A stretch of 64,000 nucleotides of DNA from Methanolacinia paynteri (GTDB taxonomy: Archaea; Halobacteriota; Methanomicrobia; Methanomicrobiales; Methanomicrobiaceae): the NCBI RefSeq assembly GCF_000784355.1, contig NZ_KN360928.1, forward strand, positions 67,820-131,819, read 5' to 3'. Shown here piece after piece: positions 1-64,000 of this stretch. Position 1 is the stretch's first letter. Each line of letters starts with the position of its first letter. Under the pieces are notes generated by a model. The model was not told where the DNA came from, did no database searches, and saw only the letters and a program-made list of their open reading frames with translations. The position numbers were made by a program, and so were the translations under genes.

Positions 1-66
1 AAAGGCAACCTCGCAAAGGTTCGAGAACTTTCGGCCTGACACTCCCCTCCCTCCCGACCTACCAAG

Positions 67-1104
67 ATGCTATTATCCATAAAAACCAACCTGTTCTTTC
101 AAGTGAAGGCTTCTTTTGACGGAGAATGGGTATGCCCCGGGGAAGACGGGACTACCCTGTATGAAAACAGCGGTTACGGCAGGCCGGACGGAAACAGGCT
201 GAAACTGTTTCCCGAGGAGGCCCTCTACCTCGCCGGAAAAGGCAAACTTACGGTTGACAAGCTCGACTTCGATGCACTCGCAATGAAGTTCTCGGAAAAA
301 CCCGGGTTCATGCGGAGATTTCTGGTGTACAGGGACATCCGCGAGAGAGGCCTCGTCATCCAGACTGGACCTCAGGACTTCAGGGTATTCCGGAGGGGCG
401 AGAAGCCGGGAAAGGGAAGATCCCAGTACCTGATAAGGGTGCTCTCGGAGCGGGACTTCGTAGACTTCGAAGCGATTGCCGCCGACTCCCATTCTGCGGC
501 AAACATGCGGAAACAGTTCGTAGTCGCTGTCGTAGACGACGAGAACGAGATCACGTACTACGAGATAAAGACAAACGACCTCCCCAAAGGAGAAAGCTGC
601 GACGAGATAAAAAAGGTAAAAGGGCAGCTCACCGGCAGTTCGGTCTTTGTCATGCCGAAGGAAGGAAAGAATACTCTTCCCGAAGGGGCGATGTTCGGAA
701 CATGGTTTGACGAAAACCGCCTGGTTCTTTCGCCTCTCGAAACGCTCTATCTTCTCGACAAGGGCCTGCTGGAGATCGGAGGCGGAAAAGAAGAAGAGTT
801 CAGGGAGAGACTTGAAGAAGAGGACCCCGAACTTCCGTTCAAGATGAACGTTTACGAAAGCCTCCGTGACTCATGCTACATACCGAGAACCGCCTATAAA
901 TTCGGCCATCACTTCAGGGTGTACAACGAGAGATCCAGCCATTCGGCGATGCTCGTCCACGCGATTCCCGGCGGATCCGGGATGCCGATGAGCAGGGTGT
1001 CGAGGTCGGTCAGACTAGCTCACAGTGTCAGGAAGAAGATGCTTTTTGCATGTGTAAAGCAGAATAATATAGAGTACATCGAATTTGCAAGAATAAAGCT
1101 GTAA
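67..1104 (+). CDS. endA: tRNA-splicing endonuclease EndA (two-repeat form)
   Basis: Cuts the bulge-helix-bulge motif in intron-containing archaeal pre-tRNA and pre-rRNA, leaving 2',3'-cyclic phosphate ends. At 345 aa it matches the long alpha2-type archaeal enzyme, in which two diverged repeats are fused. The N-terminal repeat (about residues 13-165) is the structural pseudo-subunit. The C-terminal repeat carries the catalytic signature FGHHFRVY (about 279-286, probable catalytic Tyr286), a following His in HSAMLVH (292-298) and Lys in SVRKKMLF (about 320-327). Position 67 is the first ATG; a GTG at 103 just before KASFDGEWV is an alternative start, since many family members begin close to that motif. 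No clear ribosome-binding site precedes either. trpS follows 38 bp later, so the two may be co-transcribed. Confidence 0.92.
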   Translation: MLLSIKTNLFFQVKASFDGEWVCPGEDGTTLYENSGYGRPDGNRLKLFPEEALYLAGKGKLTVDKLDFDALAMKFSEKPGFMRRFLVYRDIRERGLVIQTGPQDFRVFRRGEKPGKGRSQYLIRVLSERDFVDFEAIAADSHSAANMRKQFVVAVVDDENEITYYEIKTNDLPKGESCDEIKKVKGQLTGSSVFVMPKEGKNTLPEGAMFGTWFDENRLVLSPLETLYLLDKGLLEIGGGKEEEFRERLEEEDPELPFKMNVYESLRDSCYIPRTAYKFGHHFRVYNERSSHSAMLVHAIPGGSGMPMSRVSRSVRLAHSVRKKMLFACVKQNNIEYIEFARIKL

Positions 1105-1142
1105 TAAACTGGAATACTGTAACATACCGAAGTTGAAAACCC

Positions 1143-2408
1143 ATGCAGTCCGAAATCAACCCGTGGTCAAGCAATCAGGATATCGAGACGAACAAGCTCT
1201 TCAGCGAGTTCGGGATCGAACCTATCGAACCGCTTCTTGACAAGATCAAAAACCCGCCGGCGTTCCTCAGGAGAAATATCGTAATCGGCCAGAGGGATTA
1301 CGGCCGTGTTGTCGATGCGATGGCGAAGAACGAGAAGTTCTTCGTCATGACAGGATTTATGCCGTCCGGCCACCCACATCTGGGCCACCTGATGGTGATG
1401 AAGGAGGTTGCATGGCACGTTCAGCAGGGCGGTATCGGTTCCGTTGCTATAGCAGACCGCGAGGCGCATGCCGTAAGGGATATCTCGTGGGAGAAGTGCC
1501 GCGAATACGGGAAGGAATATCTCAAATGCCTCTATGCTCTCGGGTTTGAGGGAAGAACATACTACCAGAGCAGAAACAACGATCTAAAAGACCTCGCCTT
1601 CGAATCGGCGACAAGGATCAACTTCTCGGATCTACAGGCGATATACGGATTCTCGCAGGATACCGCTCTTGCAAAGGCGATGAGTGTCGCGATGCAGGTT
1701 GCAGACATACTCTTCCCGCAGGCAGACGACGAACCCGCACCGACAGTAGTCCCCGTGGGGCTCGACCAGGACCCGCATATCCGGCTGACAAGGGATGTCT
1801 CGTACAAGCTCAGGATGTTCCTTGTCGAAGAGAGATGCGAAGGCGGCAGGCAATATATCAGCATCAGGTCGAAGAACGCATCCCCGGCAGCTATGGAGGA
1901 TCTTGCATCCGAATTCCCTGGTGCAAAGGTGTACGAAGGCCATATAGATATCAGTGGCGGAAACTTCGAAGAGATCGAGGAGATCGTCAGGAAGGTCGAG
2001 AGAAGAAACGGCGGGTACGGGTTCATCTCACCCTCTGCTACATACCACACATTCCTCCAGGGGCTCCAAGGCGGAAAGATGTCGAGCAGCGTCCCTGAGA
2101 GCCTCTTTGGTTTCTACGAGGACGAAAAGTCGGTGAAGAAGAAGATCATGGGCGCCCTCACCGGCGGAAGAATGACGCTCGAGGAGCAGAAGAAGCTCGG
2201 CGGCGAACCGGAGAAATGCTCGATCTATCTCCTAAACCGCTTCCACATGCTTGAGGACGACGTGGAGCTGAAGGAGATGTGCCGCGAATGCAAGGCGGGA
2301 GAACTGATGTGCGGTACATGCAAGAAGGAGACCTTCGAGAGGGTGAAGGAGTTCCTCTCCGACTTCAGGGAGAAGATGGACGAGTGCGAGCACAAGGTGG
2401 AGGAATAA
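1143..2408 (+). CDS. trpS: Tryptophanyl-tRNA synthetase
   Basis: Class I aminoacyl-tRNA synthetase that charges tRNA-Trp with tryptophan. The 421-aa length and sequence fit the archaeal/eukaryotic TrpRS type. The HIGH-type ATP motif is PSGHPHLGH near residue 77-85, and the KMSSS loop appears intact near residue 312. The C-terminus has a cysteine-rich stretch (CRECKAGELMCGTC, about 378-391) that could bind zinc; this motif is common in archaeal TrpRS. It sits between endA and pheS with only 5 bp to the next start, so it is probably the second gene of a translation operon. Confidence 0.95.
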   Translation: MQSEINPWSSNQDIETNKLFSEFGIEPIEPLLDKIKNPPAFLRRNIVIGQRDYGRVVDAMAKNEKFFVMTGFMPSGHPHLGHLMVMKEVAWHVQQGGIGSVAIADREAHAVRDISWEKCREYGKEYLKCLYALGFEGRTYYQSRNNDLKDLAFESATRINFSDLQAIYGFSQDTALAKAMSVAMQVADILFPQADDEPAPTVVPVGLDQDPHIRLTRDVSYKLRMFLVEERCEGGRQYISIRSKNASPAAMEDLASEFPGAKVYEGHIDISGGNFEEIEEIVRKVERRNGGYGFISPSATYHTFLQGLQGGKMSSSVPESLFGFYEDEKSVKKKIMGALTGGRMTLEEQKKLGGEPEKCSIYLLNRFHMLEDDVELKEMCRECKAGELMCGTCKKETFERVKEFLSDFREKMDECEHKVEE

Positions 2409-2413
2409 CTGAA

Positions 2414-4048
2414 ATGGAACTTACATACAACGAAAAGAGGCTTCTTGCGGTTTTAAAGCCGCTCAAGGACGCCGAAGAGGCAAGATCGAAGGCTGTCGAA
2501 CCGATCAGGGAGACTTTGAAAGGAATGGGTGACAGCCGTTCGACCAGGATTAATCCTCTCAAGGATACCCTGAAGGTTCTTGAAGAGACCAGAAATATCG
2601 CATTCCTCCCGATAAAAAAGGCAATCGAGCTTCTTGAAAATACGACCGAAGGAACCCTCGGCCCGATGCATACGCCGGATGCGGCATATCTCGCAAGGAT
2701 AATGGACTCCACTGAAGAAGCGGTCGTCCAGTACGCCAACCTCCTCCAGGATCGCGGCCTTGCAATAGTCGAAAAGAAGAGCGTCGTCACGTACAAGCTC
2801 ACCGAAGAAGGAGAACAATACAGAAAGAATGGCCTTCCGGAGAGGAACCTGATAGAATCCTTCGATGCCGAAATCCCGATGGCCGAACTCCAGAAGCACC
2901 CCCAGTCGAGGCTCGGAATAGGCTGGCTCCGGAAGAAAGGCTGGGTTGATATCAAAGACGGCATCATAATCAAAAAAGGTGAAGCAGCGGAAGGAGCGGA
3001 CGAATCGGCTCTTAAAAACCCTATCCCCGGCCAGCCCGGCATCCAGGATCTCCTGAAGAGAAAACTGGCTGAAGAGATCGAGAGCGTCTCGTATATAATA
3101 TCAATAACACCCGGGGGTGAGAATCTCGTCGAATCCGGTCTCGACCTGAGGCAGGAAGTAATGACGCTCACCTCCGAACAGATACGAACCGGCGAGTGGA
3201 AGAACCTCAGGCTGAGGAAGTACAGTACGAAGACCCCGAAGAGGATCTACGCGGGAAAGAACCACCCCTACCAACAGCTTATCGACGATATGCGCCAGAT
3301 ACTCTTCGAGATGGGCTTCACCGAGATGAACGGGGGCATCGTCGAGAGTTCGTTCTGGAACTTCGACGTTCTCTTCCAGCCTCAGGATCACCCGGCAAGG
3401 GAGATGCAGGACACGTTCTTCCTCGATCTCGAGGAGGAGCTTCCGGCCGGTTACGAAAAGATCAGGGACATGCACATCTCCGGCGGCGACACGACATCAA
3501 CAGGCTGGGGAGGCGAATGGAAGGAGAAGAAGGCGATGCAGTGCGTCCTGAGGACACACACCACCAGCCTTTCGATCCAGTATCTCAAGGATCACCCCGA
3601 ACCGCCGGTAAAGGCGTTCTGCATAGGCAGGGTATACAGGCGCGAGGCGATCGATGCGACCCATACGCCGGAGTTCGAGCAGCTCGAGGGAATCGTGATG
3701 GACAAGGACGTAAACCTCCGCCACCTGATGGGATTTCTGAAGGAGTTCTACCAGAAGATGGGATTCGAGAACGTCCGTTTCAGGCCGGGGTACTTCCCGT
3801 ATACAGAGCCATCGATCGAGCCCGAGGTATGGGTCGACGGCCTCGGTTGGGTGGAGCTCGGCGGGTCGGGTATATTCAGGGAGGAAGTCACTGCACCTTG
3901 GGGAATAAAATACCCGGTCCTTGCATGGGGTCTCGGCGCATCGAGGGTCGCGATGCTAAAGATGGGCCTGAAGGACCTCCGCCAGCTCTACAGGAGCGAT
4001 GTCGACTGGGTGAGAAACGAACCGATAGCGAGGAGCAGGAGATATTAA
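2414..4048 (+). CDS. pheS: Phenylalanyl-tRNA synthetase alpha subunit
   Basis: Catalytic subunit of the alpha2beta2 class II PheRS. The open frame extends upstream into trpS, but ATG 2414 gives the expected archaeal N-terminus [11 protein letters not shown] and leaves a 5-bp gap from the trpS stop, so I chose it (544 aa). The N-terminal part (about residues 1-230) is the winged-helix tRNA-binding region of archaeal and eukaryotic PheS. The class II catalytic domain follows: [18 protein letters not shown] is the motif-2 region, and [11 protein letters not shown] near residue 500 is motif 3. The stop is one base from the start of pheT, consistent with coupled synthesis of the two subunits. Confidence 0.95.
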
Positions 4049-4049
4049 A

Positions 4050-5663
4050 ATGCCGGTCATAAAACTCCCGTATAAATACTTGGTAAGACTCACCGGAGCT
4101 GAACGCGATACGATCGTCGACAGGCTCCCGATGATGGGATCTGATGTCGAAAGGATCGAGGAGGAACAGATCGATGTCGAGTTCTTCCCCAACAGGCCCG
4201 ACCTCTTCTCGGTGGAGGGTGTCGCAAGGTCGATGAGGGGATTTCTCGGGATCGAGACAGGACTCCCCGAGTACAAAGTGGAGCCGGGCAATACAGAGTT
4301 CTCTGTCGACCCGAAGCTTGCCGATATCAGGCCATACCTCGGATCGGCGATAATCAGGGACATATCCTTCGACGACGAATCGATCGAATGCCTGATGGGG
4401 CTCCAGGAATCCCTCCACTGGGCGGTAGGAAGGGGAAGAGCGAAGGTGGCGATAGGCGTCCACGACCTCGACAAGGTAAAGGCACCGTTCAGCTACATCG
4501 CTTCGCCCCGGGACAGGAAGTTCGTCCCGCTCGACTTCGACCGAGAGATGACGATGGAGCAGATGCTGAAGGAGCACCCCAAGGGCGTCGACTACGCTCG
4601 CCTCGTAGAGGACAAGCCCCTCTTCCCGCTGATCGTAGATGCGGACGACAATGTCCTTTCCTTCCCGCCGATCATAAACGGAGAGCTTACAAGGGTTACA
4701 AAGGACACGAAGAACATCCTGCTCGACTGCACAGGGACCGACGAGAGAGCGGTCATGACAGCAGTTAAGATCATCTGCACCGCAATGGCCGAGGCGGGCG
4801 GAAGGATCGAGACGGTGAATGTCAACGGAACTCCAATGCCCGATCTTTCGCCTTCGGAGAGGAGAGTGGATGTCCATGAATGCAACAAACTCCTCGGCCT
4901 CACCCTTGCCTCTGCTGAGATGGGGAAACTCCTCGAAAAGATGAGGTTCGGAGCAGTTCCAGACGGGAAATCGCACGTGAAGGTCACCGTCCCGTGCTAC
5001 AGGTCGGATATCCTGCACGACTGGGACATCTACGAGGACGTGGCGATCGCATACGGTTACGAGAACGTCCCGGCAGAACTTCCTCCGACATTCACGATAG
5101 GAAAGGAGAATCCCGTCCAGAGAACACTCGGGACGATCAGGGAGATCATGGCAGGACTCGGCTATATGGAGATCATGCCGTTCACGCTCTCGAACGAGAA
5201 GGTGCTCTACGACAACATGCAGAGGGACAGAAAAACGGAGGCCCTTTCGTTGATGCATCCCATATCGGAGGACCATACCCTTGTGAGAACCGACATCCTC
5301 CCGCTCCTTATGGAGACCCTGAAGCTGAACCAGCACAGGGAGCTTCCGCAGAGACTCTTTGCGGCCGGCGATGTAGTGGAGAATGTTGAAACGTTCCAGA
5401 AGGCCGCCGCTGTAATAATGCATACCGAAGCGGACTTCACGGAGATCTACTCGGCAGCCGATGTCCTCCTCAGGGAACTGGACCTCGAGTACACGATTGA
5501 AGATTCATCCGATCCTGCATATATCGAAGGAAGATGCGGCGACATCTATGTCGAAGGAAAGAAGATCGGCTCGTTCGGAGAGATCCACCCCCAGGTCATA
5601 TTGAACTTCGATATGGATCAGCCCATAGCCGGTCTCGAGATCGACCTGAGAGTTCTCCGGTAA
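4050..5663 (+). CDS. pheT: Phenylalanyl-tRNA synthetase beta subunit
   Basis: Non-catalytic beta subunit of PheRS, which supplies tRNA recognition and the B3/B4 editing domain. It is 537 aa, the short archaeal form without the bacterial EMAP/OB extension. The N-terminal B1 region contains [17 protein letters not shown] (about residues 49-65), typical of archaeal PheT. The B5 domain (about 270-345) and a degenerate class II-like fold (about 350-535) follow. ATG is one base after the pheS stop. It is the last gene of the endA-trpS-pheS-pheT run, and the next gene faces the other way. Confidence 0.94.
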
Positions 5664-5706
5664 AAAAAGAATTTTAATTAAACTCTTTCAGGTTTAATTT
5701 CCTTTT
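5664..5706. terminator. AT-rich convergent terminator region
   Basis: The 43-bp gap between the convergent pheT and lipoprotein genes contains an A7 run right after the pheT stop and a T6 run near 5702-5707. Archaeal termination relies mainly on such oligo-T tracts in the non-template strand, and here each strand has one. No strong hairpin was seen. Confidence 0.35.
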
Positions 5707-6210
5707 TTAAACCATATACCAGATAGTAGCATCAGTTACGCTTGCGGTATTCTGGCTTGGGTTATACAGAACAATGTTCAGGTACTCGTCAGAAGACTCT
5801 TCCAGAACGCTCGATACGACGTCGTTATAGGTGCTTATAGGAGTATAACTTCCCTGGTTTGTCCACATTTTGTTCTCGAAGTTTCTTAGCTCCGTATCAT
5901 TGAAGAACATGACGACAATCGGGTCACTCGAGATTACCTGGATCTTCAGATTCATAAACTGCTCCGAATCGACACTGGGTGTAAATGCCTGAAAATCGCC
6001 AAGCGGACCAAGTGTCTGCCCTGCACCTTCACGCCATAGTATCCATTCCCCCATAATCACTGGTTCGGTAGCCGTAGCGGTCACCAAAGGAGTTGACACT
6101 TCAGTAGGTGTAGGGGTGACTTCGGTCTGGGTACTAGTGCATCCGCATACGAAAGCGGCTGCCACAACCATCAGCACGATAATTCCAAAAAGTTTGCGAT
6201 TGTTTTTCAT
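5707..6210 (-). CDS. Small secreted lipoprotein, function unknown
   Basis: About 167 aa from ATG 6210 (MKNNRKLFGI); a slightly earlier ATG at 6216 adds two residues. The N-terminus is a classic signal sequence: basic start, hydrophobic run, then a lipobox-like end at VCGC, so the Cys near residue 24 is probably lipidated. A Thr/Pro-rich linker follows (about 25-50), then a roughly 115-residue folded domain with no motif I recognise. Lipoproteins with Thr-rich stalks are common surface proteins of methanogens. It is transcribed toward pheT and away from the dehydrogenase gene upstream. Function unknown. Confidence 0.75.
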   Translation of the reverse strand: MKNNRKLFGIIVLMVVAAAFVCGCTSTQTEVTPTPTEVSTPLVTATATEPVIMGEWILWREGAGQTLGPLGDFQAFTPSVDSEQFMNLKIQVISSDPIVVMFFNDTELRNFENKMWTNQGSYTPISTYNDVVSSVLEESSDEYLNIVLYNPSQNTASVTDATIWYMV

Positions 6211-6318
6211 CCACAATCCTCCGAAGAGTAGATCAATCCAACCAGTATTTAGTATTTTTCAAATTTACATGCATGACATGCGGAAAGGTTCATATTCATT
6301 CCCGTAAATCTTCAGTTT

Positions 6319-7254
6319 ATGAGATACTACCCCAATCCTGCCGGAAATCTCGACCTGAAGGCTGTAAACAATGCAATCAGGGAGGCATTCGCAGAACACG
6401 GAAGAGGAAACGTCCAGATGCCTCCTAAGGACTATGTATTCTTTGAAAAGGGGGATTTCCGGACTATGCCGGGATACATCCCCTCTCTCGGCATCGCAGG
6501 AGTAAAGGTTGTAAATGTCCACCCGGACAACAGAAAGGAGGGGCTCCCGACTGTTATGGCAGTCATCGTGATAATCGATCCCGAAACAGGATACCCGGAG
6601 GCGATCCTAAACGGAACAAAACTCACCGATCTCAGGACGGCTGCGGCCGGTGCAGTCGCGGCAAAATATCTCTCCCCTTCCGGTAAAGTATCGCTTGGCG
6701 TCTTCGGTAGCGGAAGGCAGGCGCAGACGCAGGTAGCAGCAACCGCCCTGGAGCTCGAGGTGGACGAGATCCGGGTGTGGAGCAGGAATGAATCTCATGC
6801 CGAGTCCTTCTGCAGTCTCTTTCCCGATCATGAGTGCCATCCCGCTGACCCGGAAGACGTATGCGTGTGTGACGTCATCGTCACCGCCACCCCGTCACGC
6901 GAGCCGATCGTAAAGGATGAGTGGATCTCCGAAGGAACGCATATCAACGCAATCGGTGCCGATGCTCCGGGAAAAGAGGAGCTCGACCCGGCCATACTGA
7001 ACAGAGCCACCGTTATCGTCGACGACCCGAGGCAGGCCGTACATTCGGGTGAGATAAATGTCCCGATAAAAAAAGGGCTGTTCAGCGAGGACAGAATTGC
7101 AGGAACCCTGGGGGAGTATGTTCTCGGAAAAAAGAAGAGAATCTCAAATAAAGAGATTACAGTATTCGACTCCACCGGCCTTGCGATCCAGGATCTTGCT
7201 ATATCAAGAATCGCGATGGAAAAAGCAGAATGGATTGAACTTGAATTCAGTTGA
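6319..7254 (+). CDS. Alanine dehydrogenase / ornithine cyclodeaminase-family enzyme
   Basis: 311-aa member of the OCD/mu-crystallin superfamily, NAD(P)H-dependent enzymes that interconvert amino and keto acids. The dimerisation half carries MPGYIPSLGIAGVKVVNVHPDN (about 52-73) with the family's conserved Lys, and the Rossmann half has the nucleotide loop GVFGSGRQAQTQ (about 131-142). Archaeal alanine dehydrogenase (Archaeoglobus type) belongs to this family, as do ornithine cyclodeaminase and tauropine-type enzymes. Sequence alone does not fix the substrate; alanine dehydrogenase is the best guess. It is a single gene flanked by a divergent lipoprotein and a membrane protein. Confidence 0.85.
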   Translation: MRYYPNPAGNLDLKAVNNAIREAFAEHGRGNVQMPPKDYVFFEKGDFRTMPGYIPSLGIAGVKVVNVHPDNRKEGLPTVMAVIVIIDPETGYPEAILNGTKLTDLRTAAAGAVAAKYLSPSGKVSLGVFGSGRQAQTQVAATALELEVDEIRVWSRNESHAESFCSLFPDHECHPADPEDVCVCDVIVTATPSREPIVKDEWISEGTHINAIGADAPGKEELDPAILNRATVIVDDPRQAVHSGEINVPIKKGLFSEDRIAGTLGEYVLGKKKRISNKEITVFDSTGLAIQDLAISRIAMEKAEWIELEFS

Positions 7255-7330
7255 AAATCACTTTGGATAACGAAATAAATTGGGAATAAAACTGCGAGAT
7301 TCATAACAGATCAGGAATAAAATTTTTAGA

Positions 7331-7999
7331 ATGGACTTTATTGACTGGTGGTGCAGGCAGTCGGCTTATACAAAGATGCTGGCGGCTGTAACGGTCATTT
7401 CCTGTATTGCATATTCAATCATGTCTGCTATGAAAATTCTTCCGGATTTTCTTCTGATTCCAAATTATTTTCCGGTTCGGGACTTCTTCCCCATGATACT
7501 GTTTAAATACGACGTGACGGTAATTGCCAGTGCGATAACGGCCGGGATTATAATAAGTCTGTATTTGAGATCCGTTATAAGGATCTGGAATAGAAAGAGC
7601 TATTTCAGAGTGCTTGCATTTCTCTACGCGGGATTGCTCTTTTATTTATATTATTTACATTTTGTCGGTCACGCGCCTCCTCCCGGGATAGTGGAAGAGA
7701 TCTTCTGGGTAATCATATGCGGTTTATCCGTCACCATTTGCGGACTTGTGATAGAATATATCTGCATGTTGCCGTGCAGGTGGTTCTGTCCGGAAAAAAG
7801 GTACATAACTCTGGCGGGAATCCGGTATCGCATCTCAGGGGAATCGGAAACATGCCATGCGAAGGCAGGCAGAAATAAGAAAAAAGCCAGTGATACGTTA
7901 GAAAACGGATCTAAATTCATCCAGTCCAACGAGAACTCAGTAAACCAGTACGATGAAAGTCAGGAACCGGAAGAAAAGGCTTTGGTGCAAGGTTTATAG
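7331..7999 (+). CDS. Four-helix membrane protein, function unknown
   Basis: 222 aa, with hydrophobic segments at about residues 14-34, 53-78, 92-110 and 122-146. A cytoplasmic-looking, charged and low-complexity C-tail (about 175-222) follows, rich in Lys, Ser, Asn and Glu. Several cysteines lie near the end of the fourth helix (CMLPCRWFCPEK), which may be a metal or redox site. I do not recognise the family. It faces hisF tail to tail with a 13-bp gap. Confidence 0.65.
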   Translation: MDFIDWWCRQSAYTKMLAAVTVISCIAYSIMSAMKILPDFLLIPNYFPVRDFFPMILFKYDVTVIASAITAGIIISLYLRSVIRIWNRKSYFRVLAFLYAGLLFYLYYLHFVGHAPPPGIVEEIFWVIICGLSVTICGLVIEYICMLPCRWFCPEKRYITLAGIRYRISGESETCHAKAGRNKKKASDTLENGSKFIQSNENSVNQYDESQEPEEKALVQGL

Positions 8000-8012
8000 C
8001 TGCACTCCGGAG

Positions 8013-8819
8013 CTATAATCTTACGGCAACCCCTTTCTTCGCAAGGTATTCCTTTACATCGGCAACGGTCATCTCCCCGAAGTGGAAGACAGATGCCGCA
8101 AGGCATGCATCCGCTCTCCCGTAGACAAAGCCGTCGTAAAAATGCTCAAGCTTTCCTACGCCGCCCGATGCGATTACAGGGATCTTCACCTCTGATGAGA
8201 TCATGGATGTTACCGGAATATCGAATCCCTGCTTCACGCCGTCGGTTTCCATGCTGGTTAAGAGAATCTCGCCTGCACCGCGGCTTTCGGCCTCTTTCGC
8301 CCACTGCACAGCGTCTATTCCGGTCGGTTTGCTTCCCCCATAGATGACAACCTCGTACCAGCAACAGCTTCCGTCCGGCATCTCGATGACGGTCGCACCC
8401 TCCTTCATCTCGTTATTCCGGCGGACATCTATTGCAGCTACAATACACTGGTTGCCGAATTTTTCCGCACCTTTCGTGATAATATCCGGGTTCTTCACCC
8501 CCCCGGTGTTGATCGAGACCTTATCCGCCCCGGCACGGAGAAGATTCTGCATATCGTCTATGGTATTGATCCCGCCGCCGACTGTAAGGGGCAGGAAAAG
8601 CTCATCGGCGGCACGACGGATAACGTCGATAAGAGCTCCTCTCCCCTCTTTTGAGGCTGTGATATCGAGGAAGACTACCTCGTCGGCCCCCTGCGCGTTA
8701 TACCGTGAGGCAAGTTCCACAGGATCGCCGGCGTCCTTTAGTCCGAGGAAATTCGTTCCCTTTACAACACGCCCGTCTTTGATATCGAGGCAGGGAATGA
8801 TTCTCTTTGTAAGCACCAT
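8013..8819 (-). CDS. hisF: Imidazole glycerol phosphate synthase cyclase subunit HisF
   Basis: Cyclase subunit of IGP synthase in histidine biosynthesis. With HisH it converts PRFAR and ammonia to imidazole glycerol phosphate and AICAR. The TIM barrel opens with [22 protein letters not shown]; the Asp of CLDIKDG is one catalytic residue, and AIDVRRN near residue 130 holds the second. The frame extends 36 codons upstream, but ATG 8819 gives the canonical start and 268 aa. No other his gene is nearby. It is divergent from cofH. Confidence 0.94.
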
Positions 8820-8958
8820 CTCTGTTATTATGAATGCAACTGAAGCCGTAAAGTTATTTCGAACCCGGGCCCCTCTGCCGGGTGCACCGCCATATGTATA
8901 ACATGTAAGTGCATATCGCTCTACCAACAGGAAACCGGAGTTCCGGGAGACATTTCAA

Positions 8959-10068
8959 ATGGTATATAACGGAAGAACAGACAGGAGTGTCAGGCAAATC
9001 CTCAAAGATATCCGGGGCGGCTCGATCCCGGATGAAACCGATGTGCTGGCATTACTCAATGCGACAGGACGGGATACCTGGGATGTTGCCTCCGCCGCCG
9101 ACATTATCCGCGAGGAAAAAGCCGGCAATGACGTAACATGGGTGAGAAACCAGAATATAAACGTTACAAACATCTGTATAAACTCGTGCGGTTTCTGCGG
9201 CTTTTGCAGGAAACCCGGAGATCCCGATACATACTTCTTCGATAATGAAACCCTGAGAAAGAAAGTCCGTGAGGCTGAAGCGAGAGGGGTTACCGAGATC
9301 TGCACGGTAAGCGGACTTCACCCCGACTTCAACGCCGATTCGTATCTCTCGCTTATAAGACTCATCAGGGAGGAGGCGCCGGAGATCCATATCCATGCAT
9401 CGAACCCGATGGAGGTATATTATGCTGCAAAGCAGAGCGGCATATCTACAGAGGAGATGCTTACCCGGATGAAGGAAGCCGGATTAGGATCGATGTGCGG
9501 AACTGCTGCCGAGATCCTCGTCGACGATGTCAGGAAGAAGATCTGCCCGGGAAAGATCAGCACTGGGGAATGGATTCGAATTATCAAAGAGGCACACAAC
9601 CTCGGCATCCGGACGACGGCAACGATAATGTACGGGTCTATCGAAAGGCCTGAAGACATCGTCACCCACCTGAAAATTATCAGGGATATCCAGGATGAAA
9701 CCGGAGGCTTCACGGAGTTCGTTCCGCTGAGCTATATCCACGGCCAGACGCCTCTCTTCAGGCAGGGGCTTTCGAGGGCGGGGGCGACCGGAAGAAACGA
9801 CATCCTTATCACGGCCGTAGCAAGGCTCTATCTCGATAATTTCACGAACATACAGACATCATGGGTGAAATACGGGACTAAAGTCGCCCAGTTATGCCTT
9901 ATCTCCGGTGCAAACGACATCGGCGGGACGGTGTACGAGGAGAGCATCTCAAAATCAGCGGGAGGAAAGGACACCGAGTTCCTCGATCCCGTGGAGATGG
10001 AAAGGATGTCGGAGGACCTCGGGAGAAGACTTGTCAGGAGAAATACATTGTATCAAAAATTAGACTGA
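8959..10068 (+). CDS. cofH: F420 biosynthesis radical-SAM enzyme CofH
   Basis: Joins 5-amino-6-ribitylaminouracil with a tyrosine-derived 4-hydroxybenzyl group, the first half of FO (F420 chromophore) synthesis; CofG completes it. The radical-SAM cluster motif is TNICINSCGFCGFC (about residues 70-83), containing CX3CX2C. This, together with VSGLHPDF and FVPLSYIHGQTPLF, is typical of CofH rather than CofG or MqnC/MqnE. F420 is essential for methanogens, so this gene supports the organism call. cofG is not in the window. Confidence 0.9.
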   Translation: MVYNGRTDRSVRQILKDIRGGSIPDETDVLALLNATGRDTWDVASAADIIREEKAGNDVTWVRNQNINVTNICINSCGFCGFCRKPGDPDTYFFDNETLRKKVREAEARGVTEICTVSGLHPDFNADSYLSLIRLIREEAPEIHIHASNPMEVYYAAKQSGISTEEMLTRMKEAGLGSMCGTAAEILVDDVRKKICPGKISTGEWIRIIKEAHNLGIRTTATIMYGSIERPEDIVTHLKIIRDIQDETGGFTEFVPLSYIHGQTPLFRQGLSRAGATGRNDILITAVARLYLDNFTNIQTSWVKYGTKVAQLCLISGANDIGGTVYEESISKSAGGKDTEFLDPVEMERMSEDLGRRLVRRNTLYQKLD

Positions 10069-10084
10069 ATATTAAGAATAAATA

Positions 10085-10342
10085 TCAGATTCTCTCTTTT
10101 CTGGATTCACTACATTTTTTACGGGTTGATTCAACAAGATTCCTGTAATTCTCCACTGCAAGCAGAACCTTTTTGCTGTCGACGGTTATCTCACGCAGAT
10201 TCCCGGACGGGAACTTCTTCCAGATCCGCCCTTCAACGGGATCGATTCGGGTGGAAGGTGTCACATGCTCCCCGCACTTGTTCAGTTCATCCCTCAGCCG
10301 TCTTCCCACAGACACAAGATTCTCCGGGTATTCATCATCCAT
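10085..10342 (-). CDS. Small protein of unknown function
   Basis: About 85 aa from ATG 10342 (MDDEYPENLVSVGRRL); the frame is open a further 26 codons upstream, but that part looks non-coding. The protein is charged, with no signal peptide or membrane helix and no motif I know. It lies between the end of cofH (convergent, 16-bp gap) and the divergent ahcY, whose promoter probably shares this gap. Existence as a gene is likely but not certain. Confidence 0.5.
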   Translation of the reverse strand: MDDEYPENLVSVGRRLRDELNKCGEHVTPSTRIDPVEGRIWKKFPSGNLREITVDSKKVLLAVENYRNLVESTRKKCSESRKERI

Positions 10343-10434
10343 ATTAAACGTGGGAGTACGGTTTGAAGCGTTTTGTAAATAACTATTACCTTTCAGGAAC
10401 AAAAATAAAACCAGTTTCAATAAACGGTGATATT

Positions 10435-11661
10435 TTGAAATCCGGTGAACTTAAAATGAGCTGGGCGAGGCAGTACATGCCCGTCCTCGAAGAGATCAGG
10501 AAAAGATTCGAGGCAGAGAAGCCCTTTAAGGGAAACAGGATCGGAATGGCCCTCCATGTAGAGGCAAAGACAGCCGTTCTTGTAGAGACTCTTGCCGCAG
10601 GAGGCGCAGAGGTCTATATTACGGGCTGCAACCCCCTCTCTACGCAGGACGATGTCGCAGAGGCACTGAACGATGTTCCGGGCGTAAAATGCTACGCAAA
10701 GAGAGCATGCTCGGTAGAAGAGTATTACGATGCGATCGATAAAGTCCTTGACGTCAGACCTACGGTAACGATCGACGACGGCATGGACCTCATCCACCGC
10801 CTCCATACGGAGAGGCGTGAACTTCTCGACGGGATCATAGGGGGCTGCGAGGAGACGACGACCGGAATTCACAGGCTCCGTGCAATGGCAGCTGAAGGAA
10901 AGCTTGAATTTCCTGTAATAGCGGTCAACGACACGCCGATGAAGAGATTCTTCGATAATGTCCACGGTACAGGCGAGAGTGCACTCTCATCAGTGATGAT
11001 AACCACGAACACGCTCATCGGCGGAAAATGGTTTGTAGTTGCAGGCTACGGCTACTGCGGCCGCGGGCTTGCAAAGATGGCGCACGGCCTCGGTGCAAAG
11101 GTCATCGTCACAGAGATCGACCCGAGAAGAGCTCTTGAAGCCCACATGGACGGATACTTCGTGATGACTATGGAAGAGGCTGCAAAGATCGGCGACATCT
11201 TCGTCACTACAACTGGCAACACATCGATCATTACCGAGAAGCATTTCAGGGTTATGAAGGACGGGGCGATCCTCTCCAATGCGGGTCACTTCAATGTCGA
11301 GATAGATCTCGAATGGCTGCATGCAAACAAGGAAGGCTACGAAGCCCGCGACAGTATAGAGACATTTATAGTAAACGGGAAGAAGATCAATGTCCTCGCC
11401 GAGGGACGCCTTGTCAACCTTGCGACAACCAAAGGAATGGGGCACCCGATCGAAGTCATGGACCTCTCGTTCGCGCTCCAGGCGCTCTGCTCCGAGTATA
11501 TCCTGAAAGAGGGCGCCGGGCTGAAAGGCGATGTCTACGACGTTCCGAACGGGATCGATGTCGAGGTTGCATCGCTCAAACTCGGGTCTCTCGGTATCAA
11601 CATAGATGCCCTTACCGAAGAGCAGAATCTCTATATGAACTCCTGGGACATCGGGACATAG
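10435..11661 (+). CDS. ahcY: S-adenosylhomocysteine hydrolase
   Basis: Hydrolyses S-adenosylhomocysteine to adenosine and homocysteine, removing the product inhibitor of SAM-dependent methylation; uses bound NAD. Visible marks are MALHVEAKTAVLVETLAAGGAEV, the catalytic stretch with DDGMDLIH, and the NAD loop VVAGYGYCGRGLAKMAHGLGAKV. The C-terminus NLATTKGMGHP is typical of the family. The frame opens at ATG 10363, but that start would lie before AT-rich promoter-like sequence. TTG 10435 with GGTGAT just upstream gives a family-like N-terminus (KSGELKMSWARQYMPVL); ATG 10456, also with GGTGA upstream, is the other choice. Stand-alone gene. Confidence 0.93.
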   Translation: MKSGELKMSWARQYMPVLEEIRKRFEAEKPFKGNRIGMALHVEAKTAVLVETLAAGGAEVYITGCNPLSTQDDVAEALNDVPGVKCYAKRACSVEEYYDAIDKVLDVRPTVTIDDGMDLIHRLHTERRELLDGIIGGCEETTTGIHRLRAMAAEGKLEFPVIAVNDTPMKRFFDNVHGTGESALSSVMITTNTLIGGKWFVVAGYGYCGRGLAKMAHGLGAKVIVTEIDPRRALEAHMDGYFVMTMEEAAKIGDIFVTTTGNTSIITEKHFRVMKDGAILSNAGHFNVEIDLEWLHANKEGYEARDSIETFIVNGKKINVLAEGRLVNLATTKGMGHPIEVMDLSFALQALCSEYILKEGAGLKGDVYDVPNGIDVEVASLKLGSLGINIDALTEEQNLYMNSWDIGT

Positions 11662-11689
11662 ATTCCTACAAAATTGATAAAAACAGACA

Positions 11690-11702
11690 TTTTTTTCTTA
11701 TT
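11690..11702 (+). terminator. Oligo-T terminator after ahcY
   Basis: A T7 run about 30 bp after the ahcY stop, in an AT-rich stretch, fits an archaeal oligo-T terminator. The rest of the gap to 11862 shows nothing I can assign. Confidence 0.35.
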
Positions 11703-11862
11703 TCAATTAACAGTCCGCTCTGGTCCGGATAAATTTATGCAGGAATAAAGGAATGAGAAGGCATCCCTGTTTTCTCCTGAAGTAAATACTGCATTAAAAC
11801 GGCAACTAGGTCAGAATAAAAATCTGTTGAAAAAATATTGAAGATTTGAATTGTTATGTTTA

Positions 11863-13029
11863 TCAGCTCATCCCGAAGAATCCGGCGATGATGGATCTGT
11901 ATTCCTCATAAAAGTTATAGAACCGCCCCATCTCGCTCCTGAAATACTCGGTGCCCGGAATTCCGAATATCGTTGTGCCGGGAGAAGCACTGCTCAGGTC
12001 TACTTCAGTGGCTGTTGTGGTTACAGACGCAGTCGTCTCTACTGCGTATGTTACCGAAGGAGTCGTGGACTTCGCATTGACGGCAATTGTCTTGCTGGAA
12101 GTAGTATAGGAGTTCGAACCTTCATAGACGGTCAGTGTAACAGAGTATGAGCCGGCCGAATTATAGGTATGAGAAGTAGTTTTACTGGTTACAGAAGATG
12201 TTTTCCCGTCGCCAAAATTCCAGTAATATTGATCAATATCGTAATCTCCCGGATTTGCTGTGAAGGTTACTGCCAGCGGAGCTATACCAGTCGTAGGTGA
12301 AGCGGAGAACGATGCCGAGATATCGGAAGTAACCGTAATCCAGTCTTTTTCAACTATTGTACCGGCAACACCTTCCTCATCGACAACAGTGTGCCTGACC
12401 GTGTATTTTCCCTCTTCTTTGAACTTAATAGAGGGATTTTTGCTGGTGGAAGTAATCACGTCGATATCGTCATTGTCTTCATCATAGAATTCCCAGTAAT
12501 AATCCTCGATATCACGATTATCATAATAATCAGACTCATTAGATGCATCTTCAAAACTTACGGTGAACGGAGCACTGCCATACCTGTCATCTACGGAAAA
12601 CCCGGCAACAGGAGCATACTTTGAGGCTACTACTTCGATCTCCTTATAAGATATGGAATAATTTCCGTTTTCATCGATGACTTTCAGGGATACATTATAT
12701 GTACCCGTGGAGGTGTAGGTATGTTCGGTATCGGCATCATCAGCGTCGTCTACTTCATGATCATCACTGTAACTGCCGTCACCGTCAAGATCCCACTTCC
12801 AGTATTTTATCGTATGTGATTTCTTCTCTGAAGTATCGGTGAACTTCACAATAAGAGGATTACTGCCTATATCAGAACTACCTTCGTTGTAATCTACTAC
12901 AGAAAAAGATGCAGCGACATTAAGACCGTCATTGGCAACAAGTTCCCCCGCTGAAGCGGGCATACAGATTATTGATAATAAGACCAGCATAAAAAAAAAC
13001 AGAATGCTGATCTGTCCTATGAATCTCAT
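11863..13029 (-). CDS. Secreted protein with three PKD domains
   Basis: 388 aa with an N-terminal signal peptide (hydrophobic residues about 7-25, cut near ASAGEL). Three polycystic-kidney-disease beta-sandwich domains follow at about 38-130, 135-228 and 231-313; each shows the WDLDGDG or YWNFGDGKTS type core and a HTYxxxGxYxVxLxV strand. Asp-rich loops in the first domain may bind calcium. A Ser/Thr-rich spacer (about 315-345) leads to an unusual C-terminal aromatic segment ending FGMS, which could be a membrane-interaction helix instead of a standard sorting signal. PKD proteins are common cell-surface components of methanogens. The ligand is unknown. Confidence 0.82.
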   Translation of the reverse strand: MRFIGQISILFFFMLVLLSIICMPASAGELVANDGLNVAASFSVVDYNEGSSDIGSNPLIVKFTDTSEKKSHTIKYWKWDLDGDGSYSDDHEVDDADDADTEHTYTSTGTYNVSLKVIDENGNYSISYKEIEVVASKYAPVAGFSVDDRYGSAPFTVSFEDASNESDYYDNRDIEDYYWEFYDEDNDDIDVITSTSKNPSIKFKEEGKYTVRHTVVDEEGVAGTIVEKDWITVTSDISASFSASPTTGIAPLAVTFTANPGDYDIDQYYWNFGDGKTSSVTSKTTSHTYNSAGSYSVTLTVYEGSNSYTTSSKTIAVNAKSTTPSVTYAVETTASVTTTATEVDLSSASPGTTIFGIPGTEYFRSEMGRFYNFYEEYRSIIAGFFGMS

Positions 13030-13113
13030 AAATGACTCCTTCTAATAATTTTATTTTTTAATAGATTATACATACCGACATTCATATCGTTTCTCCATGC
13101 CGTAACTTCACAC

Positions 13114-14739
13114 TCACCCGAATATCGAAAAATTGTCCGCACCAAGCATTGTCATAATGATAAAGAGGACTACAAATACCGCCGCAGGGACCAAAACGGC
13201 GACAGAAGCCTGATCGGATTCCATGTAATAGGTCTCGCGCATCCCTGTATACTGAAGATAAATGCTCCAGAACGGTGCAATAATGATCCCCAAAAAAGGG
13301 ATTAATCCTCCGACCGCATAAGGAGCCGCAGAATACGCCGCAACCTTGAGAGCCTGGCCGATATCCTCATCGAATCCCTCGTAATATGAAACGAAGTGCA
13401 ACAGGACTCCTGTCAGGGCTGCACAGACTGTGCCGAAGATAATCATCTCCACGGATACGAATATGAGTGTCCCCATATTCGCAAGCCCGGAAAGATATGG
13501 ATATGCAGAAGCATCGGATGCCATCATGCCAAGGAAGAATAGACTGCCGAATGCAAATACAGCAAGCGATACAAGAAGAACGGGAACTGCATCCATTACT
13601 TCCCTGCTCCTTACCTGCCGGAAAATTTCCTCAGGAGACCGGATGAGACCAATGATTGTTCCGGGAACGGAATCCGAATCCGAATATCCCCCTCCGGATC
13701 TCCTGGAACCATAACCATTCCTCTTCGGAGCGGTCCTCTGCCTTCTCCCTGACGGGGGGGCATATACGAATTCACTATCCGGCTGCCTATCCGGTCTCCA
13801 GGAGTCATTTCTTTCAAAACGACGAGTATATTGTGGAGCTACACGTTCGTCAGGGAAAGGATCATATGAATAGGGATTAGTGTTCCTTTCAGATCCGAAT
13901 CCAAAGGAAGAATCCGCATTCTCATAAGAATCACGCGAATTCCCCGGACCTCGCGGCGGAGGGGGAGGGGGTGGAGGTTGACGGAATGCATCCTTCTGGC
14001 GAATACTTCGTGCCGGATCTTCAGAAACCCTCTGAAAAGTATTGCGTTCCGTTTCAAATCCGGGCGGAGAATTATTACTACCATTACGACTCCGGGGGAA
14101 ATCCCTGGCAGGAGGTCTTGGTGGGGGAGGAGGCTGATGAAATACCCCCCCCGACCGGGACCGTCCCACCGGATCGGCGCCTCCTCCATAGAAAGGGCCT
14201 CTTTCGGTTCCGAATCCGGATGAAGGATACTTATTACCGTCATGACCACGGGACAGGCCCCCGGAAGATTGCTCTCCGGGATTAGACGGAGACCCGCGGA
14301 ATGCACTCCCATACTCAGGACTTTGAATAAACTCTGAATCTTCCGCAGTACCGGGATTCATCTCCTGTCTGGAAGAATTTATGGCATAAGAACTTCTTTT
14401 TGCAGAAACCTTTTTGGAATCGGCACCCGATGGTAATTCACCTCGTTCTATAGCATGTAACAGGGCGTCCCTCTCTGACGACCGGTCCCCTGTTCCGGGA
14501 TTATTTTGGAAAACGAACATCATTCTTCTGTCCGATCCATCAGGAGCTTTTATCGAGACATCAAGAACCGGTTCGCCCGAGTCATTATTACCCGAATTTG
14601 CCGATAGAATTACCGGCAGGGGGATCTGGGAAGATATCTCTCCTTTAGAACCTTTTTCAGAGAGAATTAGTCTTTTATTCGTTGAAAACAGGGTGAAAAA
14701 AATATCCTTAACTTTAATATCCGGAATTTCAAGTAGCAA
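13114..14739 (-). CDS. Proline/glycine-rich protein with C-terminal Yip1 membrane domain
   Basis: 541 aa if counted from TTG 14739. The N-terminal globular domain (about 1-110) looks like a lipid- or PH-like sensor fold but has no firm match. A long disordered Pro/Gly/Arg/Ser-rich linker follows (about 115-350) with three PPPPPP-type runs, then a five-helix Yip1-type domain (about 360-540, first helix after SPEEIFRQVRSREVMDAVPVLL). Coding-like sequence continues upstream of the TTG as far as an ATG at 14838, interrupted only by a TGA at codon 5. Either the gene starts at a weak TTG, or it carries a premature stop or sequencing error. Function unknown; Yip1 domains act in membrane organisation in eukaryotes. 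Confidence 0.7.
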   Translation of the reverse strand: MLLEIPDIKVKDIFFTLFSTNKRLILSEKGSKGEISSQIPLPVILSANSGNNDSGEPVLDVSIKAPDGSDRRMMFVFQNNPGTGDRSSERDALLHAIERGELPSGADSKKVSAKRSSYAINSSRQEMNPGTAEDSEFIQSPEYGSAFRGSPSNPGEQSSGGLSRGHDGNKYPSSGFGTERGPFYGGGADPVGRSRSGGVFHQPPPPPRPPARDFPRSRNGSNNSPPGFETERNTFQRVSEDPARSIRQKDAFRQPPPPPPPPRGPGNSRDSYENADSSFGFGSERNTNPYSYDPFPDERVAPQYTRRFERNDSWRPDRQPDSEFVYAPPSGRRQRTAPKRNGYGSRRSGGGYSDSDSVPGTIIGLIRSPEEIFRQVRSREVMDAVPVLLVSLAVFAFGSLFFLGMMASDASAYPYLSGLANMGTLIFVSVEMIIFGTVCAALTGVLLHFVSYYEGFDEDIGQALKVAAYSAAPYAVGGLIPFLGIIIAPFWSIYLQYTGMRETYYMESDQASVAVLVPAAVFVVLFIIMTMLGADNFSIFG

Positions 14740-15041
14740 TGATTCATTATTTCCAAGTTCAGGTCCTGTCGTTATAACCGCCTCACCGTTATCATTCTCC
14801 TGGAAAGTCTCAACCGAATGGCCTCAATTATTTTCCATTTTGTTATATTTACTCAACATTGAGATGCTGTTTTATTTAACTTTACCCGGGTATGACATCA
14901 AACTGAAGTCCAGAGCCGCAGGTTGTCATTAGCCAAGGTTAATTTAAGATCTATATAAAATTTGTATGAGTTTCGTCGAATAAAAGATCATATCCTGAAA
15001 GAATAATAAAAATAGACAGTGAGTGCCACCGTCATATTCCC
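14740..15041. other. Gap upstream of the Yip1 gene
   Basis: About 300 bp. The part to 14838 is an in-frame extension of the Yip1 protein behind a TGA codon. From 14839 to 15041 it is AT-rich with a TATA-like run near 14951-14961. No gene or structured repeat is seen. Confidence 0.5.
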
Positions 15042-15326
15042 TTAATCCTTCCAGTTCCACCATTTGAGCAGTTCGGGGTCGCGGATCTCATTCTCTGCAA
15101 AATATACAGCGCACCTGAAGACGTAAAGAACACACCTGTCAACATGCCCGCCCTGAAATACACATAGTTTCGAATACATCTCTTCAGGATCTTCACCTTT
15201 AAGATCGTCTACGGAGCGATAACCAATATTCATCAGGTCATGTGCAATCGACTTCCCGACGCCGGGTATTCTCATCAAATCCGTCAGTGCGGATCTTTCA
15301 CCAGGCTTTTCTTTCATTTCCTTCAT
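15042..15326 (-). CDS. Helix-hairpin-helix protein of the Cdd1 (pathogenicity locus) family
   Basis: 94 aa. The core RIPGVGKSIAHDLMNIGYRSVDDLKGEDPEEMY is a helix-hairpin-helix motif; with the downstream CVFQGGHVDRCVLYVFRCAVYF pattern it fits the small Cdd1/pathogenicity-locus family. The biochemical role of that family is unproven; its HhH suggests DNA or protein binding. The start overlaps the 3' end of the upstream membrane-protein gene by about 29 bp (ATG 15326 or 15317), so translation is probably coupled. Confidence 0.75.
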   Translation of the reverse strand: MKEMKEKPGERSALTDLMRIPGVGKSIAHDLMNIGYRSVDDLKGEDPEEMYSKLCVFQGGHVDRCVLYVFRCAVYFAENEIRDPELLKWWNWKD

Positions 15327-15825
15327 TCACCATCGCAACCCCCATCGGGCACAGGTCATTCATCTTACATACGGAACAACTCTTCTTCCGGCTCTTTTTA
15401 TTCCCAAAGATATATGCAATCAGTATAAGCAATACAAGGATCACAACCTTCAAAATCGAAAACTCAAAAACCATCGAGACCGCAAGGACGATTATAGGGA
15501 GAAGTGAAACCCCCATCCACAGGAATGGAGCAAAGCGAGCACCAAAACAGCCGGGAAAATCCTCAACATTGCCTTTCTTAAAAATCTTAGACGTGTACCA
15601 GCCCCAGCCCATAGAGCAGCGGCCGCCATAATACCGGCATTTTGTACAGATCGACTTCCTCATCACAAAGAGGAACATTAGTACAAGAAATATCCCCCAT
15701 GCCACAGCCAGAAAAGGTACAACAAGCCAGATTGCATAAATTCCAAGCACAAGCCATATGAATACGACAATATTGGCAATGATAACGCTCTTCAACGTAT
15801 AATCTTCAGAATCCCCTGTTTCCAT
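15298..15825 (-). CDS. Membrane protein with two Cys clusters, function unknown
   Basis: 175 aa with four hydrophobic segments (about 14-33, 36-54, 104-120 and 124-141). A loop after the second helix carries CTKCRYYGGRC (about 60-70), and the C-tail carries CSVCKMNDLC (about 150-159). Paired CxxC motifs on probably the same face could hold a metal or an Fe-S cluster. I do not recognise the family. It overlaps the HhH gene downstream; the pair forms a small operon. Confidence 0.6.
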   Translation of the reverse strand: METGDSEDYTLKSVIIANIVVFIWLVLGIYAIWLVVPFLAVAWGIFLVLMFLFVMRKSICTKCRYYGGRCSMGWGWYTSKIFKKGNVEDFPGCFGARFAPFLWMGVSLLPIIVLAVSMVFEFSILKVVILVLLILIAYIFGNKKSRKKSCSVCKMNDLCPMGVAMVNEGNERKAW

Positions 15826-15884
15826 TATGGAATACAGGCATTTATTCTGGTAATAAAACTATGGATGCGGGGTGAAAGTTCCGG

Positions 15885-16727
15885 TTACTGCCGGCCTGCA
15901 AAGAGATACTCCTGTGCATAGCCTGCATAATTTCCGAAATGCTCCCTGCCGAAATCCGCTATGCGATCATAATCCCTCTCCGAAAGAGGGCCTGCGGGAT
16001 TACCGGTTCCGTAGAGATCATTCATGATCCTCCTGATCCAGACATCGACAGGGAATGACTCGTAAAACTGGAAACCGAAAAGTAGGATGCAGTCGGCAAC
16101 CTTTCGCCCTACTCCCGGATACTTCATGATCTCCTTTCTTGCACCGGTATAATCGAGCGAGCGAATGCGATCAGCCCAATCCGGATCATCCGCGATCATT
16201 ACAGATGTCCTGCATATATAGCCGGACCGATATCCTGTAGAGCATCCTTTGAGATCTGCGTCACAGCGGCGGGAGAGGTCATCCGCCCCCGGGAAGGCAT
16301 ATGCCTCCTGAACGCCCGGCACTATCTTTTTACCGTTCATCGCGGCCATATTACCAAGCATCCTCTTTATATTTGGAATTCCGGTGTTCTGTGCACAAAG
16401 ATAAGACAAAAGGCATTCCCAGGGATCCTGCCTCATCACGCGAAGTCCGCGATACCATTCCACGGCCTCACCGATATACTCGTCAGTAGAGAACGATCCG
16501 ATTGCACTTTCAAGATCAAAATCAAGATGAAACAGATATTCGAGATACTCTTCATCGCACCCGGAATATTCGATCTCACGCCCCGACTGCCTGATGCTTA
16601 TCACACGTCCGGCCGACACACCGGTCCAGAGGTCCCCGTTCTTCTCCCACCTGAATACCTGGCCGCAGGAAAGTGTCACATCGAGATTGAAAGGCTGATC
16701 GGGTTCAAGATGATAAACGGATTTCAA
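15885..16727 (-). CDS. ogg: 8-oxoguanine DNA glycosylase/lyase (OGG1 type)
   Basis: Removes 8-oxoguanine from DNA and nicks the abasic site. The 280-aa protein has the OGG1 N-terminal domain (SCGQVFRW at about 20-27) and an HhH-GPD domain. The catalytic Lys lies in YPGVGRKVADCILLFGF (about 205-221) and the conserved Asp in FPVDVWIRRIMNDLYG. Length is close to eukaryote-like OGG1 without the mitochondrial extension. Its start overlaps the thiL stop by 4 bp (ATGA), making it the last gene of the rio2-COG2433-thiL-ogg run. Confidence 0.92.
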   Translation of the reverse strand: MKSVYHLEPDQPFNLDVTLSCGQVFRWEKNGDLWTGVSAGRVISIRQSGREIEYSGCDEEYLEYLFHLDFDLESAIGSFSTDEYIGEAVEWYRGLRVMRQDPWECLLSYLCAQNTGIPNIKRMLGNMAAMNGKKIVPGVQEAYAFPGADDLSRRCDADLKGCSTGYRSGYICRTSVMIADDPDWADRIRSLDYTGARKEIMKYPGVGRKVADCILLFGFQFYESFPVDVWIRRIMNDLYGTGNPAGPLSERDYDRIADFGREHFGNYAGYAQEYLFAGRQ

Positions 16728-17593
16728 ACTTCATCCTCCGCATGTTCCCACCTGTGAAGATAACCGCGTCTTTCTACAACTTCACTATCGAAAAATACCC
16801 CGGGAGAGTCTATAACACGGCCTATACACACCCCCTCCACTTCAGGGATAGGCATCATACCGGGATCGCAGGTAAAAAGAAGGCCGAAGTCTCCGCCTCC
16901 ATACAGGGCCTGCTCTAAGGTTACGCCCGGAGAGAGAGAAATACCTTCAGAGAATATCTCAAAACCCATTCCCGACGCGTCCGCAAGATCATAGAGCGAT
17001 AATGCAAGGCCGTCGGAGACATCCATCATCGCCGATGCACCGGCCTTTGCAATCAGAAGTGCTTCGGATACGAAAGGATGCGGTTCGACAAGAGACAGCC
17101 AGTACCTGTTATCGCCTTCAAGCGCCGCCTGCGCTTCTCCCGGGTGCCCCAGGATGTATACTAAGTCCCCGGGCGAACACCCGCTGCGGATGATATAGCA
17201 TTCCTTATCAGCAATGCCAAAACCTGTCGTGACTACGGTAAGCTCATTATGAGAATCGATATCCCCGCCGCGAATCTCCGTTCCGTAAAATTCACAGCAT
17301 TCACGAGCTCCTTTCATGATCCCCTCAAGCCTTTCCTGTTTGTCAAGACCGACGGCGACAAGGATAAAAAGCGGAGCAGCACCCGATGAAGCGATATCTG
17401 ATATTGTAACGGCGGCAGACATCCACCCGATCTGGCGATCGGTCATTCCCTTCGGGAAATCAGTGTTCTCGTGGAGCATATCTGTGCTCGCCACAATCAT
17501 CCTCGACCCCAGCGGATACGACGCACAGTCATCGAGTACCTTGTCCCTGCCGACGATGCCTGCGATGGATCTTAAAAGCTCACGATCGTCCAT
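16724..17593 (-). CDS. thiL: Thiamine-monophosphate kinase
   Basis: Phosphorylates thiamine monophosphate to thiamine diphosphate with ATP. 289 aa with the AIR-synthase/PurM-like fold. Visible family marks are DDCASYPLG near residue 21, the STDMLHENTDFP segment, AVTISDIASSGAAP and GGDIDSHNELTVVTTGFG. The Gly/Asp-rich metal loops of ThiL are present, though DDCA replaces the more usual DDAA/DDGA. It overlaps the upstream COG2433 gene by 14 bp and ogg by 4 bp. No other thiamine gene is near. Confidence 0.88.
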   Translation of the reverse strand: MDDRELLRSIAGIVGRDKVLDDCASYPLGSRMIVASTDMLHENTDFPKGMTDRQIGWMSAAVTISDIASSGAAPLFILVAVGLDKQERLEGIMKGARECCEFYGTEIRGGDIDSHNELTVVTTGFGIADKECYIIRSGCSPGDLVYILGHPGEAQAALEGDNRYWLSLVEPHPFVSEALLIAKAGASAMMDVSDGLALSLYDLADASGMGFEIFSEGISLSPGVTLEQALYGGGDFGLLFTCDPGMMPIPEVEGVCIGRVIDSPGVFFDSEVVERRGYLHRWEHAEDEV

Positions 17594-19532
17594 GCCTTCT
17601 TGCCTCCAATTCTCTCTCTGACCTGTACTCGCTCACAATCGACTCGATCATCTCTGCGGACTTCTCCTTTTCAAATATCTCCTGGCCCTCCTTCCATTTT
17701 TCAAGCGCCTGGTCGAATTCTTTCCTGAATGCAAATCCGATGCTTCCTCTCGTAGCTACCGGAACATCAACTGAGCTGAGAAGGGGGATCTTTTCATGTC
17801 TCAGGGTATTTATCAGCCGCTGATCCTGATCAGGCGTTATGACTGCACAGACTCCTGCATCCCTCAGGAACGATATTACGGCATTGCCCCACCCCCCGGT
17901 CTTTTCGATATACAGGATATCTTCGGAACCGATACCGTATTCGTCGTCGACCGATCTTACGCACTCACGGGTCAGGTTCCGGACTACCTTTACGGGGATC
18001 TGCCGCTGATCGTTCTGGAGATCCGCATAGTTCTTCATGCGCTTTATCTGCCTTATGAATTTCTTCCGCCGTTTCTCTTCCTTCCGGAGTTTCGATTTCA
18101 GCGACTTTATCGTTGCATCACGCTTTTCTATCTCCGAATCACGTTTTATTCTCTCAAAGCGCCCTGACCTCTCGTCGCTGATAATCCTCCCGAGATGATC
18201 GATCTCCCTCTCCTTTTCGGCAAGTTCGTCCTGAAGATCAGACACATATTCCCTGAGATTCCTGACCATCCCTTCAAGCTGCGAGATTCTCGGGTCTTTT
18301 TTACTCTCTGGAGCGGTCGGCTCCTCCGTCTTCCGTTCCGCCACCGGCTCTTTCCGGGGATTGGAATCGGCGACGATCTGTTCGATGGAAAGGCCGCGGA
18401 TGATCCCCGCCCTTGCTGTATCCAGATCGAATCCTGCAGGGATCCTCTTTTCGATATTTTTGAACTTGTTGTTGAAAGTCCGATATGCTTCGATTGCAGC
18501 TGCAAGAGAGTCTCTCTCGTGATCGTTCGCATATGAAAAACCGGAGCATATTGCAACCTTTTCCTCCTGTGTCCGGTCCTCAGGGGGATTATAGCCTGCT
18601 GCATGAAACGACCTTCTGATCTTATCAACAGACGAGGGCATATGGGCGACATCGGATGCAATCAGGACAGGTTTTCCCAATGCGGATATCTCCTCGATCC
18701 AGTCGTTGATCGACATCTGCCTCGAACTTTTAAGCTCGACAAGATTTCCGTCAAGATCAAGCGCCGCAATACCTACCGTTGTCCCGGGATCTACCCCGAC
18801 TATGATATTTCTCTTCTTCGAATGCTGCGGCCTGAAATGTATCCGGTCGAGCCTTCTTGCACTGACGTTGACCTGAACATCCGCACGCGTCTCTTCGGAT
18901 ACGGGAATATGCTCCCGTGGGGCATGGACATGGAACTCCACTCTCCTGAGGCCGCCGTATCCTTTATGATCGATCCTTTCGTACCTGAGGATTGCCTCCT
19001 TAAGCGCATCCTCGACTTCGACCGCCTTCTGCTGGACGGAGCCGTGAATCTTTCTTATATACCGGTTCTGGCTCCAGCCTCCCTTACCTATCGACCTGTG
19101 CCGCGACACTATGATATCGGTGGTTCCCCCGAATGCTATTAACTCATAGCCGCCGCCGAGTTCCGCCACATGGGCGATGGTCCTCGCCTCGACAAAGGGA
19201 TCGAATTTGTTGTTGAACTTCAGGTTGTATCGTGCGGCAACAACTGCAAGAGGTACCTGTTTTTCGCCACCGGTAACCTGCACAAGCCTTGTCTCGGGCG
19301 GAAGAATTCCGAGGACGGAATAGAGGTCATGATGATCCCTTGAGATCTCCTGGAGACTGTCGACAGCAAGGATGTCAGGTTTTTCGGATGCAATCCTGCG
19401 TAGAACCCTGAAGAGCGACATCTCCCCTTCTTCGGTGATCCCGTCGTTTTCCCTGACTACAACAGCAAAGACCGGCCTCTTCGTCCTTGAGCGGACAGAA
19501 CCTTTGATCACGTCTATTCCGAAAACCTTCAA
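17580..19532 (-). CDS. DUF460/COG2433 RNase H-fold protein with coiled coil
   Basis: 650-aa archaeal protein of the COG2433 family, predicted to be an RNase H/RuvC-fold nuclease; activity is unproven. The N-terminal part (about 1-220) holds one RNase H-like region. A second begins at IIVGVDPGTTVGIAALD (about 242-258), whose Asp fits a RuvC-like metal site. A long charged coiled coil (about 400-500) follows, then a C-terminal domain ending near residue 640. Linked by a 4-bp overlap to rio2 upstream. This gene order suggests a role in RNA or ribosome metabolism (inference). Confidence 0.82.
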   Translation of the reverse strand: MKVFGIDVIKGSVRSRTKRPVFAVVVRENDGITEEGEMSLFRVLRRIASEKPDILAVDSLQEISRDHHDLYSVLGILPPETRLVQVTGGEKQVPLAVVAARYNLKFNNKFDPFVEARTIAHVAELGGGYELIAFGGTTDIIVSRHRSIGKGGWSQNRYIRKIHGSVQQKAVEVEDALKEAILRYERIDHKGYGGLRRVEFHVHAPREHIPVSEETRADVQVNVSARRLDRIHFRPQHSKKRNIIVGVDPGTTVGIAALDLDGNLVELKSSRQMSINDWIEEISALGKPVLIASDVAHMPSSVDKIRRSFHAAGYNPPEDRTQEEKVAICSGFSYANDHERDSLAAAIEAYRTFNNKFKNIEKRIPAGFDLDTARAGIIRGLSIEQIVADSNPRKEPVAERKTEEPTAPESKKDPRISQLEGMVRNLREYVSDLQDELAEKEREIDHLGRIISDERSGRFERIKRDSEIEKRDATIKSLKSKLRKEEKRRKKFIRQIKRMKNYADLQNDQRQIPVKVVRNLTRECVRSVDDEYGIGSEDILYIEKTGGWGNAVISFLRDAGVCAVITPDQDQRLINTLRHEKIPLLSSVDVPVATRGSIGFAFRKEFDQALEKWKEGQEIFEKEKSAEMIESIVSEYRSERELEARRHGRS

Positions 19533-20401
19533 CCGATCACCAGATTAATTACCTCGTCAGTCGTCTTCGTAAGCCCGTACTTCTTTGAAAAATAGTTGAC
19601 AAGGTTGTTGATATCGCGCCTGAGTATCGTATCCGCATTGGGATGTGAAGGCTCTATCCACTGCGGCCAGTCGATGAGCCAGACCTTCTCGCCGTCGACC
19701 ATGATATTGAATTCAGAGAGATCGCTGTGAATAAAACCGAGCTTGTAGGCCTTTGCAAGGTTCTCCACGACCTCGTCGAAGATCTCCTGCGGCTCTTCGA
19801 GGGTCACCTGGTTGAGGTTTAAGCCGGGAATGAACGACATGGCTATGACATTCCTGTTGATCGCGATCGGGACAGGGACAGAAACGCCCCCTTTCTGGAG
19901 TGTAGAGAGAGCCGTAAATTCCATCTTCGCAGACTCCATCGATGCAAAGAGCCAGGGGAAATGCTTCCACTCGGGAATATAGCTCCTGTTGAGCCTTACA
20001 GACTGGAAGGAGCGCTGTCCAACGCGGTGAATTTTTATTACGAGGACACCTAGACCGAGCGCTTCATATACCTCCGACTCTTTTCCGACGCCTATAAGCG
20101 AACCTAAGGCGTTCAGGGTGCCCTTCGTTACGAGAGACGATATTGCAAGAGCGTCATATCCCTTGAATACGAGCTGATAGCCGGTATAGGGTTTGGTGCT
20201 GCTCTTAACCATATCCATCTCCATCAGCCGGCCCAACCTGTATTTCATCTCGGATTCAGAGAGTTTCGTTGATTTCCTGAGCACATCCTCGGGGACCCAC
20301 AGGTATTTCTTCATGAGCCACTCGAGGCTCTTTAAAATCCTGTATTCGTACCTGTGCAGTTCCTTTATTTCGTCGGCTGAGAGCGGCATATCTCTACACA
20401 T
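19529..20401 (-). CDS. rio2: RIO2 atypical serine protein kinase/ATPase
   Basis: Archaeal Rio2, whose eukaryotic homologue drives a late step of 40S ribosome maturation. The N-terminal winged helix (about 12-90) is the mark of RIO2 against RIO1. The kinase domain has a P-loop GVGKESEVYEA (about 101-111), ATP-lysine VIKIH, catalytic loop HSDLSEFNIMV (about 225-235) and metal Asp in LIDWPQW. 290 aa from ATG 20401; ATG 20389 (MPLSADEI) is equally possible. First gene of a four-gene overlapping minus-strand run, divergent from ncsA. Confidence 0.93.
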   Translation of the reverse strand: MCRDMPLSADEIKELHRYEYRILKSLEWLMKKYLWVPEDVLRKSTKLSESEMKYRLGRLMEMDMVKSSTKPYTGYQLVFKGYDALAISSLVTKGTLNALGSLIGVGKESEVYEALGLGVLVIKIHRVGQRSFQSVRLNRSYIPEWKHFPWLFASMESAKMEFTALSTLQKGGVSVPVPIAINRNVIAMSFIPGLNLNQVTLEEPQEIFDEVVENLAKAYKLGFIHSDLSEFNIMVDGEKVWLIDWPQWIEPSHPNADTILRRDINNLVNYFSKKYGLTKTTDEVINLVIG

Positions 20402-20452
20402 TTTATTTGTAGAAGATGATAAAAACTGATTGCATTAATACAGGACAGGGAT

Positions 20453-21340
20453 ATGAAGTGTTCAAAGTGCGGCAGAGACGCCGTACTGTTCCAGGACTAC
20501 TCGGGAATGCACCTCTGCGAGAGTCATTTTACAGCGGATTTTGAAGGCCGGGCAAAGAAGGCGATACGAAAATATCGCTGGATCTCCCAGGGAGACAGGA
20601 TAGCCGTGGCGATGAGCGGAGGAAAGGACTCAAGCGCCCTCCTGCACTTCCTCACCAAAACATTCGGTGAAAGAAGAGACATCACCATATTCGCCATCTC
20701 GATCGATGAAGGGATACGCTGTTACAGGGATATGAAACCCGTCGAAAAGATCGCCGAAAGATACGGGGTTTCCTTCCATGCGGTCTCCTTCAAAGAGACA
20801 TACGGGTTCACAATCGATGATATCGTAGAGAAGCAGGGCGACAGGATATCCTGCTCCCGGTGCGGGGTTTTAAGGAGGCATCTTCTCAACAAAACCGCAA
20901 GAGAGCTTGGAGCAACGAAGATCGCGCTCGGTTTCAACCTGGACGATGAGGCGCAGTCGGTCCTGATGAATGCACTCAGGGGCGATACCGAAACCCTCGT
21001 CCGCAGACAGGTGCCGAGAGAAGGATTCGTTCCGAGAATCAGGCCTTTCATCCATCTCCCGGAGAGAGAGGTCGCACTATATGCATTGCTCAACGTCGAA
21101 GGCTTTATCGAGGCGGGGTGCCCCTATTCCAAAAACGCCCTCCGTGCCGATGTCAGGGAGATCCTTAATATATACAACTACAGGCACCCGGCTGCAAAAT
21201 ATGCCCTCGTAAATCTCGGAGAAGAATTAAAAGGAAATGAGGGAGATAATAAGACAGAGCCATCGATCTGCCCGGAATGCGGGGAACCCGTGTTCGGGGA
21301 GTGCCAGGCATGCAGGATTGTCAGGGAGATGAAGAGATGA
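20453..21340 (+). CDS. ncsA: tRNA 2-thiolation adenylyltransferase (NcsA/Ctu1 family)
   Basis: PP-loop ATPase of the Ncs6/Ctu1/TtuA group that activates uridine in tRNA for 2-thiolation. An N-terminal zinc finger has CSKCGRD and a CESH motif (about 3-30). The PP-loop is AMSGGKDSSALLHF (about 53-66). A CSRCG motif (about 128-132) and a C-terminal zinc ribbon CPECGEPVFGECQAC (about 274-288) complete the family pattern, often with an Fe-S cluster. The exact target position (U34 or U54) cannot be told from sequence alone. Its last 4 bp overlap the potassium channel start. Confidence 0.85.
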   Translation: MKCSKCGRDAVLFQDYSGMHLCESHFTADFEGRAKKAIRKYRWISQGDRIAVAMSGGKDSSALLHFLTKTFGERRDITIFAISIDEGIRCYRDMKPVEKIAERYGVSFHAVSFKETYGFTIDDIVEKQGDRISCSRCGVLRRHLLNKTARELGATKIALGFNLDDEAQSVLMNALRGDTETLVRRQVPREGFVPRIRPFIHLPEREVALYALLNVEGFIEAGCPYSKNALRADVREILNIYNYRHPAAKYALVNLGEELKGNEGDNKTEPSICPECGEPVFGECQACRIVREMKR

Positions 21341-23085
21341 AAAGAAACCGGATTATCAGGCGTCTTAATCATTTCTTATTCCGTGACAGGCTCAATTTTT
21401 ACATCGAACTGCTGATATTCCAGATTATCTTCTATTCGATTCTGCTTTATTATGCCATACCATATCTCGAGGGAACAAGACTGACCCTTCCGGAATCCGT
21501 TCTCTTCGTAATGCAGACGATGACGACGGTCGGCTATGACCTGCTCACGTTCTTCCCTACGGAAAATCCGCTGACAATTATAATTATTATAATAATTATG
21601 TCAACAGGCGTATTCACCGTTTTAATGATAATCCCTGCAGCAATGGCACCGTTCATCCAGGAGGTTTTCAGGCCGCAGCCTCCCGTAGCGGTTTCTGAAA
21701 AGATCAGCGGCCATGTCATAATCACCGGTTATGACGAACTCGTAAAATCATTGATCGAAAGCCTTCTTGTATCAAGCCTCAGGGTTGTTCTGGTCGAAGA
21801 GGATGAAAATAAGGCATTTGCCGCGATGAACGATTTTTCAAAATTTAAAAAGGAAATATATGTCATCAGCGGATCGTATGATGAAAACGAGACCTGGACC
21901 GGGGCGGATATCGCAACTGCAGCCAAAATAATCATCTGCGAACAGGAGTATATATCATCAAAGATTATCCTCGGGATCCGGGACAGGACCACCGCAGAGA
22001 TCACTGCCGTCGTCGACAGGCTGTTATACGGAAGGTATCTCCTCTACGCGGGTGCAGATCACATAATATCACCGAAGGATGTAACCGGAAGAATTCTTGC
22101 AAGGCACGCATCGCTGACGCCGGAAGTAGACATCATATACGAAGCCACAAAGGGAAACAGGATACGACGAGCAGAAGTCAGTGAAAATTCCCTTAAATTC
22201 GTATATATCACCGTATCGGAAGGATGCGGGATCATCGGCAGGACCCTTGACGAACTGAACCTCTACGAGAATTACGGAGTCGAACCGATCTTCATAATGA
22301 AAAAAGGGCATTTCTACTTTGAAAAAGGCGAAAATGTCTCGATCGACCGTTCGACGACGATCTTTCTCTTAGGGCGAACGGATTCGATAACGAAGCTATT
22401 TGAAAATGAACTCAAATGTTCAATCAGAGAGGAAAAACTCGCTGTTATATCGGGTTACGGCGATCTCGGACGGGTCGTTGAGAGCGAACTTGAAAAGGCC
22501 GGTGTCCAGCCGCTTGTAATTGATCCCAATATTGACGAAATTACAGGAATTAAGGGAGATGCACAGGAGGAGTCGGTTCTAAAGGCCGCACATATAGACA
22601 AGGCGGAAGCATGCATAACGGCGGCGGACGACGACGATGTCAACATCTTCACGACGCTGATTGCAAGAAACCTGAACCCGGGGCTTCACATACTCTCAAG
22701 AGCGAACAAATCCTCATCCGTCGAAAAACTCTATCGTGCCGGGGCCGATTATGTCGCCCTTCTGCCAACATTGGGAGGGCAGATAATCGCTGCAACAGTT
22801 CTCCAGGACATCGTATCGATTCTCCTCGACCTTCCGAAGAACATGAAGGTCGTAATGAAGCATATAACCGAAGATATTTCGATGTCTGTTGGAGAATGCG
22901 AACGGATGACCGGTGCGAAGATTATCGGGATCGAAGGGCCGAACCATACTCTTATCAGACCACCTCCTGAGACAAATCTTGAAAACGGGGACTCTGTTAT
23001 CGCATTCGGCGATTATAATGCACTGAAAAAACTCATAAAATTACTTTCGGGTGAAAAATATGGAAATATTATGCGAAGGCTGTGA
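21337..23085 (+). CDS. Potassium channel subunit with two RCK/TrkA domains
   Basis: 582 aa from ATG 21337 (ATGA overlap with ncsA); the longer upstream frame is spurious. TM1 lies at about 20-45, the pore helix leads to the selectivity filter TTVGYD (about 66-71), and TM2 covers about 85-110. Two Rossmann RCK units follow: HVIITGYDELVKSLIES near 127 and KLAVISGYGDLGRVVES near 370, each with a TrkA-C-type lobe. The first replaces the usual GxGxxG with GYDELV, so it may not bind nucleotide; the second keeps GYGDLG. This tandem-RCK-in-one-chain layout resembles GsuK-type channels. Overlaps nadE by 26 bp. Confidence 0.87.
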   Translation: MKRNRIIRRLNHFLFRDRLNFYIELLIFQIIFYSILLYYAIPYLEGTRLTLPESVLFVMQTMTTVGYDLLTFFPTENPLTIIIIIIIMSTGVFTVLMIIPAAMAPFIQEVFRPQPPVAVSEKISGHVIITGYDELVKSLIESLLVSSLRVVLVEEDENKAFAAMNDFSKFKKEIYVISGSYDENETWTGADIATAAKIIICEQEYISSKIILGIRDRTTAEITAVVDRLLYGRYLLYAGADHIISPKDVTGRILARHASLTPEVDIIYEATKGNRIRRAEVSENSLKFVYITVSEGCGIIGRTLDELNLYENYGVEPIFIMKKGHFYFEKGENVSIDRSTTIFLLGRTDSITKLFENELKCSIREEKLAVISGYGDLGRVVESELEKAGVQPLVIDPNIDEITGIKGDAQEESVLKAAHIDKAEACITAADDDDVNIFTTLIARNLNPGLHILSRANKSSSVEKLYRAGADYVALLPTLGGQIIAATVLQDIVSILLDLPKNMKVVMKHITEDISMSVGECERMTGAKIIGIEGPNHTLIRPPPETNLENGDSVIAFGDYNALKKLIKLLSGEKYGNIMRRL

Positions 23086-23806
23086 ATGCGAAAAGATAGA
23101 ACAGATGATCAGGCATACCTTCTGGTCATCAGGAAGAAAGAGGATTTTCATCGGCCTTTCGGGAGGAATCGATTCTGCCCTTGCCGGGGTTCTTTCATCA
23201 AAGGCGATAGGAGGTGAGAACGTGTACGGGTATTTCCTTCCCTCTGATGTTACTCCTGAGAAAGATAAAGAAGATGTGGAGGATTTGTGCAATAAATTTG
23301 GAATAAACCTGGCAATAGTTCCTATCTCCTCCATACTCCACTCATTTGAAACAATCCCCGGGTATACCGAAACGAAATACCTGAAGGGAAATCTTATGGC
23401 TAGAATCAGGATGACGCTCCTTTATTATTATGCAAACCTGAACGACGGCCTGGTATGCGGAACTTCAAACAAGACCGAATATCTCCTCGGCTACTGCACG
23501 AAACACGGGGATGAAGCAGCCGATATCCAGCCTCTTCTTCACCTGTATAAAACGGATGTCCACAGACTGGCTAAAGAGGCCGGAATTCCTGAAACAATAC
23601 TAAATAAGGAGCCGTCCGCAGGATTTTACACAGGACAGACAGACGAGGATGAGATCGGATTTTCATATGAAGAGATCGATGCAGCACTGAGATCTCTTGA
23701 GCAGAACGGCTGGAAGGCTTCGGGAAATACAGAGGAAGACATACTTGAAAAAGTTAAGAACACGGCACATAAGAGAAACAGGCCGCCGAATCTTTTGAAG
23801 TTTTAA
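23060..23806 (+). CDS. nadE: NAD synthetase, ammonia-dependent
   Basis: Amidates deamido-NAD to NAD using ATP and ammonia, the last step of NAD synthesis. About 248 aa from ATG 23060, which has GGTGA seven bases upstream; a GTG at 23051 would add three residues. The P-loop is GLSGGIDSALAG (about 35-46), and the substrate region GTSNKTEYLLGYCTKHGDEAADIQP is typical NadE. No glutaminase domain is present. The start lies inside the 3' end of the channel gene, pointing to co-transcription of ncsA, channel and nadE; the RCK domains may sense NAD(H), which would give a functional reason (inference). Confidence 0.93.
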   Translation: MEILCEGCECEKIEQMIRHTFWSSGRKRIFIGLSGGIDSALAGVLSSKAIGGENVYGYFLPSDVTPEKDKEDVEDLCNKFGINLAIVPISSILHSFETIPGYTETKYLKGNLMARIRMTLLYYYANLNDGLVCGTSNKTEYLLGYCTKHGDEAADIQPLLHLYKTDVHRLAKEAGIPETILNKEPSAGFYTGQTDEDEIGFSYEEIDAALRSLEQNGWKASGNTEEDILEKVKNTAHKRNRPPNLLKF

Positions 23807-23819
23807 AAATTTAATGAGT

Positions 23820-24200
23820 GACGAAGAGAAAGGTCCTCCTTATTCAAGGGAGGGCGACGAATCCCCCTCCCTATAACCCTCCCCCTCATCGTGATAAGTC
23901 GCAATATGGGATGGACAAGCATCCCCGATTGCTCCAGATGGAGCATTTCCATTTTGAACCATGACATAATTCAGTCATAGACTTATCTTTTTTCTACCCT
24001 GTTCTTCTCCCGGCCGCAGACCGACTATCGCCATAGCGCAAAGCCCTGAGGCCGGGGCGTGTCTACCGAAGGGCTGTCGCCCTTTCGAAACCCAAGGCGA
24101 CCTTCAGCCCCCGTTTTATTCTATCAGAACCTTGTTCGCGAAGTGAACCTGGTGCAGGGGTTGTCACAAGAAGGATCTTCGCTATTACGGGATGAAAGAA
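23820..24200 (+). repeat. Intergenic modular repeat element, copy A
   Basis: A roughly 380-bp GC-rich non-coding block between the convergent nadE and pgi genes. It shares four blocks with copy B at 43400-43695 in reverse orientation: 23863-23904 (40 of 42 bases the same), 24031-24062 (30 of 32), 24074-24105 (29 of 32) and a looser block at 24134-24163. Hairpins include GGGATG/CATCCC at 23908-23925, TGCTCC/GGAGCA at 23930-23945 and AAGGGC/GCCCTT at 24069-24084. Compared with copy B the last two blocks are in swapped order. No convincing protein is encoded. It may be a structured RNA, a MITE-like remnant or a bidirectional terminator-like element. Confidence 0.75.
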
Positions 24201-24229
24201 AATTTAATTTAAAAATTATTCCAATTTTT

Positions 24230-24928
24230 TCAGGGAACTATATCAAAATCATCAAGCAGAGACGGTTTATTGAGGAATGCAAGTTTTTCATCGTCCCCGA
24301 CGAGATCGTAGATCGATGTTTTCGCCGGAATTCCAATGCAATTCAGGTCTTTGGGTTTTACGGTCCGTATTTCATCGATATCACCGTAGGACGGATTCGC
24401 CCTCCAGCCTTCCTCCTCGAATTCATAATATGCTGCTCCACGTTTTTCCTCATAATGCCCGTAGATGCTTGAAAATGCATCGGATACGATATTCGACATC
24501 AACAGCTCTTCGGAGGACGGATTTATCGTAACATGACCATATTCCGGGGGAATCAGGACTACGTCACCAGCACCCGCCTCTACCACTACGATATCCGAGA
24601 GATCTTCCTTCTGCAAAAGATAATGAGCACTTCCGTGTATAACCTGATATAACTCCGGGTATCCTTTCCCGTCCGGTGCTTCAGGATGATAATGACCCTT
24701 TGTCTTGGCAAATTCTCCGGAAATGGTTCCCGGCGGAATCCTCGTTAAGTCAAACCTTAACAAATGCGCGGAAAGCCATTTTTTATCGCTATCGCTTTCT
24801 GATAGATCCCTGTACATAAAATAGAGATTATTGTTGGGATATGCGCCGGGAACAGCAAGAACGGGCTGCATATCATCTATTGTTCTTATGGCCGGTGCCG
24901 GAAGGTGGCCCTCCCAGAATTTATTCAT
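24230..24928 (-). CDS. pgi: Phosphoglucose isomerase, archaeal cupin type
   Basis: Interconverts glucose 6-phosphate and fructose 6-phosphate; the cupin-type enzyme unrelated to the usual PGI. The metal site is visible as TKGHYHP with the downstream Glu in GYPELYQV and a later His in PEYGHVTIN, a classic cupin arrangement. 232 aa from ATG 24928 (MNKFWEGHLP). It overlaps the stop of the upstream surface-protein gene by 8 bp, so it is translated from a shared transcript with that gene although the functions look unrelated. Confidence 0.9.
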   Translation of the reverse strand: MNKFWEGHLPAPAIRTIDDMQPVLAVPGAYPNNNLYFMYRDLSESDSDKKWLSAHLLRFDLTRIPPGTISGEFAKTKGHYHPEAPDGKGYPELYQVIHGSAHYLLQKEDLSDIVVVEAGAGDVVLIPPEYGHVTINPSSEELLMSNIVSDAFSSIYGHYEEKRGAAYYEFEEEGWRANPSYGDIDEIRTVKPKDLNCIGIPAKTSIYDLVGDDEKLAFLNKPSLLDDFDIVP

Positions 24929-26213
24929 TATTCTTCTTTTTTCTTGACCATACAAAATACCCTATGCCTACAATGATGAATACCACCAGTGTAAGGACAA
25001 TCGGATTGGTAAGAATCTCCATACCGGATCTCTTCTCAATAACAACCTGGGCCTTCATCGAATCCGAGATCTGGCTGTTATCAAGCGCATCGCGGTACCT
25101 GATCTCCGTATCGATTGCATAGGTTTTCAGTGTAGCCTCGTCATCGACCGTGACTTCATATATTGCCGTTACAACCTCTCCGGGTGCAATATCGCCAAGA
25201 TATGCCGTATCATCGTTGCTTGTAAACGGATCGACCGCACTTATACGTGCCTGTGCATTATAAACCGTGGTAGCTCCGGTATTTTCATACTGAATCGTAA
25301 TCTTGCCCTTTTCCCCGGGAGAGAGAACAGAAGGCTCGGATACAACTTCAAAGTCTACCTTACCCCCTACATCGACACCAACCGTAACGGCATCGGAGGA
25401 TACTGTTTCACCTTCATAGTCTGTATATTCAACAACCACCTGGACAGGATAATTCTTGGCTTCACCGTCATCAGATACGGATGCCTTAAAGACGACTGTT
25501 TTTTCTTCGCCAGGCTCGAAAACACTCTCATAAACACTTGCATCTGTCGGAATTACGGGTGAACCGTCAACAGTCTCAAGTTTTATAACTGCATTTTTAC
25601 CGCTCTCCGATCCGACATTTTTCACATTCATTGTGATATAACCCTCTGTCCCTACGTTGAGAGAATCGGTTGTAACATTCGAAACCTCAAGAACAACCAT
25701 CGGCTTTATAGTAATAGGAAGTTCCTGATCAAGTTCAACGGTTTTATAGTAATACCTGATACTGTCGGTCCCGAACTGCTCTGCATAATTCAGGTACTGG
25801 TAACTGATATCCGCGAGCAGATCATACTCGCCGGCCGGTGCATTTTTATCAATCTTAACAATAAAATTGACGGTTGTACTGGATCCTGCCGCAATATCTC
25901 CAATCATCTGCGGATCTGATTTTACAGTAACCGGAGCGTCGTTTTTCAGCAGATCAACAGTGACCATCTTCGCCATATCGGGATTGTCATCGCGATCTAC
26001 AATATCCGAAGATGTTATCTTCATCTCTTTCAGTCCGGAATTCTGGATCACGATAGGAATCGTTACCTCATCTCCCGGTGAGAATTCGTTTGTGCCGGAG
26101 ATCGCGACTGTAATTATCGGATCACCACTCAGGTATTTGGTTCCGGCAGATGCAGGAGCAGCAATAAATAATGCCGCAATAATCAAAACTAAAGCCATAT
26201 ATTTAATTTTCAT
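24921..26213 (-). CDS. COG1361/CARDB surface protein with C-terminal membrane anchor
   Basis: 430 aa from ATG 26213, which sits behind GGGAGG; an ATG 15 bp upstream lies before this ribosome-binding site. Signal peptide at about 5-24 (ends APASAG). Three to four CARDB-type immunoglobulin-like domains follow (about 30-385), with repeated patterns such as SPGDEV, GTEGYITMNVKNVG and SPGEKGKITIQYENTG. A single TM helix (about 402-421, TNPIVLTLVVFIIVGIGYF) ends in a Lys/Arg-rich tail. COG1361 S-layer-like domains are frequent in methanogen envelopes; a similar protein at 45598 goes with an ABC exporter. Divergent from the TrmB regulator. Confidence 0.82.
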   Translation of the reverse strand: MKIKYMALVLIIAALFIAAPASAGTKYLSGDPIITVAISGTNEFSPGDEVTIPIVIQNSGLKEMKITSSDIVDRDDNPDMAKMVTVDLLKNDAPVTVKSDPQMIGDIAAGSSTTVNFIVKIDKNAPAGEYDLLADISYQYLNYAEQFGTDSIRYYYKTVELDQELPITIKPMVVLEVSNVTTDSLNVGTEGYITMNVKNVGSESGKNAVIKLETVDGSPVIPTDASVYESVFEPGEEKTVVFKASVSDDGEAKNYPVQVVVEYTDYEGETVSSDAVTVGVDVGGKVDFEVVSEPSVLSPGEKGKITIQYENTGATTVYNAQARISAVDPFTSNDDTAYLGDIAPGEVVTAIYEVTVDDEATLKTYAIDTEIRYRDALDNSQISDSMKAQVVIEKRSGMEILTNPIVLTLVVFIIVGIGYFVWSRKKKNNE

Positions 26214-26292
26214 GAGAAAACCTCCCATTAGATCTAACTGTTGTTATTTTCATGACAACATTAATTGCCTTTGAACATATATATATATTTCA

Positions 26293-27084
26293 ATGAACCC
26301 AGGCAAAGAAAAATCAGGACAGTTGATAGAGGCCTTGAAATCACTGGGACTGACAAAATATGAGGCCCTGGTTTATATCGGCCTTCTTCAGTTCGAAGGT
26401 GCGAGTGCAACCGAGATACACGAGATCTCCGGAGTGCCAAGAGCATCGGTATATCCTGTCCTCGATAAACTCAGCCATAAAGGACTTGTAATAGTATCCA
26501 ACAGCATACCAAAGAGATTTGAAGCAGTACCCCCGGAAGAGGGAATCATAAAACTGAAAGAAGATATTGAACTAAACGCCGAATACGCCAGTTCCGAACT
26601 TCAAAGGATCTATATAAGCAAGATGACTCCTGAAAAAGAGAGGCAGGAACTGATATGGACTCTGTCGGGCCACGAGAATATAATAAACAAGCTTAAATTA
26701 TCAATAAGCGATGCAAAATCAAAAATACAAATAGTCGCAGACCGGGATTTTATCAAAAAACAGCTGGAAGAAACCCTGTTCGGGCTGGAACAGAAGATTC
26801 AGATCGAGATAATCACAGATCAATGGCCTGATGAGGTACCAAAAGGAACCATTGTCCGGATTATTGAGGATAAATTATGTGAATGCCTTGAGACCCAGTA
26901 CGAGATGGCAGGGATATACATCATTGATTCCAGGAAAGTTATGGTTATAATGAGTTCGCCCGGAAACGATCCCTCGGCATTATTCTCTGAATCAAACGGA
27001 TTTATATCATTCTTCACAAATTACTGGAAATTCGTTTCATATCACCTGGATAAAAAACGTCCTGTGAAATGTATACAGGGCTAA
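26293..27084 (+). CDS. TrmB-family transcriptional regulator
   Basis: 263 aa. The N-terminal winged helix (about 10-80, LGLTKYEALVYIGLLQ...EIHEISGVPRASVYPVLDKL) is the TrmB DNA-binding domain. A helical linker and a roughly 150-residue effector-binding domain follow. TrmB proteins regulate sugar and energy metabolism, often as repressors. It is divergent from the CARDB-pgi pair, with 79 bp between starts, and could regulate it; pgi being a sugar-phosphate gene supports this (inference). Confidence 0.87.
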   Translation: MNPGKEKSGQLIEALKSLGLTKYEALVYIGLLQFEGASATEIHEISGVPRASVYPVLDKLSHKGLVIVSNSIPKRFEAVPPEEGIIKLKEDIELNAEYASSELQRIYISKMTPEKERQELIWTLSGHENIINKLKLSISDAKSKIQIVADRDFIKKQLEETLFGLEQKIQIEIITDQWPDEVPKGTIVRIIEDKLCECLETQYEMAGIYIIDSRKVMVIMSSPGNDPSALFSESNGFISFFTNYWKFVSYHLDKKRPVKCIQG

Positions 27085-27161
27085 AAAATGAAATTCATAC
27101 TGACCTGAAAACAAAGTCAATGGAAAACATAATTCGTTCTTATGAGTAATAGGATCATTGA

Positions 27162-28121
27162 ATGATTCATAACAGGGCAGTAGAAATTGTTAGAAACATT
27201 CTTGAATCCGCATCATATGATGTGGAAGAGGGTGATGGACTGATTGATCTGAGCGCGTATTATGACGATGAATGCGTTGTTGTCCTGTGCTCGGATGATT
27301 CCGGGAAGATTGACGAATTCAATAAGAAAAATTTCACATTCAGGCTGGATGATGAAAAAGTTGCATGCCGCAAGCTCCTTTTCACGATGAACAGCCATGC
27401 CGGGGCAGATAATTGTATTGTCTGGGGGCATCAGGATCTTTCAAAATTCTCAGGACAGGCAGCAGTTGCGTACATCCTCGACCAGTCTCTTGCACTTGAG
27501 CTGAAGAAAGAAGAAAGATTCAACGGCGGACCCGAGCAGGTGACTTCCCGCCCCACGCTGGATGACTACGGTCCCGAGCTTCCCCTGATACCGTCTTCAA
27601 TTACAGAAGAGCGGGCAAGGCAGATTGCAGGAATCAGCGGCGAAATCCGGAGAATATACATTCCGCATTACCTGTATAAATTTACAGGATCAGGAGAAAA
27701 ACAGTTTAAGTCGCATATTATCGATTTTAAAGCAAAAGAATCCGGCCTGGTAAACGCGATAACCGGAACGGCTGCATCACTGGAAATTCCCGATCCGGGT
27801 GCTATTGAAATCAAAAACAGAAGCGTTCCGGTGGGCTCAAAGATCCTGAAACCTGAAAAAGACAAAATGGCCATGGAATATGAGATTATTCAGTCCATGA
27901 AGGAGAAACTGACAAGAAATGTCCGTGTCAGCAAGACTGAAGGCGATACAATATCTTATGAAGATATTGAAGTATCACCCGGTGAAGAAAATCTTGATAT
28001 AAAGATGGAGCTTGTTTATCTTCCGGTAATCCAGATCAGGGGCAGTAAAGTGATAGAGATTGAAACATTCTCAGGAAGCATACTGAAAGAGCCCGTCGAT
28101 GACGGCGTAGAACTACTCTGA
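27162..28121 (+). CDS. Methanogen protein of unknown function
   Basis: 319 aa, no signal peptide, no TM. The N-terminal part (about 1-100) has alternating hydrophobic beta strands such as DECVVVLCSDD and KLLFTMNSHAG, which resembles a PD-(D/E)XK nuclease-like or Rossmann-like fold; no catalytic set can be confirmed. The C-terminal half is a beta-rich domain. It follows the TrmB gene and its stop is 11 bp from the next gene, a flavoprotein, suggesting an operon with that gene. Confidence 0.6.
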   Translation: MIHNRAVEIVRNILESASYDVEEGDGLIDLSAYYDDECVVVLCSDDSGKIDEFNKKNFTFRLDDEKVACRKLLFTMNSHAGADNCIVWGHQDLSKFSGQAAVAYILDQSLALELKKEERFNGGPEQVTSRPTLDDYGPELPLIPSSITEERARQIAGISGEIRRIYIPHYLYKFTGSGEKQFKSHIIDFKAKESGLVNAITGTAASLEIPDPGAIEIKNRSVPVGSKILKPEKDKMAMEYEIIQSMKEKLTRNVRVSKTEGDTISYEDIEVSPGEENLDIKMELVYLPVIQIRGSKVIEIETFSGSILKEPVDDGVELL

Positions 28122-28132
28122 ACTGTTTTAAA

Positions 28133-29461
28133 ATGATAACCGTAATAGGAGGAGGACCCGCCGGGAGGCTTGCATCGATGCACCTGGCCCTCGGGGGGAA
28201 AGAAGTAGTTCTTATCGATAAAAGGAAGGAGCTCGGGGGGCAGTGTCTCCATAAAGGATGCATGGTTATCTGTGCACTCAATGATATCGCACGATCCCTT
28301 GAAGACTGCAGGAATTTAAAGGAACTTGGCGTTTTCGATACCGTCCCCGCGACCGACTACTCCCTTGCGTTAAAAGGAATGAAGAAAACGCAGGAGAAAA
28401 TTGCAAATGTCCTTGATAAAGAGACCCGCGATTGTGGTGTTGATGTAGTCACCGGCGAGGTTTCGGTTAACGGAAAGGAGTATACCCTCGACGGGGAGAA
28501 AACGAAGCCAGACAGCCTTATCATTGCGACAGGTTCAATCCCTGCAATCCCACGGGTTGAGGGAATAGGTCTTCCCGGGGTATACAATCCTCATACGATA
28601 ACTGAACATGGCATTCTGCCCGAAAAGCTTGCAATTATTGGAGGAGGAGTTATCGCGGCAGAATACGGCTACATATTCTCCTCATTGGGTGTAGAGACAG
28701 AGATAATATCCAGGAGCTCGTTTTTGAGAGGAAAACCCGAACATCTTGTCAAAGCCGCAAAAAAGGAGCTTGAATCAGTAAATATCAGGGAAAACTCCGC
28801 CCTGCAACGAATTACAGGAGAGGACAACGTCACAGGGGCCGATATAATTCAGAAAGGGGCTGAACTGCATACCGAAGCGGATATGATCCTTATCGCAACA
28901 GGACTTTCACCGAACAGCGGAATGATCTCAGGCATCAAAAAAGGGAACATGGGTGAGATAACTGTCAATGAAAAAATGGAAACAGACATTCCGGGCGTGT
29001 ATGCCGCAGGAGACGTGACAGGTCCACCCTTCCTGACTCCTGTTGCAAGGCTCGAAGGTATAATCGCCGCAGACAATATACTCGGCAAAAAGGTGCGGAG
29101 TATTCCCGAATGCATACCCCAGTCAATAAAACTCCGCTATGAACATTCATTCTTTGAAACGGATAACGAAGACAGAACCGAGATCAGCATTCCGGCACCT
29201 GCAGGTCCGGGTTCCTTCTGGTATGTGCACAAGGGTCATACAGGAAGAACGATGATATCAACAGAAGCAGGAAAGGATAATATCAACGGGATGTACCTCG
29301 GTTCCCCCGGGTCAGGGCCTGCCCTGGCGCAAATGGCTCACAACATCTCTAAATCCGCTGAAACCCCTGATTTTTCAGAATATCTCGAGGTCCATCCATC
29401 CACAGACGGAATACCATACCTCATAAAATATATGAATCAGATGAAGGAGAGTAGGCAATAA
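28133..29461 (+). CDS. Dihydrolipoamide dehydrogenase-like flavoprotein
   Basis: 442-aa pyridine nucleotide-disulfide oxidoreductase. The FAD motif is VIGGGPAGRLASMHLA (about 4-19), and the redox disulfide CLHKGC lies at about 39-44, the pattern of dihydrolipoamide dehydrogenase and mercuric or related reductases. The NAD(P) motif is AIIGGGVIAAEYGYIF (about 168-183), and YAAGDVTGPP is the second FAD-binding stretch. The C-terminal dimer domain carries EVHPSTDG in place of the lipoamide-dehydrogenase HPTxxE motif, so the His-Glu dyad is altered. No 2-oxoacid dehydrogenase subunits are nearby, so the natural disulfide substrate is unknown. Confidence 0.8.
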   Translation: MITVIGGGPAGRLASMHLALGGKEVVLIDKRKELGGQCLHKGCMVICALNDIARSLEDCRNLKELGVFDTVPATDYSLALKGMKKTQEKIANVLDKETRDCGVDVVTGEVSVNGKEYTLDGEKTKPDSLIIATGSIPAIPRVEGIGLPGVYNPHTITEHGILPEKLAIIGGGVIAAEYGYIFSSLGVETEIISRSSFLRGKPEHLVKAAKKELESVNIRENSALQRITGEDNVTGADIIQKGAELHTEADMILIATGLSPNSGMISGIKKGNMGEITVNEKMETDIPGVYAAGDVTGPPFLTPVARLEGIIAADNILGKKVRSIPECIPQSIKLRYEHSFFETDNEDRTEISIPAPAGPGSFWYVHKGHTGRTMISTEAGKDNINGMYLGSPGSGPALAQMAHNISKSAETPDFSEYLEVHPSTDGIPYLIKYMNQMKESRQ

Positions 29462-29498
29462 CAAAGATCTTATTTAATATACAGAACTATTTCTTTAA

Positions 29499-30884
29499 GT
29501 GAGCACAATTTTTAATTGGGACACTGATAATAAGAGCACATTCAACCTGTATTTCTCACTAATTGTAGTATTAGTGCTTTTTCTTATAATGGAGATAACA
29601 TACCAGATGCTCTTTGAAGAGACACTGATGGTTGTCTCCCATATATTTTATTTCCCGATTATTTTATGCTCATTCTTCCTTCAAAAACGCGGCGTAATAA
29701 TATCCACGTTTATTGCAATGGTATACCTGATAATCATCAATTACCTGATTCCGGGTATGTCCGAGATCGTATCCTCAACGATGCAGTTCTATGTTTATAT
29801 CAGCCTTTCAGTCACCGTATCCCTGATCTCGGAAAAAATCAGGCAGGACAGGAGAAAATTCAGCAGTATATTCAACTATTCCGAGAGCGGCATCGGACTT
29901 TACAATGCAAAGACAGGAGAACTGGTTGACAGAAACAAAAAGTTCCTGAAACTGATGGATAACTGGACCATTCTGGACAATCTGAAAAAAATAGAGGATG
30001 CATGTACAACAAAACATGAGGACGGATTTATTGAAAAAATAGATGAGGATTCTTCCGTACATGATTTTGAGATAGCATTTAACGGAGATGACGGCAGGGA
30101 ATATCACGCAATCGTCAATGCATCAAAGATACCGGGTGATTTCGCTGTTCTGACAATAAGCGAAATAACGGAGATCAGATCCTACCAGAAAGAGATCGCT
30201 GCACTGAACAGGGATCTTTCAGATGCAAACGAAAAGGCGAATATGTACCTCGATATCCTCATTCATGATATAAACAATGCAAATGCCGCCTCGCTCGGGT
30301 ATGGAGAACTGATAAAGGAAGGAATTCCAGAAGACGACGAGGTCTATTACGATAAGATGATGACAAGCATCAGGCACAGCAGCAGCATAATTAACAATGT
30401 TGCAAGGATACGGGATATTCACAGTAGCAGTTTCAAAGCTGTACCGACGGATCTCAATAAAGTAATCAAATCCGCAGTGTCCGAATTTACAGATCTAAAT
30501 GTAGATTCCACAGTGCCTGAACTCAGGATAATGGGGGGGCCGCTCCTTACAGATGTATTTTCCATTATTCTCGAAAATTCATCGGTTTACGGAGGAGAAA
30601 ATGTTCAAATATCCATCAGGGCGGATGAAGACAAAGAATTCGCATATATTTCTGTCGAGGATAACGGTCCGGGCATACCTGATTTGAAAAAGGAGAGGCT
30701 TTTCAAAAGATTCCAGCCGGGCGGAGACGGAAGAAGAGGCAGAGGTCTCGGACTTTCCGTGTGCTGGTACATCATGAACAAATATGGCGGAGACATCGGC
30801 GTATCGGACAGAATAGAAGGTAAACCGGAGTCAGGTACGGTTATCACGATTAAACTTAAAAAAGCAGATCAGAATGAAATTTAA
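29499..30884 (+). CDS. Membrane sensor histidine kinase
   Basis: 461 aa from GTG 29499, which comes right after an in-frame stop; a TATA-like run about 20 bp upstream suggests a leaderless message. The N-terminus holds about four TM helices (about 15-110), then a PAS-like segment (about 122-220), a HisKA-like region with the phospho-acceptor motif ILIHDINN, and an intact HATPase domain with N-box (ILENSSVYG), G1 (DNGPGI) and G2 (GRGLGLSV). No response regulator lies directly downstream; its partner may be elsewhere. Convergent with a small unknown gene, overlapping by 4 bp. Confidence 0.85.
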   Translation: MSTIFNWDTDNKSTFNLYFSLIVVLVLFLIMEITYQMLFEETLMVVSHIFYFPIILCSFFLQKRGVIISTFIAMVYLIIINYLIPGMSEIVSSTMQFYVYISLSVTVSLISEKIRQDRRKFSSIFNYSESGIGLYNAKTGELVDRNKKFLKLMDNWTILDNLKKIEDACTTKHEDGFIEKIDEDSSVHDFEIAFNGDDGREYHAIVNASKIPGDFAVLTISEITEIRSYQKEIAALNRDLSDANEKANMYLDILIHDINNANAASLGYGELIKEGIPEDDEVYYDKMMTSIRHSSSIINNVARIRDIHSSSFKAVPTDLNKVIKSAVSEFTDLNVDSTVPELRIMGGPLLTDVFSIILENSSVYGGENVQISIRADEDKEFAYISVEDNGPGIPDLKKERLFKRFQPGGDGRRGRGLGLSVCWYIMNKYGGDIGVSDRIEGKPESGTVITIKLKKADQNEI

Positions 30885-31132
30885 ACAATCATCTGTGCTT
30901 CAATCCAGGCGTGCACAAGATCTTTCAGTTCTCTCTCTGGGATCCCGGGTTTTCCATAATACCTCAGGTACAATTCAAGATCGTCAAGAGTAGGGTGAAT
31001 CACTTTATTTAGGATCTCATCAGCTGTTGCTCCTTTCATATCTTTTGACCTGTATTCTATCAGCTCCGAGAGATGCCTGATCTCATCTATAGATTCAAGG
31101 ATCTCGTTCAGGTTCCTGTTGTTGTCTTCCAT
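30881..31132 (-). CDS. Small acidic protein, function unknown
   Basis: 83 aa, mostly helical and acidic, with no Cys, signal or TM segment. Not a family I know. It overlaps the 3' end of the histidine kinase by 4 bp tail to tail. The ATG at 31132 follows an AT-rich stretch. Existence as a gene is fairly likely. Confidence 0.55.
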   Translation of the reverse strand: MEDNNRNLNEILESIDEIRHLSELIEYRSKDMKGATADEILNKVIHPTLDDLELYLRYYGKPGIPERELKDLVHAWIEAQMIV

Positions 31133-31220
31133 AGATCATTTTCCGGTAGTTGCTTTCAGGATGAAAGCTTTTCTTTGTATTTATGACACAGACACCACGG
31201 GCAGGTGCACTATTAAACAA

Positions 31221-32276
31221 TTATAATTTCTTTTCACAATACTTCCCGGACGTCTCTTTACTTAATGCATATGAGATCTGGCAGGAGATCAGCTCGAGCT
31301 CATCTCTCTCAATTTCCGGAACATCGGATTTTTTGGAGAATACCGCAATAAAACCTGCTACAATCCCCTTCCTGAAAAGGGGATATGACAAAAAAGAACC
31401 CGGACCGGATAAACCGGGCGCATCCTTAGTTTCACCACAGGCTTCATTCCCGGCATATGAATGAAATACAGGATTACCGTTGAGAATCTGATTATTAAAA
31501 TCATTTCTCTCCCAAATCTCCTTAAAATCGCTTCCAAACCTCTCATCATTTCCGACACAGTAATGATTTGAAAACGTTTTTGCGTCATTATTAAGGAATA
31601 TAGCAGCTGCATCAGCATTCAGAGCAGTTTTTGCCGTCTCTGTACCCAGAATAAGGATCTCGTCAGATGAAAATGCAGCTGACATTTTCCGTATCATTTC
31701 GGAATTTATCCTGAAAAGTTCTTCACTCTTTTTCCGGAAGGAGACATCGGTCATCACTAAAGACACCGAACGTTCTCCGTTCTCGAAGATACACGGGTAC
31801 ATCTCCACTTTAAGACAAATTTTTTCATCTCCACGCTTAATGGCAATATCCTCAGCCATATGTTTACCCCTCAGAGCCATATCCAGCGATTCGAAAGGGT
31901 GGTTTCCGTTGTCATCCGAAAGAAAAACATCATGGACCGGCAGACCGTAATAATCTTCAGCCGTCTCTCCGAAGAGTTTAAGAAATGCAGTATTGAACTG
32001 ACGTATCTTCATCCTGTCATCAACGACCAGGATGACATCCGAAAGACAATTAATAAGCGAAGCTACAGGCACTCTTTGCGAGAGATAAAATACCTTGGCC
32101 TGTCCGAACGGAACCATTTCAACTCTTCCGGAAGCCATTAAGACATCAAGATGTCTTGCTATGGTCACCCGGTTCATACTTATTGCTTCCGAGATCTCCC
32201 TTAAGGACATTCCCTGAGGATTATTCTTCAGGATCTCCGTAATTTTTCTGGTGTCGACAAAAATACCCCCTTTCAT
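31221..32276 (-). CDS. wHTH-PAS-GAF one-component regulator
   Basis: 351 aa. The N-terminal winged helix (about 8-65) has helices EISEAISMNRVTIARHLDVL. A PAS domain (about 70-170) contains IRQFNTAFLKLFGETAEDYYG, and a GAF-like domain (about 190-345) ends ELISCQISYALS. No kinase domain is present, so it probably senses a ligand and acts directly on DNA. It faces away from the 590-bp gap and the TPR gene, so that gap could hold control sites for both. Confidence 0.8.
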   Translation of the reverse strand: MKGGIFVDTRKITEILKNNPQGMSLREISEAISMNRVTIARHLDVLMASGRVEMVPFGQAKVFYLSQRVPVASLINCLSDVILVVDDRMKIRQFNTAFLKLFGETAEDYYGLPVHDVFLSDDNGNHPFESLDMALRGKHMAEDIAIKRGDEKICLKVEMYPCIFENGERSVSLVMTDVSFRKKSEELFRINSEMIRKMSAAFSSDEILILGTETAKTALNADAAAIFLNNDAKTFSNHYCVGNDERFGSDFKEIWERNDFNNQILNGNPVFHSYAGNEACGETKDAPGLSGPGSFLSYPLFRKGIVAGFIAVFSKKSDVPEIERDELELISCQISYALSKETSGKYCEKKL

Positions 32277-32863
32277 CTCATTTCAGTTATGGTTCTTTAT
32301 TTAGAAGTCACATATGATGTTGTCCTGACACCAAATATACTGCACCCATATCTGCCCGGCAAATTGGATTAATCAATTAGAAAACAGATATATAGAATAT
32401 ATTTGCCATCTGAATAATTATAAATAAAATACTGCAGCATAAGTATTTGTGCATGTGGATGGACGGTAAGGAGACATGGATTATACCATTACGGTAACGG
32501 TTATTTTTAGGTAGTTTATACACCCCTATGATCAATCCCCCAAAACCCCATCTTCATAAGGAACCTAAATCTCCCCAGATTGCCGTTCCGGAATTCCAAA
32601 CCGCAGCATGAATTTACGCAGACCCCGCTAACTCCGACATATCTGCGTATTATCCATCCAACATTGCACAATTAAAGGTCTTTTCTCCTATAAATTTTGG
32701 TTTTGGCAGGAATGCTTTACCCATTGTTATATTAATATTAATTGACGATTGAGATCTAATTTAAATGATAAAGAAACGATAAATAAAACAGCACCAATAT
32801 TATGATAACCGGATGACACATATAATATTTAATTTATAATGCAGCAGGAGTTTTCAAAAGAGC
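32277..32863. other. Large AT-rich gene-free region
   Basis: About 590 bp between the divergent wHTH-PAS regulator and the TPR gene, with no ORF that looks coding. It contains a short inverted repeat TACCATTACGGTAACGGTTA near 32485-32504, a pyrimidine-rich stretch near 32521-32545, and TATA-like AT tracts near 32818-32838 that probably promote the TPR gene. No repeat copy or known RNA was recognised. Confidence 0.5.
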
Positions 32864-35800
32864 ATGGCATTCTTGGATAAATTAAAAGGACAAAGTGATA
32901 ATCCGAATCCTTGGATCGACAAGGCGACAACCCATTTCGAACAGGGAAAATATCACGAGGCAGTAAAAGAATTTGAAAAGGCAATAGAGATAGATCCCGA
33001 GAACAGCGGGATCTGCTATCTTATGGGAAGGTCACTGATGTATCTTTCAAAATATCAGGATGCTGAAAGATACCTCAAACGTGCAGTGGCAGCTTCCCCG
33101 GAAAACATTCTTGCCTGGCAGGCACTCGGAAATTCTCTCTATGAATCCGGAGATTACCAGGGAGCTCTTCAATGCTTCGATGCAATACTGAAAGCAGATC
33201 CTTCAATAAAAGATATTTTAAATAAAAAAGTGGATCTGCTCGAGCTCCAGGGAGATTACGAACAGGCTGCGGAAACATGCCTTAAACTGCTGGAAATTGA
33301 GCCTGCAAATATCCGCATAAAGGAAAGATTCGGCATATTATGTATGAGAAGCTCGGACTGGGGGAGAGCACTCGACGCATTTTCAGCAGTCATAAGCACC
33401 GACCAGGCAAATACACGCTCAATGGTATATACGGGCGAGATCCTTGAGATCATCGGAAAAAATGACGAAGCCCTTGAAATATACGAAACTGCGTTGAAGC
33501 AGGACCCCTCCTGCATCCCTGCACTATATAACAGAGCGTATCTCCTGGAAAAACTTGGCAGATACTCAGAAGCAGCCGAAGCCTTCAGGGAGATAAACAC
33601 AAACAATCCGAACGATCTAATCGCTGCTTTCAGGAGGGCGACAGATCTTTTCTGGACAGGTGCATATGGTGAATGTGCCCATACAATTGAGATGATACTC
33701 AAAAAGACACCTGATGACATAAAGGCATGGCAGATGATGGGCGTCGCACTGGAACTCCTCGGCGAGTATGAACGGGCTGTAGCGTGCTACGACAATGTCC
33801 TGAAGGCAGCTCCCGCACATTCCGAGACATGGTATCACAGGGGGATCTGCCTCTCCGGCCTCGGCAGGTATACAGAAGCGTTAAACTGTTATGAACATGT
33901 AACTGAACAGACAGGCGGAACGGGAGTCAGCTGGATAAACAACAATGTAGACCTCAGTCTTTTTGACAAAGATACAGCGGAAACACAAAAAGGAACAAAA
34001 ACCAGCATAAAGAAAACAAATCTCCTCCAGATGAAAGGTGATGCATATATGCATCTTGGACGGTTCCATGATGCATACGAATGCTATTCAAAGATTCTCG
34101 AAACGCATCCTGAGAATATTGCCGTATGGAGGAATATCTCGGAATGCCTGATTCGCACAGGTGAGAGCCATAGAGTGGCAGAGGCGCTCAGAAAGGTTCT
34201 TGAAGCCTTTCCGAACGACCAGGGAGCTCTTGAAAAGAAAGGAATTGCCCACCTGAATACAGGGGAATATGAAAAGGCGCTCGAATGCTTTGATGCAATA
34301 CTGAACGAGGATGAGACCAATATATTGGTCTGGGAGATGAGAGCTGACCTCCTCGCAGGCATGGGAATGGCGGAAGAGGCGCTGCAAAGCCTCGATCAGA
34401 TCCTTGCGATATCCCCGGGCGACCAGAAATCCCTTTTGAAGAAAGCAGAGATTCTTTATGCAATGTCTCTTCCTGAAGAAGCAGCAGCATGCCTGGAACC
34501 TATTATCAGTTCAGGAAAGATCAATCTGGTTGCCTGGAAATGCTACATATCTATCCTTGAGACGACCGGAAGGCTTGAAGAGGCATTATCTGCAATTGGC
34601 GAGCTTGAATCAGAAGGACTTGAAGAAGTTGGCCTGAAGACCCAGAAAGCAAGAATCCTCGCGAATATGGGTGATATAGAAGGGTCTGCCCGTGAATATG
34701 AGGAAATAGTCGGGACGCACCCGGAACAGTCAGGCCTTGCCCTCATCCTTGGCCACGAGTTGGAGATTTTGGGGAGACATGAGGAGGCGGCGGCGGCCTT
34801 CGAGCACTTTGTAAGAGCCAACAGGGAAGATGCAGGAGGATGGAGAGAATTCGGCAGATCGCTTGGAAAGATCGGAGAATATGTAAAAGCTGCCAAATCA
34901 TTTGAAAAGGCTGCAGCATTCCGGCCCGAGGACAAGGGAATCCTTTTTGATCAGGCGATGCTTCTCCTTGAGATCGGTGAATATAAACAATCTGCCGACA
35001 TATTCGATGCCCTCAGGGGAAGTGACCCTGATAATCCCGCTGTACGACGCGGAAGGGCCTTTGCACTGGCAGGGGCAAAGAAATACTCCGCAGCAAAAGA
35101 GGCATTTGAAGAATACTTCGAGAAAGCCAAAGAAAGCAGCGATAACGAAGCCAGAAAGGCCCTGGCTGAAGTATGTGAAAAAACAGGCGACTTCGACCTG
35201 GCCGCAGGAAATTATGCTGCCGTGCTTGAGGAGAACAAAGAGGATATTGACACGTGGCTCAGACTTACGAATCTCCTCAGGTATATGAGCAGGTACGAAG
35301 ACGTAATCGAGGCCACTGACAATATCGCCGAATTCGAACCTGAAAACATACCTGCACTTAAGATAAGAGGAGATGTCCTCTACAGGCTTGGGAGATACGA
35401 ACAGGCATCAGAGACATTCCAAAAAGTTCTCGAACTTGATGATTCGAACAGATTATGCAGGATGATGTTTGCCGAATCGCTTATCGAATCGGGCAGATAC
35501 AAGGAGGGCCTCCAGCAGTTCGGAATAGCTCTTGAAGGATCTGAAACAGACCCTGAAAGCTATTACCAGTGTGCAGTCGCCCAGGTTCACATGGGCGGAT
35601 ACGAGAAAGCGATAAAATTCGCAAACCGCGTTCTTGAAAAAGTACCGAATCTCATCGGGGCTATACTTCTCAAGGCCCACGCCAGCGAAAGGTTGGGTCA
35701 ATTTGAAGAGGCTCTGGATCTTTACGAAGAAGCTCTCAGGATAGACAGCAAAAACCACGGCCTTTGGAGTGCCAGGGGCATGCTCCTGATAAGCCTGGGC

Positions 35801-36076
35801 AAATATAACGACGCGGGAAAATCATTTGAAAAAGCTCTCGAATACGGCTCCGAAGATCCAAGTGCATGGTACGGAAAGGCTGTCGCCCTTGAACAGCTCG
35901 GCAAACATGATGCCGCAATAGAGGCTCTGAATAAAGTGCTCGAGATAAAACCGGACGATTCCGCAGCAGCATATAAGAAAGGCATCTGCCTTACCAACCT
36001 TGGTAAATATGCCGAAGCTTCGGAATGTTTCGAAGTAGCATTCAGGAAAGAGAGAAAACAGAAATTTGAAGACTGA
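32864..36076 (+). CDS. Giant tetratricopeptide-repeat protein
   Basis: 1070 aa built almost entirely of TPR units: roughly 27-30 copies of the 34-residue helix pair with W/L-G-Y-A-F-P spacing, for example AWQALGNSLYESGDYQGALQ and AWYGKAVALEQLGKHDAAIE. No signal peptide or TM helix; a short stretch near 350-385 departs from the repeat. Such scaffolds bind other proteins; partners are unknown. A GGAG lies 13 bp before ATG 32864. The three downstream minus-strand regulatory genes and the large upstream gap suggest a signalling context (inference). Confidence 0.9.
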   Translation: MAFLDKLKGQSDNPNPWIDKATTHFEQGKYHEAVKEFEKAIEIDPENSGICYLMGRSLMYLSKYQDAERYLKRAVAASPENILAWQALGNSLYESGDYQGALQCFDAILKADPSIKDILNKKVDLLELQGDYEQAAETCLKLLEIEPANIRIKERFGILCMRSSDWGRALDAFSAVISTDQANTRSMVYTGEILEIIGKNDEALEIYETALKQDPSCIPALYNRAYLLEKLGRYSEAAEAFREINTNNPNDLIAAFRRATDLFWTGAYGECAHTIEMILKKTPDDIKAWQMMGVALELLGEYERAVACYDNVLKAAPAHSETWYHRGICLSGLGRYTEALNCYEHVTEQTGGTGVSWINNNVDLSLFDKDTAETQKGTKTSIKKTNLLQMKGDAYMHLGRFHDAYECYSKILETHPENIAVWRNISECLIRTGESHRVAEALRKVLEAFPNDQGALEKKGIAHLNTGEYEKALECFDAILNEDETNILVWEMRADLLAGMGMAEEALQSLDQILAISPGDQKSLLKKAEILYAMSLPEEAAACLEPIISSGKINLVAWKCYISILETTGRLEEALSAIGELESEGLEEVGLKTQKARILANMGDIEGSAREYEEIVGTHPEQSGLALILGHELEILGRHEEAAAAFEHFVRANREDAGGWREFGRSLGKIGEYVKAAKSFEKAAAFRPEDKGILFDQAMLLLEIGEYKQSADIFDALRGSDPDNPAVRRGRAFALAGAKKYSAAKEAFEEYFEKAKESSDNEARKALAEVCEKTGDFDLAAGNYAAVLEENKEDIDTWLRLTNLLRYMSRYEDVIEATDNIAEFEPENIPALKIRGDVLYRLGRYEQASETFQKVLELDDSNRLCRMMFAESLIESGRYKEGLQQFGIALEGSETDPESYYQCAVAQVHMGGYEKAIKFANRVLEKVPNLIGAILLKAHASERLGQFEEALDLYEEALRIDSKNHGLWSARGMLLISLGKYNDAGKSFEKALEYGSEDPSAWYGKAVALEQLGKHDAAIEALNKVLEIKPDDSAAAYKKGICLTNLGKYAEASECFEVAFRKERKQKFED

Positions 36077-36088
36077 TCCACACCTTTT

Positions 36089-36643
36089 TTAAAGTTTAAT
36101 AAATTCATCAGACAGGCTTTTCAGCTGATTTGTAAGCAAAGGATCTATACTGCCGCTTATACAGATGTATACACCAAGATAATGAAGAAGTCTCAGTTTA
36201 TTGGACAGAAAATGAATGAATTTTATCAGTGTCTGTGAAGGGGTGTAGATTAACATTGTATTTATCGAATCGATAATTACGCATACCTTCTGACCGCCCA
36301 GCCTGGCAAAAGATTTATTCAGTTCAATCCCGATATCCGTAAGACTCCCAGGCTGGTTTATGAAATACATGCTCTCGTCCTTATCTTCAGGAAGTCCGCC
36401 GAGAGCATATTTGGTGATCGAGTCGATAAAAAAGACCTTCTCAACATCAATTCCAGATTTTATATATGATTTCTTCAGAATAGTCGAAGGGTTGTTTATG
36501 GTAATTATGACTACATTATATTCTTTCTCTGTTAGTTTCCTGACAAGATCCGGAGTACAGTCCTGGAACACCTCGGCCGAAGTCTCGGCAAGCACGACTA
36601 ATCCGGCGTCTCCGCCGGCCAGGATCTCATCTATAGAAGCCAT
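36089..36643 (-). CDS. Degenerate KaiC/RecA-like protein
   Basis: 184 aa with a RecA/KaiC-like fold: beta strands, then a Walker B-like VCVIIDSINTMLIY (about 119-132) and LLTNQLKSL near the end. No Walker A loop is visible, so ATPase activity is unlikely. This resembles archaeal DUF7504-type proteins near signalling genes. Its ATG overlaps the last base of the upstream response-regulator gene (TAATG), so the two are probably translated together and may act as a signalling pair. Confidence 0.6.
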   Translation of the reverse strand: MASIDEILAGGDAGLVVLAETSAEVFQDCTPDLVRKLTEKEYNVVIITINNPSTILKKSYIKSGIDVEKVFFIDSITKYALGGLPEDKDESMYFINQPGSLTDIGIELNKSFARLGGQKVCVIIDSINTMLIYTPSQTLIKFIHFLSNKLRLLHYLGVYICISGSIDPLLTNQLKSLSDEFIKL

Positions 36644-37653
36644 TATATTTTAAATAAAAAGTCCAGGTTATCCTCTGATATCTTTCCGTCATCACCGGCA
36701 ACGGCCTTATTCAGTTCGTTGACGTTGCATACGATCTGTCTTATATTTTTTATAAGGACAAGCAGCCTGAGTTTCATCGTTTCAGGATCGGTACCGCTCA
36801 CAACATCATTTACAAGAGCTTCAAGAGACTGTCCGACAAGGGAGACAGGTTCTTTTATCCTCCGTGAGGTCTCAAGAATGAATTCCAGGAATTCCTCTTC
36901 GGACTTTATTACATCCGTTATATCTATGAACGATACAAATACAAGTTTTTTCTTTACGAGATCGTCCGGTGGAAGAGTCGTAACTGAAACAGACAGATCC
37001 ATATCCGTCCCGTCTTTCCTTTTTACGCGTACCCGCCCGATATAATAATCCTTTTCGGCAACCGTATCAAGGATCTTCTTTTTCAAAGCCTTGTTATCGC
37101 CTCCGGCCAGAAAGTCCATTATTGACATGGATGACAGATCATCTCGCGAATATCCGAGCATCCTCAGTGCGGATTCATTTGCATATGTAATTTTCCCGGT
37201 TTCGTATTCTATGATTGAAACCCCGTTTATCGAATGCTCTATTGCATATTCCTTTGTCCTAAGCTCCATCTCGGCCTTCCGCCTGTAAACAGAAATCCTG
37301 ACCTGATGAGAAAGTTCTGCATAGTTGGCTGCGGGGTTCTGGCCTTTCTGGACAACCCCGTCCGCACCACTCCTGAAGGCTTCAATAATTATCTCTTCCC
37401 GGGCCTTTCCTGAAAACAGGACGAAAGGAATCAAAGAGTTTCCATCCCTGATGACCCTCAAGAATTCGAGACCATCCATCTCAGGCATCTCGTAATCAGA
37501 GATAATTGCATCAAACTCTTCTTCTTCCAAAAGTTTCAGTGCTTCTTTTGCAGAAGTCGATGTCCTGATATCATAATCACCGAATTTTGCCAGATAGATC
37601 TCTGCGATGGATAGAATTTCAGGCTCCTCGTCCACCAGTAAAATCTTAATCAT
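36643..37653 (-). CDS. Response regulator-PAS protein
   Basis: 336 aa. The N-terminal receiver domain (about 1-120) has the acidic pocket DEE at 8-10, phospho-acceptor Asp53 in IISDYEMP, and Lys103. A PAS domain (about 135-260) carries ANESALRMLGYSRDDLSSMS. The C-terminal helical part (about 262-325) resembles a HisKA dimerisation region, but no phospho-His or HATPase is visible. It could be an input for the downstream KaiC-like protein. A cognate kinase is not adjacent. Confidence 0.85.
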   Translation of the reverse strand: MIKILLVDEEPEILSIAEIYLAKFGDYDIRTSTSAKEALKLLEEEEFDAIISDYEMPEMDGLEFLRVIRDGNSLIPFVLFSGKAREEIIIEAFRSGADGVVQKGQNPAANYAELSHQVRISVYRRKAEMELRTKEYAIEHSINGVSIIEYETGKITYANESALRMLGYSRDDLSSMSIMDFLAGGDNKALKKKILDTVAEKDYYIGRVRVKRKDGTDMDLSVSVTTLPPDDLVKKKLVFVSFIDITDVIKSEEEFLEFILETSRRIKEPVSLVGQSLEALVNDVVSGTDPETMKLRLLVLIKNIRQIVCNVNELNKAVAGDDGKISEDNLDFLFKI

Positions 37654-37777
37654 ACCTAAACCACTATTCTGAATAAAATGACTAACTAATTGATTAGGCT
37701 GCCAATTTATTAATTTTGTTAAAGGAAGCGGGTTTTATCAAAGCTTTAAATACCTGGCGTCCGCCATATTGTAACTG

Positions 37778-38683
37778 ATGCATAATATATACAGGGGAGT
37801 TTTTCTGGGCGCTGCAATAGGGGATGCACTTGGAATGCCTTATGAAACATCCCCTCCTTCATTCAGGGTCCTAAAGAGGGAGTTTGCCAGGCCCAACAAG
37901 ATGCACCCGAACTCGGGACTGAAATCCGGATGTTATACCGACGATACCCAGATCGCTCTTTTAGCCTCAGAACTGCTTGTAAGCGGGAATTTTACCCCTG
38001 AAAATTATGCCATGAAACTGAAAGAGATGTATATCAATAAGAAGCTGAGGTTTCCGGATGCGACCATAATCTCTGCATGCAGGCACATGATGAAGGGGGA
38101 TGAAAAAGACGCGGGCTGCAATTCGATGACATCGGGGTGTGTACCGCTTGCAGTTCCTTTCGCCCTTGCCTATAGCGATTATGAAAAGATGAAAGAAGAG
38201 CTGTCCATGGCCTGTTCCGTTACACATACGAACAGGGGCGCAATTGCAGGAGCATTCTGGCTTGCAACTCTCATTCGTTCAATCATCGACAGCGAGAGCA
38301 ATCCATTAAAAAAGGCCCACAAAGCCGCATTTTTAGAGGATGAAACTCTCGGGATGAAGATCAGCGATGCAGTCAGGTATGCGAAAGAAGAGATGCCGAT
38401 AGAAGCGGCAATTGTCAGGATTGGAAACGACGTCTCCGTATACCAGACGATCCCGATGGCCGTTTATTTTATACTGAAATATGGAGAGGGAGATGATCTT
38501 CTGTATTATGCAGCCCAGGCAGGCGGCAATACCGACACTCTCGGTTTCATCTGCGGTGCATGGCTCGGGGCGGAGTTCGGCGTTTCAGGCCTGTCCGAAG
38601 ATCTCATGCTGACCCTTGAAAACAGGGAGGCGATTGAGACTATGGCCAACAGGCTATACCAGAGATTCGGCAAGAAGGATTAA
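37778..38683 (+). CDS. ADP-ribosylglycohydrolase (DraG) family protein
   Basis: 301 aa with the family pattern FLGAAIGDALGMPYE (about 9-23), CYTDDTQIALL (about 48-58) and QAGGNTDTLGFICGAWLGA (about 247-265), in which the Asp residues bind two metal ions. DraG enzymes remove ADP-ribose from Arg; relatives such as ADP-ribosyl-acceptor hydrolases act on other bonds. No DraT partner or nitrogenase gene is nearby. argC follows 25 bp later. Confidence 0.88.
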   Translation: MHNIYRGVFLGAAIGDALGMPYETSPPSFRVLKREFARPNKMHPNSGLKSGCYTDDTQIALLASELLVSGNFTPENYAMKLKEMYINKKLRFPDATIISACRHMMKGDEKDAGCNSMTSGCVPLAVPFALAYSDYEKMKEELSMACSVTHTNRGAIAGAFWLATLIRSIIDSESNPLKKAHKAAFLEDETLGMKISDAVRYAKEEMPIEAAIVRIGNDVSVYQTIPMAVYFILKYGEGDDLLYYAAQAGGNTDTLGFICGAWLGAEFGVSGLSEDLMLTLENREAIETMANRLYQRFGKKD

Positions 38684-38707
38684 TGCGGGAGCGGCAAATA
38701 TCTTTTT

Positions 38708-39700
38708 ATGGATATTGCAATAATCGGAGCATCCGGTTATACCGGAGGAGACCTGATCAGGCTCCTTTTAACCCACAGCGATGCCGATGTTGTGGCAGCC
38801 ACCTCCAGAAAGGAAGACGGACAGCCGATCTGGAAGACGCATCCCAACCTCAAGGGGTTATGTGAACTCAAATTTTCCAATCAGGGGATTGGGGATATTG
38901 ACGCAGACTTCGTGTTCCTTGCGGTGCCTCACACGGTTGCAATGAATTATGGCGGGGAACTGAAAGAGAAGGGAATTAAAACCGTTGATCTCAGTGCCGA
39001 CTACAGGCTAAGCAAAGAGATTTACGAAAATACCTATGGAGTGGAGCATAAGGCATATTTCGAGGCTCCATACGGTCTGCCGGAGATCCACAGGGAGGAG
39101 ATCAGAAAAGCCGGATTTGTGGCAAATCCCGGATGCTTCCCGACAGGAGCGACACTTGCGGCTGCACCTCTTGCAGAAAAGGCTAACACGATAATATTCG
39201 ACTCAAAGACAGGAGTGTCAGGCGCGGGCGCCAATCCGTCTGCAACCAACCAGTATTCGAATGTGGCGGACAGCCTTAAGGCATACAAGTGGACAGGGCA
39301 CAGGCATCTTGCAGAGATGAAGCAGGAGATCAAAGGACTCGGATCAAAGGCCGTATGTCATTTTACGCCCCACCTTCTTCCTGTAAACAGGGGAATCCTC
39401 ACAACCGCGCACATCCTCCTTGATGAACCGATGACAACGGAAGAGGTCTCAGAAACCTACGAAAAATTCTATGAAAAGGAGTTTTTCGTAAGAATGCAGG
39501 ACCCGGTACTCGCTTCAGTCCGGGGCAGCAACTTCTGCGATATAGCTGTGGAGGCAGAAAAAGAGAGTACAAGAGTTGTTGCCGTTTCTGCTATCGACAA
39601 CCTGGTTAAAGGCGCAAGCGGGCAGGCAATACAGAACATGAATATAATGTGCGGGTACAAAGAGACGGACGGGCTCCTTTCAGCTCCGATCTTCCCTTAA
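38708..39700 (+). CDS. argC: N-acetyl-gamma-glutamyl-phosphate reductase
   Basis: Third step of arginine synthesis: NADPH reduction of N-acetylglutamyl phosphate to the semialdehyde. 330 aa with Rossmann motif [16 protein letters not shown] (about 4-19) and catalytic Cys in [14 protein letters not shown] (about 138-151). First of the argC-argJ-argB genes, which are co-directional and interrupted only by a CBS gene. Confidence 0.95.
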
Positions 39701-39733
39701 TTATAATTACAAAAACGACAAAAGAGACTGAAA

Positions 39734-40222
39734 ATGCTTGTAAAAGATGTAATGACACCGGACCCTGTTACCATTCAGGCGGATGCAAACGTAAGCGAAG
39801 CCGCGGCGATACTCAGGAAAAGAAGAATCGGCGGAATACCAGTAATGGACGGAGAACGCCTCGTAGGTATCGTAACCGAAACCGATCTCCTCTCACTTCT
39901 CGACGTAGGAGAGCTCAGCGAAGACCTCTGGCTTCCTTCGCCCCTCGAGATAATCGAGATCCCTATCAGGGAGTTCGTAAACTGGGAAAAGACAAGAAAG
40001 GCCTTAACAGATATTAGCGAAAGCCCAATCTCCGACATCATGAGCACGGATGTAATATACATCGACGAAAATGCCGAGATCGAGGAGGCGGCAAAGCTCA
40101 TGCTGTCCGAAGGGATCGCAAGGCTTCCCGTGGTAAAAGGCGACAGGCTTGTCGGCATAGTCACCAGGCAGGATATAGTGAGGGGTATAGGGACAGCATT
40201 CCCCGAAGGGACTGAGGACTAA
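39734..40222 (+). CDS. Two-CBS-domain protein
   Basis: 162 aa, two tandem CBS domains (about 1-58 and 93-157), each with the VMT/IMS..V and GIPVMDG/RLPVVKGDRLVGIVT core. CBS pairs bind adenine nucleotides such as AMP, ATP or SAM. Located between argC and argJ with short gaps (33 and 7 bp), it is probably in the arginine operon; a role as an energy or SAM sensor of the pathway is inference only. Confidence 0.88.
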   Translation: MLVKDVMTPDPVTIQADANVSEAAAILRKRRIGGIPVMDGERLVGIVTETDLLSLLDVGELSEDLWLPSPLEIIEIPIREFVNWEKTRKALTDISESPISDIMSTDVIYIDENAEIEEAAKLMLSEGIARLPVVKGDRLVGIVTRQDIVRGIGTAFPEGTED

Positions 40223-40229
40223 ATAAAAA

Positions 40230-41402
40230 ATGAAGAGCATATGCGAAGTTGAAGGCGTCGAAGCCGCAGGAATAAAGGAAGGCAAATTCGGCCTTGCGCT
40301 CATAAAGGCTTCAGGCAATGCGGCAGCGGTCTTTACAAAGAATCTTGTCATAGCAGAGCCTGTGAGGCTGATGCAGAAGACGATGGAGGCAGGGCGCCTT
40401 GACGGGATAATCGTCAATTCAGGAAATGCAAACGTCTTCACCGGTGAGCAGGGCTACAGGGATGCTGAAAGGATTGCGACTATAGCGGCAGAGGCACTCG
40501 GGACAAAACCGGAATATATTGGTGTGGCGAGCACCGGAGTTATCGGCCGCTATCTCCACATAGACATCATCGAAGACCAGTGCAGGAGGATCAAGGACAC
40601 ACTGGCATCCGATGAAAAATCAGGCGACGATGCTGCAGCCGCCATCATGACAACGGATCTGTATCCCAAGCGTGCCATCGCGAGAAGGGATGGGTTCACT
40701 GTTGCAGGCATTACAAAGGGAAGCGGTATGATCGCCCCGAATATGGGAACCATGCTTGCGTTCGTATACACAGACGCCGAGATCGCATCAGCCGATCTGA
40801 AAAAAGCACTCCTGACCGCGACAGAAAGGAGCTTCAACAGGGTAGTCGTAGACGGAGATACATCGACAAACGACTGCGTCTTCCTTACGGCAACCGGCCT
40901 TAAGGGAACTCAGGACTACGATGAATTCTGCTCGGCACTCGAAGAGGTCTGCATATCCCTCGCAAAACAGATTGCAGAGGATGGGGAGGGTGCAACGAAG
41001 TTTGTCGAAGTCTCGGTGACAGGTGCGAAATCCGAAGAAGATGCCGCAGCGGTTGCAAAGACTATCGTAGGATCGCCGCTTGTAAAGACCGCAATATATG
41101 GCGAAGACCCCAACTGGGGAAGGATTATCGCGGCTGCAGGAAGGGCAGGGCCGGTTTTCGACCCGATGAATACATCAATATCGATCGGAGACGGCGAAAA
41201 GACTGTAATACTTGAAGAAAAAGGAGTAATCAAGGCTGACGATAAGATCAACCCCGCCGCTCTCGCCGCAGCAAAAGAGTTAATGAAAGGGAATAAACTG
41301 AGAATAGAGTTTGATCTCGGTACAGGGAACTATGAGGCGACTGCGTGGGGCTGCGATCTTACTGAAAAATATGTTGAAATTAACGGGAAGTACACGACAT
41401 GA
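40230..41402 (+). CDS. argJ: Glutamate N-acetyltransferase / ornithine acetyltransferase
   Basis: Recycles the acetyl group from N-acetylornithine to glutamate (cyclic arginine pathway). 390-aa Ntn-like precursor that cleaves itself before a Thr; the site is visible as [16 protein letters not shown] (about 163-178). The residue before the nucleophilic Thr is Gly; Ala is common in the family. The C-terminal part carries [16 protein letters not shown]. Its stop overlaps the argB start (ATGA). Confidence 0.94.
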
Positions 41403-42271
41403 AACGCGTTGATGTTCTGATGGAGGCCCTGCCCTATATACAGCAGTTCCACGGGAAGACTGTTGTCGTAAAGCTCGGGGGCCATGCCATGATCGATTCC
41501 GACACTCTCGATACGGTGATACAGGATCTCGTCCTCCTGCACTATGTAGGGATGAAGGTGGTAATAGTCCACGGCGGAGGCCCCGAGATCACATCCAAGA
41601 TGAAGGCGATGGGAAAAGAACCCAAATTTGTCGGCGGCCTGAGGATTACCGATCTGGAAACACTCGAGATCGCCCAAATGGTTCTTGTAGGAAAGATCAA
41701 CGACGGCATAGTCTCGCTTATCGCCAAATTCGGTGCACAGGGAGTCGGCCTCTCCGGCAACGACGGCAATATGATCATCGCAAAGAAGATCAGCCCGAAA
41801 AAGGTTGTCGTCGATGACGAGGAGCAGGAGATCGATCTCGGCCATGTCGGCGATATAGAGGAGATCAATCCCGAACTGCTTGAAGGGCTTATCAATAAAA
41901 GTTACATCCCTGTAATCGCCCCGATAGGAATGGACAGGAAGGGGCACAGCCTGAATGTCAATGCCGACACCGCCGCAGGCGAGATCGCAATCGCACTGAA
42001 GGCCTATAAGTTCATCAATATGTCGGATATCGACGGTATCATGAACGCAGGACGGACCAGGACATATCACCGGCTTACGATCAGTGAGGCAAAGAGCCTG
42101 ATCAACGAGGGAATCATAGTAGGAGGTATGATCCCCAAACTTGACGCATGCATAAAATGTCTTGAAAACGGGGTTTCATATGCACACATCATAAACGGAA
42201 ACAAAAATCACAACCTCCTGCTCGAGCTCTTCACACGCGAGGGCATTGGTACTATGATAAAAAAAGAATAA
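41399..42271 (+). CDS. argB: Acetylglutamate kinase
   Basis: Phosphorylates N-acetylglutamate in arginine synthesis. 290 aa, amino-acid-kinase fold with VVKLGGHAM (about 23-31), [10 protein letters not shown] (about 54-63), GLSGNDG and [15 protein letters not shown]. In many organisms this enzyme is the arginine feedback target. ATGA overlap with argJ shows coupled translation. It ends directly against the convergent chorismate mutase-like gene. Confidence 0.95.
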
Positions 42272-42538
42272 TTAAATACAATTTTTTTGGGCTTTTTCGT
42301 TCATTTCTACAAGAATATCAAATATTTTTACGACACTCTCCTCATCGAGTTCCGACTCTGATGCAAGAACAGCCGCCCTGTCCAGGACCTTTCTTCTCTG
42401 GACTTCGTCCCTTACGGAAGATCCCGACTTCTTCTTCTCGGCCGCAATAAAGGCTGAATATTCCTGCCTTTTTGCGATCAAAGCGACAATATCCCTGTCA
42501 ATCCCCTCAATTGCCAATCTCGACTCTTCAAGATTCAT
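42272..42538 (-). CDS. Chorismate mutase-like protein (AroQ type)
   Basis: 88 aa, an all-helical AroQ-type protein. Comparable to the E. coli mutase core: IDRDIVALIAKRQEYS, AAEKKKSG and VRDEVQRRKVLDR match the Arg28, Lys39 and Arg47-Asp48 regions. The position of the usual Glu52 appears to be Arg or Gln in this alignment by eye, so catalytic power is uncertain. If active it turns chorismate into prephenate for Phe and Tyr. Its stop abuts the argB stop. Confidence 0.75.
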   Translation of the reverse strand: MNLEESRLAIEGIDRDIVALIAKRQEYSAFIAAEKKKSGSSVRDEVQRRKVLDRAAVLASESELDEESVVKIFDILVEMNEKAQKNCI

Positions 42539-42633
42539 TACATAGAATTTCTTCTCATTAAAAGATAAGCATGCACATGTATAGCAACACAGGAAGAATA
42601 AAACAGCAATAATAACATAAATTTAAACATCAT

Positions 42634-43317
42634 ATGAAATCAGGTCTGATATCAGCAATAACTGAACATGAAAGAAAAGATCTCCTGATCGGCTGGCTCG
42701 CAATCGCGCTCGCCTTTACATTTATCTTTATAAGGGGCGGAGTCACCCCTGACGGTTTCGTGCTTTTCTTCGTAATCTCCCTGTTTACAGTAGGACTCGG
42801 ATTTCTGCTTCACGAACTCGCCCATAAATTCATGGCTATCAAGTACGGGTACTGGGCTGAGTTCAGGAAGGATACTCAGATGCTTCTGGTCGCAATTGCG
42901 CTTGCCGCACTTGTCGGAGTCGTCTTTGCAGCACCGGGTGCGACGATGATCTATTCAAGGGACGGGCGTATGATGACCCGCGAAGAATCAGGGGTCATAT
43001 CGATCGCCGGACCAGCGGTAAATCTTGTATTATGCATCCCGTTCTTCCTGATGATAGTAGCGGGAGCGGCGATGGGATATCCGAATACAGAAGGAATCCT
43101 GCCTTTGATTCTCTTCCTTACTGGAATGGTCGGCCTTTCGGTAAACTCGATGATTGCATTCTTCAATATGCTCCCGATCAGTGTTCTCGACGGAAAAAAA
43201 GTCTTCTCGTGGAATCCAGCAGTCTTCGCCGTTGTAATCGTTGTTTCACTTGGACTTATCCTTCTCTCGTCCAACTTCGGCGGTTCTCTTGACGCAGTCC
43301 TGAATGCGATACTCTGA
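42634..43317 (+). CDS. M50-family membrane metalloprotease
   Basis: 227 aa with six hydrophobic segments. The zinc motif HELAHKF (about 67-73) lies in a TM segment, and NMLPISVLDGKKV (about 176-188) supplies the third ligand Asp, the pattern of site-2-protease-like M50 enzymes. No PDZ or CBS domain. Probable role is cleavage of a membrane-bound substrate; target unknown. A TATA-like AAATTTAAA lies about 17 bp before ATG 42634. Confidence 0.85.
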   Translation: MKSGLISAITEHERKDLLIGWLAIALAFTFIFIRGGVTPDGFVLFFVISLFTVGLGFLLHELAHKFMAIKYGYWAEFRKDTQMLLVAIALAALVGVVFAAPGATMIYSRDGRMMTREESGVISIAGPAVNLVLCIPFFLMIVAGAAMGYPNTEGILPLILFLTGMVGLSVNSMIAFFNMLPISVLDGKKVFSWNPAVFAVVIVVSLGLILLSSNFGGSLDAVLNAIL

Positions 43318-43399
43318 ATTCAGGACTTTTCTTTTTTTTGATCCTATAAAAATTTAAAATTGTTTAAGCCATGCTCCTGCTCTAATTTTTTCAATATAA

Positions 43400-43695
43400 T
43401 CGAAGGTCGTCGTGGGTTTCGAAGGGGCGACAGCACTTAGGTAGGCAACCCTTGCGCAAGTTCACTACGCGAACACGCCCTGACCTCAGGGCTTTGCGCT
43501 ATGGTGATAACCCGGCCTTTCGGCCGTGGAGAGGACAAAAATGAAGGAAGAAATTAATAGCCAAAGCCTCTTCAGATTCTGAAAGGAGCGATGCAATTCA
43601 GGGAGCAAAAGGGGATGCTCGTCCATCCCCTTTGCGACTTATCACGACGAGGGGGAGGGGTATAGGGAGGGGGAATCTTCCCCCTCCCTCAAAAA
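43400..43695 (-). repeat. Intergenic modular repeat element, copy B
   Basis: About 300 bp on the minus strand, between the convergent M50 protease and ABC ATPase genes; the element reads in the opposite direction to copy A at 23820-24200. Shared blocks are 43632-43673, 43473-43504, 43402-43433 and 43446-43474. Hairpins in the minus strand: GGGGATG/CATCCCC (43611-43630), GCCCTGA/TCAGGGC (43478-43493), CGGCC-GAAA-GGCCG with a GNRA-type loop (43512-43525), and an 11-bp stem GGGAGGGGGAA/TTCCCCCTCCC at 43666-43689. The GCCCTGA stem is kept in copy A through a T-G wobble, hinting at RNA structure. Confidence 0.75.
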
Positions 43696-43697
43696 CA

Positions 43698-44381
43698 TCA
43701 CCCTTTCAACCTGATCTCTTCCGCCACCAGACCGTCTTTCAGCCTGATAATCCTGTCAAAATACTCCCTGTGCCATTCCTCGTGCGAAACCATCACAACG
43801 GTCTGGTCCATGGTCTCGTTTATCTCCCTGAAGAGATCGAGGACGGTCCTCGAATTGGCGCTGTCGAGATTTGCACACGGCTCGTCGGCAAAGAGAATAG
43901 AGGGATTGTTAACGAGCGCCCTTGCAATAGCAACTCTCTGCTGCTCGCCGCCTGAAAGTTCGGAAGGCAGATGCCCCCCTCTCTCCCCAAGTCCGACCCT
44001 TCCGAGATATGATTCACCGGTTGCTATGCACTCTTCATGCAGCCGCCCGGCAGCCATGGCAGGCAGTATGACATTTTCAAGCGCTGTCAGCTCCGGAACG
44101 AGTGCATAATCCTGGAATATAAACCCGAATCCGGACAGCCTGAATCTTCCCTTCTCTTCGTCGCTCATCTCCAGAACATTCCTGCCACTTATGGATATCC
44201 GGCCTTCGGTCGGCCTGTCCAGAAGCCCGAGCATATGAAGAAGGGTTGACTTTCCCGAACCCGAGGATCCCATTATCCCCACGAACTCCCCTTTTTCGAT
44301 ATCGACATCGATTCCCCTCAGGGCATGGACCTCCACCAGGCCCATCTTATACACTTTCCTGACTCCTGCTGCAGTTATCAT
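43698..44381 (-). CDS. ABC transporter ATP-binding protein (MacB/LolD type)
   Basis: 227 aa. Walker A GSSGSGKSTLLHML (about 37-50), Q-loop FIFQDYALV, signature LSGGEQQRVAIARAL (about 141-155) and Walker B SILFADEP. MacB/LolD-type ATPases power extrusion of lipoproteins, peptides or surface factors with FtsX-like permeases. One base separates it from the permease gene, and it is the last gene of the CARDB-permease-ATPase operon. Confidence 0.93.
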   Translation of the reverse strand: MITAAGVRKVYKMGLVEVHALRGIDVDIEKGEFVGIMGSSGSGKSTLLHMLGLLDRPTEGRISISGRNVLEMSDEEKGRFRLSGFGFIFQDYALVPELTALENVILPAMAAGRLHEECIATGESYLGRVGLGERGGHLPSELSGGEQQRVAIARALVNNPSILFADEPCANLDSANSRTVLDLFREINETMDQTVVMVSHEEWHREYFDRIIRLKDGLVAEEIRLKG

Positions 44382-44382
44382 C

Positions 44383-45591
44383 TCAGTTCCCTCTCATCGC
44401 ATCAAGAATGTTCCCCCGCGTAATCCTCCATGCAGGAATGAATCCTGCAATCGCGGACGAGACAAACAGCAGCAGAGTATTTTCGATGAGCATCCCGGTA
44501 TCAACCACAGGAGTAACGTTCCCGTCGGGGAATTCCATCGGATACGCCGTAAAATAGAGGACCATCGCCTCAAGTATCATAAATCCGAGTACAGAACCGA
44601 TAAGGCATACGAATACCACCTGCAGCACGTATGAGTTGATGATAACACTCTTCTTTATCCCGATAGCCTTCAGGATGCCTATCTGTTTTCGGTTGTTGAA
44701 CGCCTTTATTGTGGTCATTATAAAGATCAAAACAATTGCGATTACCAGGCTGCCAAAGACAGTAATCTGGTTTATTATATTGAATGATTCAACCGAGTCG
44801 GTTACTGCGCTGGGGAGCGCCTCCTCCCATGTCTTGACGCTTTCGCCGACACCAAACTCGAGTATGTTCTTCTTGACATCAGAAACATCTGCATTTTTGG
44901 ATGTTTTTATTAGGATCTCGTCGGCTACATCATTATCATATCCAAGTACTGAGTTCATCTCGTCCCAGGTTACAATTGCCATGTAGTCGGCAGTCCATGA
45001 TTTTGTATTGAATATACCCTTGACACGGTAATCACGGACGACTCCGTTGCTGTACCTGACCATTATCGTATCACCTACCTCAGCACCCCCGAGAGATGGG
45101 TAATAATCCTTAGTTTTATCCTTGTTTCCCGAAACAAGACGCCCGATAATGATCTCATCCATGCTCCCGCTTCCAAGGAAATCCCCTTCGAGCATAGCAT
45201 CCTGGAACTTCGTAACCTCGACTTCATCCCGTGGATCAAGAGCAGTTATCCCGAGGGTTATCGATTCCTCCTCGAATTCAATCGACGAAGGCATCTCGTA
45301 CCTCGGGGAGGCCCGCACCACACCTGGGACACGATTTAGAACTGCAAGAAGATCGTCGAGATCATTTATGTAGCGATTGTCCTCCCTCGGTTCGATGATA
45401 ATATCCGATGTAATGTAGTCCACGTTCTGCTGGTTGAAGACCTCGATCGCCCCCGATATAATCGACGGCAAGAAGATCATATTCGTCAGGACCAGGGCTA
45501 TGATAACTATATTCATAAAAATTCGGCCCCTCCCACCTCTCTGGGTTGCCCTCGCAGCAAGGAAGGCTGAAACCCTCAGATCCTCAAACAT
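44383..45591 (-). CDS. FtsX/MacB-type ABC permease
   Basis: 402 aa: N-terminal TM helix (about 25-45), a large outside domain (about 46-265, MacB_PCD-like), and three C-terminal TM helices (about 275-300, 325-350 and 365-390) with the FtsX motif FNNRKQIGILKAIGIKKSVI. It forms a mechanotransmission-type transporter with the ATPase downstream. The gap to the CARDB gene is 6 bp. Confidence 0.9.
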   Translation of the reverse strand: MFEDLRVSAFLAARATQRGGRGRIFMNIVIIALVLTNMIFLPSIISGAIEVFNQQNVDYITSDIIIEPREDNRYINDLDDLLAVLNRVPGVVRASPRYEMPSSIEFEEESITLGITALDPRDEVEVTKFQDAMLEGDFLGSGSMDEIIIGRLVSGNKDKTKDYYPSLGGAEVGDTIMVRYSNGVVRDYRVKGIFNTKSWTADYMAIVTWDEMNSVLGYDNDVADEILIKTSKNADVSDVKKNILEFGVGESVKTWEEALPSAVTDSVESFNIINQITVFGSLVIAIVLIFIMTTIKAFNNRKQIGILKAIGIKKSVIINSYVLQVVFVCLIGSVLGFMILEAMVLYFTAYPMEFPDGNVTPVVDTGMLIENTLLLFVSSAIAGFIPAWRITRGNILDAMRGN

Positions 45592-45597
45592 CGCCGA

Positions 45598-46815
45598 TCA
45601 GACCTTATCTTCTTCTCTTTTTCTGTAGACAAAGTAGTAATAGCCGCCTGCCGCAGCGGCGATCAGTATAATGATGCCGATGATCAGGCCGGTTTCGTCA
45701 TTATTTCTCCTTATCGAGAGAGTAAGAGGATAGAGGGATTCATGAATGCCGGTATCATCCTCGTATGAGATCGTGAGCGAGTAATTATATTCTCCCGGAG
45801 AACCTGCATCAAGGGTAAAAACTGCCGGTGCATCGTTTCCTGGCTTTATTTTACCGATATATGCCTCTTTGTTTCCTTCAAAAGGCAGGTCTATCTTCGC
45901 AACAGTCGATTTTGCATCCCCTGTTCCGGTATTTTCTATCCTTATCGTAAGATCGACTTCCTGACCTCCCGTAATCCGGACGGGATCGGTTTTTAATGAG
46001 GCAATGCTCAGTTCAGCCTTCCCGTTTACATCAAGGGCAATCGCATCGTTCTGATCAGCCGAACTTCCATCGACTACATTGTATGTGATCTCAAGAGGTA
46101 TCTCATGAACTCCGGGTTCCATTCCGGTATCAGAGATAAATGAGATAATAAATGATTCGGACTCCCCCGACGAGAGATCCGGGATATGAAACGACTGCGA
46201 ATTTATCACGGCAAGCGATGGCTCGTCTTCGACCACTCTTATGAAAATATCCTCTGCAGTGCTCTCCCCGCTGTTATAGAGACTGACTGTGACATTTGCA
46301 CCGTCTCCGGGTTGAAGAGAGGTATCTCCGGACTGTCCCACGATAAGCACCGGTTTCCTGAGCGAAGATACTGGCATATCGACATTTATGGGAATAGGGT
46401 ACTGGAGGTTTTCCGAACCCTTCACGCTGACTCTCAGTATCGCATAGTAGATCCCCCTCTTTTCAGGGGCCTCTATCGCAAATGAGATCTTCACGGACTG
46501 TTGCGGGCCAAGGTCACCGGAAAATTCGGAATTGCCTCCAAGGACTTTTATATCTTTACCCCCGTCCAGGAACACTCCCGTGATAGTAGGATTTATCTCT
46601 TTCATCGTCGTGACTATGGAATCGCTTGTGGTTGTTGTCGACGAAGACGCCGTATTGGTAAGAGTAACCGTGACCATCCCGATATCGCCTGGCATAAGGA
46701 CCGACGGAACAACCTCGCTGTTTGAAAGTATAACCGTGGGTCCGTATAAACCGGCACTGCACAATCCCGGCAGACATAATATCACTGCAACGGAAACCAG
46801 AATATATTTGAGCAT
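45598..46815 (-). CDS. CARDB/COG1361 surface protein linked to an ABC transporter
   Basis: 405 aa. Signal peptide (about 1-20, ends CSAG), three CARDB-like beta-sandwich domains (about 30-370; motifs such as SLQPGDGANVTVSLYNSGES and RITGGQEVDLTIRIENTG), then a TM helix near 376-395 and a basic tail (RKREEDKV). Closely resembles the CARDB protein at 24921-26213 in layout, so they are probable paralogues. As first gene of the operon it may be the substrate-binding or scaffold partner of the FtsX permease (inference). Confidence 0.83.
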   Translation of the reverse strand: MLKYILVSVAVILCLPGLCSAGLYGPTVILSNSEVVPSVLMPGDIGMVTVTLTNTASSSTTTTSDSIVTTMKEINPTITGVFLDGGKDIKVLGGNSEFSGDLGPQQSVKISFAIEAPEKRGIYYAILRVSVKGSENLQYPIPINVDMPVSSLRKPVLIVGQSGDTSLQPGDGANVTVSLYNSGESTAEDIFIRVVEDEPSLAVINSQSFHIPDLSSGESESFIISFISDTGMEPGVHEIPLEITYNVVDGSSADQNDAIALDVNGKAELSIASLKTDPVRITGGQEVDLTIRIENTGTGDAKSTVAKIDLPFEGNKEAYIGKIKPGNDAPAVFTLDAGSPGEYNYSLTISYEDDTGIHESLYPLTLSIRRNNDETGLIIGIIILIAAAAGGYYYFVYRKREEDKV

Positions 46816-46926
46816 TTATTGTACACCCCTCTAAAATGACAGTATAGCCATTATAGTATTATAAATAGCGCTACAGCATTTATACAACAATATTGACTTT
46901 TGTTCATTAAAAAAATTTATGGTCAT

Positions 46927-46951
46927 TTTTACGACTCATATTTAAGTAAAA
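46927..46951. promoter_or_regulatory. Possible TetR operator overlapping a TATA box
   Basis: Inverted repeat TTTTAC-N13-GTAAAA between the divergent CARDB operon and TetR gene. The spacer contains a TATA-like CATATTTAA about 30 bp upstream of the TetR ATG. A TetR dimer bound here could block its own transcription. Seen in sequence; function inferred. Confidence 0.3.
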
Positions 46952-46973
46952 CAGAACATAATTGTGTAAGAAT

Positions 46974-47549
46974 ATGCCCAAAGTATTACCCGGATACAAA
47001 GAAGAAGCAAGAAAAAGGATCCTTGAAGCGGCATTCGGATTATTCTGGAAAAAGGGTTTTAGGGCTACCAAAATGGATGATATCGCACTTGAACTAGGAA
47101 TAAGCAAAGGTGCGATATATACATATTTTAAAGATAAAAAAGACCTTTTTGCCAAGGCGGCCCAGCATTACAGGCAGGAGTTCGAGAGTGACATGACCCA
47201 CAGAATGAAGAACAGCGAGGGTCAGGACATCTTTGAAATACTCTTCTATTTATTTACGGAATATCTCAAATTCGGATTTATTCTTCCTTTCGAACTCATG
47301 AATCTTGCAGTAAATGACGAAGAGATCAAATCATTTCTGGTGGAAGACGGTAAAGATGACAGGGAATATTTTATCAAATACCTGATTCGTATCCAAAATG
47401 AAGGAAAGATCAGACAGGATATTGATATTTACGAAATGGCCGATCTCATCACCACACTTTTCTACGGCTTATATATGAATATGTTCCTGAGTGAGGACAT
47501 TGAAAGGGCAAAGAGAATCTGGGACAACGCTGTTGAGAAGTACAAGTAA
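46974..47549 (+). CDS. TetR-family transcriptional regulator
   Basis: 191 aa. The N-terminal HTH lies at about 10-55 (RILEAAFGLFWKKGFRATKM...ISKGAIYTYFKDKKDLF), followed by the usual helical ligand domain. ATG 46974 is preferred over GTG 46962 because a TATA-like box lies about 30 bp upstream, fitting a leaderless message. Divergent from the CARDB-ABC operon, the likely target. The ligand is unknown. Confidence 0.88.
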   Translation: MPKVLPGYKEEARKRILEAAFGLFWKKGFRATKMDDIALELGISKGAIYTYFKDKKDLFAKAAQHYRQEFESDMTHRMKNSEGQDIFEILFYLFTEYLKFGFILPFELMNLAVNDEEIKSFLVEDGKDDREYFIKYLIRIQNEGKIRQDIDIYEMADLITTLFYGLYMNMFLSEDIERAKRIWDNAVEKYK

Positions 47550-47562
47550 AAATTTGATTAGA

Positions 47563-48423
47563 TTATTTTCTTAAACAAAGTGCTGCCATTATCCCGATAA
47601 CAGCTACTGCCACTGCAAAGCCCGGCGACTGTGTCGCCTCCGGCTGTGTTGTAGCTGAAGTTGTTGCCGTCTCGGTTATGGTGGATGACGGGGTAGCAGT
47701 CACTCCGGTTTCAGTTCCTTTTTGCACGACGTGGACTGCAAAGTCCGAGAACGGCTGGGGGCCCTCGACCGCTGCCCTGCTGCATACATCGGCTGAAGCC
47801 TGCCCTTCCACAAAAGTTACGGCAAGCTCGGACTGGCAGCCTTCGGGACTCGTAAATATATATTTCTCACCGGGAACCAGGGTTGTCTCTGTGAGATAAT
47901 TCTGCCCCTCCCATCCCTGGGACACGCTGACATCAGAGGAATCTGCAGTGCAGACCGATCCGGTGCATTCATTGCAGTCAGCTGTCATCTCATAGGTTAT
48001 CTTGAAATTATTGAAAAACGGGGATACCAGCAGTGACGGATCGCCCCAGGAATCGGAAAGATATCTTGAGCTTGAATCAGGACGTTCAACACGGGCCACT
48101 GTTACAAATATCACTGTAGAGATCTCATCTCCCGTAAACGTCCCCTGGATAATATCGCCTGTTTGGAGATAGTCAAAGATATCTCCGTCCGGAACGGAAC
48201 CGGTGAGATCCTGCTTATCAAGAGAAGTCACCGAGTACATAACCCATGACTTGCCATTCCATACCTCGTTCGTATGTACTTTAATCACATTGTCGGCTTC
48301 GTTTATCTTCGTCACTTCACCAGACACCGTTGTCTCCAGCAGGACCGCAGATGCGGAGAATACACACATGAAGACCAAAATCAGCACTACTACCAGTGCT
48401 CTTTTGAAATAACCTAACCTCAC
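47563..48423 (-). CDS. Secreted protein with PGF-CTERM-like sorting signal
   Basis: 286 aa. Signal peptide (about 9-27), a beta-rich N-terminal region (about 28-125), then a Cys-containing domain with DCNECTGSVC (about 149-158) and further Cys near 195 and 213, probably disulfides. A Thr/Ser-rich stalk (about 235-265) leads to SPGFAVAVAVIGIMAALCLRK, a tripartite signal much like PGF-CTERM (motif, hydrophobic helix, basic end), which archaeosortase A processes in other archaea. Lies tail to tail with the TetR gene. Function unknown. Confidence 0.78.
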   Translation of the reverse strand: MRLGYFKRALVVVLILVFMCVFSASAVLLETTVSGEVTKINEADNVIKVHTNEVWNGKSWVMYSVTSLDKQDLTGSVPDGDIFDYLQTGDIIQGTFTGDEISTVIFVTVARVERPDSSSRYLSDSWGDPSLLVSPFFNNFKITYEMTADCNECTGSVCTADSSDVSVSQGWEGQNYLTETTLVPGEKYIFTSPEGCQSELAVTFVEGQASADVCSRAAVEGPQPFSDFAVHVVQKGTETGVTATPSSTITETATTSATTQPEATQSPGFAVAVAVIGIMAALCLRK

Positions 48424-48501
48424 TTATACACACCTCTTCCGATATCCGCCCGTCAAATTTTTACGGGCATCTATAGCATACTTAATGATATAAATTATTG
48501 T

Positions 48502-49677
48502 TTATAAGGGTTGTTCACCTGTTTCCCCCGGATAATACTGGTAGAGCTTGAGCAGCATCTTAGTATTCGGGGAGATCAGGCACACGGGGAAGTACCCTCC
48601 AAAATTGTGATAATCCGTCCTAAGAAGATTCATTTCAAGAGCTGACCTTTCTGCCGAGATCAGCAGTTCACTGTCTTCAGGGTTAATCCCGTCGTAATCA
48701 CCTAATCCTTCAGGTTCGATGGAAGACATTTTGCTGCGCAGTTTTTCAAGAAAAAGCAGTTTTAATCTGAGGAAATTTTCCACAATTCTCCTGCTCGATC
48801 CTCCCTGTATATACCTTACCAGTATTACCTGTGATATAAGGACTATAACGAAGAATATTATTTTAAACTCCTCTTCTGAGCCGTCTTCAAGGATCCGGCC
48901 GAGTGTGAACCCGGGAAGAAGAAGTGCAAGTAGCATAACAACTCCGGCAACTGCCGCAAGTACCGCAATAATCATGATATATTTGAAAAAAGTCAGGAAT
49001 CCTGTATGATAACTCTTTTTTGCACGGACCTTCAGACCAAGCAGATATGAAAGAAATTCATCCGAATACGGCTTAACGAACCATATTCCCGTATAAAACA
49101 CAATGATTGCAAAACACTGTACGAGAAGCATTCCAAAGGTAAACCTGTCAAAGATGTTCCAGAAATAAAGCATGGCTCCAAAGATCATGCTGAGAAGAAA
49201 AATTCCTATAAACCCTGGTGCCAGCGGCTGACAGTTTATAAAAAAGAGTTTCCACCCGAATTCGACAAAAAATTTCTTTTCTTTCTTTACCACCTTCATG
49301 CTGCCCTTTAGATCACTGACAATCCCGCGGGCACTAAAATCCTTGTTTTTGGACGATTCAACCCCTCTTTCACGCCCCGTAGGAAGAAGGAATATGAACG
49401 GATTAAACATAAGAAACACGAAAGAGGAAATCAGCCAGTATATAAAGAAATTTACAGGCGACTGAATTAAGACCAAAATGAGGGCAATGACAGCCAGTGC
49501 AATTATGAGAGTCGTATACCTGAGTTTCAGGGAGAATAGAGAAAGATTGTCTATCTCCTCCCGGACCTTCACCGACTCTTCGTCAATTTGTTCGAGAAGT
49601 TTAACCTTTCTTCTCCTGTACTCCCCGGCTTTCATAATTGTTTCATCAGGAAGTGTTTTCTTGAATATGCTGTTCAT
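48502..49677 (-). CDS. Multi-span membrane protein, function unknown
   Basis: 391 aa from ATG 49677 (MNSIFKKTLPDETIMKAG); the longer frame upstream begins inside unrelated sequence. It has a charged N-terminus with coiled-coil character (about 15-45), then six or so TM helices in pairs (about 50-95, 155-205 and 235-290), and a cytoplasmic C-tail of about 90 residues. No family recognised. The flavoprotein gene upstream is 26 bp away, so co-transcription is possible. Confidence 0.6.
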   Translation of the reverse strand: MNSIFKKTLPDETIMKAGEYRRRKVKLLEQIDEESVKVREEIDNLSLFSLKLRYTTLIIALAVIALILVLIQSPVNFFIYWLISSFVFLMFNPFIFLLPTGRERGVESSKNKDFSARGIVSDLKGSMKVVKKEKKFFVEFGWKLFFINCQPLAPGFIGIFLLSMIFGAMLYFWNIFDRFTFGMLLVQCFAIIVFYTGIWFVKPYSDEFLSYLLGLKVRAKKSYHTGFLTFFKYIMIIAVLAAVAGVVMLLALLLPGFTLGRILEDGSEEEFKIIFFVIVLISQVILVRYIQGGSSRRIVENFLRLKLLFLEKLRSKMSSIEPEGLGDYDGINPEDSELLISAERSALEMNLLRTDYHNFGGYFPVCLISPNTKMLLKLYQYYPGETGEQPL

Positions 49678-49702
49678 TATATAAACTCCATTAACGTCGC
49701 GA

Positions 49703-50335
49703 TCACGGGGATTCCTTTTTTTCTGATGCCGCACTCTTTTTCAGATCTGCCATCATCCTCACAATCTCCGCACCCTTTTTTCCCGCGTCTGGCAGTGCAT
49801 CGGGATGGCCCTCTATCCCGCCCCATCTGTCCATTCCCTTCACTGCAATATTTTCATAATAGTCTATGCCGAAATCGTTAAAAAAAGCCGTAAGTACAGG
49901 ATAGGCTCCCAAAAAAACATTGTCAGTATCCTGACCCGCTGTCGAGATGAAGACGCCTTTATGAAGCTTGATGTGCTCCGCACTGAATTCAAGATTCCTC
50001 AATACGAACTTCCTGGCCCAGAGGAACTGACCCCTGTCGATTAAGGCCTTCAGTTCTGATGTGATTCCCATCGAATATATAGGAGATGAAAGAACGAGGA
50101 TATCGGTCTCTGCGATCCTCTCAAGCAGGGGAGTAAGGTCATCCTTTACGACACAGACACCTGTCTTGTGGCATTTATTGCAGCCCATGCAGCTTCTGAA
50201 ACTGAGTTTTTTCAGCAGAACCTTCTCTACATCCCCGCCGGCTTCTTCCGCACCTTTCAAAAACGCATCAAGAAGCTTCTCTGTATTTCCCCTGATCCTA
50301 GGGCTGCCCGATATTCCAAGTACGTTTACAGTCAA
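49703..50335 (-). CDS. Iron-sulfur flavoprotein / FMN reductase family
   Basis: 210-aa flavodoxin-fold NADPH-dependent FMN reductase. The FMN loop is GISGSPRIRGNTEKLL (about 6-21). A compact cysteine motif CMGCNKCHKTGVC (about 49-61) matches iron-sulfur flavoproteins (Isf), which in methanogens bind a 4Fe-4S cluster and transfer electrons, often to cope with oxygen or peroxide. One of three flavoproteins of this fold in a 3.4-kb stretch. It follows its paralogue by 6 bp. Confidence 0.85.
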   Translation of the reverse strand: MTVNVLGISGSPRIRGNTEKLLDAFLKGAEEAGGDVEKVLLKKLSFRSCMGCNKCHKTGVCVVKDDLTPLLERIAETDILVLSSPIYSMGITSELKALIDRGQFLWARKFVLRNLEFSAEHIKLHKGVFISTAGQDTDNVFLGAYPVLTAFFNDFGIDYYENIAVKGMDRWGGIEGHPDALPDAGKKGAEIVRMMADLKKSAASEKKESP

Positions 50336-50341
50336 TTCTTT

Positions 50342-50956
50342 TCACCCCTCCCTAAGCCGGCGGATATGCCCTGTGATATCTTCACCTGCCTTTAATGCCT
50401 GCTGTTCTGCGGTAGGATGCGCCCTGATCTCCCCTTTTTTATCGACATTATTTATCATAAGGTAAAACATGTCCTTATCCCTGATCCCCGCGAGATGGAA
50501 GAAGCATTTTACGGAAGGGATCGCTCCGTCAAATACCCAGTCCCAGTTCTGCCCGGCAGTGGAGATGAAAAGGCCGGCTTTTTTTCCCCGTTTTTCAGGC
50601 GGGATTATCGGCTGTTTGAGAACATATCTTCGCGACCTGAATACCTGCATCCTGTCAATCAGGGCCTTTACCTGCGCACACAGACCCATGCAGAATATTG
50701 GTGATGAGAAGATGATCACATCCGCTCCGGTGATCTTATCCTCGAGCATCTTCATATCGTCTTTGATAACACATATGCCCTCTTTTTCACAAGCATTGCA
50801 GCCCCTGCACGGATTTACCTCTATCTTCGAGAGTATTATCTCTTCAACCGTTATGCCCGGCTGGCCTGATAAATACCCGATTACATAATCGAGGAGGTCT
50901 TCGGAGTTCCCGTGGCGCCTTGGACTGCCGGCTATTGCCAGTACGGATATATCCAT
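50342..50956 (-). CDS. Iron-sulfur flavoprotein / FMN reductase family (paralogue)
   Basis: 204 aa, similar to the gene just downstream: FMN loop AIAGSPRRHGNSEDLL (about 7-22) and cysteine motif CRGCNACEKEGIC (about 49-61). Probably also a 4Fe-4S flavoprotein. Both paralogues share the PIYSMG/PIFCMG and ALIDR motifs, which suggests a tandem duplication followed by divergence. Confidence 0.85.
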   Translation of the reverse strand: MDISVLAIAGSPRRHGNSEDLLDYVIGYLSGQPGITVEEIILSKIEVNPCRGCNACEKEGICVIKDDMKMLEDKITGADVIIFSSPIFCMGLCAQVKALIDRMQVFRSRRYVLKQPIIPPEKRGKKAGLFISTAGQNWDWVFDGAIPSVKCFFHLAGIRDKDMFYLMINNVDKKGEIRAHPTAEQQALKAGEDITGHIRRLREG

Positions 50957-51009
50957 ATTTATTAAGCTTAATTTGAAACGAAAACTAAAAAGGATTTTGG
51001 GTTAGGGAT

Positions 51010-51666
51010 TCAGAGTTTTTTGAAGCAGAGATAGAAATCCTTGCATTCGTACCCTTCGGAGAGCCTCTTTTCCATATCTTTCTGGTTCACAGGCGGAGGT
51101 ACAATTACCTTATCGCCCGGCTGCCAGTTTGCCGGAGTTGCTATGCCATGCTCATCAGAAGCCTGGAAAGCACGGAGCATTCTTAATATCTCCTGCATGT
51201 TCCTGCCGTTTGAGAGAGGGTAATACAGCATCGCACGGAGTATTCCTACAGGGTCTATGAAAAATACGGTTCTTACGGTTGAGGTGGTGCTCTGCCCGGG
51301 CTGCACCATGCCATAGAGATTTGCAACCTTCATGTCGAGATCTGCAATTACAGGGAACGGGATCTCCACTCCCATCTTCTCTTTGATGTTTCTCACCCAG
51401 GCCAGGTGTGAATGAACACTGTCGATCGAAAGACCGATTAGCTGTGTATTGAGTGATTTCAGCTCGTCATAGATCTCTGCAAAGCCCATGAATTCAGTAG
51501 TACAAACCGGGGTGAAGTCGGCGGGATGGGAGAACAATATGACCCACGAACCCTCGAAGTCCGAGAGCTTTAGCGGGCCGTGAGTTGTAACAGCCTGAAA
51601 GTCAGGAGCTTTTTCTCCAAGAACTGGTAATCTTGGACCTCTGTCCATTTCAACATCCTCACACAT
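51010..51666 (-). CDS. Peroxiredoxin (Prx6-type archaeal)
   Basis: 218 aa. The peroxidatic Cys lies in FTPVCTTEF (about 51-59), with the Thr and Arg of the active site conserved. A long C-terminal arm ends YECKDFYLCFKKL with two further cysteines, as in archaeal Prx6-type 2-Cys enzymes, where these Cys resolve the sulfenate. Reduces peroxides using thioredoxin-like donors; a possible donor system, the Grx-TrxR fusion, is 5 kb away. Followed upstream by the AhpD-like gene at 18 bp. Confidence 0.93.
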   Translation of the reverse strand: MCEDVEMDRGPRLPVLGEKAPDFQAVTTHGPLKLSDFEGSWVILFSHPADFTPVCTTEFMGFAEIYDELKSLNTQLIGLSIDSVHSHLAWVRNIKEKMGVEIPFPVIADLDMKVANLYGMVQPGQSTTSTVRTVFFIDPVGILRAMLYYPLSNGRNMQEILRMLRAFQASDEHGIATPANWQPGDKVIVPPPVNQKDMEKRLSEGYECKDFYLCFKKL

Positions 51667-51684
51667 GATTCTGCCTCCAAAATT

Positions 51685-52023
51685 TTATTTATAGGTCTCT
51701 TCGAGTTTTGCTTTGCCGTAAGCATAGGCAGGCATTCCTGAGAGCAGGAATGCAACACGAAGGCCTTCTTCAATCTCTTCTTTCTTTACTCCAAGCTTCT
51801 TTGCACCTGCAATTTGTGCCTGTACAGCATGCTCGTCACGAAGCGCTGCGGCAATTGAAATGGCGATAACCTTCTTGGTCTGCCTTGAAAGTGCACCGTC
51901 GTCCCATATCAGGTTGTCGAGCGCCAGTATTTTGTCATGAAGCTCGGGATTGTTCTCGGCAAGCTCCCTGAAGATTACGGGGATCTTACCGATCTTCTTT
52001 TCCAAATCATTCATATCTGACAT
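51685..52023 (-). CDS. AhpD-like / carboxymuconolactone decarboxylase-fold protein lacking CxxC
   Basis: 112 aa of the all-helical CMD/AhpD family. Typical AhpD proteins carry a CxxCxxxH motif; here the matching place reads RDEHAVQAQIAGAKKLG with no Cys, so the peroxidase-linked disulfide chemistry is probably absent. It is adjacent to a peroxiredoxin and a desulforedoxin-like gene, as in many anaerobes. Role unknown; maybe structural or a decarboxylase-like activity. Confidence 0.8.
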   Translation of the reverse strand: MSDMNDLEKKIGKIPVIFRELAENNPELHDKILALDNLIWDDGALSRQTKKVIAISIAAALRDEHAVQAQIAGAKKLGVKKEEIEEGLRVAFLLSGMPAYAYGKAKLEETYK

Positions 52024-52026
52024 CTT

Positions 52027-52155
52027 TCACTCCTCCTGGAGAGTCATAGGTTCGCCGCAGCAGACAAGTTCGCCGCCGCCGACTTCAATAACTTTCACTA
52101 CATTGCCGCATATTTCGCAGACAAATACCTCTCCTTCGCTCTTTACATTTACCAT
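52027..52155 (-). CDS. Desulforedoxin-like small iron protein
   Basis: A 42-aa ORF read directly from the sequence: it begins [18 protein letters not shown], later has LVCCGEPM, and ends with TLQEE. The CxxC plus CC arrangement is the desulforedoxin Fe(Cys)4 site, found free-standing or as the N-terminal part of superoxide reductase. ATG 52155 is behind GAGGTGAT, a good ribosome-binding site. The stop is 4 bp from the start of the AhpD-like gene. Probably an electron carrier in oxygen defence. Confidence 0.85.
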
Positions 52156-52173
52156 AATATCACCTCATTCTGA

Positions 52174-52392
52174 TTATTTTCTCTCAGGAGGATTCTTTAC
52201 GTCCTCCGGAGTATTAATATCAGGGCGAATATGAGTTATCGGAAAACAGTCGTACATTTCACACGCACACTTTGGGCATTTCCGGAGATCCTGTTCGGTA
52301 TCGTTTATCTCGAACTCGAAACCGCAGTCGACACAAACATATTTCCCGGGACCTACCTTTTCACCCGATTTCACTTTTTTCACTTCTGTCAT
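52174..52392 (-). CDS. Rubredoxin-like protein
   Basis: 72 aa from ATG 52392 (MTEVKKVKSG); an earlier ATG 11 codons upstream is less likely. YVCVDCGFEF and KCPKCACEM provide a CxxC pair each, the spacing seen in rubredoxin or rubredoxin-like zinc ribbons (metal could be Fe or Zn). The end IRPDINTPEDVKNPPERK is charged and probably flexible. 18 bp upstream of the desulforedoxin-like gene and likely in the same transcript. Confidence 0.8.
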   Translation of the reverse strand: MTEVKKVKSGEKVGPGKYVCVDCGFEFEINDTEQDLRKCPKCACEMYDCFPITHIRPDINTPEDVKNPPERK

Positions 52393-52484
52393 TACTCTTT
52401 TCCTCAGATTTTGATTTAGATGCAATCTATTTATGTGTTTTGACAGAGGCCAATTTTAAATAAACAAACGTATTATGAGAAGAT

Positions 52485-53096
52485 ATGACTGTTAAAATAA
52501 TTGCCCTGATGGGAAGTCCCCTACCCGAAGGAAACACCGGCAAACTTTTGGACGAGGCGATAAGAGGCGCAAAAGATGCAGGATGCAGCGTCGCACGGGT
52601 AAATGTATGCGATCTCAGTTTTTCAGGGTGCATGGAGTATTACTACTGCGAGAAGAATGATTCCTGCTACATAAACGACGAATTCTCCCCCTTCCTCCAG
52701 CGTTTCAAAAATATGGACGGCCTGATCATCGCAACCCCTGTCATGACCATGGGAGTTCCCGGCCAGCTCAAGTCATTTATGGACAGGTTTCAGGTCTATT
52801 TTATGGCCAAATACAAGAGAAACCAGCCTATCATAACGAAAGAGCAGAAAAAATGGAGACGCACCCTTCTCCTTTCAATCGGCGGAATGAACATAAAAAA
52901 TGATTTCGACGGGATCAAACTCACGACCGATTCGTTCTGCGACATCATCGACTGCCCGTACTATGACGGGGTCTTCCAGAATAATATGGACGAAGTAAAA
53001 GACATAACGACCAGAACCGAAATCATGAATGCGGCATACGAAAAAAGCTTCCGGATGTGTCGCGAAATATCTGAAAATAAAGAAAAGTATTCTTAG
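52485..53096 (+). CDS. Flavodoxin-fold NAD(P)H reductase
   Basis: 203 aa with FMN loop ALMGSPLPEGNTGKLL (about 6-21). Related to the two iron-sulfur flavoproteins nearby, but its cysteine stretch is CMEYYYCEKNDSC (about 46-58), with only three Cys in an altered spacing, so cluster binding is doubtful. Divergent from the rubredoxin-like operon and overlapping the radC stop by 4 bp tail to tail. Confidence 0.8.
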   Translation: MTVKIIALMGSPLPEGNTGKLLDEAIRGAKDAGCSVARVNVCDLSFSGCMEYYYCEKNDSCYINDEFSPFLQRFKNMDGLIIATPVMTMGVPGQLKSFMDRFQVYFMAKYKRNQPIITKEQKKWRRTLLLSIGGMNIKNDFDGIKLTTDSFCDIIDCPYYDGVFQNNMDEVKDITTRTEIMNAAYEKSFRMCREISENKEKYS

Positions 53097-53752
53097 ATCA
53101 GACCGCGCTCCTTAAAACTTACATATCCTCTTTTTGCAGTGATGATATGATCTAAAATGCTGATTCCAAGGATTTCAGCCGCTTCGCACAGCCTTTTCGT
53201 GATATCTATGTCCTGGGCTGACGGTTCGGGGCTTCCTGAAGGATGATTATGAACGAAAAGAACGGATGCAGCCCTGTCCGTAATGGCATCGGCAAAGACC
53301 TCTCTCGGGTGGACAGGGCTGTGGTTGAGAAGTCCTACCGTAACAATCCTCTGCTCTATAAGTTCTCCAGCCCCGTTGAGGGTCATACATATGAAATATT
53401 CCTGCTTCTTGGACCTGAGATGGTCTACAAGGGGCAGTACATCCCCGGGCTTTTCAATCTTATAACTGCTCTTCCCCGAGTATCTTCTTGCAAGTTCGAA
53501 TGCGGCGACCATCTGTGAGGCTTTTGTCGTCCCAATTCCGTTTATTGCAAGAAATTCATTATAAGAGGGTCTTCCTCTTTTCTCTTTAAGCAGTTTCTCG
53601 ATATCTGCCGATATTGCATTTACGTCGCGGCCGGTGACACCACGGCCGATAATTGCAGCAATAAGTTCGTTGTCTGAAAGATTCTCAACACCAAGCCGGG
53701 CAATTTTTTCCCGCGGCCTGTCGGTATCCCTGATCTCTTTTATTGATTTCAT
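53093..53752 (-). CDS. radC: RadC-family JAMM protein
   Basis: 219 aa. An N-terminal helical HhH-like part (about 1-85, INGIGTTKASQMVAA) and a C-terminal JAMM/MPN metalloprotease-like domain with HNHPSGSPEPSAQD (about 168-181). The name radC reflects an old DNA repair link that is not firmly proven. Rare in archaea compared with bacteria, so horizontal gain is possible. Divergent from the acetyl-CoA synthetase gene. Confidence 0.9.
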   Translation of the reverse strand: MKSIKEIRDTDRPREKIARLGVENLSDNELIAAIIGRGVTGRDVNAISADIEKLLKEKRGRPSYNEFLAINGIGTTKASQMVAAFELARRYSGKSSYKIEKPGDVLPLVDHLRSKKQEYFICMTLNGAGELIEQRIVTVGLLNHSPVHPREVFADAITDRAASVLFVHNHPSGSPEPSAQDIDITKRLCEAAEILGISILDHIITAKRGYVSFKERGLI

Positions 53753-53922
53753 CGATCCCCCATAACCGTTATAATTCAGATATATTACCGAAAGGTCATT
53801 AATGAAATGGTTTTTTGAAATTTTTCCTGATTTTTTCGTTGATTGACGATGGTCAGTTCGACCGACAGTATTTTATTATTTTACACTATTAATTATGTAG
53901 AATATCCAGGAGGTATGATACC

Positions 53923-55806
53923 ATAACCAGTCAGGAAAAAACAAACCTCAGGCGAGGATATATTCCGGAGGACGAATACCGGGAATTGTCAAATATGGGC
54001 GACTACAAAGCCGCCTATGAGAGGTTTTTAAAAGACCCGGAAAAATTCTGGTCGGAAATAGCATCCGAACTCGAATGGTTCAATGAATGGGATAATGTTC
54101 TTGAATGGAACCACCCGAATGCTAAATGGTTCACAGGAGCAAAATGCAATATCACGCACAACTGCCTTGACAGGCACCTGAGTACAGAGAAAAGAAACAA
54201 GGTGGCCCTCATCTGGAGAGGTGACGATGGCAGCGAGAGGATCATCACTTATCGCCAGTTGTTCAGGGAGGTCTGCAGGTTTGCAAACGGACTGAAAAGC
54301 CTTGGCGCCCGTAAAGGCGACAGGATCTGTATATATATGCCGAATACACCCGAACAGGTCATAGCCATACTTGCATGCGCAAGAATAGGTGCGGTTCACA
54401 ACGTTGTATTTGCCGGGTTCGGAATGGAGTCGCTGCATTCAAGGATCAGGGATTCGGAATCGAGATTTGTCATCACATCAGATGCCAGTTTCAGGAGAGG
54501 AAAAAGAATCGATCTCAAATCGATAGTTGACAGGGCGATAGTCCATACCTCTGTGGAAAAGGTCATCGTTCACAGAAGAACAAGGCCGCGGACCGAACTT
54601 TATTCGGAGATAGAGATCGACTTCTACGACCTTATGAAGGAGAGGAATTACTTCATCGAACCCGAAGTAATGGATTCAGAAGACCCTCTGTTCATACTCT
54701 ATACGAGCGGAACAACAGGCACTGCAAAGGGTATCCTTCATACATGCGGCGGTTACATGGTCGGGACGTATTACACGTGCAAATATGTCCTCGATATGAA
54801 ACCCAGCGATGTCCACTGGTGTACTGCCGACCCGGGATGGATTACAGGGCACAGCTACATCATATACGGGCCCCTGCTTTTCGGAACAACACTGCTGATC
54901 AGCGAGACAACCCCGGACTATCCGGACCCGGGAGTATGGTGGGACATGGTGGAGGATTTCGGCGTCACGATCCTCTATACGGCACCGACTGCAATCAGGA
55001 TGTTCATGAGGCACGGTGAGAAATGGCCTGAGAAATACAATCTCGATTCCCTGAGAATACTCGCATCCGTCGGAGAACCGTTAAATCCCGAGGCCTTCGA
55101 GTGGTATTACAGGGTTATCGGGAAGAGCAGGACGCCGATCGTCGATACATGGTGGCAGACTGAGACCGGAATGCACATGGTTACGACACTCGTCGGCGAG
55201 GAGATGAAACCGGGGTACGTGGGAAGGCCGATCCCGGGTGTTGTTGCCGATGTCGTTGACAAAGAAGGGAATTCAAAGAGTGCAGGAGAAACCGGACTTC
55301 TCGTCATAAAAGAGCCCTGGCCTTCGATGATGAGGGGCGTGTGGGGCAATGACGAAAGATACAGGCAGTACTGGACACAGATAAAGGACTATTACGTAGT
55401 AGGCGATCTTGCGGTAAAGGACGATGACGGATACATCCAGATCATAGGAAGATCGGACGATGTTATAATAATCGCAGGCCACAACCTCGGCACCGCCGAG
55501 GTCGAATCCGCTCTCGTCGAGCACGAGACTGTTGCCGAAGCTGCTGTCATCGGCATTCCGGACCCGGTAAAAGGCAACATCATCAAGGCCTTCGTAATCC
55601 TTATTGACGGCTACAGCGGGAGCGAAAAGCTTGCAAATGAACTTACTTACCATGTAAGGATGACACTCGGTCCGATTGCAATGCCGGCCGAGATTAAATT
55701 CGTCGATTCTCTTCCGAAAACAAGGAGCGGAAAGATCATGAGACGTGTCCTCAAAGCCCAGGAGATGGGAGAGGACCCGGGTGATCTCTCCACAATGGAA
55801 GAATAA
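53923..55806 (+). CDS. acsA: Acetyl-CoA synthetase (AMP-forming)
   Basis: Activates acetate with ATP and CoA. 627 aa if translation starts at AUA 53923; from TTG 53986 it would lack 21 residues. AGGAGGT sits eight bases before the ATA, and the extra residues NLRRGYIPEDEYREL resemble normal Acs N-termini, so a non-standard AUA start is likely. Domain marks: YTSGTTGTAKGILH (P-loop-like), WWQTETG with the Trp that fits acetate, GRSDDVI and the acetylation-site Lys in TRSGKIMRR. It lies inside an oxygen-defence cluster. An AATTATGTAG stretch precedes the RBS. Confidence 0.88.
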   Translation: MTSQEKTNLRRGYIPEDEYRELSNMGDYKAAYERFLKDPEKFWSEIASELEWFNEWDNVLEWNHPNAKWFTGAKCNITHNCLDRHLSTEKRNKVALIWRGDDGSERIITYRQLFREVCRFANGLKSLGARKGDRICIYMPNTPEQVIAILACARIGAVHNVVFAGFGMESLHSRIRDSESRFVITSDASFRRGKRIDLKSIVDRAIVHTSVEKVIVHRRTRPRTELYSEIEIDFYDLMKERNYFIEPEVMDSEDPLFILYTSGTTGTAKGILHTCGGYMVGTYYTCKYVLDMKPSDVHWCTADPGWITGHSYIIYGPLLFGTTLLISETTPDYPDPGVWWDMVEDFGVTILYTAPTAIRMFMRHGEKWPEKYNLDSLRILASVGEPLNPEAFEWYYRVIGKSRTPIVDTWWQTETGMHMVTTLVGEEMKPGYVGRPIPGVVADVVDKEGNSKSAGETGLLVIKEPWPSMMRGVWGNDERYRQYWTQIKDYYVVGDLAVKDDDGYIQIIGRSDDVIIIAGHNLGTAEVESALVEHETVAEAAVIGIPDPVKGNIIKAFVILIDGYSGSEKLANELTYHVRMTLGPIAMPAEIKFVDSLPKTRSGKIMRRVLKAQEMGEDPGDLSTMEE

Positions 55807-55891
55807 TCTTATTTTCTTTTTCTAGTCATCTCCGCATGAAATAAATAATATTAAGCTCAATTATGAAATTAAAGCAAAAGGAGAAGATTTT

Positions 55892-56392
55892 ATGACAACG
55901 AAAGATGATGCGGCAGAAGCCTTTGCAGGCGAATCCCAGGCAAACAGGAAGTACAAAATATTTTCGGAAAAAGCCGATGCTGAGGGCTACTCAAATGTTG
56001 CAAAATTGTACAGGGCTGCTTCTGAAGCAGAGGCAATTCATGCCAAGAGACTCCTCTTTCTCCTCCAGCAGGTAAATTCAACAGAAGAAAACCTGAAAAA
56101 ATCCATTGAAGGAGAGACATCAGAGTACACCTCCATGTATCCTTCATTTGTCAAAGATGCCGAGAAGGAAAATGACAAGGAAGCAGGAACGATATTCACC
56201 CATGCAATGAAGGCCGAAGAGGTCCATGCAGCAAACTATGGCAGGGCCCTTGAAGCTGTTGCCGGCGGTAACGACCTCGAGGTCTCCAAAGTATTCTTAT
56301 GCCCTGTATGCGGGAATATAGTGTTTGACTCAGTGCCCGACACATGCCCCATATGCGGCGTTCCCGGAAGAATGTTTAAAGAGATCGAATAA
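55892..56392 (+). CDS. rbr: Rubrerythrin
   Basis: 166 aa. A ferritin-like four-helix bundle with ExxH-type di-iron residues (for example EAEAIHAKR at about 46-54 and KAEEVHAANY at about 110-119), followed by a rubredoxin-like Fe(Cys)4 domain: CPVCGN and CPICGV (about 138-158). Reduces hydrogen peroxide in anaerobes with electrons from rubredoxin-type carriers. AAAGGAGAAG just before ATG 55892 is a strong ribosome-binding site. Confidence 0.94.
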   Translation: MTTKDDAAEAFAGESQANRKYKIFSEKADAEGYSNVAKLYRAASEAEAIHAKRLLFLLQQVNSTEENLKKSIEGETSEYTSMYPSFVKDAEKENDKEAGTIFTHAMKAEEVHAANYGRALEAVAGGNDLEVSKVFLCPVCGNIVFDSVPDTCPICGVPGRMFKEIE

Positions 56393-56434
56393 CCCGGTAA
56401 TTATACAAATCCAAATTCTTTTTTTCGTGACACA

Positions 56435-56446
56435 TTTAAATAAATT
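56435..56446 (+). promoter_or_regulatory. TATA-like box for the Grx-TrxR gene
   Basis: TTTAAATAAATT centred about 25 bp before ATG 56466. The distance fits transcription starting near that ATG and so a leaderless message; it also argues against the upstream ATG 56448 as the start. Confidence 0.4.
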
Positions 56447-56465
56447 GATGGAAAAAGCAGTTACT

Positions 56466-57617
56466 ATGCCGGATGTAAAAGTTTACTCGACAAAACAATG
56501 CCAGTACTGCAGACTGCTCAAGGCGTTTCTTGACAAAAAAGGAATAAAATACCAGAATATTGATGTAGGAGAAGATATTGAAGCAGCCAAAGAGATGGTT
56601 GAACTCTCGGGCCAGTATGCGGTACCTGTAACCGTAATCGACGGCGAGGTCATCGTAGGCTATGACGTCAGGAGACTGAACGAACTTTTCGGGGATACCG
56701 GGGAGAAAGGTGAAACCGACATTATTATTCTTGGCGGAGGACCTGCAGGGCTTACAGCAGCTGCATATGCAGCGAGAAAGCTGCTTAGATGCATGATAAT
56801 TACCGAGGATATAGGTGGACAGGCACTGGAATCCTGGGCCATTGAAAATTATATGGGGTTCCGGATAATATCCGGAAGCGATCTCATGCAGAAATTTGAA
56901 GAGCAGGTCAGGAATGAGGATATTGAGATCGAGATAGACAAGGCAGAATCGATTGCCGAAAGCGATGAAAAATTCGTCATCACTACGGTGTCCGGGCAGA
57001 AATTTGAAGGTAAATCGGTGATTATTGCAACAGGTGTCAAACCCAGGTGGCTTGGAATAAAAGATGAAGAAAAATTTATAGGCCACGGGATCAGCATATG
57101 CTCCACCTGCGACGGTCCGCTCTTCCGTAATAAGATCGTGACAATTATCGGAGGAGGAAATTACGCGGTCACGACAGCCATTGAGATGAGCAAACTTGCC
57201 AAACATGTAAACCTTATAGTAAGAAGCAAAATCAGGGCGGACGAGGTATACACCAACCAGTATGAGGGGCTTGAGAACGTTTCAACTTATAAAAACTATA
57301 CTGTAAGCGCCCTTGGGGGGGACAATATGCTCAAAGCGGTTACAATAAAAGAAAGGGATACGGGCGAAGAGATAAAACTTGAAACCGACGGTCTCTTCCT
57401 CGCTATCGGACATGATGCAAATACCGGATTTCTTGAAGGCTTCGTCGATCTCAATGGAAACGGGGAGATCATCACAGACAACAACGGCAGGACATCACAT
57501 AAAGGCGTCTTTGCAGCCGGCGATGTTACCGATACCGAGAGCAAGCAGGTAATTATTGCTTCGGGAGAAGGCGCAAAAGCTGCACTTTCCGCCTATTCTT
57601 TCCTTGTGAATAAATAA
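56466..57617 (+). CDS. Glutaredoxin-thioredoxin reductase fusion
   Basis: About 383 aa. The N-terminal 75 residues form a glutaredoxin/NrdH-like domain with CQYC (about 10-13) and the cis-Pro stretch YAVPVTVIDGE. A complete thioredoxin reductase follows: FAD motif ILGGGPAGLTAAAYA (about 87-101), redox CSTC (about 211-214), NAD(P) motif TIIGGGNYAVTTAIEMS, and YAAGDV-type FAD loop FAAGDVTD. Built this way, the reductase may feed its own glutaredoxin arm, then peroxiredoxin. Start chosen by the TATA-like box; ATG 56448 would add six residues. Confidence 0.88.
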   Translation: MPDVKVYSTKQCQYCRLLKAFLDKKGIKYQNIDVGEDIEAAKEMVELSGQYAVPVTVIDGEVIVGYDVRRLNELFGDTGEKGETDIIILGGGPAGLTAAAYAARKLLRCMIITEDIGGQALESWAIENYMGFRIISGSDLMQKFEEQVRNEDIEIEIDKAESIAESDEKFVITTVSGQKFEGKSVIIATGVKPRWLGIKDEEKFIGHGISICSTCDGPLFRNKIVTIIGGGNYAVTTAIEMSKLAKHVNLIVRSKIRADEVYTNQYEGLENVSTYKNYTVSALGGDNMLKAVTIKERDTGEEIKLETDGLFLAIGHDANTGFLEGFVDLNGNGEIITDNNGRTSHKGVFAAGDVTDTESKQVIIASGEGAKAALSAYSFLVNK

Positions 57618-57771
57618 ATGGGGAAAAACTACGATTTCTCTTTTAAAATCCTCCAATTTTAATTTAAACCAATTATTTTCAGCCTTCCCAGGTTAAACCA
57701 AGTCAGAAACTGATAAAACAAAAATATTGAAAAAACAAAAAGGCGATCCTTTGGAACCAGAAAAGGAGGGG

Positions 57772-57792
57772 TGTGGTGAATTTTTCACCACA
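57772..57792. promoter_or_regulatory. Perfect 9-bp hairpin at a small-ORF start
   Basis: TGTGGTGAA-TTT-TTCACCACA, a perfect inverted repeat with a 3-base loop. It overlaps the start region of the small GTG ORF and lies just after a strong GGAGG, so it could hide the start codon in RNA, or be a site for a DNA-binding dimer. Confidence 0.4.
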
Positions 57793-57958
57793 GTGGTTTT
57801 GTCTGGTTTTTTTCTGGGGATTGGTGGGATTATATTATATATTGTATTATTATCTGTACCTGTCCGGCACAAGCGGGATTGGAGTTGAAACGTGGTTTTT
57901 CCCGTTGTGCTTCGCAGATGGGGCGTATCTGGTTGCCAATTATTGGTTGCTGATTTAG
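57773..57958 (+). CDS. Possible small membrane protein
   Basis: 61 aa from GTG 57773 (or GTG 57776), with AAAGGAGGG a few bases upstream. The translation is strongly hydrophobic and aromatic, with one probable helix (CLVFFWGLVGLYYILYYYLY) and a second shorter one near the end. A good ribosome-binding site supports it; the overlapping hairpin and lack of any known family keep it uncertain. Confidence 0.35.
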   Translation: MVNFSPQWFCLVFFWGLVGLYYILYYYLYLSGTSGIGVETWFFPLCFADGAYLVANYWLLI

Positions 57959-58185
57959 GTTGCCTGAAGGCAGCCATTGACTGGTGATTTAATTTTCCGT
58001 TTGATACGGAATATGTTTCTACTGACTTATCAGGTTCCTAGTATTACCATGCATATTTGCCGGTTACCACCTCCTCATTTTGATCAATCCTTTCCGGTGT
58101 CATCGAAGATTCTTATCCTCTCAACCCTGATAGTAAGATTCTTTTGGGCTAATATAAATGAATAATATGCCGGTGGGTAACTCAT

Positions 58186-60744
58186 TTAACCGGACGGTTC
58201 AACGTCTTTAAAGAATTCCTTCAGGTTGTCGTTTTGAAGGACAATCCCGGTTAGGAATTTTTTAAACTCATCTACAGAAGAAAAACGCTCATCCTGGTTC
58301 TTATTAAGGCATTTCATGACTACATCGTCAAAGAGATCATCCAAGGCTCCAGCTTCCGAAGGAACGACGGGCTGCAAATGCAGGATCTCGTCGGTAACCT
58401 CTGCGACACCTGAACCGGAGAATGGTTTCTTTCCGGTTATCAGCTCATAGAATACAATTCCAAGCTGGTATATATCGGTCCTTTCGTCAGGATAGCCGAA
58501 GGTCTTCGGAGCGACCTGCTCCGGCGCCGCATAATTCAGGGAAAATCCTATAATGGTCGTTTCATTCCCGTCCGACATTATCTTCCCAAGCCCCCAGTCG
58601 GTAATCTTTGCTGTTTTGTCTGCAGAAAGCATAATGTTCTGGGGTTTTATGTCACGGTGGATTATGCCTCTCGAATGGGCATAAGAAAGCCCTTCTGCAA
58701 CATCATAGATTATCCTTAACGATTCCACGGGAGGAAGCGGTTTTTCAAGAGCCGCCAGAGGCGTTTCAAGATATTCCATCTCTACATAAGGGACAGGGAA
58801 TATATTTACCGAATTAAGTTTGGCAATGTTCGGATGCTCCAGTCCTTCCCAGATCCTCATCTCCTTCAAAAACAGCCTTCCGGTAGTCTCGTCAAAGTTT
58901 ATCGGAACTTTTACCGCCACTACGACTCCGTCTTTTCGCCTTTTTGCTTTAAAAACCCTGGCGATCCCTCCTTTTCCGATAAATTCGACATCGCTGTATT
59001 TATCATGGAGACTTTCCGGGAAATAGGAAGATGAGAGCGATGAACTCATAATATCCTCTTCTTTCATGAAGAGCGAAGTCGAATCAGGATCGAACGAAGA
59101 GGCCGTTACATCGCCGTTCTCTGCGTACCATCTCATGACCAGTGATTTGAAACGATGCCTGAAGACAAGCGGAAGAACTATTGAAAGGAGAAGAGCTGCA
59201 GGATATGCCATTCCTGTAACCGGACCGAGTTCCACAGGTACTGTATACAAAGATATTCCCATGAGAACTGTTGCAACAATCGCAACAGGGCACTGGAGAC
59301 GGTAGACGTTTACAGGGAACCTACCGCTGAGAAGACCTAAAGCCAGAAATGCGGATGATGTAATCAGGAATGTAGTAATAAATATGAAAGCAACCTGAAT
59401 CATCCCGTAATCGATAAACCCGTATATCAGCCTTGACGTATACGATACAACAGTGTAAAGCAGGGCAATAGACATGGCGCCAAAGGCAAGACCCATGAAG
59501 ACGACTTCATACTTCCTCCCGCCTTTCAAACCGTACATTCTCCCGAACTTTCCCATAATCCCAATTAATCCGACGAATACCCCGGCAATAAGAACCATAA
59601 CCAAAACGATCTCAACCGGACTCTGGAGGTAGAGCATCGGCTCGATTCTGGCCGGATCACCGCCAGTGCCACCCGGGGTAGCCTGAACCGAAATATTCTC
59701 TTTACCCCCGGGAACGCTCAGGTTTATAGAAATATTCTCCGGCAGCTGTATAATCGGAATTCCCGTCGGTCCCGTACCGTTGACACCGCCTGCAGTAATG
59801 ATATCGGCCTGCGTTGTCTTCGGGACTACCACATACATTGAATTTTCAGATATCAGCGGATACTTATCCTTCACATAATTCTCATTCCTGAAAAGACCTT
59901 TCCAGTATCCTTCGTAGATCTGCTTTACTCCTTCATCAGAGAGCGAACCGATAAAGTCAGAGCCCACGGCATCCCGGATATCCGATGCCGAGGTATAGGG
60001 CATATAAGGAGTGCTGCCTATGCCGTTTCCGTCATCATCACTCCCCTTGTAATCGTCCCAGTAGTTCCCCAGAGACGAATTATAGATATCATTTTCGTAA
60101 AGATACGAAGAATTGTCCGAGGACCAGTTCAGGGTCGTCGTCAGGGATTTCGCATTCACCCTGTTGTCAAAATTATTCAGGGTTATAATACCGGAAACAT
60201 TCTTATCCGCGTATATGCCGACACTATGGTTATTTATGGAATTCCCTGAAAACGAAAGCCCGCTCCCGGATATGATGCTTATAGCTATCGGAGTTCCGAG
60301 AAAGGTGTTGTCGGAGATTGTCGTATCGTTTCCCTCAATCCATACTGCGCAGTCGGCATCGCCAGAGATTGTAAATCCCTCGATGGTTACGTTATCTGAA
60401 GTTATTGTAATCCCGGCAAGCCCCTCTTTGGTAATAATATGCGGTTTTCCCGTCCCGCTATCCATTCCAAGGAGGGAGATCGGTTTATCAATTATGAAAT
60501 TGCCCCCCCATTCACCGCTCTCGATCAACAGAACAGAACCTGGTTCAGCTCCTGCTACTGCTGCAGCAATGCTGTTCGTGACTGTCTGATTTATAATTCC
60601 TTCACTGCTGCTGGTATTATTTACTGCTGCAACCGGTGAGACAAGAAGCAGGAAGAAAAGAAATAAAATAACCATATGCAGAGAGCACCAGCTCAGGCAG
60701 GTAATCCTTCGCGTTATTTTATTATCCCCCCTCACCGTTTTCAT
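58186..60744 (-). CDS. Receptor-like Ser/Thr kinase with beta-helix sensor
   Basis: 852 aa. The N-terminal signal/TM (about 20-40) precedes a NosD-type right-handed beta-helix outside domain (about 50-260, repeats like ITSDNVTIEGFTISG and GNDTTISDNTFLGTPI). A membrane block with about five TM helices (about 380-535) follows, then a cytoplasmic kinase domain (about 585-840). Kinase marks: GKGGIARVF, VAVKV, HRDIKPQNIML, APEQ and the Asp in DIYQLGIVFYE. The usual DFG is DWG (TDWGLGK). The architecture suggests an outside signal turned into Ser/Thr phosphorylation. FHA and PP2C genes lie upstream on the same strand. Confidence 0.88.
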   Translation of the reverse strand: MKTVRGDNKITRRITCLSWCSLHMVILFLFFLLLVSPVAAVNNTSSSEGIINQTVTNSIAAAVAGAEPGSVLLIESGEWGGNFIIDKPISLLGMDSGTGKPHIITKEGLAGITITSDNVTIEGFTISGDADCAVWIEGNDTTISDNTFLGTPIAISIISGSGLSFSGNSINNHSVGIYADKNVSGIITLNNFDNRVNAKSLTTTLNWSSDNSSYLYENDIYNSSLGNYWDDYKGSDDDGNGIGSTPYMPYTSASDIRDAVGSDFIGSLSDEGVKQIYEGYWKGLFRNENYVKDKYPLISENSMYVVVPKTTQADIITAGGVNGTGPTGIPIIQLPENISINLSVPGGKENISVQATPGGTGGDPARIEPMLYLQSPVEIVLVMVLIAGVFVGLIGIMGKFGRMYGLKGGRKYEVVFMGLAFGAMSIALLYTVVSYTSRLIYGFIDYGMIQVAFIFITTFLITSSAFLALGLLSGRFPVNVYRLQCPVAIVATVLMGISLYTVPVELGPVTGMAYPAALLLSIVLPLVFRHRFKSLVMRWYAENGDVTASSFDPDSTSLFMKEEDIMSSSLSSSYFPESLHDKYSDVEFIGKGGIARVFKAKRRKDGVVVAVKVPINFDETTGRLFLKEMRIWEGLEHPNIAKLNSVNIFPVPYVEMEYLETPLAALEKPLPPVESLRIIYDVAEGLSYAHSRGIIHRDIKPQNIMLSADKTAKITDWGLGKIMSDGNETTIIGFSLNYAAPEQVAPKTFGYPDERTDIYQLGIVFYELITGKKPFSGSGVAEVTDEILHLQPVVPSEAGALDDLFDDVVMKCLNKNQDERFSSVDEFKKFLTGIVLQNDNLKEFFKDVEPSG

Positions 60745-60797
60745 CGATTATTCTGTCCTCTGTTTCGTTATCCGTACGGGTTATATTTTGAGATTTA

Positions 60798-61592
60798 TTA
60801 TTCAGGTGTGTCTTTATGAGTCAGATTGAAGATGATTCTTGCTCCTTTCGATCCTCTTGCAAGATCGATCATATCCCCGTCGATAACGGATGTCTCACGG
60901 CAGGCCTGAATCTTTGTATTATTGATATATGTACCTCCCGTACTTCCGCAGTCTTCTATGAACCAGTCCCCTTTGCGATTGATAAACTTGGCATGCGGCC
61001 TGCTTACCCTTGTTACTGCCTCATAGGAGTTGGGAAGGACTATGGCATTGTCGGAATTACTGAATTCAGGGGATTTGTTGTCTTCACGACCTATCCGGAT
61101 TTCGTCTTCTTTTAAGGCATAGGCCTCTCCGTCGCATTCGCCGCCAAGAACAACTATCAGCGGGACACCTGTGCTGTTGTCCTCTGAAAGAAGTTTCCTG
61201 ACCTCGTCCAGTTTGGCGTTTAATTCCTCATGCCCTATCCTTACATCGATATTTGAAAAGATACTGAGGTTGCGGATAATTCCTTCCATTCCGCCGGGGA
61301 TAAGTGAATATTTCCATACTGGAAGTGCTCCTTTTGAGGTCTGCCTGCCCATCCCGGCTTCTTTCTTTATGACACCTGTCTTAAGCAGTTTATCGAGATG
61401 TTTTTTTGTATTTTCATAGCTCGTATCGATCTCCCTGGCGATTTCGCGAACCTCTTTTGGGTGGTTTTCAATCAGCTTCAGGATCCTGAGCCTTGTAGGA
61501 TTTGACAGGACGTTCAGGTATTCCGAGAGGTCCTCATAAAAATCCGGATCCGAGGATATCGCAATTGTTTTGTCATTAATACCACCGCTCAT
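60798..61592 (-). CDS. FHA domain-winged helix protein
   Basis: 264 aa. An N-terminal ArsR-like winged helix (about 17-80, LSNPTRLRILKLIENHPKEV), a middle linker, then an FHA domain (about 165-260) with RIGRE, VSRPHAKF and GSTGGTYIN, the residues that read phospho-Thr. This layout would let a phosphorylated partner, perhaps the neighbouring kinase, steer DNA binding. It lies 53 bp upstream of the kinase gene. Confidence 0.88.
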   Translation of the reverse strand: MSGGINDKTIAISSDPDFYEDLSEYLNVLSNPTRLRILKLIENHPKEVREIAREIDTSYENTKKHLDKLLKTGVIKKEAGMGRQTSKGALPVWKYSLIPGGMEGIIRNLSIFSNIDVRIGHEELNAKLDEVRKLLSEDNSTGVPLIVVLGGECDGEAYALKEDEIRIGREDNKSPEFSNSDNAIVLPNSYEAVTRVSRPHAKFINRKGDWFIEDCGSTGGTYINNTKIQACRETSVIDGDMIDLARGSKGARIIFNLTHKDTPE

Positions 61593-61642
61593 TTTATCAC
61601 TCCCTCGTTAATAAATCAATTCACTTTCAACTATTACATAAC

Positions 61643-62350
61643 TTATCTTTTCAAAACAACAACCGAAATATTGTCCTCCGAGACAGGCATGGCGGATTTG
61701 ACGAGCAGTCTGGCAGTTCCGTTCGCAGTTTCCACCGAATTCAGCCCATCTGATATAACATCATCTTCTATATAATCATGAAGACCGTCGCTGGATAAAA
61801 GAAGAACCTCTCCTGAATTGATCCCTATATGATACAGATCTACGGAAAAGTCTCCGCCGATAGATCTTGTTATGACGTTCTTCATCGGGTGCGTCCTCCT
61901 TTTTTCAGGATCTATTGCTCCTTTATCCACAAGTTCCTGAACAAGAGAATGATCCACGGTTATCTGCTTTAGCATTCCGTTAAAGAGATAAACCCTTGAA
62001 TCGCCGGTATTTGCAATGAAAACTTCCAAATCACGGACAAATGCGGCAACGAGCGTTGTACCCATTCCGGCCCTGTCTCCTACGGCCAGAGTGCTGACAT
62101 TTTCATCGGCCATCGCAAATGAATTTCTCAATAACTTTTCAATTTCAGCGGCACTCATGCCCGCCCTGTAATTTTTTGAGAACTCTGAACGCAGGGTATC
62201 TATGGCTATGCGTGATGCCACATCACCGGCAGCATGACCTCCTATCCCGTCGGCAACCGCCATAAGAAGGCCGTCCTTAATTTGTGAAGCTAAACAGGAG
62301 TCCTCATTGTGCCGCCTTTTTCCTGCAATCGAAACACAGCTGTATTCCAT
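61643..62350 (-). CDS. PP2C-type Ser/Thr phosphatase
   Basis: 235 aa of the bacterial Stp1-like PP2C family. Metal motifs are NEDSCL, AVADGIGGHAAGD (about 33-45), NTGDSRVYLF, LLSSDGLHDYI and EDNISVVVLK. Removes phosphate from Ser/Thr, so it probably balances the kinase in this cluster. 50 bp upstream of the FHA gene, same strand. Confidence 0.92.
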   Translation of the reverse strand: MEYSCVSIAGKRRHNEDSCLASQIKDGLLMAVADGIGGHAAGDVASRIAIDTLRSEFSKNYRAGMSAAEIEKLLRNSFAMADENVSTLAVGDRAGMGTTLVAAFVRDLEVFIANTGDSRVYLFNGMLKQITVDHSLVQELVDKGAIDPEKRRTHPMKNVITRSIGGDFSVDLYHIGINSGEVLLLSSDGLHDYIEDDVISDGLNSVETANGTARLLVKSAMPVSEDNISVVVLKR

Positions 62351-62531
62351 ATAATATATCCGGTACCTGAAATGCTGGACTGAATCTGAATTTCCTGTAA
62401 AGACACGAAAACAATTACCTGTCCGCTTGAAGAGAGTTTATCCTGTTTATTTATTAATATTGACAGTGAGGAAGGTTAATAGATCTAACAATCCGGTTCA
62501 ATAAAAAACAGTTTTAGATATATAATACGAA

Positions 62532-62888
62532 TTATAATAATGCCATCCAGACCATATACGACCCTATGACCATTATGACTATAACCAAGATCAGGAGCTT
62601 ATAGCAGCACTTATCACACAGGCATAAGAATCCCTTCTCTCCTTTGGATGCACCGCAGAGCCTGCATTTTTTATCTGAACCGGCAGTTATTCCGTGCTCC
62701 TTTTCGTACATTTTCTTTATTTTCGAATCAAGATTGGGGCTGTTGTGGATCCTGTGCCATTCATCAGCGCTCATTCCAAGGAAAAAATCGCAATCCTTAC
62801 ATTTAAGCCAGACTTCATACTCATCGGGATGTTCAATGTAAACTGATTTGTTTTTACATTTAGGGCATTCAATCTCTTTTTCACTCAT
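62532..62888 (-). CDS. Zinc-ribbon membrane protein, function unknown
   Basis: 118 aa. Two zinc ribbons: CPKCKN with CKDC (about 8-33) and CRLCGAS with CLCDKC (about 75-94). A C-terminal TM helix (about 97-117) anchors it. No enzyme motif. It lies 181 bp upstream of the PP2C gene on the same strand; a part in the signalling module is possible but unsupported. Confidence 0.6.
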   Translation of the reverse strand: MSEKEIECPKCKNKSVYIEHPDEYEVWLKCKDCDFFLGMSADEWHRIHNSPNLDSKIKKMYEKEHGITAGSDKKCRLCGASKGEKGFLCLCDKCCYKLLILVIVIMVIGSYMVWMALL

Positions 62889-63037
62889 AAGAAACTCCTA
62901 AAAATTAATCGAAGTTTATGCATAATAAGAGTTCCATGTGATTTCGGAACCTAAGTCCGGCGAGGCAATTATTCAGGAACCACTCTCTACCCGGTTCATC
63001 ATGAACATTTTTCAGCTGAAAGGACAAAATTTGTGCA

Positions 63038-63625
63038 ATGAAATTCAGGGCAATTCATATCGCTTCAATACTGATACTCACAGCATTCATTTTTACTGCT
63101 GCATGTACCGGTTCGTCAGGGCAGGACAATAGTGAAATTTCCAGGTATATTGAAGACCTGTATTCAGATGACAAGGATACGGTGACATCGGCTGTAAAAG
63201 AACTTGCAGCCAGCGGTGAGGCAGCGGTAAATCCCCTGATCAATGTATTCTCTTCAGGGAATCGGCAGGCTTCGGGTTACGCAGCCGTAGCTCTTGTATA
63301 TATCGGAGAACCTGCGATCGAACCTCTCACCAAAAAGCTTGATTCAGATAACGAAGACGAGAGTGATTGGGCCTCAAATACACTGGCACTGATGGGCAGT
63401 AAAGCTGTTCCGGATCTTATAGAGATAGTAAATACCGGAAGCGACACAGAAAAAGAGCAGGCTGCAATAACGCTCATTAAGATCGGGGATAACGCGCTTC
63501 CTCTGCTAAATCTGGAACTCAATACCAATGCGGAGGCGGATCAGGCAGAGATCATCTCGATTATCCGGTCAATAGAAGCAACACAAAACCTGCAGGAAAA
63601 GTTAAACTATACGGGAACTGGATAA
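63038..63625 (+). CDS. HEAT-repeat lipoprotein
   Basis: 195 aa. Signal peptide with lipobox AACTG (Cys about 23), so lipid anchored. HEAT/PBS-type repeats follow (about 40-190), each a helix pair such as AVKELAASGEAAVNPLINVF and ALVYIGEPAIEPLTKKLDS. Such repeats form curved protein-binding scaffolds. Partner unknown. It faces the CCG protein tail to tail. Confidence 0.8.
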   Translation: MKFRAIHIASILILTAFIFTAACTGSSGQDNSEISRYIEDLYSDDKDTVTSAVKELAASGEAAVNPLINVFSSGNRQASGYAAVALVYIGEPAIEPLTKKLDSDNEDESDWASNTLALMGSKAVPDLIEIVNTGSDTEKEQAAITLIKIGDNALPLLNLELNTNAEADQAEIISIIRSIEATQNLQEKLNYTGTG

Positions 63626-63638
63626 AAATTCAGGCAAA

Positions 63639-64000
63639 TTAATTTGCCTTCTTTTCATCTTTTTTCCTGTAACCCTCAAGAATAAGTGAATTGATATTTT
63701 TAACGGGTTTATCAGTCGATTCCTGGATATGGAATTCACAGAACGGACAGGATGTTACAACAATGTCGCAGCCGGTCTTCCCGATCTCCTCTCCCCTTTT
63801 CATCCCGAGCGCTTTCGCCTCATCAGGAAGCCCGGATCTCACACCACCCCCCGCACCGCAGCAGATAGACGGCATCTCGACAAATTCTCTCGCGAACATC
63901 CCGATGAGTTCTCTCGGCTCGTCATGTACGCCCTGACCGCGGAGAAGGTGGCAGGGATCATGATATGTTACCCTTACATCAAGTTTTTCCGGGGGCTCGA
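63639..64000 (-). CDS. CCG-domain iron-sulfur protein, partial (HdrD/GlpC-like)
   Basis: The reading frame runs past the window end, so only the C-terminal 119 or so residues are present. A CCG motif is clear: HDPCHLLRGQG, then ICCGAGGGVR and TSCPFCEFHIQ, the pattern of the second Cys-rich domain in heterodisulfide reductase HdrD/HdrB, GlpC and lactate-oxidase subunits. In methanogens such proteins bind noncubane 4Fe-4S clusters or pass electrons. The full identity needs the missing N-terminus. Confidence 0.82.
   Translation of the reverse strand, partial: EPPEKLDVRVTYHDPCHLLRGQGVHDEPRELIGMFAREFVEMPSICCGAGGGVRSGLPDEAKALGMKRGEEIGKTGCDIVVTSCPFCEFHIQESTDKPVKNINSLILEGYRKKDEKKAN

Follow-up and report, generated by a model that had tools for sequence, protein, structure and literature searches.

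A mosaic intergenic repeat of Methanolacinia, probably a non-autonomous mobile element, with one module linked to ISL3-family insertion sequences

Introduction

BOX, BIME and similar small mosaic repeats are well described in bacteria, and their origin is usually unclear. The BOX (boxA-boxB-boxC) and SPRITE repeats of pneumococci are modular, with parts in a set order; dozens of copies lie between genes in each genome, their secondary structure is stable, their insertion sites are polymorphic, and an IS has been proposed to mobilise them in trans (PMC3049150). The same paper reports that a repeat is enriched at the 3' ends of convergent genes. BIME and REP sequences, with their RAYT transposases, are mosaics of hairpins outside genes, with a short tag before a hairpin. 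The mobile GC clusters and double-hairpin elements of mitochondria are G+C-rich hairpins scattered in AT-rich gaps and are treated as mobile DNA (PMC4478555, PMC2800124).

The element described here was found in Methanolacinia paynteri, in a window of 64,000 nucleotides, by which we mean the whole stretch of DNA that was analysed. It has the architecture of BOX and BIME, with several short modules in a set order, many intergenic copies and no ORF, and by analogy it would work like such a bacterial mosaic repeat; the likeness is one of architecture and not of membership by sequence, and inspection by eye recognised no homology to BOX, BIME, ERIC or REP. It differs from BOX and SPRITE in being archaeal, in combining three unrelated modules with nested insertions, in lacking a tandem boxB-like array and in having ends without recognisable terminal inverted repeats, and no sequence relation to them was seen. 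Unlike BIME and REP, it resides in a genus without a Y1 (RAYT) gene, its modules are larger, and one of them is linked to ISL3 elements. The mitochondrial elements belong to another genetic system and no sequence relation was seen, whereas for the Methanolacinia element a DNA transposon carrying one module can be identified. Literature searches found no paper describing the element, nor is it mentioned in the portion of the M. petrolearia genome paper available to us (PMC3035365); this species is the reclassified Methanoplanus petrolearius (PMC4149034).

Results

Two composite copies in the window

For identification of related copies within the window, positions 23,781-24,240 were compared with it by BLASTN. 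An inverted match was found in the 43.4-43.7 kb gap at E = 3e-27, far beyond chance, and further blocks shared by the two gaps in the same comparison had E = 6e-10 and 0.024. The original prediction of blocks common to both gaps in inverted orientation was thereby confirmed, as were its statements that both gaps lie between convergent genes, with which our reading of the gene context agrees, and that no protein is encoded, neither gap containing an ORF of substance. Block identities had been put at 94-95% and about 91%; they are somewhat lower than that, at 89% over 88 bp for module A, 38/43 for module C and 26/31 for the right end of module B. The features of the two copies and of the flanks of the first are as follows.

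23051..23806, plus strand: left flanking gene, NAD synthase (named by inspection), convergent with the right gene
23806..23815, no strand: left flanking direct repeat AAAATTTAAT, a candidate target-site duplication, beginning at the stop codon of the left gene
23816..24198, minus strand: composite element, copy A, with the minus-strand order B interrupted by C, spacer, A (from sequence comparison)
23846..23932, minus strand: module A of the 23.8 kb copy, with GGAGC, hairpin 1, GACTTATC core, purine mirror repeat and hairpin 2
24023..24164, minus strand: module B of the 23.8 kb copy, interrupted by module C
24060..24131, minus strand: segment with module C nested in B, the C consensus match being 24065-24105 (from comparison and direct reading)
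24199..24208, no strand: right flanking direct repeat AAAATTTAAT
24230..24955, minus strand: right flanking gene, cupin-type glucose-6-phosphate isomerase (named by inspection), convergent with the left gene
43399..43442, plus strand: module C of the second (43.5 kb) copy
43444..43518, plus strand: module B of the second copy, uninterrupted
43604..43689, plus strand: module A of the second copy, the top covariance-model match of the genome (105 bits)

Module C of the 23.8 kb copy lies inside B, flanked by GGGCGTGT and TGTTCGCG; at 43.5 kb, B is intact, with C after it. A swap of two blocks between the copies, as had been proposed, is therefore only apparent, and arises because C sits within B at 23.8 kb. 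The modular character of the element was upheld, with three modules, A, B and C, in fixed relative orientation. A search of the window with Rfam 15 gave no match above gathering score, and a tRNA search found none. At 35870-35890 of the window, outside both composites, a short stretch also matches module C in its left part (19/21).

Copy number and distribution

The genome that contains the window (G000) is a 2.79 Mb draft in 46 contigs, and the searched set held two other Methanolacinia genomes; that of M. petrolearia is complete (2,843,290 bp). A DNA search of the window genome gave 60 matches, and a covariance model of module A gave at least 51, at least 52 and at least 50 matches in the three Methanolacinia genomes. 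Elsewhere in the family, several genera have 1-21 matches to this model, and in other families of the order matches are weaker but numerous. In a set of 295 genomes from across the phylum, matches to the model at E <= 1e-4 were confined to Methanomicrobiales. Further copies had been proposed as a check of the original prediction, as had covariation, which is present in hairpin 1 of module A and in the stems of B (see below); both exist, so the absence that would have counted against it was not found.

Module profiles were used to scan 91 loci of two Methanolacinia species. Module A was nearly always found together with B, C or both, their relative orientation being constant, and the three modules are without coding content. 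Spacers between the modules match among dispersed copies in some subfamilies only, and it is therefore only for these that copying of the whole composite can be claimed. In L243 / L282, a mosaic was seen in which halves of B and A are fused at a shared GYGATA core motif; this junction suggests recombination at the motif.

Sequence and predicted fold of the modules

In module A, read on the GGAGC strand, GGAGC is followed by hairpin 1, which has a GGGATG/CATCCC stem and a loop of the CTTGTC type. On the 3' side of hairpin 1 lie GACYTATC, a purine block (GGGGGAGGG), about 5 nt and hairpin 2 (GGGAGGGGGA - loop - TCCCCCTCCC). The purine block mirrors the purine arm of hairpin 2 (GGGGG[A/T]GGG - 3-7 nt - GGGAGGGGG - loop - CCCCCTCCC). 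The lengths of the mirror tracts change together across families, the inner tracts being 3/3 or 4/4 (rho 0.76, n = 30), a signal that counts few independent events because it consists mostly of differences between families.

That the shared blocks form hairpins, as anticipated, is borne out by covariation of the stems. In 44 sequences, 8 of the 12 pairs of hairpin 1 are altered on both sides, one of them being UA in 36, CG in 7 and GC in 1 and broken in none. Among 42 copies with inner arms four nt long on each side, 80 of the 93 non-canonical pairs of hairpin 1 are G.A or A.G, and most of these copies carry such pairs in tandem. G.A pairs are favourable on the GGAGC strand, where the other strand would present T.C, and the GGAGC strand is for this reason likely to be the one that folds. 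Hairpin 2 is too conserved within Methanolacinia for covariation to show there, and no T-run or terminator pattern follows it. Predicted folding of both window copies is stronger than that of shuffled sequences (z -3.0 and -3.4).

For module B, the apical pair is GC in 49 and AT in 6, and the outer stem is paired at 68% compared with 59% when shuffled (0/1000 shuffles). A core motif of YTATC type is common to A and B. The core motifs of the two modules are complementary, but the idea that they pair in a long-range stem was rejected, as complementarity within elements is 7.92 against 7.95 +/- 0.07 for shuffles.

Relation of module A to ISL3 elements

In Methanomicrobiales, module A lies inside ISL3-family insertion sequences and MITEs, oriented so that hairpin 1 faces the terminal repeat and hairpin 2 the gene. 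Intact ISL3 insertion sequences of relatives measure 1.29-1.57 kb, carry terminal repeats of the GGCTCTTC type and show exact 8-bp duplications. In two that are intact with their transposase (L304 and L307, genome G148), module A is located between the left terminal repeat and the gene, and in two further genomes (G011 and G005) it is found at the 3' end of ISL3 genes or remnants, adjoining the terminal repeat. The transposase of the A-bearing elements (L304, L307 and those of G011) is of the ISL3-type DDE class (PF01610). In several copies from four other genera, an ISL3-type terminal repeat stands mostly 61-73 nt before A and matches at 17-21 of 21 positions. Some of the sampled ISL3 elements are without module A (e.g. 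L297-L299). A remnant in another family (L301, genome G038, family f6) has a different hairpin array, including GCGACCTATCGGTCACC, between the gene end and the terminal repeat.

MITEs derived from these elements, which share their terminal repeats and have 8-bp duplications, could also be identified. Genome G014 has about 20 covariance-model matches, many of which are near-identical MITEs of about 387 bp with imperfect terminal repeats; exact 8-bp duplications were present in 5 of the 6 that were aligned. These six (L178, L181, L184, L187, L190 and L193) are roughly 94-99% identical, with fresh duplications. An ISL3 transposase was not found in G014, despite its MITEs.

Methanolacinia differs in that its copies are joined to B and C and are without ISL3 terminal repeats. 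Terminal inverted repeats beginning GGNTCTTC, present in the A-bearing elements of relatives, are absent next to all 99 Methanolacinia copies examined, which scored like shuffles. A search for the ISL3 transposase (PF01610) gave zero matches in the three Methanolacinia genomes (G000-G002), and the gene is present in a few relatives. Because the window copies have neither the terminal repeats nor the transposase, we refer to them as ISL3-derived in part, and not as members of the family. The observation that no transposase is near therefore stands for the window, but not for the wider picture, since other genera show a link between module A and ISL3 transposases. From these comparisons, module A would either have descended from ISL3-family insertion sequences or have been captured by them.

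Insertion polymorphism at orthologous sites

At an otherwise collinear place, 94-95% identical, M. petrolearia is without the 23.8 kb copy. In the window, this insert is bounded on both sides by the AT-rich 10-bp direct repeat AAAATTTAAT; the polymorphism may reflect an insertion, or an exact deletion in M. petrolearia. In the third Methanolacinia species a different A copy occupies this gap, in opposite orientation, together with a fragment resembling C. At a second place (L027/L266), the insert consists of module C by itself, with a 21-bp direct repeat on each side; M. petrolearia has this repeat only once. The direct repeats in Methanolacinia are thus 10 and 21 bp, not 8, and are single cases, automatic calling of indels and target-site duplications on collinear pairs being too noisy. 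At one locus with paired elements, no transposase was recognised between them (few ORFs, read by eye).

Of the orthologous gaps occupied in both species, 9 or 10 hold copies in opposite orientation. Where A was scored in both species, none of 8 such gaps gave reciprocal best matches, so simple inversion in place was rejected for most; A copies in the same orientation best match their ortholog in 8 of 18 cases. Since the opposite-orientation copies are not each other's best match, the same gaps seem to receive copies repeatedly.

Genomic context and divergence

Gaps between convergent genes are enriched for elements, making up 39 of 87 gaps with an element and 20 of 116 without (odds ratio 3.9, p = 2e-5). 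The remaining gaps with elements are co-directional (34) or divergent (14), and in co-directional gaps the strand of the element is not clearly biased (18 vs 12).

Identity at orthologous loci with the same orientation is 87.8% for module A, 87.8% for spacer, 93.1% for coding sequence and 93.8% for module B, which is somewhat better conserved than A. Purifying selection on module A was therefore not seen at these loci; it drifts at the rate of spacer, and there is no sign of the host preserving it. The covariation in A would have to go back further in time, or reflect selection acting on the copies as they spread, or constraint on the transposon lineages.

Discussion

Taken with the ISL3 link, these results make it probable that the feature at 23.8 kb belongs to a family of mosaic elements that have spread through Methanolacinia as non-autonomous mobile DNA, with ISL3 ancestry for module A. 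In the mechanism we propose, an ISL3 transposase once mobilised module A in trans; copies of the module in Methanolacinia would then have lost the ISL3 terminal repeats and joined other hairpin modules, B and C, and copies would survive mainly where gene ends converge, as insertions there should be least harmful. The fold would probably be kept for the spread of the element itself and not for the host, serving it, for example, as a site for a transposase or host factor, or as a barrier to read-through transcription. The original prediction had preferred a structured RNA or protein-binding repeat to a decaying transposon. Against this are the polymorphism of the 23.8 kb copy between species, with direct repeats at its ends, the presence of module A inside intact ISL3-family insertion sequences and a 387-bp MITE, and the divergence of A at the rate of spacer.

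Among other explanations, the elements could be domesticated bidirectional transcription barriers or protectors of mRNA 3' ends, their hairpins stopping read-through or decay from both sides. Stable hairpins, the enrichment in convergent gaps and the recurrent, independent occupation of the same convergent gaps would fit such a role, but the many copies in co-directional and divergent gaps, the empty sites in sister species and the lack of a T-run or terminator pattern after hairpin 2 would not, and selection against insertions in promoters is also expected to yield a convergent bias; we judge this rather unlikely. It is unlikely that the many intergenic copies are expressed as a family of structured, non-coding RNAs that serve the host. 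The covarying hairpins are in favour of such a family, as are the folding of the window copies beyond that of shuffles and the G.A tandems of hairpin 1, stable on one strand only, so that a single strand seems to be folded. The RNA family is opposed by the spacer-like speed at which module A evolves, by the loss, gain or replacement of copies at orthologous sites, by the lack of an Rfam match and by the finding that copies between co-directional genes do not clearly favour either strand.

A host protein that organises the chromosome or binds DNA might dock at the elements, which are widely dispersed and share a YTATC-type core motif between A and B; the fast turnover and drift at orthologous loci argue against this, and a similar core in ISL3 elements points to a mobile element instead, leaving it highly unlikely. 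The conserved GGAGC directly before hairpin 1 resembles the tagged palindromes of bacteria (PMC3733652), and given this GGAG tag one could suppose REP-like repeats moved by RAYT, a Y1 tyrosine transposase. Since Y1 (PF01797) is absent from all three Methanolacinia genomes (G000, G001 and G002) in a search that finds it in relatives and controls, and since the elements with which module A is associated are of the ISL3 DDE type, this reading was rejected as almost certainly wrong.

Within the preferred reading of a mosaic mobile element, a more specific role for module A can be put forward, tentatively and with considerable doubt, from its sequence. It might be an order-wide, strand-specific fold of ISL3 transposons (a G-rich triple helix, a G-quadruplex or a strand-exchange switch) that controls transposition or shields the element from transcription, and that was later freed as a mosaic repeat in Methanolacinia.

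One archaeal order here presents side by side intact ISL3 insertion sequences with the folded segment, MITE derivatives and a transposase-free mosaic repeat, Methanolacinia being the genus in which the folded segment survives in a mosaic repeat without any ISL3 transposase. With the complete genome of M. petrolearia, mobility, transcription and the purine mirror fold are directly testable. About a hundred intergenic gaps in Methanolacinia genomes can now be labelled.

Additional observations

In one genome of another family (G075, family f4), tens of related G+C-rich elements were seen (L153, L171, L175, L179 and L182), in which TATCGCCAT is followed by a purine mirror hairpin. Some of them have an inverted GGCGATA about 100 nt further on, and their hairpin 1 differs. 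A short palindromic repeat, GAAACAAAGGTTTC ... ATCACAACGTGAT, is common to Methanolacinia and G014 (L246, at about 1970-2030, and L169, after the A copy).

Several contig breaks of the draft assembly fall at these repeats, many contigs of the window genome beginning or ending in module A (e.g. C8:1-83, C26:1-94, C40:1-75, C11:1-99, C34:1-47 and C2:1-45); contigs C5 and C44 also have ends inside it. C26 and C40 apparently start in the same copy, since they have matching ends and a common place of alignment in M. petrolearia; they could be joined at this shared copy of module A.
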